Part shown: piece by piece, positions 1 to 59,545 of the stretch
Numbering within the stretch: position 1 is the stretch's first letter
Layout: each line of letters opens with the position of its first letter
DNA from: Desulfofustis sp.
GTDB lineage: Bacteria > Desulfobacterota > Desulfobulbia > Desulfobulbales > Desulfocapsaceae
NCBI GenBank assembly: GCA_022340565.1
Contig: JAJDNR010000175.1
Coordinates: 1 to 59,545 of the forward strand
Length of the DNA stretch: 59,545 bases
Direction of reading: 5' to 3'
Made by a program: the position numbers and the translations under genes
The notes under the pieces: generated by a model
The model's database searches: none
The model's input: only the letters and a program-made list of their open reading frames with translations
Told to the model about the DNA's origin: nothing

Positions 1-392
1 GGATCGAGATTGACCTGGCCGAAAATGGTATAGTCGGCATAGGTGAGATCGGTGAGGCCAACCCAATGCATCATCACTAATTCAACCGTGGCGATACCGA
101 TGGTATAGCCGTCGGGGGTGGCGGTGGCGATGGCCGAGAAACCGACCACACCGCTGCCGCCGGTGCGGTTCACCACATTTACCGGGACACCGAGATCCTT
201 CTCGAGCAGGCTGCCGAAGATACGGCCGACGGCGTCAGTGCCGCCGCCCGCACCCCACGGCACGATGATGGTGATCGGCCGGTCCGGATAGGCGGCCTGC
301 GCGGTGCCGAGAGCCGCCACCACGAGACCGGCGGCCATGACGGTTGCAAGCAGGGTTGTGAAGATAGACATACGTTTCTGGGTGGGTTTCAT
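1..392 (-). CDS. TctC-family tricarboxylate transport solute-binding protein, 5' part
   Basis: Only the first 130 codons are present; the rest lies left of the window. The protein begins with a signal peptide (KR, then a hydrophobic stretch ending in AQA at about residue 29) followed by YPDRPITIIVPWGAGGGTD, the hallmark start of TctC/Bug periplasmic binding proteins. In known family members this protein captures a carboxylic acid for a TctA/TctB membrane transporter; the ligand cannot be read from the sequence. The ATG at 392 is chosen because AGGAGG (401-406 on the plus strand as cctcct) sits eight bases upstream. No tctA or tctB gene is visible, so any transporter partner must lie to the left. 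Confidence 0.85.
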   Translation of the reverse strand, partial: MKPTQKRMSIFTTLLATVMAAGLVVAALGTAQAAYPDRPITIIVPWGAGGGTDAVGRIFGSLLEKDLGVPVNVVNRTGGSGVVGFSAIATATPDGYTIGIATVELVMMHWVGLTDLTYADYTIFGQVNLD

Positions 393-511
393 GGATATGA
401 CCTCCTCGAGCTGAGTTGATACGATGAGAGTACAGTACGGAACTCAAGACCGGCCTTGTACTCCGCTCCACGTGCGGGACAAAAAAGCGTTACAGAAGGT
501 TTAACGCTCTC

Positions 512-540
512 ATATTTGACCTCATTCGAGACAATGTCAA
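512..540 (-). promoter_or_regulatory. candidate sigma70 promoter for the TctC-type gene
   Basis: On the minus strand a perfect TTGACA (535-540) is followed after 17 bases by AAATAT (512-517). The -35 box is perfect and the spacing ideal, but the -10 box matches only half of the consensus. It would give a leader of about 110 bases before the ATG at 392. The 289-bp gap between the regulator gene and the binding-protein gene holds no other gene. Confidence 0.35.
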
Positions 541-681
541 CATTAATCTCGCCCAGCCCTGCACCTTGCACCTTTCACCTGTCAGGGTGCCTTCCTCGAT
601 GACAGAAACCAGGCGAGCGGCGTGAAACGGTCCTCCTGTGATCCAAGCAAGACCCCGCGCCGGCTCCCGGCACCGCCGTAC

Positions 682-1341
682 CTACCCCTCCAGGGCTACG
701 TATCCGTTTCTGATCGCGAAATTGACCAGGTCGACGCTGTTCTTGAGCCTGAATTTTCTGAGCAGGCTGGCCCGGTGATGATCGACCGTGCGGGGGCTGA
801 GGTTGAGTTCGGCGGCCATCTGCTTGGACGTTTTACCGGCCACCACCAGCGCCAGCACCTGAGTTTCCCTTCTCGTCAGATCCTCCAAGGTCCCGGCTGA
901 CGATGTATCACGGGGCGACCGCAGCAGGTCTTCTGCGAACTGCGCCCGGAGCGAGGGGGAGACATACCCGCTGCCCTGCCGAATGCGGTCGATCGCCGAC
1001 ACGATTTCCTGGCCGCAGTCGGTTTTGACCAGGTAGCCGTCGGCGCCGGCGGCCAGTGCCCGGCGCAGATACCCCACCTGCTGGTGCATGGTGAGAATCA
1101 GGACTTTCAGCTGCGGATACCGTTTCTTGACGATTGCGGTGAGTTCGATCCCGTTTATGGTCGGCATCGAGATGTCGAGCACCAGCAGATCGACCGGCAG
1201 GGAGCGCAGCATTTCCAGCAGCGCGTCACTGTCACCCACCTCCCCGACGACCTCCAGCTGGTCGGAGCGGGTGAGGATATTTCTCAAGCCGAACCTGATC
1301 AGTTCATGGTCGTCCGCCAGTATGACCCGGAAGGTGCTCAC
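682..1341 (-). CDS. NarL/FixJ-family response regulator (REC + LuxR HTH)
   Basis: A 219-residue two-domain transcription factor. The receiver domain has the acidic pair D10/D11, phospho-acceptor D56 in VLDISMP, T84 and K106. The C-terminal LuxR-type helix-turn-helix runs from about residue 153 to 215 (LTRRETQVLALVVAGKTSKQ, then the recognition helix around SPRTVDHHRASL). Phosphorylation by an unidentified sensor kinase should control DNA binding. The start is a GTG whose bases overlap the TGA of nth (GTGA), so the two genes are probably translationally coupled. The cognate kinase is not adjacent; the hybrid kinase at 4102-5757 is a possible but unproven partner. The gene could regulate the downstream TctC-type gene, but this rests only on proximity. 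Confidence 0.9.
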   Translation of the reverse strand: MSTFRVILADDHELIRFGLRNILTRSDQLEVVGEVGDSDALLEMLRSLPVDLLVLDISMPTINGIELTAIVKKRYPQLKVLILTMHQQVGYLRRALAAGADGYLVKTDCGQEIVSAIDRIRQGSGYVSPSLRAQFAEDLLRSPRDTSSAGTLEDLTRRETQVLALVVAGKTSKQMAAELNLSPRTVDHHRASLLRKFRLKNSVDLVNFAIRNGYVALEG

Positions 1342-2021
1342 GCCGTCCTCCCCTGCTGCCCTGTCTGCGCGCGTTTTCGCGGTACCACACCGATCCGCGC
1401 ACAGGCCGATTCGAGAATGCAGTCATCGCAGTGGGGCGCAACCGGCTTGCATGTTCCCTGGCCGAATGCCACCAGAATGCGGTTCACTTTCTTCCAGTAC
1501 TTCTTCGGCAGCTTCCTGCGCAGTGCCATTTCCGTCTCAAGCGGTGTTGCGGTCTTCACATACCCCCAGATATTCATGATCCGGTGGACGTGTGTGTCGA
1601 CGCAGATGGCAGGTTTGTCGAAGGCCACCGCGACGACGAGATTCGCCGTTTTGCGCCCGACCCCCGGCAACTTGATCAGCTCTTCGATGGTGTCCGGAAC
1701 GATACCGTCATACCGGTCGCGCAATACCCGGGCCGTTTGCACCAGATGAGCGGCTTTGGTCCTGTAGAACCCGACCGGATAGATCAGATCACGAATCTCC
1801 GACTCGTCGAGTTCGGCCAGTCGATACAAATCGGGCGCTCGTTCAAACAACCTGCCGGAGGCTGCTGCAGTCACTTCGTCCTTGGTCCGCGACGACAGGA
1901 TGGTGGCAATCAGAACCCGATATGAATCACGGCTCTGCACGCCGATCAGGTCGACGACCGGAACCCGATACTTCACCACTTCGTCCTCAAGCGCATCGAG
2001 AAACCGGCCGATATTCACCAC
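1338..2021 (-). CDS. nth: endonuclease III, DNA glycosylase/AP lyase
   Basis: A 227-residue base-excision-repair enzyme that removes oxidised pyrimidines and cleaves the abasic site. The helix-hairpin-helix is LPGVGRKTA (118-126) with catalytic lysine K124, followed by the catalytic aspartate D142 in VDTHVHR. The [4Fe-4S] loop near the C-terminus has the exact C-X6-C-X2-C-X5-C spacing (C191, C198, C201, C207). The N-terminus is slightly longer than in E. coli Nth. The start codon is GTG (2021), with another GTG directly after it; a GAGGGG-like Shine-Dalgarno lies just upstream. The stop overlaps the GTG start of the response regulator by four bases, so the two form an operon. Confidence 0.95.
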   Translation of the reverse strand: MVNIGRFLDALEDEVVKYRVPVVDLIGVQSRDSYRVLIATILSSRTKDEVTAAASGRLFERAPDLYRLAELDESEIRDLIYPVGFYRTKAAHLVQTARVLRDRYDGIVPDTIEELIKLPGVGRKTANLVVAVAFDKPAICVDTHVHRIMNIWGYVKTATPLETEMALRRKLPKKYWKKVNRILVAFGQGTCKPVAPHCDDCILESACARIGVVPRKRAQTGQQGRTA

Positions 2022-2232
2022 ACCACGTCCCCTCTGCCAAACAAATCGTTATCGGGCTTCACTGGGGCAATTTTACCTGACAATTGAGATATCACAAGAA
2101 TCTTTCTCAAAAGTCGTTATTATTTGTCTCTAACAGGGATTATCATTTCCCGTCCCCGATCAGCATACCCCGGAACCCGAACCATCAGGGACCGGACCTT
2201 GAACGAGCCTTCTGATTTGGTTACCTTCGGCC
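2022..2232. other. divergent intergenic region between nth and ygiQ
   Basis: This 211-bp spacer separates the divergent nth and ygiQ genes and must hold promoters for both. It is clearly more AT-rich between 2040 and 2150 than its surroundings. I do not see a convincing paired -35/-10 on either strand, and no RNA gene. Confidence 0.4.
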
Positions 2233-4077
2233 ATGACCAGACCACCGACCACCTCTCGTACTCTTGATCTACAGACAAGGCCAGCGCAACCGCTCCCCGT
2301 CGGCAGGGAAGAGTGCGATCGGCGGGGCTGGGGTGAAGTCGATATCGTGCTGGTCAGCGGTGACGCCTATGTCGACCACCCGTCGTTCGGCGTTGCGCTG
2401 ATCGGCAGGCTGCTGGTCGCCGAAGGCTATCGGGTGGCGATTCTTCCTCAGCCCCGCTACGACTCCGACCGCGACTTCAGGCGATTCGGGAGGCCGCGGC
2501 TGTTTTTTGGAGTGTCCGGGGGCAACCTCGATTCCATCGTCGCCAATTACAGCGCCAACGGCAAGGTCCGCGACTTCGACGCCTATTCCCCGGACGGAAA
2601 TCCCTGGCGAACCAGGAACCGGGACAAGAACAACCGATACCGCCCCGATCGCGCGGTGCTTCATTATGCAAACCTCGCCCGCCGCGCCTATCCAGACACG
2701 CCGATCATTCTCGGCGGCATCGAGGCGTCGCTGCGCCGATTTATCCATTTCGACTACAAACAGAACCGGCTGCGGGGTTCGCATCTGAGCGATGCGAAGG
2801 CGGATCTGCTCGTTTACGGCATGGGCGAAAAAGCGCTTCTGCAAGCCGCCGAACTGCTCAGCCGTAAGCGCGTGCCGGAAGCCATTGACGGCACCTGCGT
2901 TCGTATCTTCGACAAAGATCTCGAGTCGTTCAGGGAACGCTGCATGCACAGTGGATACAAGCTGGCGGAACTGCCGGGCTGGCAGGACATCGGCCAGGAT
3001 ATTAGGCGCTTCATGGATGCTGAGCGGATCATCGACCGTCACGCCCGCGCCCGCAGCCGCACCGTCCTGATCCAGAAACAGCAGGCGGTATGGGTCGCCC
3101 AATTTCCACCGGCCGAACCGCTCAGTTCCGAGGAGATGGATCGCCTTTATCAACTCCCGTTCAGTCGGCTGCCCCACCCGTCGGCGCCCCAGGTGCCGGC
3201 CCATACGATGATCAAGGACTCGGTGACCATCGTCCGCGGCTGCTACGGCAACTGCTCGTTCTGCGCGATCACAAGGCACCAGGGCCCGTCCACCACCAGC
3301 CGCAGCGTTGAATCGATCGTCGCGGAGGTTTCAGAGATGGCCTCCCGGGCGGATTTCAGCGGCACCATCAGCGACCTCGGCGGTCCCACCGCGAATCTGT
3401 ATGGAACGATGTGCTCGATCGGCTCCTGCCCAAAGCATGACTGCCTCTACCCGGAGATCTGTAAAAACCTGATCTTCAATGAAGGCCGCTTTATCGACCT
3501 TCTGGACCGGGTGTCCGCGGTACCCGGCGTCAACAATCTGTTCATCTCGTCCGGATTGCGCATCGAGCTGTTGCAGAAAACCCGCACGCTGCTTGAAAAG
3601 CTGCTCAGGGACCACACCCCGGGAAACCTCAAGATCGCCCCCGAGCACACCGAAGACGAGGTGCTGGCGCTGATGCACAAGGAATCCCATGCCCAGCTGA
3701 TCAGCTTCATGCAGCTGTTCCGTTCGATCAGCAGGCGGCTTCCCCGGCACGTCGGCATTACCCCGTATATCATCAGCGCCCACCCGGGATGCAGCGATCA
3801 GCACACCGCAAACATGGTCGCCAAAATGAAACGGCTGGGTTTGACAGTACGGCAGTTCCAGGATTTCACCCCGACCCCGGGTACCTTGTCGACGGCCATG
3901 TATGTGACCGGGATTCACCGGGATAAGCATATCGGCATCGAGATCGCCAGGGACCGGTCGGCACGCAGCCGGCAGCGAAGGATAATCGAACGGGAATTTA
4001 TAAAAGGACAGAGCCCCCGATCGAACCGGAAAGCTGCAATACCGCGGCCTGGGAAGAGGAAAAGCAAGAAAACATAA
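2233..4077 (+). CDS. ygiQ: YgiQ-type (UPF0313) radical SAM protein
   Basis: A 614-residue protein of the YgiQ family. The N-terminal half has the family signature DVxVSGDAYVDHPSFG near residue 37, resembling B12-binding-type folds. The radical SAM core begins about residue 325 with GCYGNCSFC, giving cluster ligands C337, C341 and C344. The reaction catalysed by the family is not established. The end (FTPTPGTLSTAMYVTG followed by a basic tail ending KRKSKKT) matches the beginning of the usual C-terminal DUF3362 extension, but it is short relative to the E. coli homologue. The gene converges on the hybrid-kinase gene with only 24 bp between the stops, leaving no room for a dedicated terminator. 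Confidence 0.9.
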   Translation: MTRPPTTSRTLDLQTRPAQPLPVGREECDRRGWGEVDIVLVSGDAYVDHPSFGVALIGRLLVAEGYRVAILPQPRYDSDRDFRRFGRPRLFFGVSGGNLDSIVANYSANGKVRDFDAYSPDGNPWRTRNRDKNNRYRPDRAVLHYANLARRAYPDTPIILGGIEASLRRFIHFDYKQNRLRGSHLSDAKADLLVYGMGEKALLQAAELLSRKRVPEAIDGTCVRIFDKDLESFRERCMHSGYKLAELPGWQDIGQDIRRFMDAERIIDRHARARSRTVLIQKQQAVWVAQFPPAEPLSSEEMDRLYQLPFSRLPHPSAPQVPAHTMIKDSVTIVRGCYGNCSFCAITRHQGPSTTSRSVESIVAEVSEMASRADFSGTISDLGGPTANLYGTMCSIGSCPKHDCLYPEICKNLIFNEGRFIDLLDRVSAVPGVNNLFISSGLRIELLQKTRTLLEKLLRDHTPGNLKIAPEHTEDEVLALMHKESHAQLISFMQLFRSISRRLPRHVGITPYIISAHPGCSDQHTANMVAKMKRLGLTVRQFQDFTPTPGTLSTAMYVTGIHRDKHIGIEIARDRSARSRQRRIIEREFIKGQSPRSNRKAAIPRPGKRKSKKT

Positions 4078-4101
4078 TCGCTGGGGTCGGCAGCTGATTT
4101 C

Positions 4102-5757
<1,656 letters not shown>

Positions 5758-5758
5758 G

Positions 5759-6925
5759 TCATTTCCTGCGGCTGCGCAATGCCACCGTAACAATGGTATC
5801 GCTGTGAAAATGAACCGGGCTGTGGATGGTGAAAGGCCCGATTTCACCGTAGCAGTAAAAGCCGAAGAACATCACCTGCCGCTCGTCTCCCATCAGCACC
5901 GACAGCTCTTCATTTGCCCGGGAGCCGAGAACATGCTTGCGCGACGTGCAGGAAAAGACCAGCACCAGGTCGGGTCCGTCCTCGGGAAACACCGACAATA
6001 TGCGTTCAGAACCCTGCTGACCGGAGCGCACGGTCTCTTCTCGGGTCACCTGGGTTATCCTGACCCTGCACGGTTTCTCGATCCTGCCCACGAAGGAGAT
6101 ACTGCCGTCGTTTCGATCGACCGACAGCGGATCCCTGAGCACGAAGTCCTCACGATCGCCGGTATACACCGCCAACGGGAAAAAGGACAGCTCGCGATCC
6201 TCAATATAGGGGCCGAAAAACCGTTCATAGAACTCCAATGCGGTAACCCCGTCGATGTTGCGGATAACATTGGCTTCGGCACGGTCCACACGGTAGGAAT
6301 CGCCGTACGGAACCGGCCCGGTGGCGATATTCACCGCCAGATCCAGATCTCCAGCCACCAGCAGCATCGGCATCGCATCGGTGTACACTCTATCGCCCAG
6401 AAACTGGAACGTCTGCTCTATCCGGAACCCGTCCCCGGCGGAGCCGCCGAAAATGGGGAGAGTCTCTCCCATCACCGACCTGAACACGTCATCGATGGCA
6501 ATATTCATCGTCGACATCCCGTCTGGAAATACCAGGGCCAGCGCCGGATCGGCAGACAATTTCGCCCTGGCCGCTTCATAACCATGTTTCACCGAGCTTC
6601 GGGGATCGTCCGCGAGGTGTTCTGCAACGGCTGCAGCAAAACGGAGTCCGGGCGCACTGAGAATCATCAGAGCCGAGGAATCTTCGGAGCATCCGATCTG
6701 TCTGGTAATTTCACCGTCGGTGGTACATCCGACCAGTTCGATCTCCGGAAAAACCTTATGGATCTCGACAAGCATCAGCGCATAATCGATATCCAGGCAG
6801 GATGTAAAAAACAGTCCAGCATGGGCCGGCCGCCCTGCAAGCGTTTTCCTGCACTCCTCAACGACCCTTCGCACCCCGACAACCGGATCCAGGTCGTCAC
6901 TCATACTGAAGACGCTGTCAATCAT
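5759..6925 (-). CDS. FIST domain sensory protein (FIST_N + FIST_C)
   Basis: A 388-residue protein without signal peptide or membrane helix. FIST_N features appear as ALMLVEIHKVFPEIELVGCTTDGEI and the conserved GGSAGDG segment near residue 185. FIST_C spans the second half, with the family-typical ending around GFYCYGEIGP. FIST domains are proposed to bind small ligands such as amino acids and commonly sit next to signalling proteins; here the gene is one base from a hybrid histidine kinase that lacks its own sensor domain. The start at ATG 6925 keeps the expected FIST N-terminus and has GGGGAA upstream. A longer frame opens at 7075, but its extra 50 residues look unrelated and basic. The 201-bp gap upstream (6926-7126) shows no gene. 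Confidence 0.82.
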   Translation of the reverse strand: MIDSVFSMSDDLDPVVGVRRVVEECRKTLAGRPAHAGLFFTSCLDIDYALMLVEIHKVFPEIELVGCTTDGEITRQIGCSEDSSALMILSAPGLRFAAAVAEHLADDPRSSVKHGYEAARAKLSADPALALVFPDGMSTMNIAIDDVFRSVMGETLPIFGGSAGDGFRIEQTFQFLGDRVYTDAMPMLLVAGDLDLAVNIATGPVPYGDSYRVDRAEANVIRNIDGVTALEFYERFFGPYIEDRELSFFPLAVYTGDREDFVLRDPLSVDRNDGSISFVGRIEKPCRVRITQVTREETVRSGQQGSERILSVFPEDGPDLVLVFSCTSRKHVLGSRANEELSVLMGDERQVMFFGFYCYGEIGPFTIHSPVHFHSDTIVTVALRSRRK

Positions 6926-7126
6926 AACTCTGTTCCCCGTCTCTTTATGACTCCGCCGCTCATGGCACTCTTCGCAGACAACCGGGAGCGTTGATCTGAA
7001 GATGCGAAGCCGAATGGCTGGTGTCGCTGACTGAGAACCTTTTATTCTAGCAACTACCCGTCCGGTTTTCAGCACGAAAGTGAAATCAGGGCTGCGTCAG
7101 GACCACGCACGGTAAGCCGGGATCGA

Positions 7127-8047
7127 TCAGTCCCAGTCATCCGGTGAGAAACTGACCACCGCTTCGATTGATTCAGCGGACTGCAGCAGCATCAGCAGCC
7201 GATCCAGCCCGAAGGCAATGCCCGCCGCCCGATCGACCCGATCTAGATCAGCCAGAAATTGCTCCGGCATGCGCTGTACCCTTCCGCCCCTCTTTTTTAT
7301 CAGCTCCAGTTCGCCTCTGAATCGCTGCCGCTGTTCGCCGCTGTCGGTCAATTCGCTGAAGCCGTTTGCCAGCTCCACACCATCGATGTAGAGCTCGAAT
7401 CGCTCGGCAACGGCGGGGTCATCCGGGTTCAGCAAAGCCAGCGACGCACATTCGGCTGGATAGTCGCAGAGAAAGCACGGTATCTCCCTTCCCAGACGGG
7501 GCTCGATGTCGATGCTGATAATTTCGTCAAAGCGCCCGCTGACGAGTGCCTCGCCTACCGGAACCGGCGCCCATTGCGCGAAAGCTTCGGCAACGCCGAT
7601 GCGCTGCCACTGCCGGTCGACTGCGCCGGTCCCGAACCAGGACCTGCTGATTGTGGGATGAAATTCCCGCTGCCCGTTCAGGTCATCGACAACGAATCGC
7701 AGCAGCGACCGGCAATCCTTCATCAGTTCCTGATAATCAGCATCCCGCCGATACCACTCGAGCATCGTGAACTCCTCGAGATGCCTGCGGCCCCGCTCTC
7801 CGGCCCGAAAGCATGGGCAGATCTGGAACAGCTTTTCACAGCCGAGGGCGAGAAGGCGCTTCATGCACTGCTCGGGGGAAGGCTGCAAGTACCAGGTACC
7901 GGTCGGAATCGGTTCGATGGTGCTTTCGGGCAGGACCAGCGGCAGCCTTACCGGGGTGTCGACCTCGAGAAAATCGTGGCTGCGGAAAAACGTGCGGATG
8001 GAATGAAAAAGGGCTGCGCGAAAACGCAGCCCCTGAATATCGAGCAT
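7127..8047 (-). CDS. epmA: EF-P lysine ligase EpmA-type (GenX/PoxA)
   Basis: A 306-residue class II lysyl-tRNA-synthetase-like catalytic core without an anticodon-binding domain, as in EpmA, which attaches (R)-beta-lysine to EF-P. Class II motifs are visible: FLEVDTPVRLP near the start (motif 1), FRAGERGRRHLEEFTMLEWYR (motif 2), and the C-terminal GIAFGLDRLLML (motif 3). The start is ATG 8047, two bases after the efp stop, so the enzyme and its substrate are co-expressed. A longer frame from 8200 overlaps efp and is rejected. The aminomutase EpmB that would supply beta-lysine is not in the window. Length fits E. coli EpmA (325 residues). Confidence 0.92.
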   Translation of the reverse strand: MLDIQGLRFRAALFHSIRTFFRSHDFLEVDTPVRLPLVLPESTIEPIPTGTWYLQPSPEQCMKRLLALGCEKLFQICPCFRAGERGRRHLEEFTMLEWYRRDADYQELMKDCRSLLRFVVDDLNGQREFHPTISRSWFGTGAVDRQWQRIGVAEAFAQWAPVPVGEALVSGRFDEIISIDIEPRLGREIPCFLCDYPAECASLALLNPDDPAVAERFELYIDGVELANGFSELTDSGEQRQRFRGELELIKKRGGRVQRMPEQFLADLDRVDRAAGIAFGLDRLLMLLQSAESIEAVVSFSPDDWD

Positions 8048-8049
8048 TA

Positions 8050-8613
8050 TTACGCTTTGACCCGGGTCACGTAGGCTCCGGTACGCGTGTCGATCTGGAT
8101 TTTGTCGCCCTCCTCGATGAACGGGGGAACCTGCAGCTGATAACCGGTTTCGACGGTAACCGGCTTGGTATCGGTACCCGAGGTGTCGCCACGGGCCCAC
8201 GGATCCGCCTGGGTAACGGTGAGATCGACAAAAATAGGCAGACTGATGTCGATCGGCCGGGAGGAGAAGAAGAGGACCTGCACCTCCATATTGTCAACCA
8301 GGAAATTGACGTTGTCGCCCATCTGTTCCCGGGTCAGAAACAGCTGTTCGTAATTCTGGGTGTCCATGAAATGATACTCGTCATCCTGATTGTAGAGGTA
8401 CTGCATGTTCCGCTCTTCGAGGTCCGGTTTCTCGAATTTTTCGTTGGATCGGTAGTTCGTGGAAAACTGCGAACCGGTTATCATGTTCTTGAGTTTACAG
8501 CGGTACAGAGCCTGCCCCTTGCCCGGCTTGGAAAACTCGAAGTCGACAATGATATAAGGTTCGCCGTCGATCTGTATTTTCAATCCCTTGCGTAAATCAG
8601 ATGCGGTATACAT
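8050..8613 (-). CDS. efp: translation elongation factor P
   Basis: A 187-residue three-domain EF-P, which relieves ribosome stalling at proline stretches. Domain I carries the modification loop KPGKGQA with target lysine K32 (equivalent to E. coli K34), consistent with the adjacent EpmA-type ligase. The C-terminal OB domain ends GDKIQIDTRTGAYVTRV, the family pattern. The ATG at 8613 has GGAGAG upstream. The gene is first in a two-gene operon with epmA. Confidence 0.96.
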   Translation of the reverse strand: MYTASDLRKGLKIQIDGEPYIIVDFEFSKPGKGQALYRCKLKNMITGSQFSTNYRSNEKFEKPDLEERNMQYLYNQDDEYHFMDTQNYEQLFLTREQMGDNVNFLVDNMEVQVLFFSSRPIDISLPIFVDLTVTQADPWARGDTSGTDTKPVTVETGYQLQVPPFIEEGDKIQIDTRTGAYVTRVKA

Positions 8614-8668
8614 GAGTATGTCTCTCCATCAGCGGTTATCTGTCTGGAAATCTGCACAATGAGGCGTT

Positions 8669-8698
8669 ACTATACCTTTCCGCCTTCACATTTGACAA
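8669..8698 (-). promoter_or_regulatory. sigma70-type promoter for efp-epmA
   Basis: The minus strand shows TTGTCA (8693-8698), an 18-base spacer and TATAGT (8669-8674), about 55 bases upstream of the efp ATG. Both boxes match five of six consensus bases and the position is sensible for the efp-epmA operon. Confidence 0.55.
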
Positions 8699-8882
8699 TA
8701 GATATGTTTTCATCCGTTTTTCACGTACGGATGCAGATACCATGGCTGGGAGGCGGGTTCAAAGCACAGGTATCGACACCGGTATTACCTGTCCCCGCAG
8801 CCAAGCCGGCACTGACCCAGGCACAGCGATCTCAGACTCCTCATCCTTGCTGACGGGCGCGAAGCCATTATAGTTATATCCC

Positions 8883-9395
8883 ATGAACAAGGTCCGCGGA
8901 ACAACTATCGGGGTGCTGTCCGACACCCACCGTACCGGTATCGACGACCGCTTCAGGAGCCAGGCGAAGTCGGCCTTTGCCAGGTGCGACACCATCGTTC
9001 ACGCCGGCGATCTAATCAGTCAGGATATCCTGTCCGTCTTTGAAGGCAAGCACGTGTACGCCGTGCATGGCAATATGTGCAGTTTTGCGACACGAAGTCG
9101 GCTCCCGGAATCAATTTCCTTCAGGGTAAACGATTACCAGTTCGGTCTGTGCCACGGCCACCGATTCGGGCGTGATCTCGAGACCGGGCTGATTGCAAGG
9201 TTCCCCGGCGCGGACTGCATCATCTTCGGCCACACCCATCATCCGCTCGTCCAGCGATTCGCTCAGGCGCTGCTCGTCAATCCCGGCAGTTTCAGGGGAA
9301 CCGGCAGATATGGCAGCCTCCCCTCATACGCAATCATCAGCGTCGAAGAAACGGGACTGTCGGCCACCCTCCATTCATTGCAGGAAGGCTTCTGA
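8883..9395 (+). CDS. YfcE/MJ0936-family metallophosphodiesterase
   Basis: A 170-residue calcineurin-like phosphoesterase. All metal-binding motifs are visible: SDTH (D14, H16), HAGDL (D43), HGN (N64), CHGH (H91, H93) and FGHTHH (H117, H119). Relatives hydrolyse phosphodiesters; the physiological substrate is unknown. The gene is first in a run of three (phosphoesterase, HIT protein, mutS) with one- and two-base gaps, so it is probably co-transcribed with mutS. The upstream spacer (8614-8882) is shared with the divergent efp operon. Confidence 0.9.
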   Translation: MNKVRGTTIGVLSDTHRTGIDDRFRSQAKSAFARCDTIVHAGDLISQDILSVFEGKHVYAVHGNMCSFATRSRLPESISFRVNDYQFGLCHGHRFGRDLETGLIARFPGADCIIFGHTHHPLVQRFAQALLVNPGSFRGTGRYGSLPSYAIISVEETGLSATLHSLQEGF

Positions 9396-9396
9396 C

Positions 9397-9906
9397 ATGA
9401 AGACCTTATGGACACCGTGGCGAATGTCGCACGTTCTCGGCAACGAGGTGCAACCCGACCGCTGTCTGTTCGAACCGGAGGGCGACGAGCCGCACTCGAA
9501 AAAAGACCTGCTGCTCTACCGGGACCGGCTCTGCCTCTGTATGCTCAACCGCTTTCCTTATGCGAACGGTCATCTGCTCGTGGCGCCGTCCCGTCATGTC
9601 GGCTGCATCACCGATCTCGACTCGTCTGAGTTGCATGCACTGATGGGGCTCGTGCAGACCGCTGCGGCCATCATCAAAGACCTGCTCGGGCCTGACGGCC
9701 TTAACATCGGCGTCAATATCGGCAGGGTCGCCGGGGCGGGAATCGACGCTCACCTCCATGTCCACATCGTGCCGCGCTGGCGGGACGATCATAATTTCAT
9801 CACCGTGATCGGCGAGATTCGTGCAATTCCCGAGCATATCGAACGAACCTATGAGAAGCTCCTGCCCCGATTCATTGATCACCTGTCTCACCACCACAGT
9901 TCGTAA
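9397..9906 (+). CDS. HIT-family nucleotide hydrolase/phosphorylase (Ap4A phosphorylase-like)
   Basis: A 169-residue histidine-triad protein. The triad is HLHVHIVPRW (H119, H121, H123), preceded by NIGRVAGAGI and, earlier, the nucleotide-contacting stretch PYANGHLLVAP. Its N-terminus (LWTPWRM) matches the subgroup annotated as diadenosine tetraphosphate phosphorylase/hydrolase; substrate specificity cannot be settled from the sequence. The start ATG 9397 lies one base after the phosphoesterase stop. A longer frame from 9193 overlaps that gene and is rejected. Confidence 0.9.
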   Translation: MKTLWTPWRMSHVLGNEVQPDRCLFEPEGDEPHSKKDLLLYRDRLCLCMLNRFPYANGHLLVAPSRHVGCITDLDSSELHALMGLVQTAAAIIKDLLGPDGLNIGVNIGRVAGAGIDAHLHVHIVPRWRDDHNFITVIGEIRAIPEHIERTYEKLLPRFIDHLSHHHSS

Positions 9907-9908
9907 TC

Positions 9909-12566
9909 ATGGCAGCATCCCCGAAAATAACGCCGATGCTCCGGCAATACCTAGAAATCAAGGAGCAGTATCCGAATGAAATCCTCTTCTACCGGATGGG
10001 CGATTTCTATGAAATGTTCTTCGACGACGCCCAGACCGCCTCGAAGATTCTCAACATTACGCTGACGTCGCGCAACAACAAAGCCGACACCGCAAGGATC
10101 CCGATGTGCGGGGTTCCCTATCATGCCGCCCAGAGCTACCTCGCCAAACTGGTCAAGGCCGGCAAGCGGGTCGCCATCTGCGAACAGACCGAGGATCCAT
10201 CCGAGGCGAAAACCATTGTGCGACGGGAGGTTATCCGGGTCGTTACGCCCGGCGTGGTGATCGACGACCAACTTCTCGAAGAGAACGAGAACCGCTATGT
10301 CTGCGCAATCTGCAGGTCTTCCGGAGATACCTCGGTGGTATGGGGAATCAGTTTTTTGGACCTGAGCACCGGTGAGTTTCTCACCGGGGAAATAGATGAT
10401 GGCCGGAGCATTCCCGAACAGGTGATCGACAGCCTCACCAGAATGATTCCGGCGGAGTTGCTGATCAATGAAGACCGGCGCGGCGACCTCGAACCGCTGC
10501 TCGACGCGATCGCCCTGCACCTGCCGGACCTCTGCATCACCCCGCGGAACCCCGATCTGTATTCTCTCGAAGAAGCCGGCCGTGAGTTGTGCAATCATTT
10601 CAGCGTGATCAGCCTCGACGGTTTCGGCTGCGCTTCGATGAGCCAGGGAATCATTGCCGCCGGGGTCCTGCTCGGCTACGCACGGGAAACCCAGAAAAGC
10701 GACATCAGCCACATCGAGAAACTGACACCGATCAATCTCGAATCGGTACTGCTCATCGACGATACCTCCCGGCGCAACCTCGAACTCACCCGGACCATCA
10801 TCGGCAACAAACGCGACGGCTCGCTGCTCTCGGTGCTGGACAAGACCCGGACGCCCATGGGCGGCCGCCTGCTGCAGCACTACCTGCTGGAGCCCCTGCA
10901 GCAGATCGAGCAGATCAACGAGCGACTCGACTGTGTCGCGTTTTTTTTCAACAACCCGCAGATACGGCAGGAGTTCCGGGACTGTCTCGAGGCGATCTAT
11001 GATCTCGAGCGCCTCAACTCGCGCATGGTCCTCGGCCAGGGCAACGGCCGCGATGCGGTCGCGCTGAAACAGTCACTGGCGTTGCTGCCGCAGATTCACG
11101 GGCTGCTGAACCAATGCAGGCCGGCGAAACTGGCGGGCATCGCCGCCGCGTTCGACGACCTGTCCGACCTGTCAGAGCTGCTGGAACGAGCACTGGCCGA
11201 CGACCCGCCGATAACCCTGCGTGACGGCAGGCTCATCAGGAAGGGGTATCACGGAGAACTCGACGAACTCCACCACCTGCTGCGCGACGGCAAATCGCTC
11301 ATTTTGCACCTGGAGAGCCAGGAGCGCGAACGAACCGGCATCGCCAAGCTGAAAATCGGCTACAACAAGGTGTTCGGGTACTATATCGAAGTCAGCAACG
11401 CCCACCATGACAAAGTTCCCGAACACTATATCCGCAAGCAGACACTGGTCAACGCAGAACGGTTCATTACGCCCGAACTCAAGGAATTCGAACACAAGGT
11501 CCTGTCCGCGCAAGAACGCAGCCTCGAACTCGAGTACCAGCTCTTCGTAGAGATCAGGGACCGGCTCGCCGCCAACAGCTCCCGCATTCAGCAGACCGCC
11601 CGATATCTGGCCGAAATCGACGTCTACGCCTGCCTGGCGGAAATTGCCCGGAACTATCATTACGTCAGGCCCACCCTTTCCGTCGACGGGGAAATCAGGA
11701 TCAGCGACGGCAGGCATCCGGTTATCGAACGGTCCATGCCGCCGGGGAAATTCGTGCCCAACGACCTGACCATGAATCAGAAGGACAACCAGCTGCTCAT
11801 CATCACCGGTCCAAACATGGCCGGCAAATCGACGATCCTTCGGCAGACCGCACTCATCGTGCTGATGGCCCAGATGGGCAGCTTCGTGCCGGCGGGCAGC
11901 GCAGCGGTCGGAATCGTCGACCGGATCTTCACCAGGGTCGGTGCGATGGATGACCTGCGTCGAGGGCAGTCGACCTTTATGGTGGAGATGAGCGAGACCG
12001 CCAACATCCTCAACAACGCGACCCCCCGGAGCCTTGTGGTCCTCGATGAAATCGGCCGCGGTACTTCCACCTACGACGGTCTGTCGATCGCCTGGTCGGT
12101 GGCCGAAGCGCTGGTCAGCAAGGAGGGGATCGGCGTTAAAACCCTGTTCGCGACCCATTATCATGAGCTGACCGAACTCGCCCGCAGTCACGAGCGGGTA
12201 CGAAACTATTCGGTAGCGGTCAAGGAGTGGAACGACACGATCATTTTCCTGTACCGGCTGGTCAAAGGCGGCACCAGCCGCAGCTACGGCATCCAGGTGG
12301 CGGCCCTTGCCGGCGTGCCCGCAGAGGTGGTCGGCCGCGCCGAGGAAATACTCAGACAGATCGATCACGGCGAGTTCGACCACCACCAGATTACCGGAAA
12401 AAGCAGCACCAGGCGCGGCAGAAAAGAGCACCCGAACCAGCTCAGCCTGTTCTCCGCGCCGAAGCATCCGATCCTCGAAATAATCGAAAAAATAGACGCC
12501 GACGGCCTCACTCCCCGCCAGGCTTTGGAACAATTATATGCGCTCAAAGACCTGCTCAATAACTGA
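9909..12566 (+). CDS. mutS: DNA mismatch repair ATPase MutS
   Basis: An 885-residue MutS, the mismatch-recognition protein. The N-terminal mismatch-binding motif is GDFYEMF (F33, E35). The ATPase domain has Walker A GPNMAGKS (634-641), then FTRVGAMDDLRRGQSTFMVE and the Walker B region LVVLDEIGRGTSTYDG. The C-terminal tail after about residue 800 includes the basic segment SSTRRGRKEH and ends in a helical region like the tetramerisation tail. Length is close to E. coli MutS (853). It follows the HIT gene by two bases. No mutL is seen in the window. Confidence 0.97.
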   Translation: MAASPKITPMLRQYLEIKEQYPNEILFYRMGDFYEMFFDDAQTASKILNITLTSRNNKADTARIPMCGVPYHAAQSYLAKLVKAGKRVAICEQTEDPSEAKTIVRREVIRVVTPGVVIDDQLLEENENRYVCAICRSSGDTSVVWGISFLDLSTGEFLTGEIDDGRSIPEQVIDSLTRMIPAELLINEDRRGDLEPLLDAIALHLPDLCITPRNPDLYSLEEAGRELCNHFSVISLDGFGCASMSQGIIAAGVLLGYARETQKSDISHIEKLTPINLESVLLIDDTSRRNLELTRTIIGNKRDGSLLSVLDKTRTPMGGRLLQHYLLEPLQQIEQINERLDCVAFFFNNPQIRQEFRDCLEAIYDLERLNSRMVLGQGNGRDAVALKQSLALLPQIHGLLNQCRPAKLAGIAAAFDDLSDLSELLERALADDPPITLRDGRLIRKGYHGELDELHHLLRDGKSLILHLESQERERTGIAKLKIGYNKVFGYYIEVSNAHHDKVPEHYIRKQTLVNAERFITPELKEFEHKVLSAQERSLELEYQLFVEIRDRLAANSSRIQQTARYLAEIDVYACLAEIARNYHYVRPTLSVDGEIRISDGRHPVIERSMPPGKFVPNDLTMNQKDNQLLIITGPNMAGKSTILRQTALIVLMAQMGSFVPAGSAAVGIVDRIFTRVGAMDDLRRGQSTFMVEMSETANILNNATPRSLVVLDEIGRGTSTYDGLSIAWSVAEALVSKEGIGVKTLFATHYHELTELARSHERVRNYSVAVKEWNDTIIFLYRLVKGGTSRSYGIQVAALAGVPAEVVGRAEEILRQIDHGEFDHHQITGKSSTRRGRKEHPNQLSLFSAPKHPILEIIEKIDADGLTPRQALEQLYALKDLLNN

Positions 12567-12684
12567 ACTGTCATCTTCGAGTTGTATTTTTTGTCCGAGC
12601 AGGTATATATATCGTATTGATTTCGGATGATTATCTAAAACGGCATCCGGAGAGCTCCGCCACGTGTGATTTATTGAGTCAGCC

Positions 12685-14676
12685 ATGAACAGACGCATCC
12701 TCTCGATTCATATCCTCCTATGGTCGATTCTGCTGCTCGGTGCGGGCCTGGCTGTGGCAACCACCCCCCTCGGTTACGCCGACAACTCCGATCTCCAGAC
12801 CCATTACGAAAAGGCAAAATTTTACTACAACCAGCTCAAGTCCCCGTCCGGTCTCGGGTCGGAACGCGGCAACTGGCTCAAGGGAGCAGGCAATTTCAGG
12901 CGTATTTACCTGTCCGAACCAAAGTCGGAACTGGCTCCAGCCTGCCTGTTCATGCTCGGTCGCCTCTATTACGACATGTTCAGAAAATTCGGCCAGGGAA
13001 TTGATCTGGGAGAATCCATCTCCTATTACCGGGACGTCAACAGGCTGTTTCCGGGAAACCGGCTGGCAGACGACGCCCTCTATGCGGTCGGCGCAATGCT
13101 TCTCGAAGACGTCCATGATCCCGGCCGCGCCGCCGAAACTTTCGGCATGATCATCACCGACCACACTGACGGCGATATGCGGTCGCTGGCTGAAACTCAG
13201 CTCAAGCGGCTGTCCAAAGATTACGACATCCCGCTGCCGCAGGAGATGCTCAGCGATGCCCCGCTGATGCAGCTGACCAACGTGTTGCCGGTTAAATACT
13301 GGTCATCCAGCAACTATACGCGGGTGGTCGTGCAGACCTCGGGACCAACCACCTACCGGGAGGAATTGCTGGAAAAGGCCGGAAACCGCCCGCGCAGGCT
13401 CTATATAGATTTCCAGAACGCCTATATCGAGCCGCGCTATCGGTCGCCGATTCCGATCGAAGACGGATTGCTGAAACAGGTCAGGACCGGCCAGTTCAGT
13501 GCGGATACGGTGCGAGTCGTCCTCGATATCGAATCAATATCTGATTACAAGATTTTTTCACTGCCCGACCCCTTTCGCGTCGTCATCGATGTACGCGGTG
13601 AGAAAAAGAAATCGTACATGAGCACGGTGGCGCCGCTCAAACCGCCTGCCCCCCCAGAACTCCCTGCTTCGCCAGTTCAGCCGCTACCCCGGTACACACC
13701 GGCGCAGCCCCCTGACGACACGCAGACGGTTGCCGCTGCAGCCGCCGAGATCGAACCGTCGCCCCAGCAGGAAACACCGACTGTTGACCCCGGGCCAGGC
13801 GCCGAGCGGCCTTCACCGATACCGCAGCCGGAGAGCGCAACGCCGCCGTCCGATCCTCTGGAAGTCGACAATGGACCGGTGGTGGTACTCCGGGAGACCA
13901 GGAAAATCGCCGCTCCGCTGGTGGCCATGCTGGAACCCGATGCAGCCGGCGCAATCCCGGGTCAGCGGCTGTCGCTTGCCCAGCAGCTCGGCCTGGGCAT
14001 CGGCACGATCGTGATCGACCCCGGACACGGCGGCAAGGATCCGGGGGCAATCGCCTACGGCATGAAAGAAAAGGACATCGTGCTGAAGACGGGTAAAATG
14101 CTCGCCAAGCACTTGCGTGAAAAACTCAAGGCCACCGTTATCCTGACCAGAGAAGACGATTCGTTCCTGCCGCTCGAAGAACGCACGGCCATCGCCAACA
14201 CCAACTCAGCGGACCTGTTCATTTCTCTGCACATCAATGCCCATCCGTCCTCGGACATCAGGGGATTCGAAACCTATTTCCTCAATCTGACCACCAACGA
14301 GGAGGCAATGCGGGTGGCGGCTCGGGAAAATGCCACGTCGACTCATCAGCTCAGCGATCTTCAGGACATCCTCTCCGACATCCTGAAAAACTCGAAAATC
14401 AACGAGTCCTCCAGACTGGCTGGCCAGGTGCACTCACATATCGGCACGGGACTCGCCGAATCGCACTTCCCACACAAGGACATGGGAGTCAAACAGGCGC
14501 CCTTCTATGTGCTGATCGGTGCCGAGATGCCTGCCATCCTCATCGAACTGGCCTTTATCAGTAACCCCGAAGACGCCAAGATGCTGGGCAGCGATGAATT
14601 CATCGACAGACTGACAGATCAGATATCAGACGGGATCAGCCAATACGCCAACACCAATGTCGCCGTCAGCATGTAG
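12685..14676 (+). CDS. N-acetylmuramoyl-L-alanine amidase, AmiC-type with AMIN domain
   Basis: A 663-residue exported peptidoglycan amidase that cleaves the MurNAc-L-Ala bond, typically during daughter-cell separation. It starts with a signal peptide (hydrophobic stretch 5-24, ending AVATT). A helical, TPR-like region (35-185) is followed by an AMIN domain (about 205-305; VVVQTSG...RLYIDFQNAYI), a proline-rich linker (about 314-425) and the amidase_3 catalytic domain (435-655). Zinc ligands are H448 (IDPGHGG), E462 (GMKEKD) and H516 (SLHINAH), with catalytic E621 (ILIELAF). The TPR-like N-terminal region is extra compared with E. coli AmiC. The 118-bp upstream gap suggests its own promoter after mutS. 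Confidence 0.93.
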   Translation: MNRRILSIHILLWSILLLGAGLAVATTPLGYADNSDLQTHYEKAKFYYNQLKSPSGLGSERGNWLKGAGNFRRIYLSEPKSELAPACLFMLGRLYYDMFRKFGQGIDLGESISYYRDVNRLFPGNRLADDALYAVGAMLLEDVHDPGRAAETFGMIITDHTDGDMRSLAETQLKRLSKDYDIPLPQEMLSDAPLMQLTNVLPVKYWSSSNYTRVVVQTSGPTTYREELLEKAGNRPRRLYIDFQNAYIEPRYRSPIPIEDGLLKQVRTGQFSADTVRVVLDIESISDYKIFSLPDPFRVVIDVRGEKKKSYMSTVAPLKPPAPPELPASPVQPLPRYTPAQPPDDTQTVAAAAAEIEPSPQQETPTVDPGPGAERPSPIPQPESATPPSDPLEVDNGPVVVLRETRKIAAPLVAMLEPDAAGAIPGQRLSLAQQLGLGIGTIVIDPGHGGKDPGAIAYGMKEKDIVLKTGKMLAKHLREKLKATVILTREDDSFLPLEERTAIANTNSADLFISLHINAHPSSDIRGFETYFLNLTTNEEAMRVAARENATSTHQLSDLQDILSDILKNSKINESSRLAGQVHSHIGTGLAESHFPHKDMGVKQAPFYVLIGAEMPAILIELAFISNPEDAKMLGSDEFIDRLTDQISDGISQYANTNVAVSM

Positions 14677-14804
14677 CGCATACATGGACAGCCCTGCACA
14701 CCCCGACCTGCTCGACCTCACCACCTGAATCGCCCCTGCAGTTCTGAGTCTGCGAGGTGCAAAGAGTAGCAGAGCCTTCTATCTAGAGGCATATATCTGA
14801 TCAA

Positions 14805-14942
14805 GATCCGGGAAACGCAGTGGTGCCACCTGCGTCCGCTCTTTCAATATTCCCCCCATAAACCACTGGCGGGAAGGATTTCTACCCTTCCCCGTCTACC
14901 TGCTAGATCGGCTGGTTCAGTAGAGGGGCCGATAATAAGCCG
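14805..14942. repeat. second repeat module, copy A (inverted relative to copy B)
   Basis: GATCCGGGAAACGCAG at 14805-14820 matches the reverse complement of 27686-27701 exactly over 16 bases. Read on the minus strand, 14919 down to about 14870 resembles 27433-27480 at roughly two thirds of positions (both run through GCCGAT-TAGC-GGTA and end near CTTCCC). GATAATAAGCCG (14931-14942) matches 27724-27735 exactly over 12 bases. So this copy carries the same modules as the other locus in a different order and orientation. A 7-bp stem, GGGGCCG (14925-14931) with CGGCCCC (14941-14947), overlaps it but has no following T-run. Confidence 0.5.
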
Positions 14943-14991
14943 GCCCCGCAAAATCAAGATAATCGGTTTGCGAAGTCGATGAGACGGACAA

Positions 14992-15134
14992 AGATGGCGG
15001 AAGCAGGGGTGGTTTGGTTGCGCCTACATCGCGGAGGCCCGTCGTATCAGTGAAAACGCCTGTCGACCGCCTAGGCGGCCGCAGGCCGACATCCGGATCG
15101 ACGTTTCACTGATACGGCGACAAGGCCGGAGAGC
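14992..15134. repeat. structured intergenic repeat, copy A (hairpin module)
   Basis: This segment shares conserved blocks with copy B at 27497-27663: AGATGGCGGAAGC (14992-15004), CATCGCGGAGGCC (15027-15039, identical in B) and CGGCGACAAGGCCGGAGAGC (15115-15134, two single-base gaps against B). Between the last two blocks lies a large inverted repeat: a perfect 13-bp stem (15043-15055 with 15104-15116) enclosing a smaller nested stem (GCCTG 15058-15062 with CAGGC 15082-15086) around the palindrome CCGCCTAGGCGG. The stem sequence is unrelated to that in copy B although its position is the same, which suggests the fold is kept rather than the sequence. Confidence 0.65.
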
Positions 15135-15282
15135 AGCAGCCGCATCCGATCCATCCCCGCTTCCATCCCCGAAACAGTTTTATCATAGATCTATTTGTTG
15201 ATGGATGGCATATAGAGACAAAAAGCGATGCTGGTCTGCAGGGACACTCTGTCTGGAAATGGTCAACCAATTCAGGATCAAC

Positions 15283-15314
15283 CAAAAAGGCCGTCCCCGT
15301 TTCCGGAGACGGCC
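15283..15314 (-). terminator. intrinsic terminator of the atpF'FHAGDC operon
   Basis: On the minus strand GGCCGTCTCC (15305-15314), a six-base loop and GGGGACGGCC (15289-15298) form a stem with one mismatch, followed by a run of five Ts (15284-15288). It starts 26 bases after the atpC stop, the right place and direction for terminating the ATP synthase transcript. Confidence 0.85.
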
Positions 15315-15340
15315 CTGTTCATCCGATCTGAAATCTGGCG

Positions 15341-15751
15341 CTACTTGAACTCGGCTGCCTTCAACCGCATGATCGCCCGCCGCAGGGCGGATTCAGCCCG
15401 CGCCACATTGATTGAATCATCGTGGGATGACGCCTGGGCGAGTCTTTTTTCGGCACGCTCCTTGGCCCTCATCGCACGTTCGACATCGATCTGGTAACCA
15501 AACTCCGCACTCTCCACCAGAAAGGTAATTTTATTATTGGAGACCTCGCAGAAACCGCCGCTCACCATCAGATGCTCGCGCTTCTTGCCTTTCTCGTATG
15601 ACAAAATACCCGTCTTAATGGTTGAGAGGAACGGGGCATGATTGGCCAGAACCCCGAAGTCACCGCCGTAACCGGGTGCGTTCACAATGTCAACGTCCTC
15701 ACTGACCACCGCACCACTTGGGGTTACCACTTCCAATGCTATCTGTGCCAT
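15341..15751 (-). CDS. atpC: F1 ATP synthase epsilon subunit
   Basis: A 136-residue epsilon subunit, which links the rotor and restrains ATP hydrolysis. The N-terminal beta-sandwich has the family pattern [34 protein letters not shown], and the C-terminal half is the two-helix hairpin ([13 protein letters not shown]...). It is the last gene of the operon, 34 bp after atpD and 26 bp before the terminator. Confidence 0.95.
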
Positions 15752-15785
15752 TTATTCCGCCTCCCTGCTCGCGTGCTGCAGCGCT

Positions 15786-17198
<1,413 letters not shown>

Positions 17199-17242
17199 TT
17201 ACCCCTCCTAGGTTTGAGATTGTATCTTTATATCAAAATGTA

Positions 17243-18124
17243 TTATTTAAGGGCTTCGGCACCACCGACGATATCCATCAGCTCCCCGGTAATCGCAGCC
17301 TGGCGCGCCTTGTTGTAGAGGACCGTCAGATCCGAAATCATGTCCTTGCAGGCCTTGGTGGCGTTGTCCATGGCCGTCATCCGCGCGGCATGCTCACTGG
17401 CGCCGACCTCCAGCATCGCATGATAGATCATCACGTTGAGATACAGCGGCTGCAGCACGTCCATGATCTCTTCCGCCGAAGGTTCATAAATGTACTCGCC
17501 GGAAATCTTCTTGGTACCCTCCCCGTCCTCGGCCGTCGCCACCGGCTGCACCGGCAGAAAGTCCTCGGCGGTGGGGACCTGGATGGCCACCGAGCGGAAA
17601 TGGCCGAACAGCACCTCGACCTTGTCGGATCCACCCTCGGCGAGAAAATGCTGGGACACCTCGGCGGCGATCTCCCGCGCATTGAACATCTGGAAGGTTC
17701 CCATGATATCGCGGTAGGATTTCCTCACCTTGCCGGTCTTCCTCAAAAGCTGGTGTCCCTTTTTCCCAACGCACACGAAACTGACGGTTTTGCCTTCCGC
17801 TTCGTACGCTTCCATCTTCCGCCCTGCGAGTTTGACGATGTTCGAGTTGAAAGAGCCGCACAGCCCTCGATCGGAGGTGATGACAACCAGTTCCACCGAT
17901 CTGACCTGCCGCTTTTCCATGAGCGGATAACTGCCGCCGGTGGTCGCCCGACTGGACAGATTCGACATCGTCTCGTTGAACTTGGAGGTATAGGGCCGGA
18001 AGGCCTCCATCTTCTCCTGGGCGCCGCGCAGCTTCGCGGACGCGACCATGTTCATGGCTTTGGTGATCTGTGCGGTCTTTTTGACACCGACGATCTTGGT
18101 TTTAACCTCTTTTAAGCTCGGCAT
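17243..18124 (-). CDS. atpG: F1 ATP synthase gamma subunit
   Basis: A 293-residue gamma subunit forming the central rotor shaft. Both conserved ends are present: the N-terminal helix (KKTAQITKAMNMVASAKLR) and the C-terminal helix (ASEHAARMTAMDNATKACKD followed by YNKARQAAITGEL). The middle segment EDFLPVQPVATAEDGEGTKKI is somewhat longer and more charged than in E. coli. The stop lies 50 bp before atpD, and the start is 15 bp after atpA. Confidence 0.97.
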   Translation of the reverse strand: MPSLKEVKTKIVGVKKTAQITKAMNMVASAKLRGAQEKMEAFRPYTSKFNETMSNLSSRATTGGSYPLMEKRQVRSVELVVITSDRGLCGSFNSNIVKLAGRKMEAYEAEGKTVSFVCVGKKGHQLLRKTGKVRKSYRDIMGTFQMFNAREIAAEVSQHFLAEGGSDKVEVLFGHFRSVAIQVPTAEDFLPVQPVATAEDGEGTKKISGEYIYEPSAEEIMDVLQPLYLNVMIYHAMLEVGASEHAARMTAMDNATKACKDMISDLTVLYNKARQAAITGELMDIVGGAEALK

Positions 18125-18139
18125 AATGAGACCTTCTCG

Positions 18140-19663
18140 TTATTTAAGACCTTTCGTTGCCCTGAACGTTTCACCAAAGCTGGTCAGCGCCTTTTCGACT
18201 TTTGCCTTGATCTCGTCGGTAAATTCCTTTTTCTCCTTGAGATCGGAGAAGATCGACGGATCGTTCGACTCGATGTAGTTGTAGAGTTCCGACTCGTAGT
18301 CGGCAAGGGTCTCTACCGGCAGCTTGTCGAGGAAGCCTCTGGTACCGGCGTACAGGATCGTAACCTGCTTTTCCATTGGCAGCGGCTGGTACTGCGGCTG
18401 CTTGAGGATCTCGACGAGACGCTCTCCCCTGGTCAGCTGGGCCTGGGTGGCCGCATCGAGATCCGAACCGAAGGCCGCGAACGCAGCCAGTTCACGATAC
18501 TGGGCCAGATCCAGGCGCAGGGTACCGGCGACCTGCTTCATCGCTTTGACCTGGGCGGCGCCACCGACGCGGGAAACCGACAGACCGACGTTGATCGCCG
18601 GGCGGACGCCGGAGAAGAACAGGTTCGGCTCGAGGTAGACCTGTCCGTCGGTGATGGAGATAACGTTGGTGGGGATGAATGCGGAAACGTCGCCGGCCTG
18701 GGTCTCGATGATCGGTAATGCGGTCAGCGACCCGGCACCGAGCTCATCATTGACCTTTGCGGCACGCTCCAGCAGGCGTGAATGGTTGAAGAAAATGTCG
18801 CCGGGGAAGGCCTCGCGTCCCGGCGGCCGACGCAGCAGCAGGGACAGTTCGCGATAGGATACGGCCTGCTTGGAAAGGTCATCGTAGATAATCAGCGCAT
18901 GCTCTCCGTTGTCGCGGAAATACTCACCCATCGAGCAACCGGCGAAGGGGGCGATGTACTGCATCGGGGCGGGGTCCGAGGCACAGGCGGAAACCACGGT
19001 CGTGTAGTCCATGGCACCGTGCTTCCTGAGGGCCTCGACGACGAGGGCGACCGTCGATTTCTTCTGGCCGACGGCCACGTAAATACAGTGCACGTCGGTA
19101 TCTTTCTGAGCGATGATTGCATCGACGCAGAGCGCGGTCTTACCGATCTGGCGGTCGCCGATGATCAGTTCGCGCTGGCCGCGGCCGACCGGGGTCATCG
19201 CATCGACCGCTTTGGAGCCGGTGTACATCGGCTCGTGAACGCCCTTCCTGGCGATAACGCCGGGAGCCAGAACTTCGATCTTCGAGAAGGCCTTGGCATT
19301 GATCGGTCCCTGGCCGTCGATGGGCAGGCCGATGCCGTCGACAACCCGGCCTTCCATCTCGGGGCCGACCGGAACCTCGGCGATACGGCCGGTGCGCTTG
19401 ACGATGTCGCCTTCCTTGATACCGGTTACGTCGCCAAGTATCGCACATCCGACGTTGTCTTCCTCGAGATTCAGCGCCAGGCCCATGATGCTGCCCGGAA
19501 ACTCGAGCAGTTCCATGGCCATGCAATTCTGAACGCCGTAGACGCGGGCGATGCCGTCACCGACTGAGATAACGGTTCCCGTCTCGTCCAGGTCCACGCT
19601 GGTCTCGTACCCAGCAATCTGATCTTTGATGATTTGGCTGATTTCTTCGGCTTTGATCTGCAT
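18140..19663 (-). CDS. atpA: F1 ATP synthase alpha subunit
   Basis: A 507-residue alpha subunit, which binds but does not hydrolyse ATP. The nucleotide-binding P-loop is GDRQIGKTA at about residue 169, followed by the alpha-specific stretches [13 protein letters not shown] and [21 protein letters not shown]. Length is the same as most bacterial alpha subunits. Its ATG directly follows the atpH stop with no gap. Confidence 0.98.
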
Positions 19664-20209
19664 CTATTCTCTCCCCTTGATGGAACCTTTTAGACTTGCA
19701 AGCTGAGTCCTGATACTGCCGTCCAGAACCAGATCTCCGACCTTGGCGATCATGCCGCCAATGATTGAAGGATCGACCGATGCAGTCAGCTCAACCTTTT
19801 TGCCAGTTATTTTTTCTAATGTTGCCTGTATCTTGTTCTGCAATTCCGTGTCCAGTTCAACAGCGGTAACCACCGAGCCATGGCTGATGTTCTTGACATC
19901 ATCTACCATGATCTGAAATTCTTCGGCAATCTCCGGCAGAATCGTCGCCCGCTTCTTCTCGACGAGCAGGTGCAGGAAGTTGCCCATGATCGTGTCTGCC
20001 TCCATCGATTTGACGATTGCAGCCATGGCCTTGTCCCTGACATCGAGCGGATAGAGGGGATTGGTCAGCGCGTCTTCAACTTCCGGGTTGGTCTTGAAAA
20101 GACCGGCAACCGCCTTCAGCGCTTCACTGTAGGCTTCGTACTTACCGTCTTCCTTACCGATCGCAAACAGCGCCTTGGCGTAACGTCTGGCGAGGATGGT
20201 CTGTTTCAC
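19664..20209 (-). CDS. atpH: F1 ATP synthase delta subunit
   Basis: A 181-residue delta subunit (OSCP), which ties the stator b subunits to the top of F1. The N-terminal helical domain starts ARRYAKALFAIGKEDGK, a clear family signature, and the C-terminal domain has the typical GGMIAKVGDLVLDGSIRTQL motif. Its ATG overlaps the atpF stop by four bases (ATGA). Confidence 0.95.
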   Translation of the reverse strand: MKQTILARRYAKALFAIGKEDGKYEAYSEALKAVAGLFKTNPEVEDALTNPLYPLDVRDKAMAAIVKSMEADTIMGNFLHLLVEKKRATILPEIAEEFQIMVDDVKNISHGSVVTAVELDTELQNKIQATLEKITGKKVELTASVDPSIIGGMIAKVGDLVLDGSIRTQLASLKGSIKGRE

Positions 20210-20916
20210 TGTACGGCCCCCACTTTATCTAGGTAGTTTTCGATGATCTTCACCTGATCGTCAGCGGTCAGGTTCTTGACGATCAGCTCTTCGGCCATAA
20301 CCGCCGCCTGATCGGTGATTTCATTTTTGAGACTGCGACGGGCTTCAACGATCTCGTTCTGAACCGCCAGTTCCGCCTGACGCTTCATATCGGCGACGGC
20401 TGCCTCGGCCTTCTCGAGGATCTTGCTTTTTTCAACCTCAGCCTGGGCGACCGCCTTTTCGACGATCTTGTCAATGTCTTTTTCGACAGTCGCCAGTTTT
20501 GCTTCGAATTGCCGATACTGCCTCTCGGCATCGGCCTTGCGCGTTTCCAGGTCTTCGAGTTCATGCTTCACCGATTGCTGGCGGCTGCCCAGTGCGGAAG
20601 CGATCGGTTTGGCGCCAAATTTCACCAGAATGATCATCAGCGCGATGAAGTTGACGATCCGCCAAAACAGGTCCTTCAGTTTGGCCGCTGACAGGCTGCC
20701 TTCGCCGTGTCCGCCACCGTGGTCTCCGGCCTGGGTCGCATCGGTTCCATGCGCGTCCGTCGCTCCGTGAGCTGCATCGCTTGTCTGTTCAACCGCTGCA
20801 CCGTGCGAGTCAGGAGCCGATGACGAGGCATGGACCGTAGCCGTCGCGATGGACAGTGCAAAGCAGAATGCCCCCACGAGCATGAATATTCTGGTCATGT
20901 GCTCGAATTTTTTCAT
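20206..20916 (-). CDS. atpF: Fo ATP synthase b subunit with signal peptide and His-rich extension
   Basis: A 236-residue b subunit, much longer than the usual 156-170. Residues 1-30 form a signal-peptide-like segment (hydrophobic 9-25, then TVHA). Residues 31-72 are rich in His, Ala, Asp and Gly. The membrane helix proper is about 83-100 (FWRIVNFIALMIILVKFG), followed by KPIASALGSRQ and a long charged coiled coil (110-215) typical of the stator stalk. It is three genes upstream of atpA and two bases after atpF'. If the extension is exported it would face the periplasm. Confidence 0.93.
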   Translation of the reverse strand: MKKFEHMTRIFMLVGAFCFALSIATATVHASSSAPDSHGAAVEQTSDAAHGATDAHGTDATQAGDHGGGHGEGSLSAAKLKDLFWRIVNFIALMIILVKFGAKPIASALGSRQQSVKHELEDLETRKADAERQYRQFEAKLATVEKDIDKIVEKAVAQAEVEKSKILEKAEAAVADMKRQAELAVQNEIVEARRSLKNEITDQAAVMAEELIVKNLTADDQVKIIENYLDKVGAVQ

Positions 20917-20918
20917 GA

Positions 20919-21344
20919 TTACAGAGCCCTCCCCAGAATTTTGCTGGCAATGGCGTTGGCGAAACCATCGAGATCGGCCTTGAGATTCGTTTCCGCCTCG
21001 CCGATCTGCTGCTTGATGTCCGCCAGCTGATTTTCCTTGAATTCGTCCACTTCCGCTTTTATCGACGCCATCTTCTCCTCGCCCGCGGCCTGGGCTTCCG
21101 CCCTGGCGGCATCAAGCGCCGCTTTGGCCTTGCCGGAGGCCTTGGACATCTTGGCATCCACTTCTTCCTGGCGGAGTCGGGCGTTCTGCTGGAATTTCGC
21201 TACATCATTCTGCATTCCCAGCATTTTTTCAGAACGCTCTTTGAGGATCTTCTTTACCGGCTGGTAAAGAACCTTGTTGAGCAGAAACATGAGAACGACC
21301 ATGTTTATGATCTGAATCACCATCGTGATGTCAATTGTGACCAT
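20919..21344 (-). CDS. atpF': Fo ATP synthase b' subunit
   Basis: A 141-residue b-type subunit forming a heterodimeric stator with the longer b subunit encoded next. An N-terminal helix (about 8-27, IQIINMVVLMFLLNKVLYQP) is followed by the conserved PVKKILKERSEK segment and a charged coiled coil. The start is ATG 21344, preceded by GGGAG; the frame stays open further upstream, but the extra residues do not resemble a b subunit. It is the first gene of this ATP synthase operon. Confidence 0.92.
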   Translation of the reverse strand: MVTIDITMVIQIINMVVLMFLLNKVLYQPVKKILKERSEKMLGMQNDVAKFQQNARLRQEEVDAKMSKASGKAKAALDAARAEAQAAGEEKMASIKAEVDEFKENQLADIKQQIGEAETNLKADLDGFANAIASKILGRAL

Positions 21345-21479
21345 GTTGTTTTGCTCCCGATTAGCAGAAATAAAAAAACAATCATCCCTGAAGGAATGAA
21401 TACCGTGCGCGCAACTGTATGAAATTAAGCAGATGGCCGTTATCAGTAAAAATGAATGGCCATTCACAACAGCTCAAAA

Positions 21480-21508
21480 TCTTTACTGCAAATATTCGGT
21501 GGTGTCAA
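21480..21508 (-). promoter_or_regulatory. candidate sigma70 promoter of the atpF'FHAGDC operon
   Basis: A perfect TTGACA on the minus strand (21503-21508) is followed by 17 bases and TAAAGA (21480-21485). It lies about 130 bp upstream of the atpF' ATG and just downstream of the alaS terminator, as expected for the start of a new transcription unit. The -10 box is weak. Confidence 0.5.
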
Positions 21509-21581
21509 CTACTTTATCATCGATGAAAATCCCCAATATCAGACATTTCTGCGCCCATTCGGGAGCCCCGACAAGGGGCAT

Positions 21582-21611
21582 AAAAAAACCGGGCGCAAGG
21601 CCCGGTTTTTT
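21582..21611 (-). terminator. intrinsic terminator after alaS
   Basis: Stem CCGGGC (21589-21594) pairs with GCCCGG (21600-21605) around a five-base loop. It is flanked by seven As on one side (21582-21588) and six Ts on the other (21606-21611), so it could work in both directions. On the minus strand it follows the alaS stop by about 30 bases. Confidence 0.85.
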
Positions 21612-21638
21612 GATCTGATCGTTCCTCCCCGAACCTGT

Positions 21639-24281
21639 TTACTGCACCGCCCTGACAATGTCCGGAACCGCTGAAATCGCTTCCCCGACTTTATCGAACA
21701 GCGGCCCTCCGGCCTGGGCCATGTCGGGTCTGCCGCCGCCCTTGCCGCCAACGATCGCCGCCACCTTGTTGACGAGATCTCCCGCTTTGTAGGTATCGGT
21801 CAGATCTTTCGAGACGATGACCAGCAGCGCTGCTTTGTTATTGATCGAACCGCCGAGCACCGCGATACCGCTGCCCATCCGGTCGCGGACCTTGTCGCCG
21901 ACCTCGCGCAGCGTTTTCGGGCTGTCGAGTGTGATTTCGGCCGCCACCACCCTAACCCCGTTGACCTCGACACTGCTGTTGAAAATCGTGTCGAGCCCGG
22001 AACTGGCGAGCTGCGTCGACAGGGCTGCAACCTGCTTCTCGAGTTTTTTCTGGGATTCCAGCAGGCTGTCGACTTTTGCAACGATGTCGGCGGGGGTCGC
22101 ATTGAGCCTGCCGCCGATGGTCCCCTCTCTCCGGGCCATCTCCTGCACCAGCGCAACGGCCCCGGATCCGGTGACCGCCTCGATACGGCGCACGCCTGCG
22201 GCGATACCGCTCTCACTGACTATCTTCATGAGGCCGATATTGCCGGTTGCGCCGACATGGGTCCCGCCGCAGAGTTCCTTGCTGACCGGATCGATCGACA
22301 CGACCCGGACCGACTCGCCATACTTTTCTCCAAACAGCGCCATGGCCCCTTCACCGAAGGCCTCCTCGCGATCGACGATCTTCACGTGGACCGGCAGGTT
22401 CTGTCTGATCTGGTCATTGACCCTCGTCTCGATGTCGGTAATTTCGCCGGGATCGAGCGCTGAAAAGTGGGTGAAGTCGAAGCGCAGCCGATCGGGACTG
22501 ACCAGCGATCCCGCCTGCTTTACATGATCGCCGAGCACTTTTCTGAGTGCTGCGTGAAGCAGGTGCGTGGCGCTGTGATTGGCTTCCGTGTCGGCACGAT
22601 TTCGCGCGTTGACGGCAAGCTCGACCCGGCTGCCGCTGCTCAGTACTCCCTCCACCACCCTGACATGGTGCAGGATGAAGCCTTCCGCCTCGGAACTGGT
22701 GTCGAATATTTCACCGCTGCCGCCATCCCAGGCCACCCGGCCGGTGTCGCCGACCTGGCCGCCCGATTCGGCATAAAACGGGGTTCTGTCGGCACAAAAC
22801 CTCCCCTTTCTCCCGCTGGCTAGCTCGGTAACGAGGAGCCCCTGTTCGTCGAGCAAGCCGGTAACCACGGCTGTTTCAACAATGGAATCGTAGCCGCAGA
22901 ATTCACTGCGCAGGCCCGACTCGATGAGTTCCTTGAGTCCCGCTGTCCTGAGCTGCAGGCCTTCCTCCTTGCGCGACGCCCTGGACTTGCTGCGCTGCTG
23001 CTCCATCGCCTCCCTGAAACCGGCATCGTCGAAGTCGATGCCGTGCTCGAGGGAGATGTCCCGCACGATGTCCACCGGAAAGCCGAAGGTATCGTAGAGT
23101 TTGAAAATGAACGAGCCGCTGATCAGCGGCCGGGCCTGGGTCTTCTGACGGTGAATCTCCTGATCGAGCATCGCCAGCCCGTGCTCCAGCGTCTCCCCGA
23201 ACCGCTGCTCCTCGTTGTTCACCACCTTCGCAAGCAGATCAGCGGTATCGGCCAGACGCGGATAGGCGCCGATCATCGACTCGACCACCGCGGCGCACGC
23301 CTGATGCAGGAACGGACCGGTCAGGCCGAGGTTGCGGCCGAAACGGATGGCCCGCCGCATGACCCGCCTCAGCACGTACCCCCGTCCCTCGTTGGAGGGC
23401 AGCACCCCGTCGGCCACCAGAAAACAGGTGGCGCGAACATGGTCGGCGATCACTCGCATCGCCGTGTCGTCGCTGCCGCCGGTACCGTAAGCTCTGCCGG
23501 ACAGCTGCTGCAGGCGGCTGATAACCGGGCGGAACAGGTCGGAGTCATAGTTGTTGTATTTGCCCTGCATCACCGCCGCCACCCGCTCCAACCCCATGCC
23601 GGTGTCGATACTCGGTTTCGGCAGCGGCTCCATGGTGCCGTCGGCAAAGCGGTTGAACTGCATGAACACCAGATTCCACAGCTCCAGAAACCGGTCGCAG
23701 TCGCAGCCGAGTTCACAGTCCGGTCTGCCGCAGCCGGCAGCGACACCCTGGTCGATATGGATCTCCGAACAGGGTCCGCAGGGCCCGGTGTCCCCCATCG
23801 CCCAGAAGTTGTCCTTTTCACCGAAACGCACGATGCGGCCCTTCGGCAGGGTTTCGATCCGCGACCACAGTTCCTCAGCCTCATCGTCGTCTTCGTAGAT
23901 GGACACCCAGAGCTGCTGCGGATCGAGACCGAGTTCTCCGGTCAGGAACTCCCAGGCAAAATCGATCGCCTCTTTCTTGAAGTAATCTCCAAAGGAAAAA
24001 TTGCCGAGCATCTCGAAAAAGGTATGATGCCTCGCCGTATAGCCGACGTTTTCCAGATCATTGTGCTTGCCGCCGGCCCGCATGCAGCACTGGCTGGTCA
24101 CCGCCCGCGTGTAATCCCGCTTATCCTCACCCATGAAAACGGTTTTGAACTGGACCATGCCTGCATTGGTGAAAAGCAGGGTCGGGTCATCCTGGGGCAC
24201 CAGCGAAGAACTCTCCACTTCGGTATGCCCTCTGCGCTTGAAATATTCCAGAAACCTGGTTCGAATCTCGTTACCCGTCAT
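21639..24281 (-). CDS. alaS: alanyl-tRNA synthetase
   Basis: An 880-residue AlaRS (E. coli 876) that charges tRNA-Ala. The class II catalytic core opens with RTRFLEYFKRRGHTEVESSSLVP. The editing domain has zinc-binding NHSATHLLHAALR and CGGTH. The C-terminal C-Ala/DHHA1 domain ends GGKGGGRPDMAQAGG. The start ATG 24281 is preferred: GGAAG lies six bases upstream, whereas the upstream ATG at 24287 directly abuts it. It reads toward the atp operon but is separated from it by a strong terminator. Confidence 0.97.
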   Translation of the reverse strand: MTGNEIRTRFLEYFKRRGHTEVESSSLVPQDDPTLLFTNAGMVQFKTVFMGEDKRDYTRAVTSQCCMRAGGKHNDLENVGYTARHHTFFEMLGNFSFGDYFKKEAIDFAWEFLTGELGLDPQQLWVSIYEDDDEAEELWSRIETLPKGRIVRFGEKDNFWAMGDTGPCGPCSEIHIDQGVAAGCGRPDCELGCDCDRFLELWNLVFMQFNRFADGTMEPLPKPSIDTGMGLERVAAVMQGKYNNYDSDLFRPVISRLQQLSGRAYGTGGSDDTAMRVIADHVRATCFLVADGVLPSNEGRGYVLRRVMRRAIRFGRNLGLTGPFLHQACAAVVESMIGAYPRLADTADLLAKVVNNEEQRFGETLEHGLAMLDQEIHRQKTQARPLISGSFIFKLYDTFGFPVDIVRDISLEHGIDFDDAGFREAMEQQRSKSRASRKEEGLQLRTAGLKELIESGLRSEFCGYDSIVETAVVTGLLDEQGLLVTELASGRKGRFCADRTPFYAESGGQVGDTGRVAWDGGSGEIFDTSSEAEGFILHHVRVVEGVLSSGSRVELAVNARNRADTEANHSATHLLHAALRKVLGDHVKQAGSLVSPDRLRFDFTHFSALDPGEITDIETRVNDQIRQNLPVHVKIVDREEAFGEGAMALFGEKYGESVRVVSIDPVSKELCGGTHVGATGNIGLMKIVSESGIAAGVRRIEAVTGSGAVALVQEMARREGTIGGRLNATPADIVAKVDSLLESQKKLEKQVAALSTQLASSGLDTIFNSSVEVNGVRVVAAEITLDSPKTLREVGDKVRDRMGSGIAVLGGSINNKAALLVIVSKDLTDTYKAGDLVNKVAAIVGGKGGGRPDMAQAGGPLFDKVGEAISAVPDIVRAVQ

Positions 24282-24512
24282 GTTCATCTTCCGATGGTTT
24301 GTGTTTGAGCATGGTTTATCGGCGCCGCTGTCGAGGCCCACCGTTTTCTCCGCATATCAGCCCAAACGTACAAAAAATAAGATTTTAGTAAACTATTTTG
24401 TCCTGCGGCCAGACAAAATTCCCCAGCTCCAGGAGACAGACTATAAGTTCAGTAAAAAAATTTTACATGAAGCAGCGGAGGATTTTTATGGCTCTGAGAA
24501 ATCGACGAGCCG

Positions 24513-25256
24513 TCACGCGATGCCGGTTTTCATCACCGTCCAGTCAATCTTCTTGCCGGCTTTGAACAGCTCGCTGATCGTATGAATGCCGACGGTGCCC
24601 AGCTTTTTGACCAGGAAAATAAACAGATAGGCTGTCTGCAGCGCATCCTCAAGGGCGTCGTGGGCCTCGAAGAACGGCAGATTCAGCTCGGCGCTCAGTC
24701 TCTGGAGGTTATACCCGTTCTCGTCCAGCCGGGAGGCCCCCTGATACGGGTAAAGCGGACTCCGCTTATATACCTGCGCCATCCGCATCGTATCCAGATT
24801 GGGATTGGCGATCGTCCCGCGGTAAAATTTGCGGGTGGCCCGGTTCAGGAAGGAGGTATCGATCCACACATAGTGCCCTACCAGCAGATCGGTCTCGATG
24901 AACCGAAGAAACAGCGGCAGGACCTCCTCCAGCGGAGGCGCAGCCTTGAGCTGCTCCGGCGTTATTCTGTGGATCAGGGTGGCCCTGGTATGCTCGAGAT
25001 TCCGCGGCCGTACATAATAATGAAAGGTTTCTCCGAGGTCGATGCGCATGTCTCTGATACGCACCGCCCCGATCGATATGATCTCGTCCTTTTTCTGGTT
25101 GAGCCCGGTCAGTTCGGTGTCGTACACCACATAGGAGTAGTCGACGAGCCGTCTGCTGCGATCGAGTTCTCTGAAGTAGCGGTTGTTGGCTGCGATCAGG
25201 TCGTCCGCCTGCCGCAGCCTGCTCAGCTTGTCGGATATCCAGCCCACCCGGGTCAA
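24513..25256 (-). CDS. DEDDh-family 3'-5' exonuclease (DnaQ/PolC-like)
   Basis: A 247-residue exonuclease with all DEDDh residues: D46 and E48 (VYDTELTG), D133 in GHYVWIDTSFL, and H199 with D204 (HDALEDALQTAY). The family removes 3' nucleotides from DNA or RNA; the target is unknown. The start is a TTG that overlaps the TGA of the upstream gene (TTGA). A GTG three codons later is the alternative. Its coupling to the CBS/DUF294 nucleotidyltransferase-like gene is a pairing seen in other proteobacteria. The 231-bp gap to alaS (24282-24512) is AT-rich on its left side and shows no gene. Confidence 0.88.
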   Translation of the reverse strand: MTRVGWISDKLSRLRQADDLIAANNRYFRELDRSRRLVDYSYVVYDTELTGLNQKKDEIISIGAVRIRDMRIDLGETFHYYVRPRNLEHTRATLIHRITPEQLKAAPPLEEVLPLFLRFIETDLLVGHYVWIDTSFLNRATRKFYRGTIANPNLDTMRMAQVYKRSPLYPYQGASRLDENGYNLQRLSAELNLPFFEAHDALEDALQTAYLFIFLVKKLGTVGIHTISELFKAGKKIDWTVMKTGIA

Positions 25257-27217
25257 AGCTCCTGAATTTCTTTTCTGAGCAACTGCTGCAGCGTGTCGAT
25301 AACCGAGAAACCGTCTTTGAGCATCCGCTTTTCGAGATCGGTGAGCTGATCCGGGTAAATGAAATCATCCGGTTCTTCTCCGTTTTCTATCTGACCGAGC
25401 TGATGGATCACCCGCAACTGCATCTGCAAATCGTATACTTCTATCATCTGGTTGTAGAAATCATCTGCCAGCTTCATCTTGATTCGAAGCCGTTTCAGGC
25501 GCGACAGTGTATTGGTCTGTCTGATACAGTATTTGAGGCTCATAACCCGCGCGAAATCAACGAACGGCGCTAGCCCCCGCCGCTTAATGTCGAGCCGGTC
25601 CCGCTGATCGCCGTTCTGTTCGACGACGAACTGCTGGAAAAATGACAGTGGTGCCGGAACCCTCAGGCAGCTGCGGGCCAGATTTTTCACAATGGTATTT
25701 TCACCGCTGCACATACCGACCACATGGTCACGCAGATCCATGGCGATCTGCTCGGTTCCGAAGCCGTTCCTGAAGTCAAAAAATATCGCCGAATTAAATT
25801 GTTCCTGCGGGTCTGCTTGGGTAATCCAGTGGCTGAACTGCTGCATCCACTCGGAGAGCGGCCGGCACCATTTGGGATTACTCGCCATCACGTTGTCCGG
25901 GCAGGAAGGATAACCGCACTTGACCAGATGGTGGGTAGCCAGTTCGCCGAAGGTGCTGAAATAGTCTATAACCTCCTGCCGCCGCCCCGGTTCCGGGTCC
26001 TGAAATACGATGCCGTTGTCCTGGTCGGTCTTGAAGGTCTGTTCGTGCCTGCCCTCGCTGCCGAACATGAGCCAGCTGTATTTGACCGGGGAGGGACCGA
26101 GCTGATAGTGCAGGAGGACCAGGATGCGGGCGAGGATCTTCTCGTTGATCAGCGCGATCATCCGCGAGATGTCCTCGGCTTTGGCGCCTTCGTTGATGAT
26201 GTTTCTGACCAGGCCGCTGACCTTCTCGGCAAGCATGTAGAGCCCGTCGAACTCTTTCTGTGAGGCGATCTCCTTGAAAAGATAGTAGGGCGAATTGCCC
26301 TGCTGCACCATGATGTCGTGACTGGTGATGACCCCGGTAACCCGGCCGCCCTGCTCTACCCCCAGGTGATGGATGGAGGTCGTCATCATTTTCAGCAGCA
26401 CGTCGAAACAGAGCATGTCGGACGGAATCGTCTTCAGGGGACTGCTCATGATCGACGCCACCGGCTCCCGGTAATCGCGGCCCTCGGCAATGACCTTTCT
26501 CCTGAAATCGGTGTCGGTGATGATGCCGATCATGGCTCCTGGATCCTCATCCATGTAGACCAGCAGGGAGCCGATGGACTGCCGGGCCATGATCGCCCCA
26601 CACTCCTGGATCGAGGTCGTCGCCGAGACCGAGTACAGCGGTTTGCTCAACTCCCCGGCCTTGGTGTTGAAGAGAAACAGTTCCTCGCTGTTCCTCCGCG
26701 CCAGTTTGTTCTTTCTCAATTCGGTGTAGGCGGTTGCTACGATATTGTCGGAGAAGATCTTCAGGTAGTAATGGGATACCGACGACACAGTGAGCACGAG
26801 ATTTTTGAAAATATCGCGCGGGATCAGATAGCAGAAGGTATCCTCGATGGTTTCGATGTTGAGGTTTGCCTTGGTGCCTCTGATGATTCCGAGCGCCCCG
26901 ATGTTGGCGCCGACCCCGCGGTAGTCCTTGAGAACGATATCGCCGTCATCGTCAGTGATGAAGGCCCGCACGCCGCCGCGCTGGATCAGGTAGAGATGGG
27001 TGATTTCGGTTTGGTTGTAGGTGAAAATTCTGGTGCCCTTGGGGAAAAAATCGATCTTGCAGTGGCGCGCCAGGCCGGCCAGGGTTTGTTCATCGAGTTC
27101 CTTGAACGGCATTGTGCTGCGCAGAAACGCCACAGCCACCTCGGGGGCGACCATATGCTCTCTGCCATTAATCGACGGGACCGCCGATCTGGTATGCTTG
27201 TCGTTGTGTTCAGCCAT
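25253..27217 (-). CDS. cNMP-binding/CBS/DUF294 nucleotidyltransferase-like signalling protein
   Basis: A 654-residue soluble protein with a cyclic-nucleotide-binding-like domain (about 38-145), a CBS pair (about 192-310), a nucleotidyltransferase-like DUF294 domain and a C-terminal helical DUF294_C domain (about 500-640). The nucleotidyltransferase signature is GSEGRHEQ (386-393) with D398 and D400 (DQD), so the metal-binding aspartates are kept. It resembles GlnD-type regulators, suggesting that cyclic nucleotide and adenylate signals control a nucleotidyl-transfer activity; the substrate is not known. It is coupled by a 4-base overlap to the DEDDh exonuclease. ATG 27217 has AGGA nine bases upstream. 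Confidence 0.88.
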   Translation of the reverse strand: MAEHNDKHTRSAVPSINGREHMVAPEVAVAFLRSTMPFKELDEQTLAGLARHCKIDFFPKGTRIFTYNQTEITHLYLIQRGGVRAFITDDDGDIVLKDYRGVGANIGALGIIRGTKANLNIETIEDTFCYLIPRDIFKNLVLTVSSVSHYYLKIFSDNIVATAYTELRKNKLARRNSEELFLFNTKAGELSKPLYSVSATTSIQECGAIMARQSIGSLLVYMDEDPGAMIGIITDTDFRRKVIAEGRDYREPVASIMSSPLKTIPSDMLCFDVLLKMMTTSIHHLGVEQGGRVTGVITSHDIMVQQGNSPYYLFKEIASQKEFDGLYMLAEKVSGLVRNIINEGAKAEDISRMIALINEKILARILVLLHYQLGPSPVKYSWLMFGSEGRHEQTFKTDQDNGIVFQDPEPGRRQEVIDYFSTFGELATHHLVKCGYPSCPDNVMASNPKWCRPLSEWMQQFSHWITQADPQEQFNSAIFFDFRNGFGTEQIAMDLRDHVVGMCSGENTIVKNLARSCLRVPAPLSFFQQFVVEQNGDQRDRLDIKRRGLAPFVDFARVMSLKYCIRQTNTLSRLKRLRIKMKLADDFYNQMIEVYDLQMQLRVIHQLGQIENGEEPDDFIYPDQLTDLEKRMLKDGFSVIDTLQQLLRKEIQEL

Positions 27218-27432
27218 GCCGATTATCCTGCCCTGACCCCCGTGTACCTCCCGGATAGTGTTTTTATATCACACTATTGCGATTGCAGGAAGCATAAGCG
27301 GGTTGCGAAGTGTTTTGGTTTGTCATATTGCAAACAAAAAGCAGATCTATGATGAAATTGTTCGGAGAAGGAAGCGGGGGCGAATTGATTGCGGCTGCGG
27401 GTACGGAATATAGTCCTTACCCTTGCTGAATC

Positions 27433-27735
27433 TGCCGATATAGCTGGTAAATGGGGGATGGGTTGAAACTCTTCCCAGCAATCGCATTTAGGGGAGAGAT
27501 GGCAGAAGCGAACCCGGGTGGCGGCAGTGGGGCCGTGTTTCAGACTGCATCGCGGAGGCCAGCCGGGGCGGTGAACATGCGTTGCTACGGGCCGGAGGCG
27601 TAGGCAGCGAAGCTGCCGTATCCCGGAGCAATGTTCACCGTCGCGGCGAACAGGCCGGAGAGCCGCAGGCTGAAATACGGCGCCGCTGCGTTTCCCGGAT
27701 CTGAGTCGGATATCTACCTATCGGATAATAAGCCG
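27433..27735. repeat. second repeat module, copy B, flanking the hairpin module
   Basis: The left arm (27433-27480, GCCGATATAGCTGGTA...CTTCCC) resembles the reverse strand of 14870-14919. The right arm CTGCGTTTCCCGGATC (27686-27701) is the exact reverse complement of 14805-14820. GATAATAAGCCG (27724-27735) repeats 14931-14942. In this copy the arms enclose the hairpin module; in copy A they lie to one side of it. Confidence 0.5.
27497..27663. repeat. structured intergenic repeat, copy B (hairpin module)
   Basis: Conserved blocks shared with copy A: AGATGGCAGAAGC (27497-27509), CATCGCGGAGGCC (27548-27560, identical) and CGGCGAACAGGCCGGAGAGC (27644-27663). Between them an inverted repeat pairs CGGTGAACAT plus TTGCT (27569-27586, with a 3-base bulge) with AGCAATGTTCACCG (27627-27640). 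A nested hairpin GGCAGC-gaa-GCTGCC (27603-27617) sits at its centre. Stem sequences differ completely from copy A while the layout is the same. Confidence 0.65.
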
Positions 27736-27762
27736 TGCCCTGCAGGAAATTCCCGTCAATGA

Positions 27763-29760
<1,998 letters not shown>

Positions 29761-29976
29761 AACGGCTCCACAGGCGGCAGAGTAACGGTTTCTTCAAGCA
29801 GATGGGTCGGTCGACAAGCCTGATTTGGCATTGCCTTGCACAACAGTTGTCAGTATAGCGTATGCCTCAAAAACCTCAATCAAATACCCGGATCCTTGCG
29901 CCAATGGCACCGGCCGAGCTCAGCCAGTTGGAATATAATATCGGCCGCCTATGAAAAAGGTCTTTACAATTTTTAT

Positions 29977-30005
29977 TTGACAATTAAATTAAACACTGAA
30001 ATATC
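29977..30005 (+). promoter_or_regulatory. candidate promoter for the arsR-family gene
   Basis: TTGACA (29977-29982) with a 17-base spacer and AATATC (30000-30005) in a strongly AT-rich stretch, 22 bases before the ATG at 30028. Autoregulation is common for this family, so an operator may overlap it, but no convincing palindrome is visible. The rest of the 267-bp acs-arsR spacer shows no gene. Confidence 0.4.
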
Positions 30006-30027
30006 AGAAAGAAAATCCAGGAGCCCC

Positions 30028-30330
30028 ATGCAGAGCGACATGAAAGACGAACAGATCGATGTGATATCGAAGCTGCTGAAATCGATGTCCCATCCGATCA
30101 GGCTGAAAATTCTCTGTTTGCTTCAGGAACAGGAAATGTCTGTCGGAGACCTTCGCGAACAGGTGAAAACCACCAACGCAAACGTCTCGCAACATCTCAA
30201 CATTCTCAGAAGTCAAGGAATCATCGACTTCAGAAAAGACGCAAACTTCATTTACAACCGGATTACCGATCAGCGCATCCTGGAACTCATCCAGAAGATG
30301 CGCCACCTCTTCTGCCCCGAGTCACCGTAA
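30028..30330 (+). CDS. ArsR-family repressor, BigR/SqrR-like (persulfide-sensor type)
   Basis: A 100-residue winged-helix repressor. The DNA-recognition region is TTNANVSQHLNILRSQGI. The metal-sensing ELCVCDL motif of arsenic sensors is absent: the same position reads EMSVGDL. Instead there are cysteines at 30 (ILCLL) and 96 (LFCPES), 66 residues apart, the spacing of the dithiol that forms a polysulfide bridge in BigR and SqrR. The function as a sulfide/persulfide-responsive repressor is inferred from this. The start ATG 30028 has AGGAG just upstream; the frame from 29836 adds 64 residues without homology. The next gene, a YgaP-like membrane protein, supports a sulfur role. Confidence 0.85.
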   Translation: MQSDMKDEQIDVISKLLKSMSHPIRLKILCLLQEQEMSVGDLREQVKTTNANVSQHLNILRSQGIIDFRKDANFIYNRITDQRILELIQKMRHLFCPESP

Positions 30331-30367
30331 CCCGGCACCCCCCCAAAATGACAATGTGGAGTCAGCG

Positions 30368-30580
30368 ATGATCATCACCGATTGGATTCACGTAATGGCT
30401 GGTTTATTCATTCTGCTGAGCCTCGCCCTCGGTGTCGAGGTAAGCCCCATGTTCCACAGTAAATACTGGCTCCTCTTTACCGCGTTCGTGGGGCTCAATC
30501 TCTTTCAGTTCGGGTTCTCCAAATTCTGCCCGATGGGCCTCATTCTCAAAGCCCTGGGCGTGCCGGAAAAGCGGTCCTGA
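30368..30580 (+). CDS. DUF2892 (YgaP-like) inner membrane protein
   Basis: A 70-residue protein with two membrane helices (about 8-25 and 32-50) and the family ending FSKFCPMGLILKALGV. It matches the transmembrane part of YgaP, which in E. coli is fused to a rhodanese and controlled by the ArsR-family protein YgaV. Here the rhodanese is missing. ATG 30368 has GGAG seven bases upstream; a GTG at 30356 is possible. It follows the ArsR-family gene by 37 bp and is likely its target. Confidence 0.85.
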   Translation: MIITDWIHVMAGLFILLSLALGVEVSPMFHSKYWLLFTAFVGLNLFQFGFSKFCPMGLILKALGVPEKRS

Positions 30581-30587
30581 TTACACC

Positions 30588-30610
30588 ACAACCGGGGATC
30601 AACCGGTTGT
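30588..30610. terminator. hairpin between convergent genes, possible bidirectional terminator
   Basis: ACAACCGG (30588-30595) pairs with CCGGTTGT (30603-30610) around a seven-base loop, between the stops of the convergent DUF2892 gene and the small SAP-like gene. There is no long T-run, so it may be a weak terminator or only an mRNA 3' stem. Confidence 0.4.
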
Positions 30611-30828
30611 CAGTCTTTCATCTCTGCACCGCAGGAAAGCTGCCAGCAGCAGCTGAGCTGACCGCAGGTCTCCTTCCTGCGAAAGCAGACCTCGTTTCCT
30701 TCACGCTCCTGGATGGCCTGAATGAGAGGTTCCATCTTCATATTCCTGGGGTCGATGTCGAGATCCTGAGCCTTGGTCCGTGCCAGCGCAAACAGTTGGA
30801 TACCTTTAAGAAATTGTTCCTGCTTCAT
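30610..30828 (-). CDS. small SAP/Rho-N-like protein with cysteine cluster
   Basis: A 72-residue protein. The central part (AQDLDIDPRNMKMEPLIQAIQEREGN) resembles the helix-extended-loop-helix SAP/Rho N-terminal nucleic-acid-binding fold, and the tail carries a group of cysteines (CFRRKETCGQLSCCWQLSC). I recognise this pattern from small conserved proteins of deltaproteobacteria, where a C...C..C...C cluster follows the IQ..EGN motif; its function is unknown. The ATG is preceded by GAGGT. It lies 131 bp downstream of the dikinase-like gene on the same strand; that spacer contains a CACCC/GGGTG hairpin without a T-run. Confidence 0.7.
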   Translation of the reverse strand: MKQEQFLKGIQLFALARTKAQDLDIDPRNMKMEPLIQAIQEREGNEVCFRRKETCGQLSCCWQLSCGAEMKD

Positions 30829-30959
30829 TGTTTTACCTCTTTCTTTCTGCAGCTATATGGATAAGATAGTCAGATTCTGTTGAACATCGTTTTGTCCAGT
30901 CAGAATAGCCGTTGATACGCGGTGCCACCCCGTCGCCGGGTGAGAATCTGCCGGGTCGA

Positions 30960-33900
30960 TCATATCGGCAGGATATGCATCTCTTCTTTAATCGGATGAC
31001 TGCCCATCAGCAACAGCCCATTGCGACCGTCGATCGACACGTGATCGCCAAATCCTATGTGATGACCGTTTACCTCGCAGTAACGCTCATATACCCGTAA
31101 ATCCCTGCAGCCGACCACGCAGGTCTTCTCCAGACGCACTGCAACTACCGACGCATGGGACGTCTGTCCGCCTCGCGAGGTCAGCAGCCCATCGGTAAGC
31201 GAAATGACCGTGATGTCTTCCGGAACGGTGTCCTGCCTGATCAGGATCAGCGGCGTTTCAGGTTCTTTGGCCCGGAGCAGCGTGATATCCTCGTCGGTGA
31301 AGACTGCCTTGCCCGACAGGGCCGACCCGGAGACTCCTATACCTTTCGCGAGTATCGATTTGTCGATCTCCTCCTTGTCCACGAATACATGCAGGTGCTC
31401 TTTCTGCTTGATCGTTATCATGTCACGGGTCTGCAGAATGTACAGATCTCTGGCATCGGGGCCCTCGAAGGTAAACTCGATCTCCTGGGGGCTCCACCGC
31501 CTTTCGTAGACCAGTTCCCGGGAAATTGCGAGCAATTCCTTGTATACGTTGGGGAATTTCACTTCCAGGGTGTCCTTGCGCGGCCTGCCGTCCAACTGCG
31601 CCTGTTCGATGGAGATCGGATGCGAGGTCACCAGTCCCGACACGATGTCCTCGCCCTGGTCCTGATAAGCATAATCCCCCCACAACGCAACCCGCTGCAC
31701 CTTGCGGTATGGATGCGCGGTGAACAGGACCCCGGAGCCTGAGCCTTCGCTGCGGTTGCCGAACACCATCGCCTGGACGATAACGGCGGTCCCCCACGAC
31801 GGCGACACATCCATGATCCGCCGGTAGTCAATCGACTTCTGGTTGTCCCACGAATCAAGCACCATTTCAATTGCGCCGATCAGTTGCAGCCAGGGATCGT
31901 CGGGAATAGGAAGGCCGTGCCTGCGCACCAGCTTCTGATACTGCAGCGCCAGCTCCTTCATCTGATCCGGGGTGAACTGACGCTTGAGCGCTACACTGTG
32001 GCGAGCCTTGGCCGCATTCATCAGCTCCTGGAATTCCTCGCGCTCAACACCGGAGATCATCGCCCAGGACTGCAGGAACCTCCGGTAATTGTCCCAGGCG
32101 AAATAGGCATTGCCGTGGATACTAATGACTTCCTCCACCAAATCGCTGTTCTGGCCGACGTTGTGGACCGTCGCCATCATACCCGGCATCGAGATCGCGC
32201 TACCGCTGCGAACCGAAAGCAGGAGCGGGTTCTCGGCCGCTCCAAAGACCTTGCCGGTGCGTTTTTCGATGTCGTTGAGCGCCCCTCTGATCTGCTGCAT
32301 GAATTCCTGCCGGGCCTTGGAGAACCCGAAGATGACCTCCCGGCACCTGAACACCTCGGTGGTGATCACGAACGCCGGCGGAACGGGCTTGCCGTCATTG
32401 GTCAGGGTAATCAGGTTGAATCCCTTGTTGCCGAGATGTATGAGGTCATGGGTATACGGGTTGGCATGGTTGAGCAGCGAGATCGCGTTCTCCGGGTTAT
32501 AGGTCATCAGCAGGTCGAGCGTCCGCTCGTCGAGTTTTTCCCGCTGGCTCTCGAGCGTCTGGATGATCCGCAGGATGAAATTGTCCAGATGCTGCAACCC
32601 GAATGCCGAGGCGATCAGATCCCGGAAGAAACTCTCGGAAATGGAATGGACGGTATTACCCATCTCCGCTTCGTTCCACAGCGATTTATAGCGCGGCTGC
32701 AGGTTGGCCCCGCCGATCTGGGGTACGATCAGCGACAGGTTTTTCTGATGAATGTTGGTGTAATAGGCGTAAATGACGTCTTTTACCCCTTCGGACAGGC
32801 CACGGAATATGTCGAGGTACTGAGTGTATGAGAAACGCCTGATCTTCAGCGAACTGACCAGCAGTGACAGGTAGGTGTCGAGCTTTCTCGACGCGATGCC
32901 TTCGATCTGCAGCGCCCGCCGGTAGAGCTTCAGACACCTGGTGATCGAATAGAAGGTGGCCTTTGTGATAAACGACAGGTTGACTGTCGCGGGCAGCATT
33001 TCCAGATAGATGTTGGCGAGGTTCTCGAGACGAAAGGTCAGCGACAGGGAATCGAATTTCTTTTCGCGGTATTTGCCGTAAACAGATGGGATGTCCACGG
33101 CGATATGGCGCTTGTAGTAGATATCTTCGCGAGCCTCGTATCGTTCCGCGGACAGGATAATGTTTTTGAGCTGCTCGAGGGCATCGAGGATCGCCTCGAT
33201 GATCTCGATGGTATTGCCTCCGTCCAGTTTGACCAGCAGCGTCTCCATCTCCGGAAAACCTTCGACGGATACCTGTTTGAGTTCGGAGCGCAGCTCCTGG
33301 AAACCGAGATTGTATTTCTTGTGGATGAGCCTGAACATCCTGACCAGCAGCAGAAACCTGCGCCGCTCCTCGACACTGCATTCCTGCTGCGCGTCGACGA
33401 ACGACTGGAGATGCTGGTCGCCGACGTGAAAGATGTCGTCGATCTGGATCAGTTCGAAACGCTCGAACACCCTGTTGACGAGAATCAGCTGCTCATCGAC
33501 GTACGGGCCCTCCCCCCTGATCTGCCCGTACACGTCCGGCGGTACAAAGGACAGCAGTGACTGCTTGTCCCCGGACTTCCAGAATGCGAAAATGGCGCGG
33601 ATGAAATCGACGATCAGATTCGAACTCTCGACGTGACTCTGTTTCCGCAGGAAATGGATCAGCACGTCCTTGCGCCGATGGATCTCGTCAAGTTCGGTCG
33701 AAACATCCCGCAGCTCACCTTCTGCACCGATTTCATTAAAAAAAACCGGCATCAGCTTGGTGAATTGTTTGGTCAGGTTGTAAATCGGCTCGATGGGCTG
33801 ATTGAGCAATTCGGTGATGTCGCGCTGAAACAGGTCGGTATCCTTGACACAGGTCCCGGTCAACTTCAGATGGATGATCAAGGCGGAAAACAGCGTCGAG

Positions 33901-35225
33901 CACCATTTCGGTTCCTGCATGATCAGGTTCAGCCAGACCCGGATGTTGTTCAGGTGGGCCGGATTGATGATCGGCTGCCAGTCCTCGTCAACCCCGGTTA
34001 CGTTGGCCTGCTGAAACCCGAACCTGACGACGCCCCACAGAAATGCCTCGACCATCCGGCTGTTGCCGCGCTTGAAGACTTCCCCTCCAAGTACCTGGAT
34101 GCACTGCAGCGAGGTGTGGGGGTATTTGCGGACATTGGCCTTCAGCAGTTGAAAGGCGGTCAGCAGAAACTCCTCGATCTCCTCGAAACTCTGCTGCCTG
34201 ACCAGCACCACCAGGCTGGAATTGATTTCCCGCAGCGTTTCTTCATGGATCAGGTGAAGCCCCTTGGTATCCATGATCTTGAACATGAAGAGCAGCTTGT
34301 GGTTTTCGGCGAACTGACTTGAATCCCCTCCGGCCGAAGCATTGCCGCTCTCCGCGGCAGCAGAGATGGCGCCCAGATACCCGGGAATTTCCTTGTAGAG
34401 CCGGACAATCTCGATATGCGACGGCAGGGCGAAGAGTTTATCAGCTGCCTGAACATCCGTCTGTAGATCCACCTCTTCAAGGCGAGCCGCATAGCCCCGG
34501 ACCGCATCGTGGGAAATCTGCTCGAACACCGGACGGCCGGGCAGGTCTTCAAAGGCAACCCCGCAGCGCTCTGAGAACCACGGCAGTGGGTCATCCTCGC
34601 TGAGCCAGTAATCATAATTGATCTTCAGAATCCGCCGCACCAGCCGCAGCGCCGGGGCACGATCGAAGGCAAGGGAAAACCGGTCGATCCGGTCGAACAG
34701 CTTGCCGACAACCCGTTTGACCGACTGGCGGCCGTGAATCAGGTGGATAAGAAGCCCACTGCCGCTGCCGTCCAGGGCCAAAAACCTGAGGAAAAAATCG
34801 TTGAAAACAGACTCGAACCCCTTGAGTTCCTGTGCGCCGAGCTGATCCGCCAGCCGGTTCATCCAATCCCACTGCGCTTCGAAAATCTGCCCGAGCAGCA
34901 GTTCGTTTTTTGATGAGTCCTCGATCGCTTCGAAAAACAGATCCGAAAAACGGGTGAAGGCCTGCGGGCCGAAACCGGTTTTGGGGTAATGATGGAAGTT
35001 CTTCAGGACAAAACTTCTCAGCTGGGGAAGGATCAGGTTCCAGTTCCGGTAAGGATGGCACACCTCATACAGCAGGGTTTCCAGGCTCGAGTGAATCCCC
35101 CGGAAGTGTTCCACCGCCTCAAGCAGTTCGTCGAGTTCCGGACGGATCTCCACCCGTTCAGCTGTTTCCAGCAGATTCGCTCTCAATGCATCCGATTCGA
35201 TGCTGCGGGCGGTTGTTGCTTCCAT
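30960..35225 (-). CDS. PPDK/PEP-synthase-like dikinase without PEP-binding barrel, large novel N-terminus
   Basis: A 1421-residue protein. From about residue 925 it has a PPDK-type ATP-grasp domain (GNKGFNL, LLLSVRSGSAISMPGMM, GSGSGVLFTAHP) and from about 1300 a phosphohistidine domain with H1357 in SRGGQTSHASVVAV. It then ends: the C-terminal TIM barrel that binds PEP/pyruvate is absent. Residues 1-920 are largely helical and match no family I recognise. ATP-grasp plus His domain without the barrel is the layout of dikinases that phosphorylate other acceptors (glucan water dikinase, rifampin phosphotransferase), so the acceptor may be bound by the N-terminal region. It follows glgA and gap on the same strand. 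ATG 35225 is preferred to the GTG six codons earlier; neither has a strong Shine-Dalgarno. Confidence 0.8.
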   Translation of the reverse strand: MEATTARSIESDALRANLLETAERVEIRPELDELLEAVEHFRGIHSSLETLLYEVCHPYRNWNLILPQLRSFVLKNFHHYPKTGFGPQAFTRFSDLFFEAIEDSSKNELLLGQIFEAQWDWMNRLADQLGAQELKGFESVFNDFFLRFLALDGSGSGLLIHLIHGRQSVKRVVGKLFDRIDRFSLAFDRAPALRLVRRILKINYDYWLSEDDPLPWFSERCGVAFEDLPGRPVFEQISHDAVRGYAARLEEVDLQTDVQAADKLFALPSHIEIVRLYKEIPGYLGAISAAAESGNASAGGDSSQFAENHKLLFMFKIMDTKGLHLIHEETLREINSSLVVLVRQQSFEEIEEFLLTAFQLLKANVRKYPHTSLQCIQVLGGEVFKRGNSRMVEAFLWGVVRFGFQQANVTGVDEDWQPIINPAHLNNIRVWLNLIMQEPKWCSTLFSALIIHLKLTGTCVKDTDLFQRDITELLNQPIEPIYNLTKQFTKLMPVFFNEIGAEGELRDVSTELDEIHRRKDVLIHFLRKQSHVESSNLIVDFIRAIFAFWKSGDKQSLLSFVPPDVYGQIRGEGPYVDEQLILVNRVFERFELIQIDDIFHVGDQHLQSFVDAQQECSVEERRRFLLLVRMFRLIHKKYNLGFQELRSELKQVSVEGFPEMETLLVKLDGGNTIEIIEAILDALEQLKNIILSAERYEAREDIYYKRHIAVDIPSVYGKYREKKFDSLSLTFRLENLANIYLEMLPATVNLSFITKATFYSITRCLKLYRRALQIEGIASRKLDTYLSLLVSSLKIRRFSYTQYLDIFRGLSEGVKDVIYAYYTNIHQKNLSLIVPQIGGANLQPRYKSLWNEAEMGNTVHSISESFFRDLIASAFGLQHLDNFILRIIQTLESQREKLDERTLDLLMTYNPENAISLLNHANPYTHDLIHLGNKGFNLITLTNDGKPVPPAFVITTEVFRCREVIFGFSKARQEFMQQIRGALNDIEKRTGKVFGAAENPLLLSVRSGSAISMPGMMATVHNVGQNSDLVEEVISIHGNAYFAWDNYRRFLQSWAMISGVEREEFQELMNAAKARHSVALKRQFTPDQMKELALQYQKLVRRHGLPIPDDPWLQLIGAIEMVLDSWDNQKSIDYRRIMDVSPSWGTAVIVQAMVFGNRSEGSGSGVLFTAHPYRKVQRVALWGDYAYQDQGEDIVSGLVTSHPISIEQAQLDGRPRKDTLEVKFPNVYKELLAISRELVYERRWSPQEIEFTFEGPDARDLYILQTRDMITIKQKEHLHVFVDKEEIDKSILAKGIGVSGSALSGKAVFTDEDITLLRAKEPETPLILIRQDTVPEDITVISLTDGLLTSRGGQTSHASVVAVRLEKTCVVGCRDLRVYERYCEVNGHHIGFGDHVSIDGRNGLLLMGSHPIKEEMHILPI

Positions 35226-35309
35226 GTGTACGCCATTGGCCACCGGGATGCAGCCAGCTCCCGAACCCCGGCAGCGGGCTGCACCCCTGATACGGCGCCT
35301 GCAGTCCGC

Positions 35310-36314
35310 CTATACCGGCTTGCAGGACTCCATGTGCAGAATCAGGTCGAGCATGCGGTTGGAGTACCCCCACTCGTTGTCATACCAGCTCATCACTTTG
35401 ACGGTCCTGCCGATTACCTTGGTACACTGGCCGTCGACAATCGACGAGCGGGGATCGCCTTGAAAATCGATCGAAACAAGCGGCAGATCGGTGTAGCCGA
35501 GATAGCGGTTGGCGGCCTCCCTCAAGGCCTGATTGACCTCGTCGACGGTGGTCTCCTTCTCGACCTCCATCACCGCATCGACCAGAGAGACGGTCGGGGT
35601 CGGCACGCGCACGGCGAGACCGTCGAACTTTCCCTTCAACTCAGGAATCACCAGCGACACGGCAGCGGCCGCGCCGGTCTTGGTCGGTATCATGGACAGC
35701 GCCGCCGCCCGGGCCCGGCGCAGGTCGGAGTGGGGAAAATCGAGCAGCCGCTGGTCGCCGGTGTAGGCATGGACGGTGGTCATCAGCCCCCGTTCGATGC
35801 CGAAATTGTCGAGGATGACCTTTGCCATCGGCGCCAGGCAGTTGGTCGTGCAAGACGCGTTTGAAACCACATGGTGCACGGTCGGATCGTACTCGTCCTC
35901 ATTCACGCCCATCACGAAGGTTTTGACACTGCCCTTGGCCGGCGCGGAAATGATCACCTTCTTGGCACCGCCGTCGATATGGGCACTTGCCGAATCGGCA
36001 TCCCGAAATATGCCGGTGCACTCGGCCACATAATCAACGCCGAGATCGCCCCACCTGATATCGGCCGGATTGCGATGGCTGGACACGGTGATGTGTTTCC
36101 CGTCAACGGCGACGCCGTTTTCATCGGCGGTCACCTCCGCTCTGCTGATTCCCATCACTGAATCGTATTTCAGCAGATGGGCAAGGGTCGCGTTGTCGGT
36201 AAGATCGTTGATCGCCACCACTTCGATAGTGCTGAAGGCCGGATCTTCGGACATCGCCCTGAAAATGTTCCGGCCGATGCGGCCAAATCCATTGATGCCA
36301 ATTTTTACTGTCAT
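35310..36314 (-). CDS. gap: type I glyceraldehyde-3-phosphate dehydrogenase
   Basis: A 334-residue GAPDH converting glyceraldehyde-3-phosphate to 1,3-bisphosphoglycerate. NAD-binding INGFGRIGRN is at the N-terminus and D37 (INDL) favours NAD over NADP. Catalytic C155 is in SNASCTTNC and H182 in TTVHAYTGDQ. It lies between glgA (61 bp) and the dikinase-like gene (84 bp), all on the minus strand, with AGGAG before the start. Confidence 0.97.
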   Translation of the reverse strand: MTVKIGINGFGRIGRNIFRAMSEDPAFSTIEVVAINDLTDNATLAHLLKYDSVMGISRAEVTADENGVAVDGKHITVSSHRNPADIRWGDLGVDYVAECTGIFRDADSASAHIDGGAKKVIISAPAKGSVKTFVMGVNEDEYDPTVHHVVSNASCTTNCLAPMAKVILDNFGIERGLMTTVHAYTGDQRLLDFPHSDLRRARAAALSMIPTKTGAAAAVSLVIPELKGKFDGLAVRVPTPTVSLVDAVMEVEKETTVDEVNQALREAANRYLGYTDLPLVSIDFQGDPRSSIVDGQCTKVIGRTVKVMSWYDNEWGYSNRMLDLILHMESCKPV

Positions 36315-36375
36315 TACGGTTCTCCTTTTAGGTGTTACGAACAGCGTTATTCCATCCGTTTTTATCCATTTCGTA

Positions 36376-37992
36376 TCAACTGTGCGCCAGCGACCTGCTT
36401 TCCCGGTAGAGTCCTACATACGATTGTACGACCGTGTTCCAGGTGTGCTGAGCGCGAATCTTATGCAATGCCGCCGTCTGCATCTCCCGCATCCGGGCTT
36501 TGTCATCGAACACCGTTCGAGCTCCGAGCATCGCATCACACAGAAATTCAGGGCTGTTTTCGTGGTAGGAAAAGCCGGTCTCGCCATCGACCACCTTCAC
36601 CAGTCCTCCGATATGGTGGACAATTGGCAGATTGCCGAACAGCTGGGCGATGAAATCGGTCAGGCCGCAGGGCTCATACCGAGACGGGATGACAAAGAAA
36701 TCTCCCGCCGCATAGACCCGGTTCGCCAGCTTGGGGTCGTACCCCCGCAGAAAGCAGATTCGCCCTTCATATTTCTCGTCGCGGGCGACATCCGCCAGGG
36801 ATTTTTCCAAGGCCTCACCGCCGCTGCCGAGACAGATGAAAGAAGCCGGGGTCGGGTCGTCCAGGAACATACGGACGGCATCGATGAGGATATCGACGCC
36901 CTTCTGCTCGCTGAGCCGGCCGATGAAGGTATAGAGCGGCGCGGAATCCTGCTCGGCGATAAAACCGATCCGGTTATCCTCATCCTCGGCGGGAGGCGCC
37001 GCCACGCTGTCGAGCAGGTCCTGTTTGCACACCCGCTTGCCTTCCAGGTCGTCCGTCTCATCGTCGATATCGTAATTGGCAGCGATCCCCAGCATCTCGT
37101 TGCGCTTGGGATTGAATTCCTCCAGGTCGATGCCGTTGGTGATGCCGGTGATGTGAACCCCGCCGTCCAGCAGCCGGTGCCCCAGCCAGCCGGTCAGATA
37201 ATCGGCGTCGGTGTGCTGCAGCTCGTCGGCGTAATTCTCGCTGACCGTGCTTATCGCCGCATAGGGGGCCGCGGCGAGAAACGGGTCGAAACTGTGCTCG
37301 AGCAGCGAATTGTTGATCACCCTCCACGGCAGCCCGGTTATGGCCCGGACGAAAGGCAGATCGGAGACCTCCTGGTGATAACCGACACCAGCGTTATGGA
37401 TCGAAACAACCGCCCCGGTATCCCGGAAGTAATTGCGATATCCGGCGCATTCTCTGAAGATTGCCGGGGCGACGGCGGTGTGTCCGTCGTGGCAGTGGAT
37501 AACCTGCGGTTTCTCGTCCAGCAGCATGATCAGGTCGAGGGCCGCCTTCTGCAGCAGGATATTCATCGCAAAATAGTCGATGTGTCCCATTCCCTGGATT
37601 TTCCAGGATTCGCGCTGAAACTCGCTGCGGGTATAGGTATAGACCCCGCGCTTCTCAAGAAACCGCTCTGCCTCGAGCAGGTAGACCTTGACGGAATTGA
37701 TGGTTCTGAACCATACGCTCACCCGTTCCCTCCGCTCCAGGTTGGTGTAATCCATGGGCACATCGAATTCCAGCAACCTGTCAGGATGGAGCGGGTCCTC
37801 CACCTGCTTGAACCCCGCCTCACCGGGTTTGATAAACCCGTAGCAAGGCAGCGCGACACTTACCTGGCAGCCTCCGCTACCGGCCAGGGCGTTGGAAAGC
37901 TGGTATACAACATCTTTCACTCCTCCGGCTCCAGCCAGGTTTCCGTACTCCCGGCTCAACATCCATACCGACCGTATCGATTGCTGCTCCAA
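36376..37992 (-). CDS. glgA: glycogen/starch synthase-like glycosyltransferase (GT5)
   Basis: A 538-residue GT-B glycosyltransferase that would extend alpha-1,4-glucan from a sugar nucleotide. The donor-site end motif is SRYEPCGLTDFIAQLFG, and HCHDGHTAVAP, SIHNAGVGY and TGITNGID match GT5. The N-terminal glycine loop reads GAGGVKDV rather than the KTGGL form of E. coli GlgA, so the classical ADP-glucose-contacting lysine is missing. An insertion around residues 55-115 is charged. The start is TTG 37992 after a GGGGCGG stretch; the next ATG (37962) would cut the first beta strand. The gene leads a likely glgA-gap-dikinase operon. Confidence 0.9.
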   Translation of the reverse strand: MEQQSIRSVWMLSREYGNLAGAGGVKDVVYQLSNALAGSGGCQVSVALPCYGFIKPGEAGFKQVEDPLHPDRLLEFDVPMDYTNLERRERVSVWFRTINSVKVYLLEAERFLEKRGVYTYTRSEFQRESWKIQGMGHIDYFAMNILLQKAALDLIMLLDEKPQVIHCHDGHTAVAPAIFRECAGYRNYFRDTGAVVSIHNAGVGYHQEVSDLPFVRAITGLPWRVINNSLLEHSFDPFLAAAPYAAISTVSENYADELQHTDADYLTGWLGHRLLDGGVHITGITNGIDLEEFNPKRNEMLGIAANYDIDDETDDLEGKRVCKQDLLDSVAAPPAEDEDNRIGFIAEQDSAPLYTFIGRLSEQKGVDILIDAVRMFLDDPTPASFICLGSGGEALEKSLADVARDEKYEGRICFLRGYDPKLANRVYAAGDFFVIPSRYEPCGLTDFIAQLFGNLPIVHHIGGLVKVVDGETGFSYHENSPEFLCDAMLGARTVFDDKARMREMQTAALHKIRAQHTWNTVVQSYVGLYRESRSLAHS

Positions 37993-38491
37993 TGCACCGC
38001 CCCGTTTCGGAATCGCTCTGCTGCAACTGCTATAAAAGGTGAAGACGCAATCCGGAAGCCTCGGTTGACCGGATGCGTCGACTCATTGGCATATGTTTCA
38101 TGGAGACTGATGCCGTAACAAATTTACCCTCACAATATCGGTAACCTTGGGCGTTCTGTCAAGAGATTCGATGACGATTCTGATACGCCTGAAATAAGCG
38201 GGTTAAACGATCATTCTGAAGGATCTCGTTTGGCCAGGCAAGCCCCCAAAAAGCTGCCGGTTTCATCGATTTCATCGGCCGCCCCGCCAGCTTACCGTTT
38301 TCAAACGGGCCAATCGACCTCTGCCGGAGATCAGGCTTCTGGTCATTGACGGGTTTGGTGAGAGCCTCTATAGTATCGGCAGGTTTGACTTGAATAGAAC
38401 TTTCCCTCAATCTCCCTAGCCTGACGGGCGTCTCGACTCGCCAACGAGTCAGGGAAACCATCTCAAGGATCGTGTATTCGGAGAACCAGAC
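37993..38491. other. 499-bp divergent intergenic region
   Basis: This spacer separates glgA (minus) from the yjbQ operon (plus). It carries the yjbQ promoter (next entry). An antisense frame of 272 codons (38159-38977) crosses it, but it overlaps yjbQ and has no recognisable protein. No promoter for glgA is convincing, and no RNA gene is seen. Confidence 0.5.
38346..38374 (+). promoter_or_regulatory. sigma70 promoter for the yjbQ-ubiD-rluB cluster
   Basis: TTGACG (38346-38351), 17 bases, TATAGT (38369-38374). Both boxes match five of six consensus bases with ideal spacing, 117 bp upstream of the yjbQ ATG. Confidence 0.6.
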
Positions 38492-38893
38492 ATGAAGAGC
38501 GGCACGATGAGCGTATCGACCAGACGGAGTATGGAATTGATCGATATCACCCGCCAGGTGTATGCGGCACTGACAGACGCGGCCGTCCGCGACGGTGTCT
38601 GCATCCTGTTTAATCCGCACACCACGGCCGGCCTGACCATCAACGAAGGAGCCGACCCCGATGTCAAAAGCGACATCATCGACGGTTTCAGGAACATCGT
38701 TCCGCTGGCCCATCCATTCAAGCACCTGGAAGGCAATTCCCCGGCCCATATCATGGCCAGCCTGATGGGTTCGTCGCTGACCATTGCAATTCTCGACGGC
38801 GCCCCGCAACTGGGTACCTGGCAGAAGATATTTTTCTGCGAATTCGACGGTCCGCGAACCAGAAAAGTCCACTATCACTTTATTGAAGGCTGA
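38492..38893 (+). CDS. yjbQ: YjbQ/UPF0047 family protein
   Basis: A 133-residue single-domain protein of the UPF0047 family. Signatures are FNPHTTAGLTINEG, HLEGNSPAHI and GTWQKIFFCEFDGPR near the C-terminus, with the conserved His residues intact. Weak thiamine phosphate synthase activity has been reported for family members; the real role is uncertain. It is the first gene of a run with the 80-residue unknown, the UbiD-family decarboxylase and the RluB-like synthase. Confidence 0.93.
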   Translation: MKSGTMSVSTRRSMELIDITRQVYAALTDAAVRDGVCILFNPHTTAGLTINEGADPDVKSDIIDGFRNIVPLAHPFKHLEGNSPAHIMASLMGSSLTIAILDGAPQLGTWQKIFFCEFDGPRTRKVHYHFIEG

Positions 38894-38900
38894 TATCCCG

Positions 38901-39143
38901 ATGCCCGACCAACCCCTTGACGCGGCAACCATCATGTTCGGCCTGACCCCCGAACGGGACCGGGAATCGTGCTCCACCTACCTGCAGATTTTGGGCCGCA
39001 GGGACCTGGCTCAAACCCTGTCTTCACGGTTGTCTCCGGAAGAGATCGAACAACTGGTGGAAGTGACCTCGTCGCTGATGCGCAGACACCTGTCGAGGCA
39101 GGAGTACCACCTCCTCTTCCTGGGCAACTCCCACCGCCGCTGA
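38901..39143 (+). CDS. conserved-looking small protein of unknown function
   Basis: An 80-residue protein I do not recognise. It is helical and charged, with no membrane segment, signal peptide or cysteine motif (LSSRLSPEEIEQLVEVTSSL is the clearest amphipathic stretch). It starts 7 bp after yjbQ and ends 14 bp before the UbiD-family gene. This spacing, and a frame that fills the gap exactly, support it as real. A longer frame from 38784 overlaps yjbQ and is rejected. Confidence 0.6.
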   Translation: MPDQPLDAATIMFGLTPERDRESCSTYLQILGRRDLAQTLSSRLSPEEIEQLVEVTSSLMRRHLSRQEYHLLFLGNSHRR

Positions 39144-39157
39144 GTCAATCGCCTTCA

Positions 39158-40936
39158 ATGAAGAAGAGACCGCTTCACGACCTGCGCAGTTACCTCGATC
39201 TGCTGGCAGAGGAGAACCAGCTGCTGGTCATTGAAGAGGAGGTCGACCCCTATCTCGAGATCGCCGAGATCCACCGGCGGATCATTTCCCGCCAGGGCCC
39301 GGCGCTGCTGTTCAACAACGTGAAGGGTTCTTCATTTCCGGTCGTCACCAACCTGTTCGGCACCGCCCATCGTCTCGATCTTGCCTTTGGCACGAAGCCA
39401 CAGGAATTCGTCCGTGACATCGTCCACCTGATGGAAACGATCATGCCGCCGACACCTGCAAAACTGTGGCAGAACCGCGGCCTGTTCATCGACGCCGCCC
39501 GGATCGGACTGAAGAACACGACCACAGCGCCAATCCTCGAAAACTGCCAGGTTCCGCCGCGATTGAGCAGCCTGCCGATGCTTACCTCCTGGCACAGCGA
39601 CGGCGGCCCCTTCGTCACGCTGCCCCTGGTGTACACCGAGCATCCGCACAACGGCAGCCACAACCTGGGAATGTACCGAATCCAGCGGTTCGATGATCGA
39701 ACCACAGGAATTCACTGGCAGATCCACAAGGGCGGCGGATATCACTATTTCGAAGCCGAGCAGCTCAACCGAGAGCTGCCGCTGACCCTGTTCATCGGTG
39801 GACCGCCGGCGCTGATGCTGGCGGCGATCGCGCCGCTGCCGGAGGACATTCCGGAACTGATGCTGACCTCCCTGCTGCTCGGCTCCAAACTGCCGATGGC
39901 CAAAGATCCGCGCGGCGGACACCGGCTCGTGGCCCATGCCGAGTTTGCGGTGAAGGGCGTGGTTCCCCCGAAATTGAGAAAGCCCGAAGGCCCGTTTGGG
40001 GACCACTACGGGTACAACTCGCTGCAGCACGATTATCCGGTCTTCCAGGTATCGCACCTGTACCACCGCTCCAGGGCGATCTACCCGGCTACCGTCGTCG
40101 GCCGCCCCCGCCAGGAGGACTTTTTCATCGGGGATTATCTCCAGGAACTGCTGTCGCCGCTCTTTCCGCTCGTCATGAAGGGCGTCAAGGAATTGAAAAC
40201 CTTCGGCGAAACCGGCTTTCACTGCCTGGCGGCGGCGCGGGTTTCGGACCGCTACCCCCGGGAGGCCTTCGCGTGCGGCCTGCGTATTCTCGGCGAAGGG
40301 CAGCTGTCGCTTACCAAGTTTCTGATCATCACCGACGGTCCGGTCGACATCACCGATTTCGGCAAACTCTGGACCCACATCCTCGAACGGGCCGACTGGG
40401 AGCGCGACCTGTTTGTCTTCGCCAACGTGTCCCAGGATACGCTCGATTATACCGGCCCTTCGGTGAACAAAGGATCAAAGGCGATGCTGATGGGGCTGGG
40501 GGCCGAGAAATCGAGGGACCTGCCGCGTACCTGTGCGGGCCCGCTGCCGAAGGGATGTGCGAAACCCGTCTGTTTCCTGCCCGGGACGCTCGTCGTGCAG
40601 GGCGTCGCCTACCAGGATGAGCCGGATCTGGCCGGACGGCTCGCCGGTTCGACGGAACTGCGTGACTGGCCGGTGATCATCGTGGTCGACGACAGCGACG
40701 CTGCAACCCGCTCGATGCAGGAATTTCTCTGGACCCTGTTCACCCGTTTCGAGCCGGCGGCCGATATCCATGGCTTTGCCACATCCGTCAAGCGGTATCA
40801 TGTGGGACTGACCCCGCCCATCGTCTTCGACTGCCGAATGAAACCGTGGTATACTGACGTGCTTGAAGTAGACCAGCCCACCAAACAAGTGGTCGACGAA
40901 AAGTACGACCGCATCATTCCCAGGAAATACCGTTGA
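39158..40936 (+). CDS. UbiD-family prenylated-FMN decarboxylase (menaquinone-type length)
   Basis: A 592-residue UbiD-family (de)carboxylase, which uses prenylated FMN. The characteristic KPEGPFGDHYGYN motif contains the catalytic acid E277, and ATVVGRPRQEDFFIG follows. At about 590 residues it is longer than E. coli UbiD (497) and matches the subgroup annotated as menaquinone biosynthesis decarboxylase, so a role in menaquinone (futalosine-type) synthesis is plausible but not proven. The start ATG 39158 follows the small gene by 14 bp; the frame is open from 38969, but that part is not UbiD-like. Its TGA overlaps the TTG start of the pseudouridine synthase gene. Confidence 0.9.
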   Translation: MKKRPLHDLRSYLDLLAEENQLLVIEEEVDPYLEIAEIHRRIISRQGPALLFNNVKGSSFPVVTNLFGTAHRLDLAFGTKPQEFVRDIVHLMETIMPPTPAKLWQNRGLFIDAARIGLKNTTTAPILENCQVPPRLSSLPMLTSWHSDGGPFVTLPLVYTEHPHNGSHNLGMYRIQRFDDRTTGIHWQIHKGGGYHYFEAEQLNRELPLTLFIGGPPALMLAAIAPLPEDIPELMLTSLLLGSKLPMAKDPRGGHRLVAHAEFAVKGVVPPKLRKPEGPFGDHYGYNSLQHDYPVFQVSHLYHRSRAIYPATVVGRPRQEDFFIGDYLQELLSPLFPLVMKGVKELKTFGETGFHCLAAARVSDRYPREAFACGLRILGEGQLSLTKFLIITDGPVDITDFGKLWTHILERADWERDLFVFANVSQDTLDYTGPSVNKGSKAMLMGLGAEKSRDLPRTCAGPLPKGCAKPVCFLPGTLVVQGVAYQDEPDLAGRLAGSTELRDWPVIIVVDDSDAATRSMQEFLWTLFTRFEPAADIHGFATSVKRYHVGLTPPIVFDCRMKPWYTDVLEVDQPTKQVVDEKYDRIIPRKYR

Positions 40937-41649
40937 AAGGGGCCGTCAGATTGCAGAAGTACCTTGCCGACTGCGGTATCGCCTCACGGAGGAAGGCCGA
41001 GGAACTGATCGCTTCCGGTCGAGTCAGCGTCGACGGCGCGGTGGTCACCGGGATGGGTAGCAAGATAGACCCGGCCCGCCAGGTCGTCCGATTCGATGGC
41101 GAAGTCGTCAAGCCGGACACGGACCTCATATACATTCTAATGAACAAGCCGAAGGGATACGTCACCACGCTGTCCGACCCGCAGGGCCGGCCGGTGGTCA
41201 CCTCGCTTCTGAAACAAATCGACGCCCGGGTGTTCCCGGTCGGAAGGCTCGATATCGACACCGAAGGCGCCCTGCTGCTGACCAATGACGGCGGCCTGGC
41301 ACAGAAGGTTCAGCACCCGAGCCACGAAACCAACAAGACCTACGAAGTGATCGCCAGGGGAACCGTCAAGCCAGAAACCATCGCCGCACTCGAAGCGGGA
41401 ATCGTCATCGACGGGCGAAAGACCTGGCCGGCGAAAATCTCCCGGGTCCGCCGGCAGGCCCCCTGCACCAGCCTCCAGATTACCATCCACGAGGGCCGCA
41501 AGCGCCAGGTTCGGAGGATGTTCCAGGCGGTTGGACACCCGGTCGTCAACCTGAAACGGGTCGCCTATGGGAAATTGCGGCTCGGCGGTCTGAAGAGCGG
41601 ATCCTACCGGTTTCTGGGACCCGAGGATCTGAAAAAAATATATTTGTAA
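40933..41649 (+). CDS. rluB: RluB-family 23S rRNA pseudouridine synthase
   Basis: A 238-residue pseudouridine synthase. An N-terminal S4 RNA-binding domain (about 5-50, RLQKYLADCGIASRRKAEEL) precedes the RsuA/RluB catalytic domain with aspartate D107 in PVGRLDIDTEGALLL and the motif GRKRQVRRMF. RluB converts uridine 2605 of 23S rRNA in E. coli; RluE or RsuA are less likely alternatives. The start is TTG, overlapping the UbiD-family gene stop (TTGA), so translation is probably coupled. Confidence 0.93.
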   Translation: MKGAVRLQKYLADCGIASRRKAEELIASGRVSVDGAVVTGMGSKIDPARQVVRFDGEVVKPDTDLIYILMNKPKGYVTTLSDPQGRPVVTSLLKQIDARVFPVGRLDIDTEGALLLTNDGGLAQKVQHPSHETNKTYEVIARGTVKPETIAALEAGIVIDGRKTWPAKISRVRRQAPCTSLQITIHEGRKRQVRRMFQAVGHPVVNLKRVAYGKLRLGGLKSGSYRFLGPEDLKKIYL

Positions 41650-41890
41650 TATTTCTCTTTACAAATTACAGATTAACTGATTAAATCTAGATAGTTACGT
41701 ACAGCTTGACGATGCGGGCAGAACCATTTTTCCTTGATAACCAGTTGTTTTTAATAGGAAAAATTTGCTCTTTAAGCTTGTAAATACAACCAATTGAATT
41801 TATTCTTGATTTAATTTTTCTTAAGGCAGGCCATTTGTTCGCGGAGTTGCCCCGGTGGGCATCGAGACCTTTTCCAGAAAGGAGTGTCAC
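41650..41890 (+). promoter_or_regulatory. AT-rich leader/promoter region of the HU/IHF gene
   Basis: The 241 bp between rluB and the HU/IHF gene are far more AT-rich than the rest of the window and contain several A/T tracts (for example near 41750-41770 and 41800-41822). This is the likely promoter region. A strong ribosome-binding site, AAAGGAG, precedes the ATG at 41891. I cannot choose a single -35/-10 pair. No T-rich hairpin terminator for rluB is obvious. Confidence 0.45.
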
Positions 41891-42175
41891 ATGAACAAAT
41901 CAGAACTGATTGAGGCATTGGCCCAGGACATTGGTATTCCTCATCGTGAAGCGGCAGCAATAACCAACACCGTTATCGACACCATGACCGAAGCATTGGC
42001 CCGCGGAGAAAGCATCGAAATCAGAGGATTCGGGAGTTTTGTGATCAAGCAGTACGGATCCTATGAAGGCCGAAATCCCAAGACCGGCAGAAAAATCAAA
42101 GTCAGTCCGAAAAAGCTGCCGTTTTTCAAAGTTGGAAAAGATCTGCGCGAACAAGTCAACCGGTACCGCTCTTAA
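41891..42175 (+). CDS. HU/IHF-family DNA-bending protein
   Basis: A 94-residue bacterial histone-like protein. The body signature IEIRGFGSF and the DNA-inserting arm GRNPKTGRKIKVS are both complete, with the arm proline in place. Length equals that of IHF beta (94), and the pre-arm segment QYGSYEGRNPKTG is closer to IHF than to HU, but which subunit it is cannot be settled here. A frame open from 41855 is not used because AAAGGAG directs the ATG at 41891. The stop lies three bases from the convergent rimO stop. Confidence 0.93.
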   Translation: MNKSELIEALAQDIGIPHREAAAITNTVIDTMTEALARGESIEIRGFGSFVIKQYGSYEGRNPKTGRKIKVSPKKLPFFKVGKDLREQVNRYRS

Positions 42176-42178
42176 TCT

Positions 42179-43531
42179 TCAGGAAAGATTATCCAGGGGC
42201 TTGATTATCCGGCCCACCAGATCATAGGTCTGCGCCTCGGTGATTTCCACTTCGACGATCTCACCGGGGCGCGTCTCTCCTTCATTTATCAATACGCACC
42301 CGTCGATATCAGGAGCCTGATACCTGGTTCGTCCCTCCAGCAGAAGATCCGTTTCCCGACTGATGCCTTCGATCAGCACCGGTTCGATGTGGCCGACGAA
42401 TCGCCGCAGTTTTCTCTCCGAAATCCCTGACTGAACCGCAGCGATCCGCTGCACCCGTTCCTCTTTCTCGGCATCGTCAACCTGTCCGTCCAAGTGCTCT
42501 GCAGGACTGCCTTCCTCGTTTTCATAGGCGAAGATACCGACATGATCAAGTTCGGCATCGCCAAGAAACCCTTCCACCAGGTCCACATCGTCCTCGGTTT
42601 CGCCGGGAAAGCCGAGCAGCAGGGTGGTTCGCAGCGCGACCCCGGGAATCCTGCGGCGGACCTCGGCAAGCATATCAAGAATGTCCTCACGACCGTAGCG
42701 CCGGTTCATTGCCTGTAAAATTCTCGTACTGACGTGCTGCAGCGGGATATCGAGATACGGCACGATGCGGGGGTTTCCGGCAACCAGATCGAGCAGCCCC
42801 GGGCTCAGTGTCGAAGGGTACAGATACATCAGACGGATCCAGTCGATAGCGGTCTCGTCGAGCAGCTTTTTCACCAGGTTCTCCAGGCGGGATTCGCCGT
42901 AATGGTCACGCCCGAAGGCGGTAAGATCCTGCGCCACCAGAGACAGTTCTCTGACGCCGGCGGCCTGCAGAGCGACGGCCTCGGCGATCAGATCCTCTTC
43001 ACTGCGGCTGCGCAGCCTCCCCCTGATGGTCGGGATCATGCAGTACGAGCAGCGATTGTCACACCCTTCGGTTATTTTCAGCCAAGCCCGGAAAAAAGGG
43101 GTCGAGAGCCGTCTCGGGAGGCTCGCGTTCATCAGAAACGGGGCGGGAACGGCGAGTCTTTCGTCAAGCCTGCTGTCGATCAGCGCATCGAGCAACGCCG
43201 GAACGTCGGGAACACCTTCGGTGCCGACGAACAAATCGACCTCGGCGAGCTCCGATTGGAGTTTTTCCCGGTAGCGCTGCACCAGGCAGCCGATTACCAC
43301 GAGCCGCTTATCCGGGTCCTCTGATTTGAGCTGAGCCAGTTCCAGGATTTCTTCGATGCTCTCCTCGACCGCCGGCTGAATGAAGCCGCAGGTATTGATC
43401 AGCAGGACCCGCGCCGTTTCCGGGTGGTCGACGCCATGCCACCCGGCCTTCTCGAGCAGACCGTAAACCACTTCCGAGTCAACCAGATTTTTCGGACAGC
43501 CGAGACTGACCAGATGAAAGGTTTTGATCAT
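42179..43531 (-). CDS. rimO: ribosomal protein S12 methylthiotransferase RimO
   Basis: A 450-residue radical SAM enzyme that methylthiolates an aspartate of ribosomal protein S12. The N-terminal MTTase domain has cysteines C12, C48 and C82 for the auxiliary cluster. The radical SAM triad is C157, C161 and C164 in GCDNRCSYC. A C-terminal TRAM domain starts about residue 385. ATG 43531 is two bases after the nucleoside phosphorylase stop; the frame continues upstream but is not RimO-like. Confidence 0.96.
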   Translation of the reverse strand: MIKTFHLVSLGCPKNLVDSEVVYGLLEKAGWHGVDHPETARVLLINTCGFIQPAVEESIEEILELAQLKSEDPDKRLVVIGCLVQRYREKLQSELAEVDLFVGTEGVPDVPALLDALIDSRLDERLAVPAPFLMNASLPRRLSTPFFRAWLKITEGCDNRCSYCMIPTIRGRLRSRSEEDLIAEAVALQAAGVRELSLVAQDLTAFGRDHYGESRLENLVKKLLDETAIDWIRLMYLYPSTLSPGLLDLVAGNPRIVPYLDIPLQHVSTRILQAMNRRYGREDILDMLAEVRRRIPGVALRTTLLLGFPGETEDDVDLVEGFLGDAELDHVGIFAYENEEGSPAEHLDGQVDDAEKEERVQRIAAVQSGISERKLRRFVGHIEPVLIEGISRETDLLLEGRTRYQAPDIDGCVLINEGETRPGEIVEVEITEAQTYDLVGRIIKPLDNLS

Positions 43532-43533
43532 GT

Positions 43534-44265
43534 TCAAGCCCCTTTGCTCAGACCGTATTGAATGATCTTCTCGATCAGATTCCGATTCGCCTCTTTCAGT
43601 GCCGCCTTCCCGAACCCCGGCTTCCAGCTGCCTGTCCAGAGCATATCCGATACCACGAACAGCGCCCCCAGGCCGACGGATCTGAACGATGCGACAGTGC
43701 ACAGGGCGCTGAATTCCATGTCCACCCCGACTATACCGTCTCGCTCCTGCAGCCGCAGCAGCTCGGATCTCCGTTCCCGGTAGGGCGCATCGGTGGACCA
43801 GATCGTTCCGCTCCTGGCGGTCATCGAACGGGTTTCTGCAAATTCGCGCAACTCCTCCGTCGCCGCGCTGCCCGGCTCGACCACTTCCGCCTCTGAATAG
43901 TAGCGGGAAACACCCTCTCCGCTCACGGCCCGAGTTCCGATCAGTAGATCGCCGATGGCATGAGAGGGATCCAGTGAGCCGCAGCAGCTGACCAGCCAGA
44001 TTTCCGTGACTCCCAACACCACCAGCTTTTCGAGCAGCAGCGCCGCCGCCGGGGCCCCCAGCGCCGGTCCCGCCACGCACAAACGCCGGGCGCCGTCAAC
44101 CACGATCCGGGGCCTGGCCACCTCCCACGTTTTTCCGGTAGAGCGCAGAAACACCTCAGCGGCCAGATCCGCATCAACCGGGTTGACTACCATCAGAGCC
44201 CGTCCCGGCAGCAGCTGTTCCTTTCTCCCTCTGCGGGGCTCAATGATGAGATCTTTCTCTGTCAT
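43534..44265 (-). CDS. nucleoside phosphorylase superfamily protein
   Basis: A 243-residue PNP/UDP-phosphorylase-type protein. The central SCCGSLDPSHAIGDLLI (residues about 93-110) and VDMEFSALCTVA near residue 180 are the phosphate- and ribose-binding regions of this superfamily. Substrate (uridine, purine nucleoside or methylthioadenosine) cannot be told from sequence. It precedes rimO by two bases and is probably co-transcribed with it. The 147-bp gap toward atpE (44266-44412) contains the atpE terminator. Confidence 0.85.
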   Translation of the reverse strand: MTEKDLIIEPRRGRKEQLLPGRALMVVNPVDADLAAEVFLRSTGKTWEVARPRIVVDGARRLCVAGPALGAPAAALLLEKLVVLGVTEIWLVSCCGSLDPSHAIGDLLIGTRAVSGEGVSRYYSEAEVVEPGSAATEELREFAETRSMTARSGTIWSTDAPYRERRSELLRLQERDGIVGVDMEFSALCTVASFRSVGLGALFVVSDMLWTGSWKPGFGKAALKEANRNLIEKIIQYGLSKGA

Positions 44266-44335
44266 GGCCGAAACGAACGCTCAGATTCAATGTGCGGCAG
44301 TCGGCATTATCAGACTGCCAGGCGGGCGCACAAAG

Positions 44336-44366
44336 AAAAAAGGCTACAGAAAAACTGTAGCCTTTT
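44336..44366 (-). terminator. intrinsic terminator after atpE
   Basis: GGCTACAG (44342-44349) pairs perfectly with CTGTAGCC (44355-44362) around five bases. On the minus strand it is followed by six Ts (44336-44341 read as As on the plus strand), 46 bases after the atpE stop. Four Ts on the other side could give weak plus-strand activity. Confidence 0.85.
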
Positions 44367-44412
44367 CTCATCCCTGCTGCCAGGGATATCGGTAAGTGCG
44401 CGTCTGCAGTTA

Positions 44413-44676
44413 TCAGAACCCCGCTAGAGCTTTCAACGGGTTTGCATAAAGCAGGATCAGCGAAATGACCAAACCGTAAATTGCGATTGATTCGGCAAGT
44501 GCCATGCCGAGGATCATGAAAACCATCAGTTTCGGCTGCACTTCCGGATTACGGGCAAGACCCATGGTAGCACCCTGGCCAACCGAGCCGATGCCGATAC
44601 CTGCACCAAGTCCGGCGAGGCCGATCGACAATGCAGCACCAACGCAGGTTAGAGCTAAAAAGATGTTTCCTTCCAT
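44413..44676 (-). CDS. atpE: Fo ATP synthase c subunit
   Basis: An 87-residue proteolipid with two membrane helices (about 5-38 and 51-80) around the polar loop ARNPEVQPK. The ion-binding carboxylate is E62 in ALAESIAIYG, with S63 and Y67, which also occur in sodium c-rings. However, the position equivalent to glutamine Q32 of the Ilyobacter sodium ring holds I29, so proton use seems more likely. It is the last gene of atpZ-I-B-E, followed by a strong terminator. Confidence 0.96.
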   Translation of the reverse strand: MEGNIFLALTCVGAALSIGLAGLGAGIGIGSVGQGATMGLARNPEVQPKLMVFMILGMALAESIAIYGLVISLILLYANPLKALAGF

Positions 44677-44761
44677 TGTAATTCTCCTTGTAGGTTTTTG
44701 TTTTGGCCTTCTTCCTTTACCTTATCTTAACAAATCAAACAGCGGTGAGAGAACCTGCTGA

Positions 44762-45484
44762 TCAATGGGCATGATCCTGGGCCTGACTGAAGTACACTAC
44801 CGACAGCAGAACGAATACCATTGCCTGAACGAGTGAAACAAGCACGCCGAGCAGCATGATTGGCAGCGGCGCGAAGAAGGCGCCGGCGAGCATGAACAGA
44901 ATGCCAAGCAGCGTCTCTTTAGCCATGATGTTTCCGAACAGACGAATGGACAGCGAAATAAGGCGGGCCAGGTTGCTGATCAGCTCGATCGGCAGCATCA
45001 GCGGCACCAGCCACCACATGGGTCCCATGAAATGCTTGTAGTAGCTCAGCCCGTGTTCGCGGAGGCCGATATAATGGTGGCTCAACCAGACGATGATGGT
45101 CAGTGCCAGCGTGGTGTTGAGCGATGCAGTGGGCGACATGAAACCGGGAATCAGCCCGATCAGGTTGGCGACGGCGATGTAGAGGCCGAAGGTGGCCAGC
45201 ATCGGGAAAAATTCATCGGTGAGCTTGCGTCCCATATTGTCGGCGAAAAAATTATCGAGGCCGCCGATGACGATCTCCCAGAAATTCTGGCCTTTTCCCG
45301 GAACCATCTCGAGATCGCTGACGGTCAGCTTGGCGACAAAGTACAAAAAGGCCATGACCAGCCAGGTATATGTCATGTAGGGCGCGCACAGCTGTTCGAG
45401 AAAGGTGTGCCCGACCGGGCCGTGCGGAACCGGCAGCCCAAGGGCCTCCAGAATAACGGAAATGAACAATATCGGATGTTCCAT
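44762..45484 (-). CDS. atpB: Fo ATP synthase a subunit
   Basis: A 240-residue multi-span a subunit with the ion half-channels. The essential arginine is R181 in SLSIRLFGN and the conserved ANLIGLIPGFMSPT segment lies at about 106-119. It follows atpI by ten bp and precedes atpE by 85 bp. AAGGA lies just before the ATG. Confidence 0.97.
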   Translation of the reverse strand: MEHPILFISVILEALGLPVPHGPVGHTFLEQLCAPYMTYTWLVMAFLYFVAKLTVSDLEMVPGKGQNFWEIVIGGLDNFFADNMGRKLTDEFFPMLATFGLYIAVANLIGLIPGFMSPTASLNTTLALTIIVWLSHHYIGLREHGLSYYKHFMGPMWWLVPLMLPIELISNLARLISLSIRLFGNIMAKETLLGILFMLAGAFFAPLPIMLLGVLVSLVQAMVFVLLSVVYFSQAQDHAH

Positions 45485-45494
45485 GATCCTTTTT

Positions 45495-45905
45495 CTACCT
45501 CCTCCTGAAGTAGTATCCCCACGCGGCGCCGACGGCGGAAACCGTTATGGTGAATACCACCGTTGTGAGCCCCAGAATCAGACCGAAGACATTGATACTG
45601 CTGTATTTAATCAACACCAGCAGGACCAGCCCGATCAGCAGTAACCGAAGCCAGAACTTGACGATAAGACCCTTTTTGATCTGTTTTATCTCTTGGGCCG
45701 GCTGCTCCCGTGTGGTCTCAAGGTTCTCGAAAAAACCCTCCACGTCCCGGGATGACGCCAGGAAGCTGACGATCGAGATGATCCCCCCGGCCAGCACCCC
45801 CCAGGCGAACGACCATGAACTTATCACCCATGCCCCCGCCACCAGGACGGCCAGATACAGCCAGCTCAGCGCCAGCATTCGTTTCAGGGACAGCCTGTCT
45901 TCCAC
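45495..45905 (-). CDS. atpI: AtpI-like ATP synthase assembly protein
   Basis: A 136-residue protein with four predicted membrane helices (about 8-28, 32-50, 82-100 and 105-128) and a polar loop between the second and third. This is the AtpI family, which helps assemble the c-ring. Its place directly upstream of atpB, after atpZ, matches many bacteria with a split atp operon. Confidence 0.88.
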   Translation of the reverse strand: MEDRLSLKRMLALSWLYLAVLVAGAWVISSWSFAWGVLAGGIISIVSFLASSRDVEGFFENLETTREQPAQEIKQIKKGLIVKFWLRLLLIGLVLLVLIKYSSINVFGLILGLTTVVFTITVSAVGAAWGYYFRRR

Positions 45906-45907
45906 CG

Positions 45908-46174
45908 CTACTGGTCCGTTTTGTCCGTCTCGTTATTATCCTTCTCCAGATTCTTGCTCGCTCTCCAGAGAACCTCGAACAGACTCTTGAACCCGGCAAC
46001 GATGCCGAATGCCAGCCCGATAAAGGTGAACCACGGAGCCGTTCGACCATCGAAGACCTTCTGGTCGATCAGAATCCCTCCACCCATACCGATGAAAATC
46101 GAAGCGACGAAGGTGATACCGATGTGACCATAATGCCCGATAAGAAACATCATTTCTTTCTTGAAATCGGACAT
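45908..46174 (-). CDS. atpZ: AtpZ-like ATP synthase-associated membrane protein
   Basis: An 88-residue two-helix protein (about 12-33 and 47-66). Glycine-rich GMGGGILIDQK and PWFTFIGLAFGIVAGFKSL are the family signature. AtpZ has been linked to Mg/Ca transport and, with AtpI, to ATP synthase assembly. The ATG at 46174 with GGTGA upstream is preferred over a TTG six codons earlier. It leads the four-gene cluster atpZ-I-B-E. Confidence 0.85.
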   Translation of the reverse strand: MSDFKKEMMFLIGHYGHIGITFVASIFIGMGGGILIDQKVFDGRTAPWFTFIGLAFGIVAGFKSLFEVLWRASKNLEKDNNETDKTDQ

Positions 46175-46225
46175 CTCGATCACCGCGTCCAAACGCTCAC
46201 ATTCGTCCTATCAATTCCAAAGCGT

Positions 46226-46254
46226 TTGGTATCACGCTCCCTGTGCAAAGTCAA
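46226..46254 (-). promoter_or_regulatory. candidate promoter for atpZIBE
   Basis: On the minus strand TTGACT (46249-46254) is followed by 17 bases and TACCAA (46226-46231). The -35 box is strong, the -10 weak. The position, 52 bp upstream of atpZ and just past the hemL stop, fits a separate start for this cluster. Confidence 0.35.
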
Positions 46255-46262
46255 CGTATTTT

Positions 46263-47555
46263 TTACTTTTCCGCCAATTTTTTGAATGACCATTCAGTCA
46301 TTTCCGCCAGCCTTTCCAGGTCTTTCGCAGTGTGCGCCGAGGAGATGAATGCGACCTCGAATTGCGACGGCGCCAGATAGATCCCCCGAGACAGCAGATT
46401 GCGGAAATGTTCACCGTATTGCGCGGTGTCTGCCGACATCGCAGATTCGAAATCGACCACCTTTTGGCCGGTGAAAAAGCAGGTCATCAGCGACCCGACA
46501 TGATTGAGCTGTACGTCGATCCCGGAACGCTCGCCGATCTCCTTCAAACGGCCGGCGCAAGAGGCTGATTTGTCATTTAGCTCCTCATAGAAGCCCGGCC
46601 GCTGCAGGAGCTTCAGGGTTGCGATCCCGGCGGCCATGGCCAGCGGATTGCCGGACAGTGTCCCCGCCTGATATACCGGTCCGTCCGGAGCGATCTGGTC
46701 CATGATCTCGCGCTTGCCGCCGTACGCTCCCACCGGCAACCCGCCACCGATGATTTTACCGAGGCAGGTCAGGTCCGGAGTGATGGAAAAATACTCCTGG
46801 GCGCCGCCATAGGCCAATCTGAACCCGGTAATCACCTCATCGAAGATCAGCACGATCGAACGCTCTTCGGTCAGCGCGCGAATCCGCTCCAGGAAGCCGC
46901 GATCCGGCACCACGCAGCCCATGTTTCCGGCTACCGGCTCGAGAATGACGCAGGCGATGTCGAGACGGTCGTCGCCCAGGGTTTTTTCCAGCGTGTCAAC
47001 ATCGTTGTAGGGGATGGATACGGTGTTCCTGACGATGTCTTCAGGTACTCCGGGGCTGCCGGGAATACCCAGGGTGGCGATCCCCGAGCCGGCCTTGACG
47101 AGGAACGAATCGGCATGCCCATGGTAGCAGCCGTTGAATTTGACGACCACGTTTCTGCCGGTGTATCCTCTGGCCAGCCTGATGGCGCTCATGGTCGCTT
47201 CGGTCCCGGAATTCACGAAGCGGACCTTTTCGATCGACGGTACCGCCTCCACGACCATATCGGCCAGGCTGATCTCCGCGGGGGTAGGCGCCCCGAAACT
47301 GGTGCCGCTCTCCGCAGTCCGTTTGACCGCCGCAACGATGTCCGGGTGGGCATGGCCGCATATCATCGGTCCCCAGGAGCAGACGAAGTCGATATACTCG
47401 TTGCCGTCCACATCGGTGATCGTCGCACCGCCGGCCCGTTGGATGAACAGGGGATCACAGCCCACCGACCGGCAGGCCCTGACGGGGCTGTTGACTCCGC
47501 CGGGAATCACCCTGCGGGCACGTTCAAACATCTGCTGTGACTGCTTATTATTCAT
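46263..47555 (-). CDS. hemL: glutamate-1-semialdehyde 2,1-aminomutase
   Basis: A 430-residue PLP enzyme converting glutamate-1-semialdehyde to 5-aminolevulinate, the C5 route to heme, siroheme and other tetrapyrroles. The PLP lysine is K267 in CLGKIIGGGLPVGAYGG; the phosphate-binding NSGTEATMSAIRLARG and the substrate loop GNPLAMAAG are intact. hemA is not in the window. It has its own promoter (next entry). Confidence 0.97.
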   Translation of the reverse strand: MNNKQSQQMFERARRVIPGGVNSPVRACRSVGCDPLFIQRAGGATITDVDGNEYIDFVCSWGPMICGHAHPDIVAAVKRTAESGTSFGAPTPAEISLADMVVEAVPSIEKVRFVNSGTEATMSAIRLARGYTGRNVVVKFNGCYHGHADSFLVKAGSGIATLGIPGSPGVPEDIVRNTVSIPYNDVDTLEKTLGDDRLDIACVILEPVAGNMGCVVPDRGFLERIRALTEERSIVLIFDEVITGFRLAYGGAQEYFSITPDLTCLGKIIGGGLPVGAYGGKREIMDQIAPDGPVYQAGTLSGNPLAMAAGIATLKLLQRPGFYEELNDKSASCAGRLKEIGERSGIDVQLNHVGSLMTCFFTGQKVVDFESAMSADTAQYGEHFRNLLSRGIYLAPSQFEVAFISSAHTAKDLERLAEMTEWSFKKLAEK

Positions 47556-47643
47556 GTTGGCATCTCCATTCTGGTAAAGGATCGGACAGCAGGACCACGT
47601 CCGCCTCGATGCGGCCCTGATCGCATCAGTTCCAGGGGTAATT

Positions 47644-47668
47644 CCCGGGCTCCAGGCGATCGCCCGGG
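47644..47668 (-). other. hairpin at the predicted 5' end of the hemL mRNA
   Basis: CCCGGGC (47644-47650) pairs with GCCCGGG (47662-47668), a 7-bp all-G/C stem with an 11-base loop. It begins about six bases downstream of the hemL -10 box, that is at the expected transcription start. It might stabilise the 5' end or affect expression. The rest of the leader (47556-47643) shows no known riboswitch. Confidence 0.45.
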
Positions 47669-47673
47669 GTGGT

Positions 47674-47703
47674 ACTATAGCATGGGCTACTTTTCCGTGT
47701 CAA
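47674..47703 (-). promoter_or_regulatory. strong sigma70 promoter for hemL
   Basis: A perfect TTGACA (47698-47703) with 18 bases to TATAGT (47674-47679) on the minus strand, about 110 bp upstream of the hemL ATG. This is the best promoter match in the window. Confidence 0.7.
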
Positions 47704-47797
47704 ACCTCTCAGCACCTCTTGATCTTTGGAGTTTCATGCACACTGTAGAAGACCGATAGAGGGTTGGAACGGGGCGCGGCAGCATCCAGTTTTTTTC

Positions 47798-47826
47798 TTG
47801 TCAGGGAACAGGTCAAAAGGTAAACT
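47798..47826 (+). promoter_or_regulatory. candidate sigma70 promoter for trxA
   Basis: TTGTCA (47798-47803), 17 bases, TAAACT (47821-47826), about 80 bp before the trxA ATG. The trxA ribosome-binding site (AAGGAG) lies close to the start codon. The remainder of the hemL-trxA spacer (47704-47797) shows no other feature. Confidence 0.45.
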
Positions 47827-47904
47827 GACGAAATGGCTGTCCAGCGCTCCGATATTTTTTTAATCAGCTGAAACCAAAAGAAAAACACCCCAAGGAGACA
47901 TACA

Positions 47905-48231
47905 ATGGCAAGCGATAAGGTTGTACAGTTGAATGACGCCGATTTCGATACGACCATCGGTTCAGACCAGCCGACCCTGGTTGACTTCTGGGCACCGTGG
48001 TGCGGTCCCTGTAAAGCAATTGGCCCCGTTGTGGAGGAACTGGCCGGGGAATACGAGGGCAAGATCTCCGTTGCCAAGATGAACGTTGACGACAATCCAG
48101 TAACCCCGGGGAAATATGGTATCAGGGCAATTCCGACACTGATTCTTTTCAAGAGTGGCGATGTGGTTGATCAGATCACCGGCGCCGTCGGCAAGTCCCA
48201 GTTGATCGATTTGATCAATAAGGCCCTTTAA
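47905..48231 (+). CDS. trxA: thioredoxin
   Basis: A 108-residue classical thioredoxin. The redox site is WAPWCGPCK (C33, C36), and the cis-proline region is IRAIPTLILF. It is the reduced substrate carrier for the reductase encoded 47 bp downstream, so the two form a disulfide-reducing operon. Confidence 0.97.
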   Translation: MASDKVVQLNDADFDTTIGSDQPTLVDFWAPWCGPCKAIGPVVEELAGEYEGKISVAKMNVDDNPVTPGKYGIRAIPTLILFKSGDVVDQITGAVGKSQLIDLINKAL

Positions 48232-48278
48232 CGGAATCCCAACAGAGCCGGCTACCGCTCATCAATCGCAGACACTCT

Positions 48279-49235
48279 ATGACGGATAAAAACCATTACG
48301 AACTGGTCATCCTTGGCGGGGGTCCGGCTGGCTTAACGGCCGGACTGTATGCGTCACGGGCGCGCATTGATCATGTTATGATTGAAAAAGGGGCCCCCGG
48401 CGGCCAGGTCCTGACCACTGACTGGGTCGACAACTATCCCGGTTTCCCTGACGGAATCTCCGGATTCGACCTGATGGAAAAGATGACCGCCCAGGCCAAA
48501 CGGTTCGATGTCAACATCCTCACCAAGGAGGTTGCGTCGCTCGATCTCGGCGACGACGCCGTCAAGAAGCTTATCTTCCACGACGGCTCGACAGTGACCT
48601 GTGATTCGCTGATAATCTGCACCGGAGCGAGCCCCAACAAGCTGGGCATCCCCGGCGAAGTGGAACTGCTCGGCAAGGGGGTGTCCTATTGCGGGACCTG
48701 TGATGCCCCGTTTTACCGCAACATGCACGTTGCCGTTATCGGCGGCGGGGATACCGCGGTCGAGGAGGCCGATTACCTGACCCGATTCGCCAGCAAGGTC
48801 ACCATTATCCATCGGCGGGACGAGCTGCGCGCTACCAAAATCCTGCAGGAAATGGCCTTCGCCAACAAGAAAATCGAGTATATCTGGAACACCAGAGTAA
48901 CCGGCATCGAAGGCGACAAGGAAGTCGAGCGGCTGAGTCTGATTGACAACAATGGCAACACCTCCACCCTCGATGTTCAAGGCGTCTTCGTGCTGATCGG
49001 AATTACCCCGAACAACAGCATTCTACCTATACAGCAGCTGGGCGCCGACCAGTGGGGATTCATCATCACCGACTGCGAAACCCGCACCGCGATTCCCGGT
49101 GTATTTGCCGCCGGCGACATCAGAAGCAAGCTGATGCGTCAGGTCATCAACGCCTGCGGAGAAGGCGCCAACGCCGTCATTGCAGCCGAGCACTATCTGA
49201 TAAGCAGATTAGAAGCAAATAAATTGGAAGCCTGA
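48279..49235 (+). CDS. trxB: thioredoxin-disulfide reductase
   Basis: A 318-residue FAD/NADPH disulfide reductase that reduces thioredoxin. FAD-binding ILGGGPAGLTAGLYASRA is N-terminal. The redox centre reads YCGTCD (C138, C141) instead of the usual CATC. NADPH-binding motifs are GGGDTA (155-160) and HRRDELRA. The final FAD motif is GVFAAGD. It follows trxA on the same strand. Confidence 0.96.
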   Translation: MTDKNHYELVILGGGPAGLTAGLYASRARIDHVMIEKGAPGGQVLTTDWVDNYPGFPDGISGFDLMEKMTAQAKRFDVNILTKEVASLDLGDDAVKKLIFHDGSTVTCDSLIICTGASPNKLGIPGEVELLGKGVSYCGTCDAPFYRNMHVAVIGGGDTAVEEADYLTRFASKVTIIHRRDELRATKILQEMAFANKKIEYIWNTRVTGIEGDKEVERLSLIDNNGNTSTLDVQGVFVLIGITPNNSILPIQQLGADQWGFIITDCETRTAIPGVFAAGDIRSKLMRQVINACGEGANAVIAAEHYLISRLEANKLEA

Positions 49236-49249
49236 ATACCGACACGCCT

Positions 49250-50056
49250 ATGACTGCCGACGACACACCTATCAGGAGTGGTTCTGCCCCCAGCCGTACC
49301 CGGTCACTATGGCTGCTGGGAATGCTGATCTTACTGTTGGTCCCTGCCTGCACCACGCTCAAGGAGACCTTCAGGATCGAGGAAAAAGCCGAGGTCAACG
49401 CCCCGGCCGAACAGCTGATCATCAAGGGTATGGACGAGTTCAACGTCGGCAAGTATTTTCTGGCCATAGAGTATTTCAACGAAATTCTCGACCGTTACCC
49501 GTTCAGCCCGCAGGCGCCGCTGGCCGAACTCAAGGCGGCGGACAGCAACTACTATATGGAACGCTACGAAGAAGCCCTGGTGGGCTATAACGATTTCGAA
49601 GAGCGCCACCCGACCAATGAGGCGATCGCCTATGTTATGTATCAGAAGGGCATGTGCCACTACAAACGGATCGGCAGAATCGACCGGGACATCAGCGGTG
49701 CGGTGAACTCGATCCAGGCGTTCCAGGAACTGCTCCGAGCCTACCCCGTATCACCCTATACCGACGAAGCCAAAGCGCGCATCAAAGCCGCCACTGAATT
49801 TCTCGTCAACCACGAGTACAGCGTGGTCGAATTCTATCTGCGTACCGGCAAGTATGGTCCGGCGGCGGTCAGGCTGCGCTACATTCTGGCCATGTATCCT
49901 GACTCGGCAGTCGCCCCGGATGCGCGTGAGCTGCTCGACCGGATCGAGGCTGGCAACCCGCCCAAATCGGGAATCGGGTCCTGGTTCAAGGACCTGTCGC
50001 TGCCCGACTGGATGAGTTTCAGCAATTTTGAGAGCGAGGCGAAACCGTCTGAATAG
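49250..50056 (+). CDS. bamD: outer-membrane assembly lipoprotein BamD
   Basis: A 268-residue lipoprotein with lipobox LVPAC and lipidated C34, followed by TPR repeats to about residue 225 (ELKAADSNYYMERYEEAL and YRIG-type repeats). BamD is an essential partner of BamA in inserting beta-barrel proteins. The N-terminus before the hydrophobic stretch is slightly long (basic RTRSL before LLGMLILLL). The tail beyond the repeats (PPKSGIGSWFKDLSLPDWM) is not part of typical BamD. The gene ends 43 bp before a convergent gene. Confidence 0.93.
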   Translation: MTADDTPIRSGSAPSRTRSLWLLGMLILLLVPACTTLKETFRIEEKAEVNAPAEQLIIKGMDEFNVGKYFLAIEYFNEILDRYPFSPQAPLAELKAADSNYYMERYEEALVGYNDFEERHPTNEAIAYVMYQKGMCHYKRIGRIDRDISGAVNSIQAFQELLRAYPVSPYTDEAKARIKAATEFLVNHEYSVVEFYLRTGKYGPAAVRLRYILAMYPDSAVAPDARELLDRIEAGNPPKSGIGSWFKDLSLPDWMSFSNFESEAKPSE

Positions 50057-50099
50057 CAGGGCTGCCCCCTAAAACCTGCTGCAGGCCAGCCGGCGACCG

Positions 50100-50570
50100 T
50101 TACGAAAACAGTGGTGTGGGTGTCGGGACCTCACTGGTCTCGAGCCACTCCTCGCCCAGCGACATCTCCATCGCCCTGACCGGGCAGATCAGCACGCACT
50201 GATTGCAGCCGGTACACTTGTCGGCGTCGAACATCACCGCCATATCCTCTCGCCTGATATAGAGCGCCCCCACCGGGCAGACGCCAGTGCAGGCACCACA
50301 TTGGAAGCATCGCTCATCGTCTCTGCGGATCCGGGTTGCCAGACGCTCGGACGAGACGCCGAGCTTGCCGAGATATTCCAAACCCGCGTTGATGTTGGCC
50401 TTGTTCCCTGCCAGCTCGATGATCAATATCCCCTCCCGCTGCGGGAGGATATTGGCTCGAAGGATATTGACCTCGACGTCATATTCCTTGATCAGATGGT
50501 AGATAATGGGCTTCTCGCTAATCTCTTTGGGGTATCGGATGTAGTAGATCCGTCTGTACACCGTAATCAC
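50100..50570 (-). CDS. NIL domain/2x[4Fe-4S] ferredoxin-like protein
   Basis: A 156-residue protein with an N-terminal NIL domain (about 8-80, the ligand-binding fold found at the end of MetN) and two [4Fe-4S] motifs: C88, C91, C94, C98 and C119, C122, C125, C129. In anaerobes such proteins pair with a DUF39 enzyme in homocysteine synthesis. No DUF39 gene is visible here. Involvement in sulfur amino-acid metabolism is therefore only a suggestion. Confidence 0.88.
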   Translation of the reverse strand: MITVYRRIYYIRYPKEISEKPIIYHLIKEYDVEVNILRANILPQREGILIIELAGNKANINAGLEYLGKLGVSSERLATRIRRDDERCFQCGACTGVCPVGALYIRREDMAVMFDADKCTGCNQCVLICPVRAMEMSLGEEWLETSEVPTPTPLFS

Positions 50571-50619
50571 CTATTCCTGGTAAATGGTTCAAGGCACCTG
50601 GATACCTGTCCGTTCATGC

Positions 50620-51216
50620 TCAGCGACCGGTGTCGGGCCAGTTCGATTGGATTGCCTGATCGACCTCTTCGATCAGCGCTGCTACCGGCTTATCGGTATC
50701 GATTGCAGCGAACTGCGCCCCGTCGACCTCTTCAGGCACCTCAAAAATTCGTTTTTGTCCGACGTAGATTTCCCAGCGCCCGTCGGACACCGCCCGATCA
50801 TCTTCCGCCCTCAGGGTGAAGCGATGCCTGGTCACCGATTCAGCGCAATAACAATAAATGAAAATGATCCGGGATGCACCTGCAAACCGTTCAACGACCT
50901 GATCCCGCTGACCGCGCTTCCCGTATGAACCGTCCAGCACGACACCGGAGGCCCCCGGCCGGGAACAGCAGCGCGTCGCCAGGTCGACCATCGCATCATA
51001 GGTCCGCCGCGTCATTTCAGGGCTGTAAAGCCCCTGGTTGAACGCTACGTGATGCCTGCTTTCCGGAGCAACCCCGCCAAGCTCCTTTCTGATCTGGTCG
51101 CTGTTCAGGTATTCCAGACCGTGCCGCGCTGCCCAGCGAACGGCCAGGTAGCTTTTACCCGATCCGGTAAGCCCAAAGAATACCGCGACAAGCGGCTCAG
51201 GAATCTTCTTCTGCAT
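50620..51216 (-). CDS. P-loop kinase (zeta-toxin/AAA_33-like), partner of the APH-like gene
   Basis: A 198-residue ATP-binding protein with Walker A GLTGSGKS (15-22) close to the N-terminus and conserved NSDQIRKEL and VVLDGSYGKRGQR segments of the COG0645 type. Many bacteria have this domain fused behind an aminoglycoside-phosphotransferase-like domain; here it is separate. ATG 51216 lies inside the end of the upstream gene (20-bp overlap), indicating coupling. The longer frame upstream of it overlaps the partner gene and is rejected. Substrate unknown. Confidence 0.82.
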   Translation of the reverse strand: MQKKIPEPLVAVFFGLTGSGKSYLAVRWAARHGLEYLNSDQIRKELGGVAPESRHHVAFNQGLYSPEMTRRTYDAMVDLATRCCSRPGASGVVLDGSYGKRGQRDQVVERFAGASRIIFIYCYCAESVTRHRFTLRAEDDRAVSDGRWEIYVGQKRIFEVPEEVDGAQFAAIDTDKPVAALIEEVDQAIQSNWPDTGR

Positions 51217-52216
51217 AACGGGCCGCCAGGGTGAAATAACGCCTGGCCTGTTCGGTGCAGGAAGCAGCCGTCTGCGCATCGACCCCGGGATCCGCGGCGG
51301 TGAAGAGGCTGATTTTACCACGCACATACGCCCGGTAGCACTTGTAGAACGCAATGAGATCGAAGATGGCCCGGTCGTGTGCCTTTTCGGCATACTGATC
51401 GACAAAATAATCGGCCAGTTCATGCAACCCGTGGTAATCGAGATCCATCGCCAAAAAGCCGATGTCTCCCGCCACGTCGGAATAGCGCAGGCGGTCATTG
51501 AATTCGATGCAGTCGAAGATATGAACCGGATCAGCCAGGCAGATATTTGCCGAATAGAGGTCACCGTGACAGTCTCTGATACGGCCGTCTGCGATCCGCC
51601 GCTCAAATCGCGCCGTCTGCTTGAGAAGGCCGGTCGCATACGCTTTGATGCAGTCGTAATGAGGTTTGCCGAGCGCCGTTCCTCCGACAAAGGACTCGGT
51701 CTGGTCGAAATTCTCGATCACATTGACCGCAACCCGTTCCGGCAGCCCGAAACGTTTGATCTCGGCGGTGGCTTCCGCCGACGCGTAGAACGGAACCAGC
51801 GTCTCGACGATCCTGTCAAGATGTTTGGTGCTGAGAGCGCCTGCGGCCATTACCCGGCTCATCATCGCGCTTTCATCCATGCGGGCCATCTTCACGCCGT
51901 ATTCGATCGCGCCTTTGTCCCCGCCCAGCAGATAACCGTCTCCTCGTTGATGCACGCCCACCCGACCCAGGTAGATGTCCGGGCAGAGACGGCGATTGAG
52001 CGTTACCTCCTGCTCGCAGAAAAAGGCACGTTTTTCGAGTGTCGAGAAATCCAGGAAGCCGAAATCCACCGGTTTCTTGAATTTGTAGACGAATCGATCG
52101 GTGATCAGGACATAGGAAATGTGCGTCTGGATAAGCTGCACATCGGTAACCGGATGATCATAGGAATCCGGGTTCATGAAAGAGACGATATAGTCGGGCA
52201 GATATTCCTGGGCCAT
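51197..52216 (-). CDS. aminoglycoside phosphotransferase-like (APH/ChoK) kinase
   Basis: A 339-residue protein with the phosphotransferase catalytic loop CHGDLYSANIC (HGD at 217-219) and the metal-binding IFDCIEF (D235). It belongs to the COG2187 group, whose substrate is unknown and which is usually fused to a COG0645 P-loop domain. It overlaps the following kinase gene by 20 bp. There is no evidence that it confers antibiotic resistance. The 243-bp spacer to larB (52217-52459) carries promoters for both directions but no gene. Confidence 0.85.
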   Translation of the reverse strand: MAQEYLPDYIVSFMNPDSYDHPVTDVQLIQTHISYVLITDRFVYKFKKPVDFGFLDFSTLEKRAFFCEQEVTLNRRLCPDIYLGRVGVHQRGDGYLLGGDKGAIEYGVKMARMDESAMMSRVMAAGALSTKHLDRIVETLVPFYASAEATAEIKRFGLPERVAVNVIENFDQTESFVGGTALGKPHYDCIKAYATGLLKQTARFERRIADGRIRDCHGDLYSANICLADPVHIFDCIEFNDRLRYSDVAGDIGFLAMDLDYHGLHELADYFVDQYAEKAHDRAIFDLIAFYKCYRAYVRGKISLFTAADPGVDAQTAASCTEQARRYFTLAARYAEEDS

Positions 52217-52459
52217 TGCTTCCTCGTAAAGATGTCTGTCTGATGCGTCGACGATCCCCGGTGCCGCCGGGAATCGATCGGCGTATGACTCCGCTCAGCC
52301 GTTCCGGCAGAATAGGCAAAGGATAGTATTGTAACAAAATCAGCTGCCGGGGTAAACATCACAGCAGACTTTACGACAGCGTATGCACATGATAAGCTGA
52401 CAGCCGCTATGCGTATCGGCTGAATACCAGAAACAGCCTTCACTTCAACCACATGGAAT

Positions 52460-53215
52460 ATGGATCAATATCGCCTCAGAGCCCTGCTCGCCGATATCCA
52501 AAGCGGGCGGCTGTCCATAGACAAGGGGCTGGAAATGCTGAAAGGATTTCCAGCGGAACAGCTCGACGGGGCCTTTCTGGATCACCAGCGGCACCTGCGC
52601 ACCGGGGTGCCGGAAGTCATCTATGGGGAATCGAAAACGGCCGCACAGATCATCACCATCGGCAGCGCCATGATGGAAAAAGGCGGAGTGGTGCTGGCGA
52701 CCCGGGTGGCCCCCGACAAGGCTGAAACCGTTCTCGAGCAGTTGCCGCAGTTCACCTACCATGAACAGGCGCGAATGCTGCAGTATGAACAGAATCGGAT
52801 TGACGCTGACAGGCTCCGCGGTACCATCATCGTAATCTGTGCCGGCACCTCCGATCTGCCGGTTGCCGAGGAAGCCCGGATCACCGCCGAAGCCTTCGGG
52901 CATCATGTGAACACCATTTATGACGCCGGAGTGGCCGGGCTGCATCGGCTGCTGGCCCATCGCAACCTCTTTGCCGGGGCTTCGGTGATCATCGTCGTCG
53001 CCGGCATGGAGGGAGCGCTACCCAGCGTGGTTGGCGGCCTCGTCGACTGTCCGGTGATCGGCGTGCCCACATCGGTTGGATACGGGGCAGGAATCGGCGG
53101 ATTCGCCGCACTGCTGGGAATGCTCAACAGCTGCGCCCCCGGTCTGGCGGTGGTCAATATCGACAACGGCTTCGGGGCCGCCTGCATGGCGGTGAAGATA
53201 AACACGCTGACGTAG
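52460..53215 (+). CDS. larB: LarB, nickel-pincer cofactor biosynthesis carboxylase/hydrolase
   Basis: A 251-residue LarB, which carboxylates nicotinic acid adenine dinucleotide and hydrolyses the phosphoanhydride, the first step towards the nickel-pincer cofactor of lactate racemase and related enzymes. The PurE-like C-terminal domain has CAGTSDLPVAEEA, ASVIIVVAGMEGALPSVVGG and the catalytic cysteine C225 in NSCAPGLAVVNIDNGFGA. larC and larE are not in the window. Confidence 0.92.
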   Translation: MDQYRLRALLADIQSGRLSIDKGLEMLKGFPAEQLDGAFLDHQRHLRTGVPEVIYGESKTAAQIITIGSAMMEKGGVVLATRVAPDKAETVLEQLPQFTYHEQARMLQYEQNRIDADRLRGTIIVICAGTSDLPVAEEARITAEAFGHHVNTIYDAGVAGLHRLLAHRNLFAGASVIIVVAGMEGALPSVVGGLVDCPVIGVPTSVGYGAGIGGFAALLGMLNSCAPGLAVVNIDNGFGAACMAVKINTLT

Positions 53216-53298
53216 CACGACGCCTGTCGGTCCGACCGGCTAGACATCGGAATTCTTTTCCAAATCCCTGGCCATACGAACAAAATCTTCGGCAAACC

Positions 53299-53326
53299 TT
53301 GCAAGATTCGGGCATTACGGTATAAT
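53299..53326 (+). promoter_or_regulatory. sigma70 promoter for secDF
   Basis: TTGCAA (53299-53304), 16 bases, perfect TATAAT (53321-53326), 58 bp before the secDF ATG. The 169-bp larB-secDF spacer contains no gene; a small GTCGG/CCGAC stem-loop just after larB lacks a T-run. Confidence 0.55.
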
Positions 53327-53384
53327 CGCGAGGCTGGTCTGTGCGTGGAAATAAACTACTCGTCAAATCCTTTCGGGGAAGTAC

Positions 53385-55970
53385 ATGAACACTGGAATCA
53401 AACTCAAACTCGGCTTGTTGGTCTTTCTCGTTGTACTGGCGGTCGTCACCGTCGTTCCATCATTTTATGCGAACACGCCGTCCTGGTGGAAAACGTATAT
53501 GGCGCCCGAGGGGTTGCGGCTCGGCCTCGACCTGCAGGGCGGTATGCACCTGGTTCTCAAGGTCAATCTCAAAAAAGCTGAAGAAAATAGCCTGGAACTG
53601 GCGGCCAACGACCTCAAGGACACCCTCGCCGAAGAGTCGATATCCGCCGTTCAGAGCAAGTCTCCTGCCAAGGACACCATCATATTCACGCTGCCCAATG
53701 CAAGCGCCGTCGACAAGGTACAGGAAATCATCAGCGACGGCTTCGATGAGGAACTCGAGGTTCAGGTCGATGCCAAGGAAGGGAGTTTCCCCCGCATCAT
53801 TCTCAAACTGAGCCAGGACAAGATCGACTATATCAAGAACAATGCGGTGGCCCAGTCCCTGGAGATCATCAGGAATCGTATCGACCAGTTCGGTGTCGCC
53901 GAACCGGTGATCATCCGCCAGGGGACCGATGAGATCGTCATTCAGCTGCCGGGCATCAGAGATCCTGAGCGGGCCATGAAACTGCTCGGCGACACTGCTC
54001 AGCTCGAGTTCAAGATGGTCGCCGAGAGCGAGGGGATCAACATCGATCAGCTGATCTCCAGCGTCACCCAATCGGGTCAATGGTCTGGGAAATGGCAGGA
54101 GCTTGACGAAGTCAAGAAACTCAATCAGCTCCTGATCGCGCAACTGCCTGCCAACACCTCGATCTATTTCGAACGCCTGACGGACAAGCAGACCGGCATC
54201 GAGAGCGGGCAACCGATCCTGCTCGAAAACAAGGTGCTGATGACCGGTGACATGGTGAAAAATGCCCAGGTGAGGATCGGCGGCACCTTCAACGAACCCT
54301 ATGTCAGCCTCGACCTCACCTCCCGCGGCGGCAAGCTGTTCGCCAATATAACCGAAAAGAACGTCGGCCGCAGAGTGGCCATCGTGCTCGACGGCGTGGT
54401 AAAATCAGCACCGGTCATCCGCGAGCGGATCCTCGGCGGCTCGGCACAGATTTCCGGGAGCTTCACCCATGAGGAGGCGTCGGACCTCGCCATCGTGCTC
54501 AGGGTCGGTGCACTGCCGGCGCCGGTGGAAGTGATCCAGAACATGACGGTAGGCGCCAGCCTCGGCCAGGACTCGATTAACAAGGGGCTCACCTCCGGAC
54601 TGTTCGGGGCGCTCATGGTGGTGGTCTTCATGGTTATTTACTACCGACTCTCCGGAATCATTGCAAATTTCGCTCTGGCCCTCAACATACTCTTCCTGTT
54701 CTCCGGACTGGCGGTGCTCAACGCCACCCTGACCCTGCCGGGCATAGCCGGTATCGTGCTGTCGATCGGTATGGCGGTCGACGCCAACATCCTGATCTTC
54801 GAGCGTATGCGTGAGGAACAGGCGCTCGGCAAACCGGTTCGAGCGAGCATCGATTCCGGTTTCGGCAAAGCCTTTTGGACCATCGTCGACTCCCAGGTCA
54901 CCACCCTGATCACCGCCCTCGCGCTGTTTCTGTTCGGCACCGGGCCGATCAAGGGATTCGCGGTTACCCTGACGCTCGGCATCATCTTCAACCTGTTCAC
55001 CGCCCTGGTCTGCTCGCGTCTCGCCTTCGACACACTGACCGCTAAAAAGGTGCTTACCAAACTCTCCTTTATGCAGATCACCAAAGGCACCAATATCGAC
55101 TTCATGGGGCTGCGCAAGATTGCCTTCGGCCTGTCGGGAGCCTTGGTGCTGCTCGGCCTGATTGCCGTCCTGCAGATCATGCGCGGCAGCGCCAATCTCG
55201 GCGTCGACTTCTCCGGCGGCTCTCTGCTCCAGTACCAGGCGGCCAGAGAATTCACCATGGCCGAGGTCCGCGACGCCTTCTCGCGCAGCGGCATGGAAGC
55301 GGTTGACCTGCAGGAGGTCGAGAACGAGAACCGGCTGATCATCAAAGTGAAGAAATCAGAGGCCACGGTGGCTAATCTCGCCGATCAGGTGGACCGGATA
55401 TTCGCCGAGACGCTCGCAGACAAGGGCTTCACACTTGAAAGCCAATCGGAAATCGGCTCCAGCGTCAGCGCGGTACTGCGCAACAAGGCGATCCAGGCCA
55501 TCCTGATTTCACTGGCCGGCGTGATCGTCTATCTGGCCTTCCGCTTCGACCTCGGCTTCGGGCTGGCGGCCGCGGTGGCCACCTTCCATGACGTGCTCGT
55601 GGTGCTCGCCGTCTGCTGGCTGCTCAATGTGGAAATCACCCTGCTCATCGTCACCGCCCTGCTGACGCTCGCCGGCTATTCGCTGAACGATACGGTGATC
55701 GTCTTCGACCGCATCAGGGAAAACATGAACAAGCGCGACACCAATGAAATCGAGGCCTCTGTGATCAACACCAGCGTCAACCAGGTACTCAGCCGCACGA
55801 TCATCACCGGACTGACTACGGTCGTGGCTCTGTTCGCCCTCTTCCTGTTCGGCGGCACGGTGATCCATGACTTTTCCTTCGCGCTGATTGTCGGCATCGC
55901 GGTCGGAACCTACTCGTCGATCTTCATCGCCAGCCCGCTGCTGACCTACTGGAAGCGCAAGCAGGCCTGA
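53385..55970 (+). CDS. secDF: fused protein translocase SecD-SecF
   Basis: An 861-residue fusion of SecD and SecF, which uses the proton-motive force to pull translocated proteins through the Sec channel. SecD occupies about 1-560: one N-terminal helix, then LRLGLDLQGGMHLVL, the P1 domain, and membrane helices with D466 in MAVDANILIFER. SecF occupies about 575-861: NLGVDFSGGSLLQYQ and D769 in SLNDTVIVFDRIRENM. Both proton-path aspartates are kept. SecD and SecF are separate proteins in E. coli. yajC, often upstream, is not here; larB precedes instead. Confidence 0.96.
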   Translation: MNTGIKLKLGLLVFLVVLAVVTVVPSFYANTPSWWKTYMAPEGLRLGLDLQGGMHLVLKVNLKKAEENSLELAANDLKDTLAEESISAVQSKSPAKDTIIFTLPNASAVDKVQEIISDGFDEELEVQVDAKEGSFPRIILKLSQDKIDYIKNNAVAQSLEIIRNRIDQFGVAEPVIIRQGTDEIVIQLPGIRDPERAMKLLGDTAQLEFKMVAESEGINIDQLISSVTQSGQWSGKWQELDEVKKLNQLLIAQLPANTSIYFERLTDKQTGIESGQPILLENKVLMTGDMVKNAQVRIGGTFNEPYVSLDLTSRGGKLFANITEKNVGRRVAIVLDGVVKSAPVIRERILGGSAQISGSFTHEEASDLAIVLRVGALPAPVEVIQNMTVGASLGQDSINKGLTSGLFGALMVVVFMVIYYRLSGIIANFALALNILFLFSGLAVLNATLTLPGIAGIVLSIGMAVDANILIFERMREEQALGKPVRASIDSGFGKAFWTIVDSQVTTLITALALFLFGTGPIKGFAVTLTLGIIFNLFTALVCSRLAFDTLTAKKVLTKLSFMQITKGTNIDFMGLRKIAFGLSGALVLLGLIAVLQIMRGSANLGVDFSGGSLLQYQAAREFTMAEVRDAFSRSGMEAVDLQEVENENRLIIKVKKSEATVANLADQVDRIFAETLADKGFTLESQSEIGSSVSAVLRNKAIQAILISLAGVIVYLAFRFDLGFGLAAAVATFHDVLVVLAVCWLLNVEITLLIVTALLTLAGYSLNDTVIVFDRIRENMNKRDTNEIEASVINTSVNQVLSRTIITGLTTVVALFALFLFGGTVIHDFSFALIVGIAVGTYSSIFIASPLLTYWKRKQA

Positions 55971-55976
55971 GCGGCT

Positions 55977-56696
55977 ATGACGGTGCCATATCTTCCCGAC
56001 CAGGTGAGCCGCATAGAGGCGGGGGAGAGCTTTTTCTTCCTCTGCCACAAGGATGTCTCATGCTTCACCGAATGCTGCAGGGAACTGGAACTGGCCCTGA
56101 CCCCGTATGACGTGCTACGGCTGAGGTGGGCCACCGGACTGACGTCGGATGAGCTGCATCAGCGCTATATCATCGAGGAAAACCACCCCGCACGCTGTTT
56201 CCCCGAGTTTTACCTGAGCATGGTCGATGACGGCAGGGCGAGTTGCGTTTTCGTGACCCCGCACGGATGCTCGGTCTATCAGAACAGGCCCGGCGCCTGC
56301 CGCACCTATCCGCTGGGAAGGGGCGTTACGAGGCACGGCGGCACGCTCACGGAGCAGTTCATCCTGCTCAGGGAACCGCATTGTCGCGGATTTGACGAGA
56401 AGTGCCTTCAGACGGTACAGAGCTTCACGGCCTCGCAGGGCCTGGAACCGTATAACCGCTTCAACGACATGCTGACCGGGATCACCCAGCATGAACGTAT
56501 CGGCGCGGACCTGAGGTTGTCAGCTGAACAGTACCGGCTGTACAAACTGGCACTGTTCAACCTCGATTCGTTTCGCAGACTGATCCTCGAAGACCAGCTG
56601 GAATATCCGCTGGAAGTTCCCGATCGTATCGTACAGGATGACGAACTGCTGCTCGGCTTCGGTATGCGATTCGTCAAAGCCCTGCTGTTGACGTGA
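55977..56696 (+). CDS. YkgJ-family cysteine-cluster protein
   Basis: A 239-residue protein with the YkgJ (putative zinc- or iron-chelating) signature CHKDVSCFTECC (C23, C29, C33, C34), plus conserved CSVYQNRPGACRTYPLG near residue 100. The biochemical role is unknown. The ATG is six bp after the secDF stop, so it is likely co-transcribed. It also contains several conserved cysteines downstream (residues 136-145). Confidence 0.87.
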   Translation: MTVPYLPDQVSRIEAGESFFFLCHKDVSCFTECCRELELALTPYDVLRLRWATGLTSDELHQRYIIEENHPARCFPEFYLSMVDDGRASCVFVTPHGCSVYQNRPGACRTYPLGRGVTRHGGTLTEQFILLREPHCRGFDEKCLQTVQSFTASQGLEPYNRFNDMLTGITQHERIGADLRLSAEQYRLYKLALFNLDSFRRLILEDQLEYPLEVPDRIVQDDELLLGFGMRFVKALLLT

Positions 56697-56727
56697 CACA
56701 TATCGAACATCCCACCCCCCCGGCTCC

Positions 56728-57360
56728 ATGCTGAAACTGATCGTTTTCGACTGCGACGGCGTCCTCTTCGACTCCCGCGAAGCCAACCGGAGCTATTACA
56801 ACGACCTGCTCGCCGCCTTCGGCTGCGGGCCGATGACTGAAGACCAACTGCATTATGCGCACTGCCATAATGTCTCCGATTCCGTGGCCTGTATCTTCAA
56901 GGCCCACCCGCACGTCGACCTGAAGGCGGTGCATCGCCACCGGGAGAATCTGGATTACACGCCGTATCTGTCCTCGATGGTCATGGAACCCGATCTGGTC
57001 GGGTTTCTCGAGATCGTCAAGGAGCATTTCCACCTCGCGATTTCCACCAACAGAACCACCACCATGGCGCCGCTCCTTGAAACCTTCGGGCTGACCGGCT
57101 ATTTCGAACTGGTGGTAACATCGATCGACATAGCGATGCCCAAACCGGCTCCCGACGCCCTGTTCAAGATCTTTGACCATTTCCGCTGCGCCCCCGGGCA
57201 AACGATCTTCATCGGCGATTCCGAGGTTGACCGGCAACATACCGTGAACGCCGGTGTCGATCTGATCGCGTTTAGAAACCGGCAGCTCGATGCCAGGTAC
57301 CATGTCGAAAGCTTCATGGAAATTCTTGATCTGGCACCGTTTGCGCAGGTTCGCCCGTAA
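56728..57360 (+). CDS. HAD-superfamily phosphatase (phosphoglycolate phosphatase-like)
   Basis: A 210-residue haloacid dehalogenase-like hydrolase. Catalytic aspartates D8 and D10 are in FDCDGVLFDS, the second motif is STNRTTT, and the C-terminal motifs are KPAPDAL and GDSEVD. The helical cap between suggests a small phosphorylated metabolite, but the substrate cannot be named. It lies 31 bp after the YkgJ-like gene. Confidence 0.9.
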   Translation: MLKLIVFDCDGVLFDSREANRSYYNDLLAAFGCGPMTEDQLHYAHCHNVSDSVACIFKAHPHVDLKAVHRHRENLDYTPYLSSMVMEPDLVGFLEIVKEHFHLAISTNRTTTMAPLLETFGLTGYFELVVTSIDIAMPKPAPDALFKIFDHFRCAPGQTIFIGDSEVDRQHTVNAGVDLIAFRNRQLDARYHVESFMEILDLAPFAQVRP

Positions 57361-57400
57361 CCGCGGGTAAAAAGTCTTTTATTGTTGCGCAAAATTGCTG

Positions 57401-57406
57401 TATTAT
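57401..57406 (+). promoter_or_regulatory. possible -10 box before the E2-like gene
   Basis: TATTAT at 57401-57406 in an AT-rich stretch of the 97-bp gap between the HAD gene and the E2-like gene. No good -35 box lies at the right distance (TTTATT at 17 bp), so this is only a candidate. Confidence 0.25.
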
Positions 57407-57457
57407 TGAGCTGATATCGATCTCATCATCCTGCTTGAATACGACCGGTGCACATCC

Positions 57458-59545
57458 ATGGCAATAGCGACCGAGCAACTTGAAGCGATCAAAAAAGATC
57501 TTACTCACGCCTTTGCAGACGATCCGCATATCAGTGTCGTGCCGACCGAAGGAAATCCGCCGGACACCTACGAGATAACCTATCGGATAGAAGGGCTGCA
57601 GAAAACACCGGAAGGAGAGGTTGAGAAAGCGGATCATCACGTCGTCTCGATCAGCATCCCCTTCGGCTTTCCCCATTTTCCTCCGAGCTGCAAGCCGAAA
57701 AGCCCCATTTTTCACCCGGATTTCGACCCCGCAGCCATATGCATCGGAGACTTCTGGGAAAAAAATCGTTCCATCGTCGATTTGATATCCCATATCCGGG
57801 AAATGATCTCCGGAGCGGTCTACTCCACCGCCAATGCGTTCAACGAAGAAGCAGCGCAATGGTATGCGGAGCATGTTTCAGAACCGCAACAACCGCGCGA
57901 TCAGGCGGAGGCGGAACCTGAAGGAACGCCGCCATCGCCGGCCGATCAGAGTGGAGACGAGATTATCTCGCTGCTCGACGACGATGATGCCGACATCATC
58001 CAGGATGATCTTCTCGCAGACTACGATCCAGCTGACGGCAACGCCCTCGAACCGGCGCTGAGCTTTGTCGACGAGCCGGCAGAAGAGGATGATGCGGGAG
58101 AAGATGCACTCAACGAGATATTCAAGGAATCGGATTTCGATTTTGAAGCTTCGCAGACCGCTGACGATGGCAAGGAGCCGCTGGCACCTCCCGACATCAT
58201 CGGGGGGCTCGACGTCGCAGATGAAGATGAGGAGGTCGATGTCGACTACCTGCAGGAACTGGCTGCGCAGAGACGCTACTTCGGTTTGGACAAGCAACTC
58301 TCCCAGCTCCCGGCATCAGCAAGTTTCGAAGGGCGGGAAGCGCTCGCCGAACAGGCTGCAATCGCCCTGGAACGGGCACAGACCGCCTATACCCGGGGGC
58401 TGGAGTTCGAGCACGGAGGTGAAGTTCGAAAAGCGCTTGAATGCTTCAGACAAATCGAGCGATATACCACCGACTATCCAGGCCTGCAGGACGACATCGG
58501 CCGCATGACCCAGGCAATCGAGCTGCTTGGGGACTGGACCAAACCGGTCATGGAAGAGCGTCGTGAAGACCGCGACGATGAAGACGAGTCAGAATTGGAA
58601 CTGGAACGCGAATCAGAACCGGAGCAGAAACGCCCCCCTGAACCGGAGAAAAAACGCAGGGTCGAACCGGTTCGACCGTCGCCGCCGTCCCAGCCCCGAA
58701 TTTCCGAGGATAGACCGGAATCACGAAGCTTTTTTGAAGACGATACCCCCCGGCAGAAATCCCACCTCGTTCCTCTTGCGATCCTCATCATCATCGCCCT
58801 GGTCGCAGGGGCGGCGGGACTATCCTACTATTTCAGCGCATCAAAATATGACCAGGCCAACCAGCGTTTCAGCGAATGCAGGAACTCGTTGCAGAACAAT
58901 CAGTTCACCGATGCCGAACAGCAATGCGAATCGGCCATCGGACTGGCCAAACAGATCAAGCTTTTCAAGGCTTCGGAACGGGATCTGCTGATTACCGACA
59001 TAAAGAGAACGCTCAAGTCCGAATCACTCACCCAAGGACTTGCCGGGAATCTGCCGCTTGACGGACAGTATTACCCCAGACAGGTAGTTCAAGATATTGA
59101 GAATTTTAGAAAATTTCAGAAACAGGGAGACGATCTGTTGGCAGCTTCAAACTGGCAGCAGGCGCTATCCAATTATGAGCAGGCGCTGGCCATCGCAGAA
59201 AAAGAGGAGGCAATCGATCGGCAACAGGTTATCGAGATTTCTGAAAATATGAGGATGGCCCGATTCAGAATCAGTTACGAATCGGCACTTGCCTATATCG
59301 CCCGCAAGAAATGGGTGCTCGCGACCAGCGATTTCAATCTGGCGCTGGAGCAGCTGAAGACCTTGTCCGTCACCGACAAGGCCGCGATTATCGACGATAT
59401 ATCAAGCCGGCTCGGCGAAATCGCGCAGGCGACGGAGAAGGAAAAGGGCGATTCGGCTTTTCTCGATTCGAAGTGGGAGGAGGCCGCTGAACATTACCGC
59501 AAAGCCCTCGCCGTTGCCATGCAGGGGCCCAACCCCGATGAAAAC
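57458..59545 (+). CDS. membrane-anchored E2 ubiquitin-conjugating-enzyme-like protein with TPR-like region, 3' end missing
   Basis: The open frame runs for 696 codons from ATG 57458 to the window edge without a stop. Residues about 5-140 resemble an E2 (UBC) domain: FPHFPPSCKPKSPIFHPDF corresponds to the PFxPP...PxFHPN segment, C95 in AICIGDFW sits at the active-site cysteine position, and NAFNEEAAQWYAEH matches the E2 end (PLNPEAAxLY). The HPN asparagine is replaced by aspartate (D88). Residues 145-265 are acidic and low in complexity; 270-375 are helical; 380-425 are charged and proline-rich. One membrane helix (437-457, LVPLAILIIIALVAGAAGLSY) follows, then helical TPR-like repeats (about 465-696). 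By charge the N-terminus should be cytoplasmic. Function is unknown; E1, deubiquitinase or ubiquitin-like genes may follow. Confidence 0.8.
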   Translation, partial: MAIATEQLEAIKKDLTHAFADDPHISVVPTEGNPPDTYEITYRIEGLQKTPEGEVEKADHHVVSISIPFGFPHFPPSCKPKSPIFHPDFDPAAICIGDFWEKNRSIVDLISHIREMISGAVYSTANAFNEEAAQWYAEHVSEPQQPRDQAEAEPEGTPPSPADQSGDEIISLLDDDDADIIQDDLLADYDPADGNALEPALSFVDEPAEEDDAGEDALNEIFKESDFDFEASQTADDGKEPLAPPDIIGGLDVADEDEEVDVDYLQELAAQRRYFGLDKQLSQLPASASFEGREALAEQAAIALERAQTAYTRGLEFEHGGEVRKALECFRQIERYTTDYPGLQDDIGRMTQAIELLGDWTKPVMEERREDRDDEDESELELERESEPEQKRPPEPEKKRRVEPVRPSPPSQPRISEDRPESRSFFEDDTPRQKSHLVPLAILIIIALVAGAAGLSYYFSASKYDQANQRFSECRNSLQNNQFTDAEQQCESAIGLAKQIKLFKASERDLLITDIKRTLKSESLTQGLAGNLPLDGQYYPRQVVQDIENFRKFQKQGDDLLAASNWQQALSNYEQALAIAEKEEAIDRQQVIEISENMRMARFRISYESALAYIARKKWVLATSDFNLALEQLKTLSVTDKAAIIDDISSRLGEIAQATEKEKGDSAFLDSKWEEAAEHYRKALAVAMQGPNPDEN

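Follow-up and report, generated by a model that had tools for sequence, protein, structure and literature searches.

An E2-fold domain on a predicted membrane-bound TPR protein of Desulfobulbales, with repeated loss of the catalytic cysteine

The stretch of DNA analyzed here, referred to as the window, is the 59,545-nucleotide contig C225 of a Desulfofustis sp. draft genome (G000; 3.32 Mb in 225 contigs, 94% complete). It ends inside a gene on the forward strand, with the first 696 codons at 57458..59545 and the reading frame still open at the contig end. The final 141 bases of the window are identical to the first bases of contig C97, and joining the two contigs gives an open reading frame of 908 aa with its stop at L003:780. 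The overlap is an assembly break within the gene rather than a biological repeat, and the join is supported by orthologues from the same genus, which are about equal in length and have identical architecture and downstream neighbors. Full-length orthologues keep the frame as well (identities of 24-77% with the top row of their alignment), and therefore the 908-aa frame is a real gene. Its features are as follows.

57458..59545, + strand: the 5′ 696 codons of the 908-aa gene (E2-like domain, acidic linker, helical domain, transmembrane helix, TPRs)
57458..57883, + strand: UBC/E2-fold domain, aa 1-142 (Pfam UQ_con, profile against the PDB, AlphaFold2, Foldseek, VIA)
57713..57721, + strand: HPD motif, aa 86-88, replacing the HPN of classical E2s
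57740..57742, + strand: C95 (TGC), aligned with the E2 catalytic cysteine
57884..58240, + strand: acidic linker, predicted disordered, about aa 143-261 (pLDDT <50 in the orthologue model)
58241..58540, + strand: predicted cytoplasmic helical domain, about aa 262-361 (mapped from the orthologue model)
58541..58762, + strand: second disordered linker, charged and proline-rich, about aa 362-435 (orthologue model)
58763..58834, + strand: single predicted transmembrane helix, about aa 436-459 (hydropathy and charge count)
58904..59545, then contig C97, + strand: predicted TPR array, probably periplasmic, which spans aa 483 to about 838 and of which the window has the first part (Pfam, model)
59405-59545: overlap with L003:1-141, exact over 141 bp
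L003:142-780 (contig C97): the remaining 212 codons and the stop
on contig C97: C-terminal beta domain, aa 856-903

Judged by sequence profiles and a predicted structure, residues 1-142 belong to the E2/UBC fold superfamily. Pfam UQ_con matched the window protein over aa 50-139 below its gathering cut-off (E=1.7e-4; 21.7 bits against 27), and the cut-off was passed by a relative from the same family, L053 (30.9 bits), which itself has no Cys. When the PDB was searched with a profile of 36 relatives, UBE2C was found at 2.5e-8 with its catalytic Cys aligned to C95. An AlphaFold2 model of aa 1-142, made from the 36-sequence alignment, had a pLDDT of 92 and a pTM of 0.86. With this model, the best Foldseek matches were Fts (8qat_D, E 2.9e-6) and UbcH5A, VIA-align placed UBE2S at Z 14.4 (129 residues aligned, 2.5 Å rmsd), and the top matches of both programs were UBC-fold proteins. 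The E2s of giant viruses and African swine fever virus, matched in a viral structure library, are general fold matches. An E2-like domain of about 140 residues on a membrane/TPR reading frame, with C95 at the catalytic position, had been proposed in a preliminary description of this DNA, and each of these elements (gene, fold, cysteine alignment, membrane helix and TPRs) was recovered.

To describe the rest of the protein, we used a full-length model of the orthologue L036 (sequence without the first Met), which was then mapped to the window protein. In the model, the E2 domain is followed by a disordered acidic linker, confident helices at 264-363 and another disordered stretch. Then come a long helix containing the transmembrane segment, TPR helices as far as about 826 and, at 844-891, a C-terminal part of four strands. 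The overall pTM is only 0.45, so the individual domains are trusted and their mutual arrangement is not. The acidic character of the first linker, also described earlier, is pronounced, with 42 D/E against 3 K/R between aa 143 and 262. Hydropathy gives one membrane segment, as previously proposed, and K/R are more common on its N-terminal side by charge count, which should place the E2 domain in the cytoplasm and the TPRs in the periplasm. Pfam TPR_2 matched the window protein above cut-off (2.5e-6), which together with the helical repeats in the model agrees with the TPR-like tail first described. For the beta domain, the search of the full-length model against the PDB returned no informative match, as the list was dominated by TPRs and E2.

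The gene sits among housekeeping genes, with secDF, a YkgJ-like protein and a HAD phosphatase upstream in the window and KpsF, MetK and AhcY downstream on C97 (names assigned by reading the sequences, not by family search). SecD and SecF are apparently fused in a single 861-aa frame at window 53385-55970. No E1, JAB, Ubl or RING gene was found beside the window gene, upstream in the window or downstream on C97; the partner genes that had been expected past the right edge are replaced there by KpsF, MetK and AhcY. The neighbors in the window and at related sites are secDF, YkgJ, HAD, the PATAN gene described below, KpsF, MetK and AhcY, and not the E1, Ubl and/or JAB that adjoin the E2 in Bil, CBASS or types 6a-6e.

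The steadiest neighbor is a divergent gene found directly upstream of the E2 gene in most relatives. Its product combines a cNMP-binding and a DUF4388/PATAN domain with an N-terminal region in which Cys residues are conserved; the cNMP domain is absent in some members of f12 (f1, the family of the window, f3 and f12 are codes for families, not names). The PATAN-E2 pair stays adjacent in two contexts, the secDF...KpsF site and a site near an AAA-FtsH fusion gene. The 822-aa protein at L046:4744-7212 (also in L122, L126 and L127) combines a ClpB-like AAA_2 domain, an FtsH-type AAA domain and an M41 peptidase, and its gene is within a few kb of the PATAN-E2 pair. In the genus of the window the PATAN gene is not adjacent, its best match being G000:C223:10100-11149, and a close PATAN orthologue was not found in some genomes that keep the E2 gene (e.g. 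G015). Cys loss and absence of an adjacent PATAN gene were not significantly correlated: they went mostly in the same direction, but among few informative pairs (sign-test p ≥0.25). The PATAN/DUF4388 domain is shared with the regulators PatA, PixG, PixE and LsiR (PMC7690835), but where these have a receiver domain the neighbor has a cNMP-binding domain and an N-terminus rich in Cys. In cyanobacteria, PATAN proteins link signals to the motors of type IV pili (PMC7690835), which is a lead only here; no pilus gene was seen beside the PATAN neighbor.

Elsewhere in the genomes, ThiF was without a match in G000 (a 94% complete draft) and in G047, a genome of one contig, and the ThiF proteins examined in G009 and G026 were only TcdA-like and MoaD/ThiF-like; in the complete relatives searched, ThiF proteins are of housekeeping type or absent. 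Across the window genome and the complete relatives searched, we found no recognizable dedicated E1, JAB or matching Ubl; a divergent Ubl, or a ThiF-type protein borrowed as E1, may exist. Prok-JAB was above cut-off solely in G030 and G392, both of which have separate Ubl operons, and the G392-type Ubl had no homologue in the other genomes searched. The G030 operon is an E1-Ubl-E2 arrangement at L054:3425-5358 (G030:C56) with an adjoining Prok-JAB match at G030:C56:5545-5808, and the same genome also carries the membrane E2-TPR protein. At L161:1492-2527, G026 encodes a MoaD-like protein with GGG as its last residues, next to a ThiF-like protein that is extended at the N-terminus, and the gene that follows resembles a cofactor-dependent oxidoreductase. 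We also considered an anti-phage defense protein, a candidate rejected because none of the PADLOC defense models matched the window protein.

The hosts of this protein are sulfur-cycle bacteria of the order Desulfobulbales. In a phylum-wide draw of 395 genomes the E2 domain occurred in 12, ten of them within the same order. When the class was searched, 171 of 258 genomes, from 38 of 69 genera, had the domain, and most copies occupy a single syntenic site. Some genomes have a second, shorter copy of about 530 aa that is Cys-less; in one genus this copy is next to ClpS-ClpA, in another it is close to a RecD2-like gene. In the former case (L049:6393-10922, L051 and L053; three genomes) the Cys-less E2-TM-TPR paralogue directly follows ClpS-ClpA. 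A Cys-less E2 together with TPRs and a TM segment was also found in a distant family of the phylum (L147). Homologues without the E2 domain occur as well: L195, from the family of the window and at the secDF-YkgJ-HAD-KpsF site, keeps the TM-TPR-beta part and is missing the E2 domain, and similar E2-less homologues are found in other families (L191-L194). Thus the E2 domain can be lost independently of the rest of the protein.

The nearest outgroup E2 that we found, in G392 (L144/L146), keeps both HPN and Cys and lies within a full Ubl operon; on this basis, the ancestor of the E2 domain was probably a functional E2 encoded in such a bacterial operon. That operon (L146:8932-14442, G392:C35) encodes a YukD-type Ubl, a ThiF E1, a JAB, an FHA protein and a Prok-RING_1/DUF4234 membrane protein; its E2 carries a zinc ribbon in addition to HPN and Cys, and a DnaJ-like protein is next door.

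The fate of C95 differs between families. Among 98 distinct domains in a first set, Cys is present in 79 and absent in 19, with the Cys of L054, one alignment column off, counted among the former. Relatives of the window are overrepresented in this set, and all the counts given here are of sequences, not events. H86, P87, P72 and P76 are invariant in the same set, W100 and N129 are at 99%, and the D of HPD, correctly read as D88 in the preliminary description, is found in 90 of 98. The fold is thus retained even as the catalytic residue is lost. At least five changes at position 95 are required by a 90-row tree from which that column had been left out. Adding 40 sequences chosen by family, a few of which repeat genomes of the first set, leaves Cys in 88 of 138 aligned sequences. 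Among the added sequences, position 95 is Arg in all 25 sampled members of f12, Cys in four, Arg in two and Lys in two members of f3, and Cys in six and Ser in one of f1. The catalytic Cys is accordingly not conserved family-wide. The preliminary description had tied its E2 reading to C95 being constant among close homologues, and this stands in part: the residue is conserved in the genus and in most members of the window's family, with S, R or Y in scattered members, and it gives way to Arg in all sampled f12 sequences and to Arg or Lys in part of f3.

Compared with classical E2s (UQ_con; UBE2C, UBE2S, UbcH5), the family shares the whole fold, the HP motif, the C-terminal N..A motif and, in its Cys-bearing members, the position of the Cys. 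It differs in having HPD rather than HPN, in loss of the Cys in several lineages, in the membrane-TPR fusion, and in that no E1, Ub or E3 was found. With the inactive eukaryotic variants (UEV, RWD, Fts/AKTIP) it has in common an E2 fold kept after replacement of the catalytic Cys and presumably a use as a binding module, whereas the proteins described here are bacterial, bitopic in the membrane and joined to TPRs, and part of the family still has the Cys. E2s of bacterial Ubl operons (types 6a-6e, described by Iyer et al. 2006, PMC1779556; BilABCD, reviewed in PMC11354881; the G392 operon) share the fold and possibly a common origin; in contrast to them, the gene studied here is solitary in a housekeeping neighborhood, has no E1, Ubl or JAB, and is fused to TM and TPR parts. 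Inactive E2/RWD-like domains are already known in bacteria from polyUbl operons (PMC1779556; PMC11354881). Our literature search found no description of a membrane/TPR bacterial E2, which is a weak absence given that subscription papers lay outside the search, nor of an orphan, inactive, membrane-TPR-fused E2 inherited across several families.

Since no Ubl system is adjacent and the catalytic Cys is replaced in whole lineages, we favor a docking or sensing arm over an enzyme. We think it probable that this is a bitopic inner-membrane TPR protein whose cytoplasmic E2 fold serves as a non-catalytic docking or sensing module, like UEV, RWD and Fts. The label of enzyme given at first is unsupported, as the genomes searched have no recognizable dedicated E1, JAB or Ubl and relatives have Arg at the position of C95. 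We speculate that the E2 fold, on its long acidic linker, binds a cytoplasmic partner, for which the best candidate would be the PATAN/cNMP protein or whatever that protein controls, and that the membrane protein could couple this partner to a ligand of the periplasmic TPR/beta part. Several observations suggest such a role: the top Foldseek match is Fts, which we take to be a catalytically inactive E2 variant; the Cys is replaced while the fold motifs are kept; L195 has lost the E2 domain at the same site; the PATAN gene is beside the E2 gene in most loci and in two contexts; and the distant L147 has a similar architecture with a Cys-less E2. Against it, C95 persists in most of the window's family, more than expected for a residue with no role there, although inertia or a residual role may account for this; the PATAN gene is away from the E2 gene in the window's genus and has no close orthologue in some genomes with E2; and its absence beside the E2 gene does not correlate significantly with Cys loss. 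The window's genome, G000, is a 94% complete draft.

Good conservation of C95 in the Cys-bearing family makes an active E2 possible there. C95 would form a thioester with a Ubl-like or MoaD/ThiS-like protein after charging by an unlinked ThiF-type protein and would modify proteins at the membrane, with the Cys-less families as secondary pseudoenzymes. The alignment of C95 with the catalytic Cys, the HPN- and Cys-bearing outgroup E2 in its operon with YukD-type Ubl, E1, JAB and Prok-RING, and the GGG-ending MoaD-like protein that adjoins a ThiF-like protein in G026 are consistent with such activity. However, the searched genomes have no recognizable dedicated E1, Ubl or JAB, the ThiF proteins examined are TcdA-like or of MoaD/ThiS type, HPN has become HPD, and Cys-less orthologues occupy the same syntenic site. 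We consider a working E2 rather unlikely.

It is improbable that the E2 domain instead keeps clients at the membrane and delivers them as substrates to an ATP-dependent protease, be it ClpS-ClpA, FtsH or the AAA-FtsH fusion. The position of the short Cys-less paralogue after ClpS-ClpA in three genomes of one genus, the proximity, at a few kb, of the AAA-FtsH fusion gene to the PATAN-E2 pair in several loci of f3, and an FtsH gene one gene away from the E2-less homologue L191 all point this way, but these are at most three independent instances, the main locus is without a protease gene, and the AAA-FtsH proximity may be the synteny of a single clade. A thiol or redox role for C95, perhaps with C78 and unrelated to Ubl transfer, in which the protein would sense sulfide or redox state, is highly improbable: the hosts are sulfur-cycle anaerobes and C95 is accompanied by C78 in 77 of 78 aligned sequences, a co-occurrence only suggestive of a disulfide or metal site, but C78 is also retained in some sequences that have no C95, so that common inheritance could explain the pairing, and all sampled f12 members retain the gene with Arg at position 95.

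Returning to the docking or sensing module, we tentatively propose that in several families of one order an E2 fold, a membrane TPR protein and a cyclic-nucleotide/PATAN regulator form a trans-envelope signaling adaptor, in which f12 has fixed Arg at position 95. The family itself shows an E2 fold in bacteria outside any Ubl operon, at a housekeeping site in several families of one order and with repeated loss of the Cys, and is a bacterial counterpart of the eukaryotic step from E2 to UEV/RWD. Because Cys and Cys-less states occur in related species, non-catalytic use of the E2 fold is directly testable, and if our proposal is true, the family would provide a natural series from a possibly active E2 to a pure binding domain.
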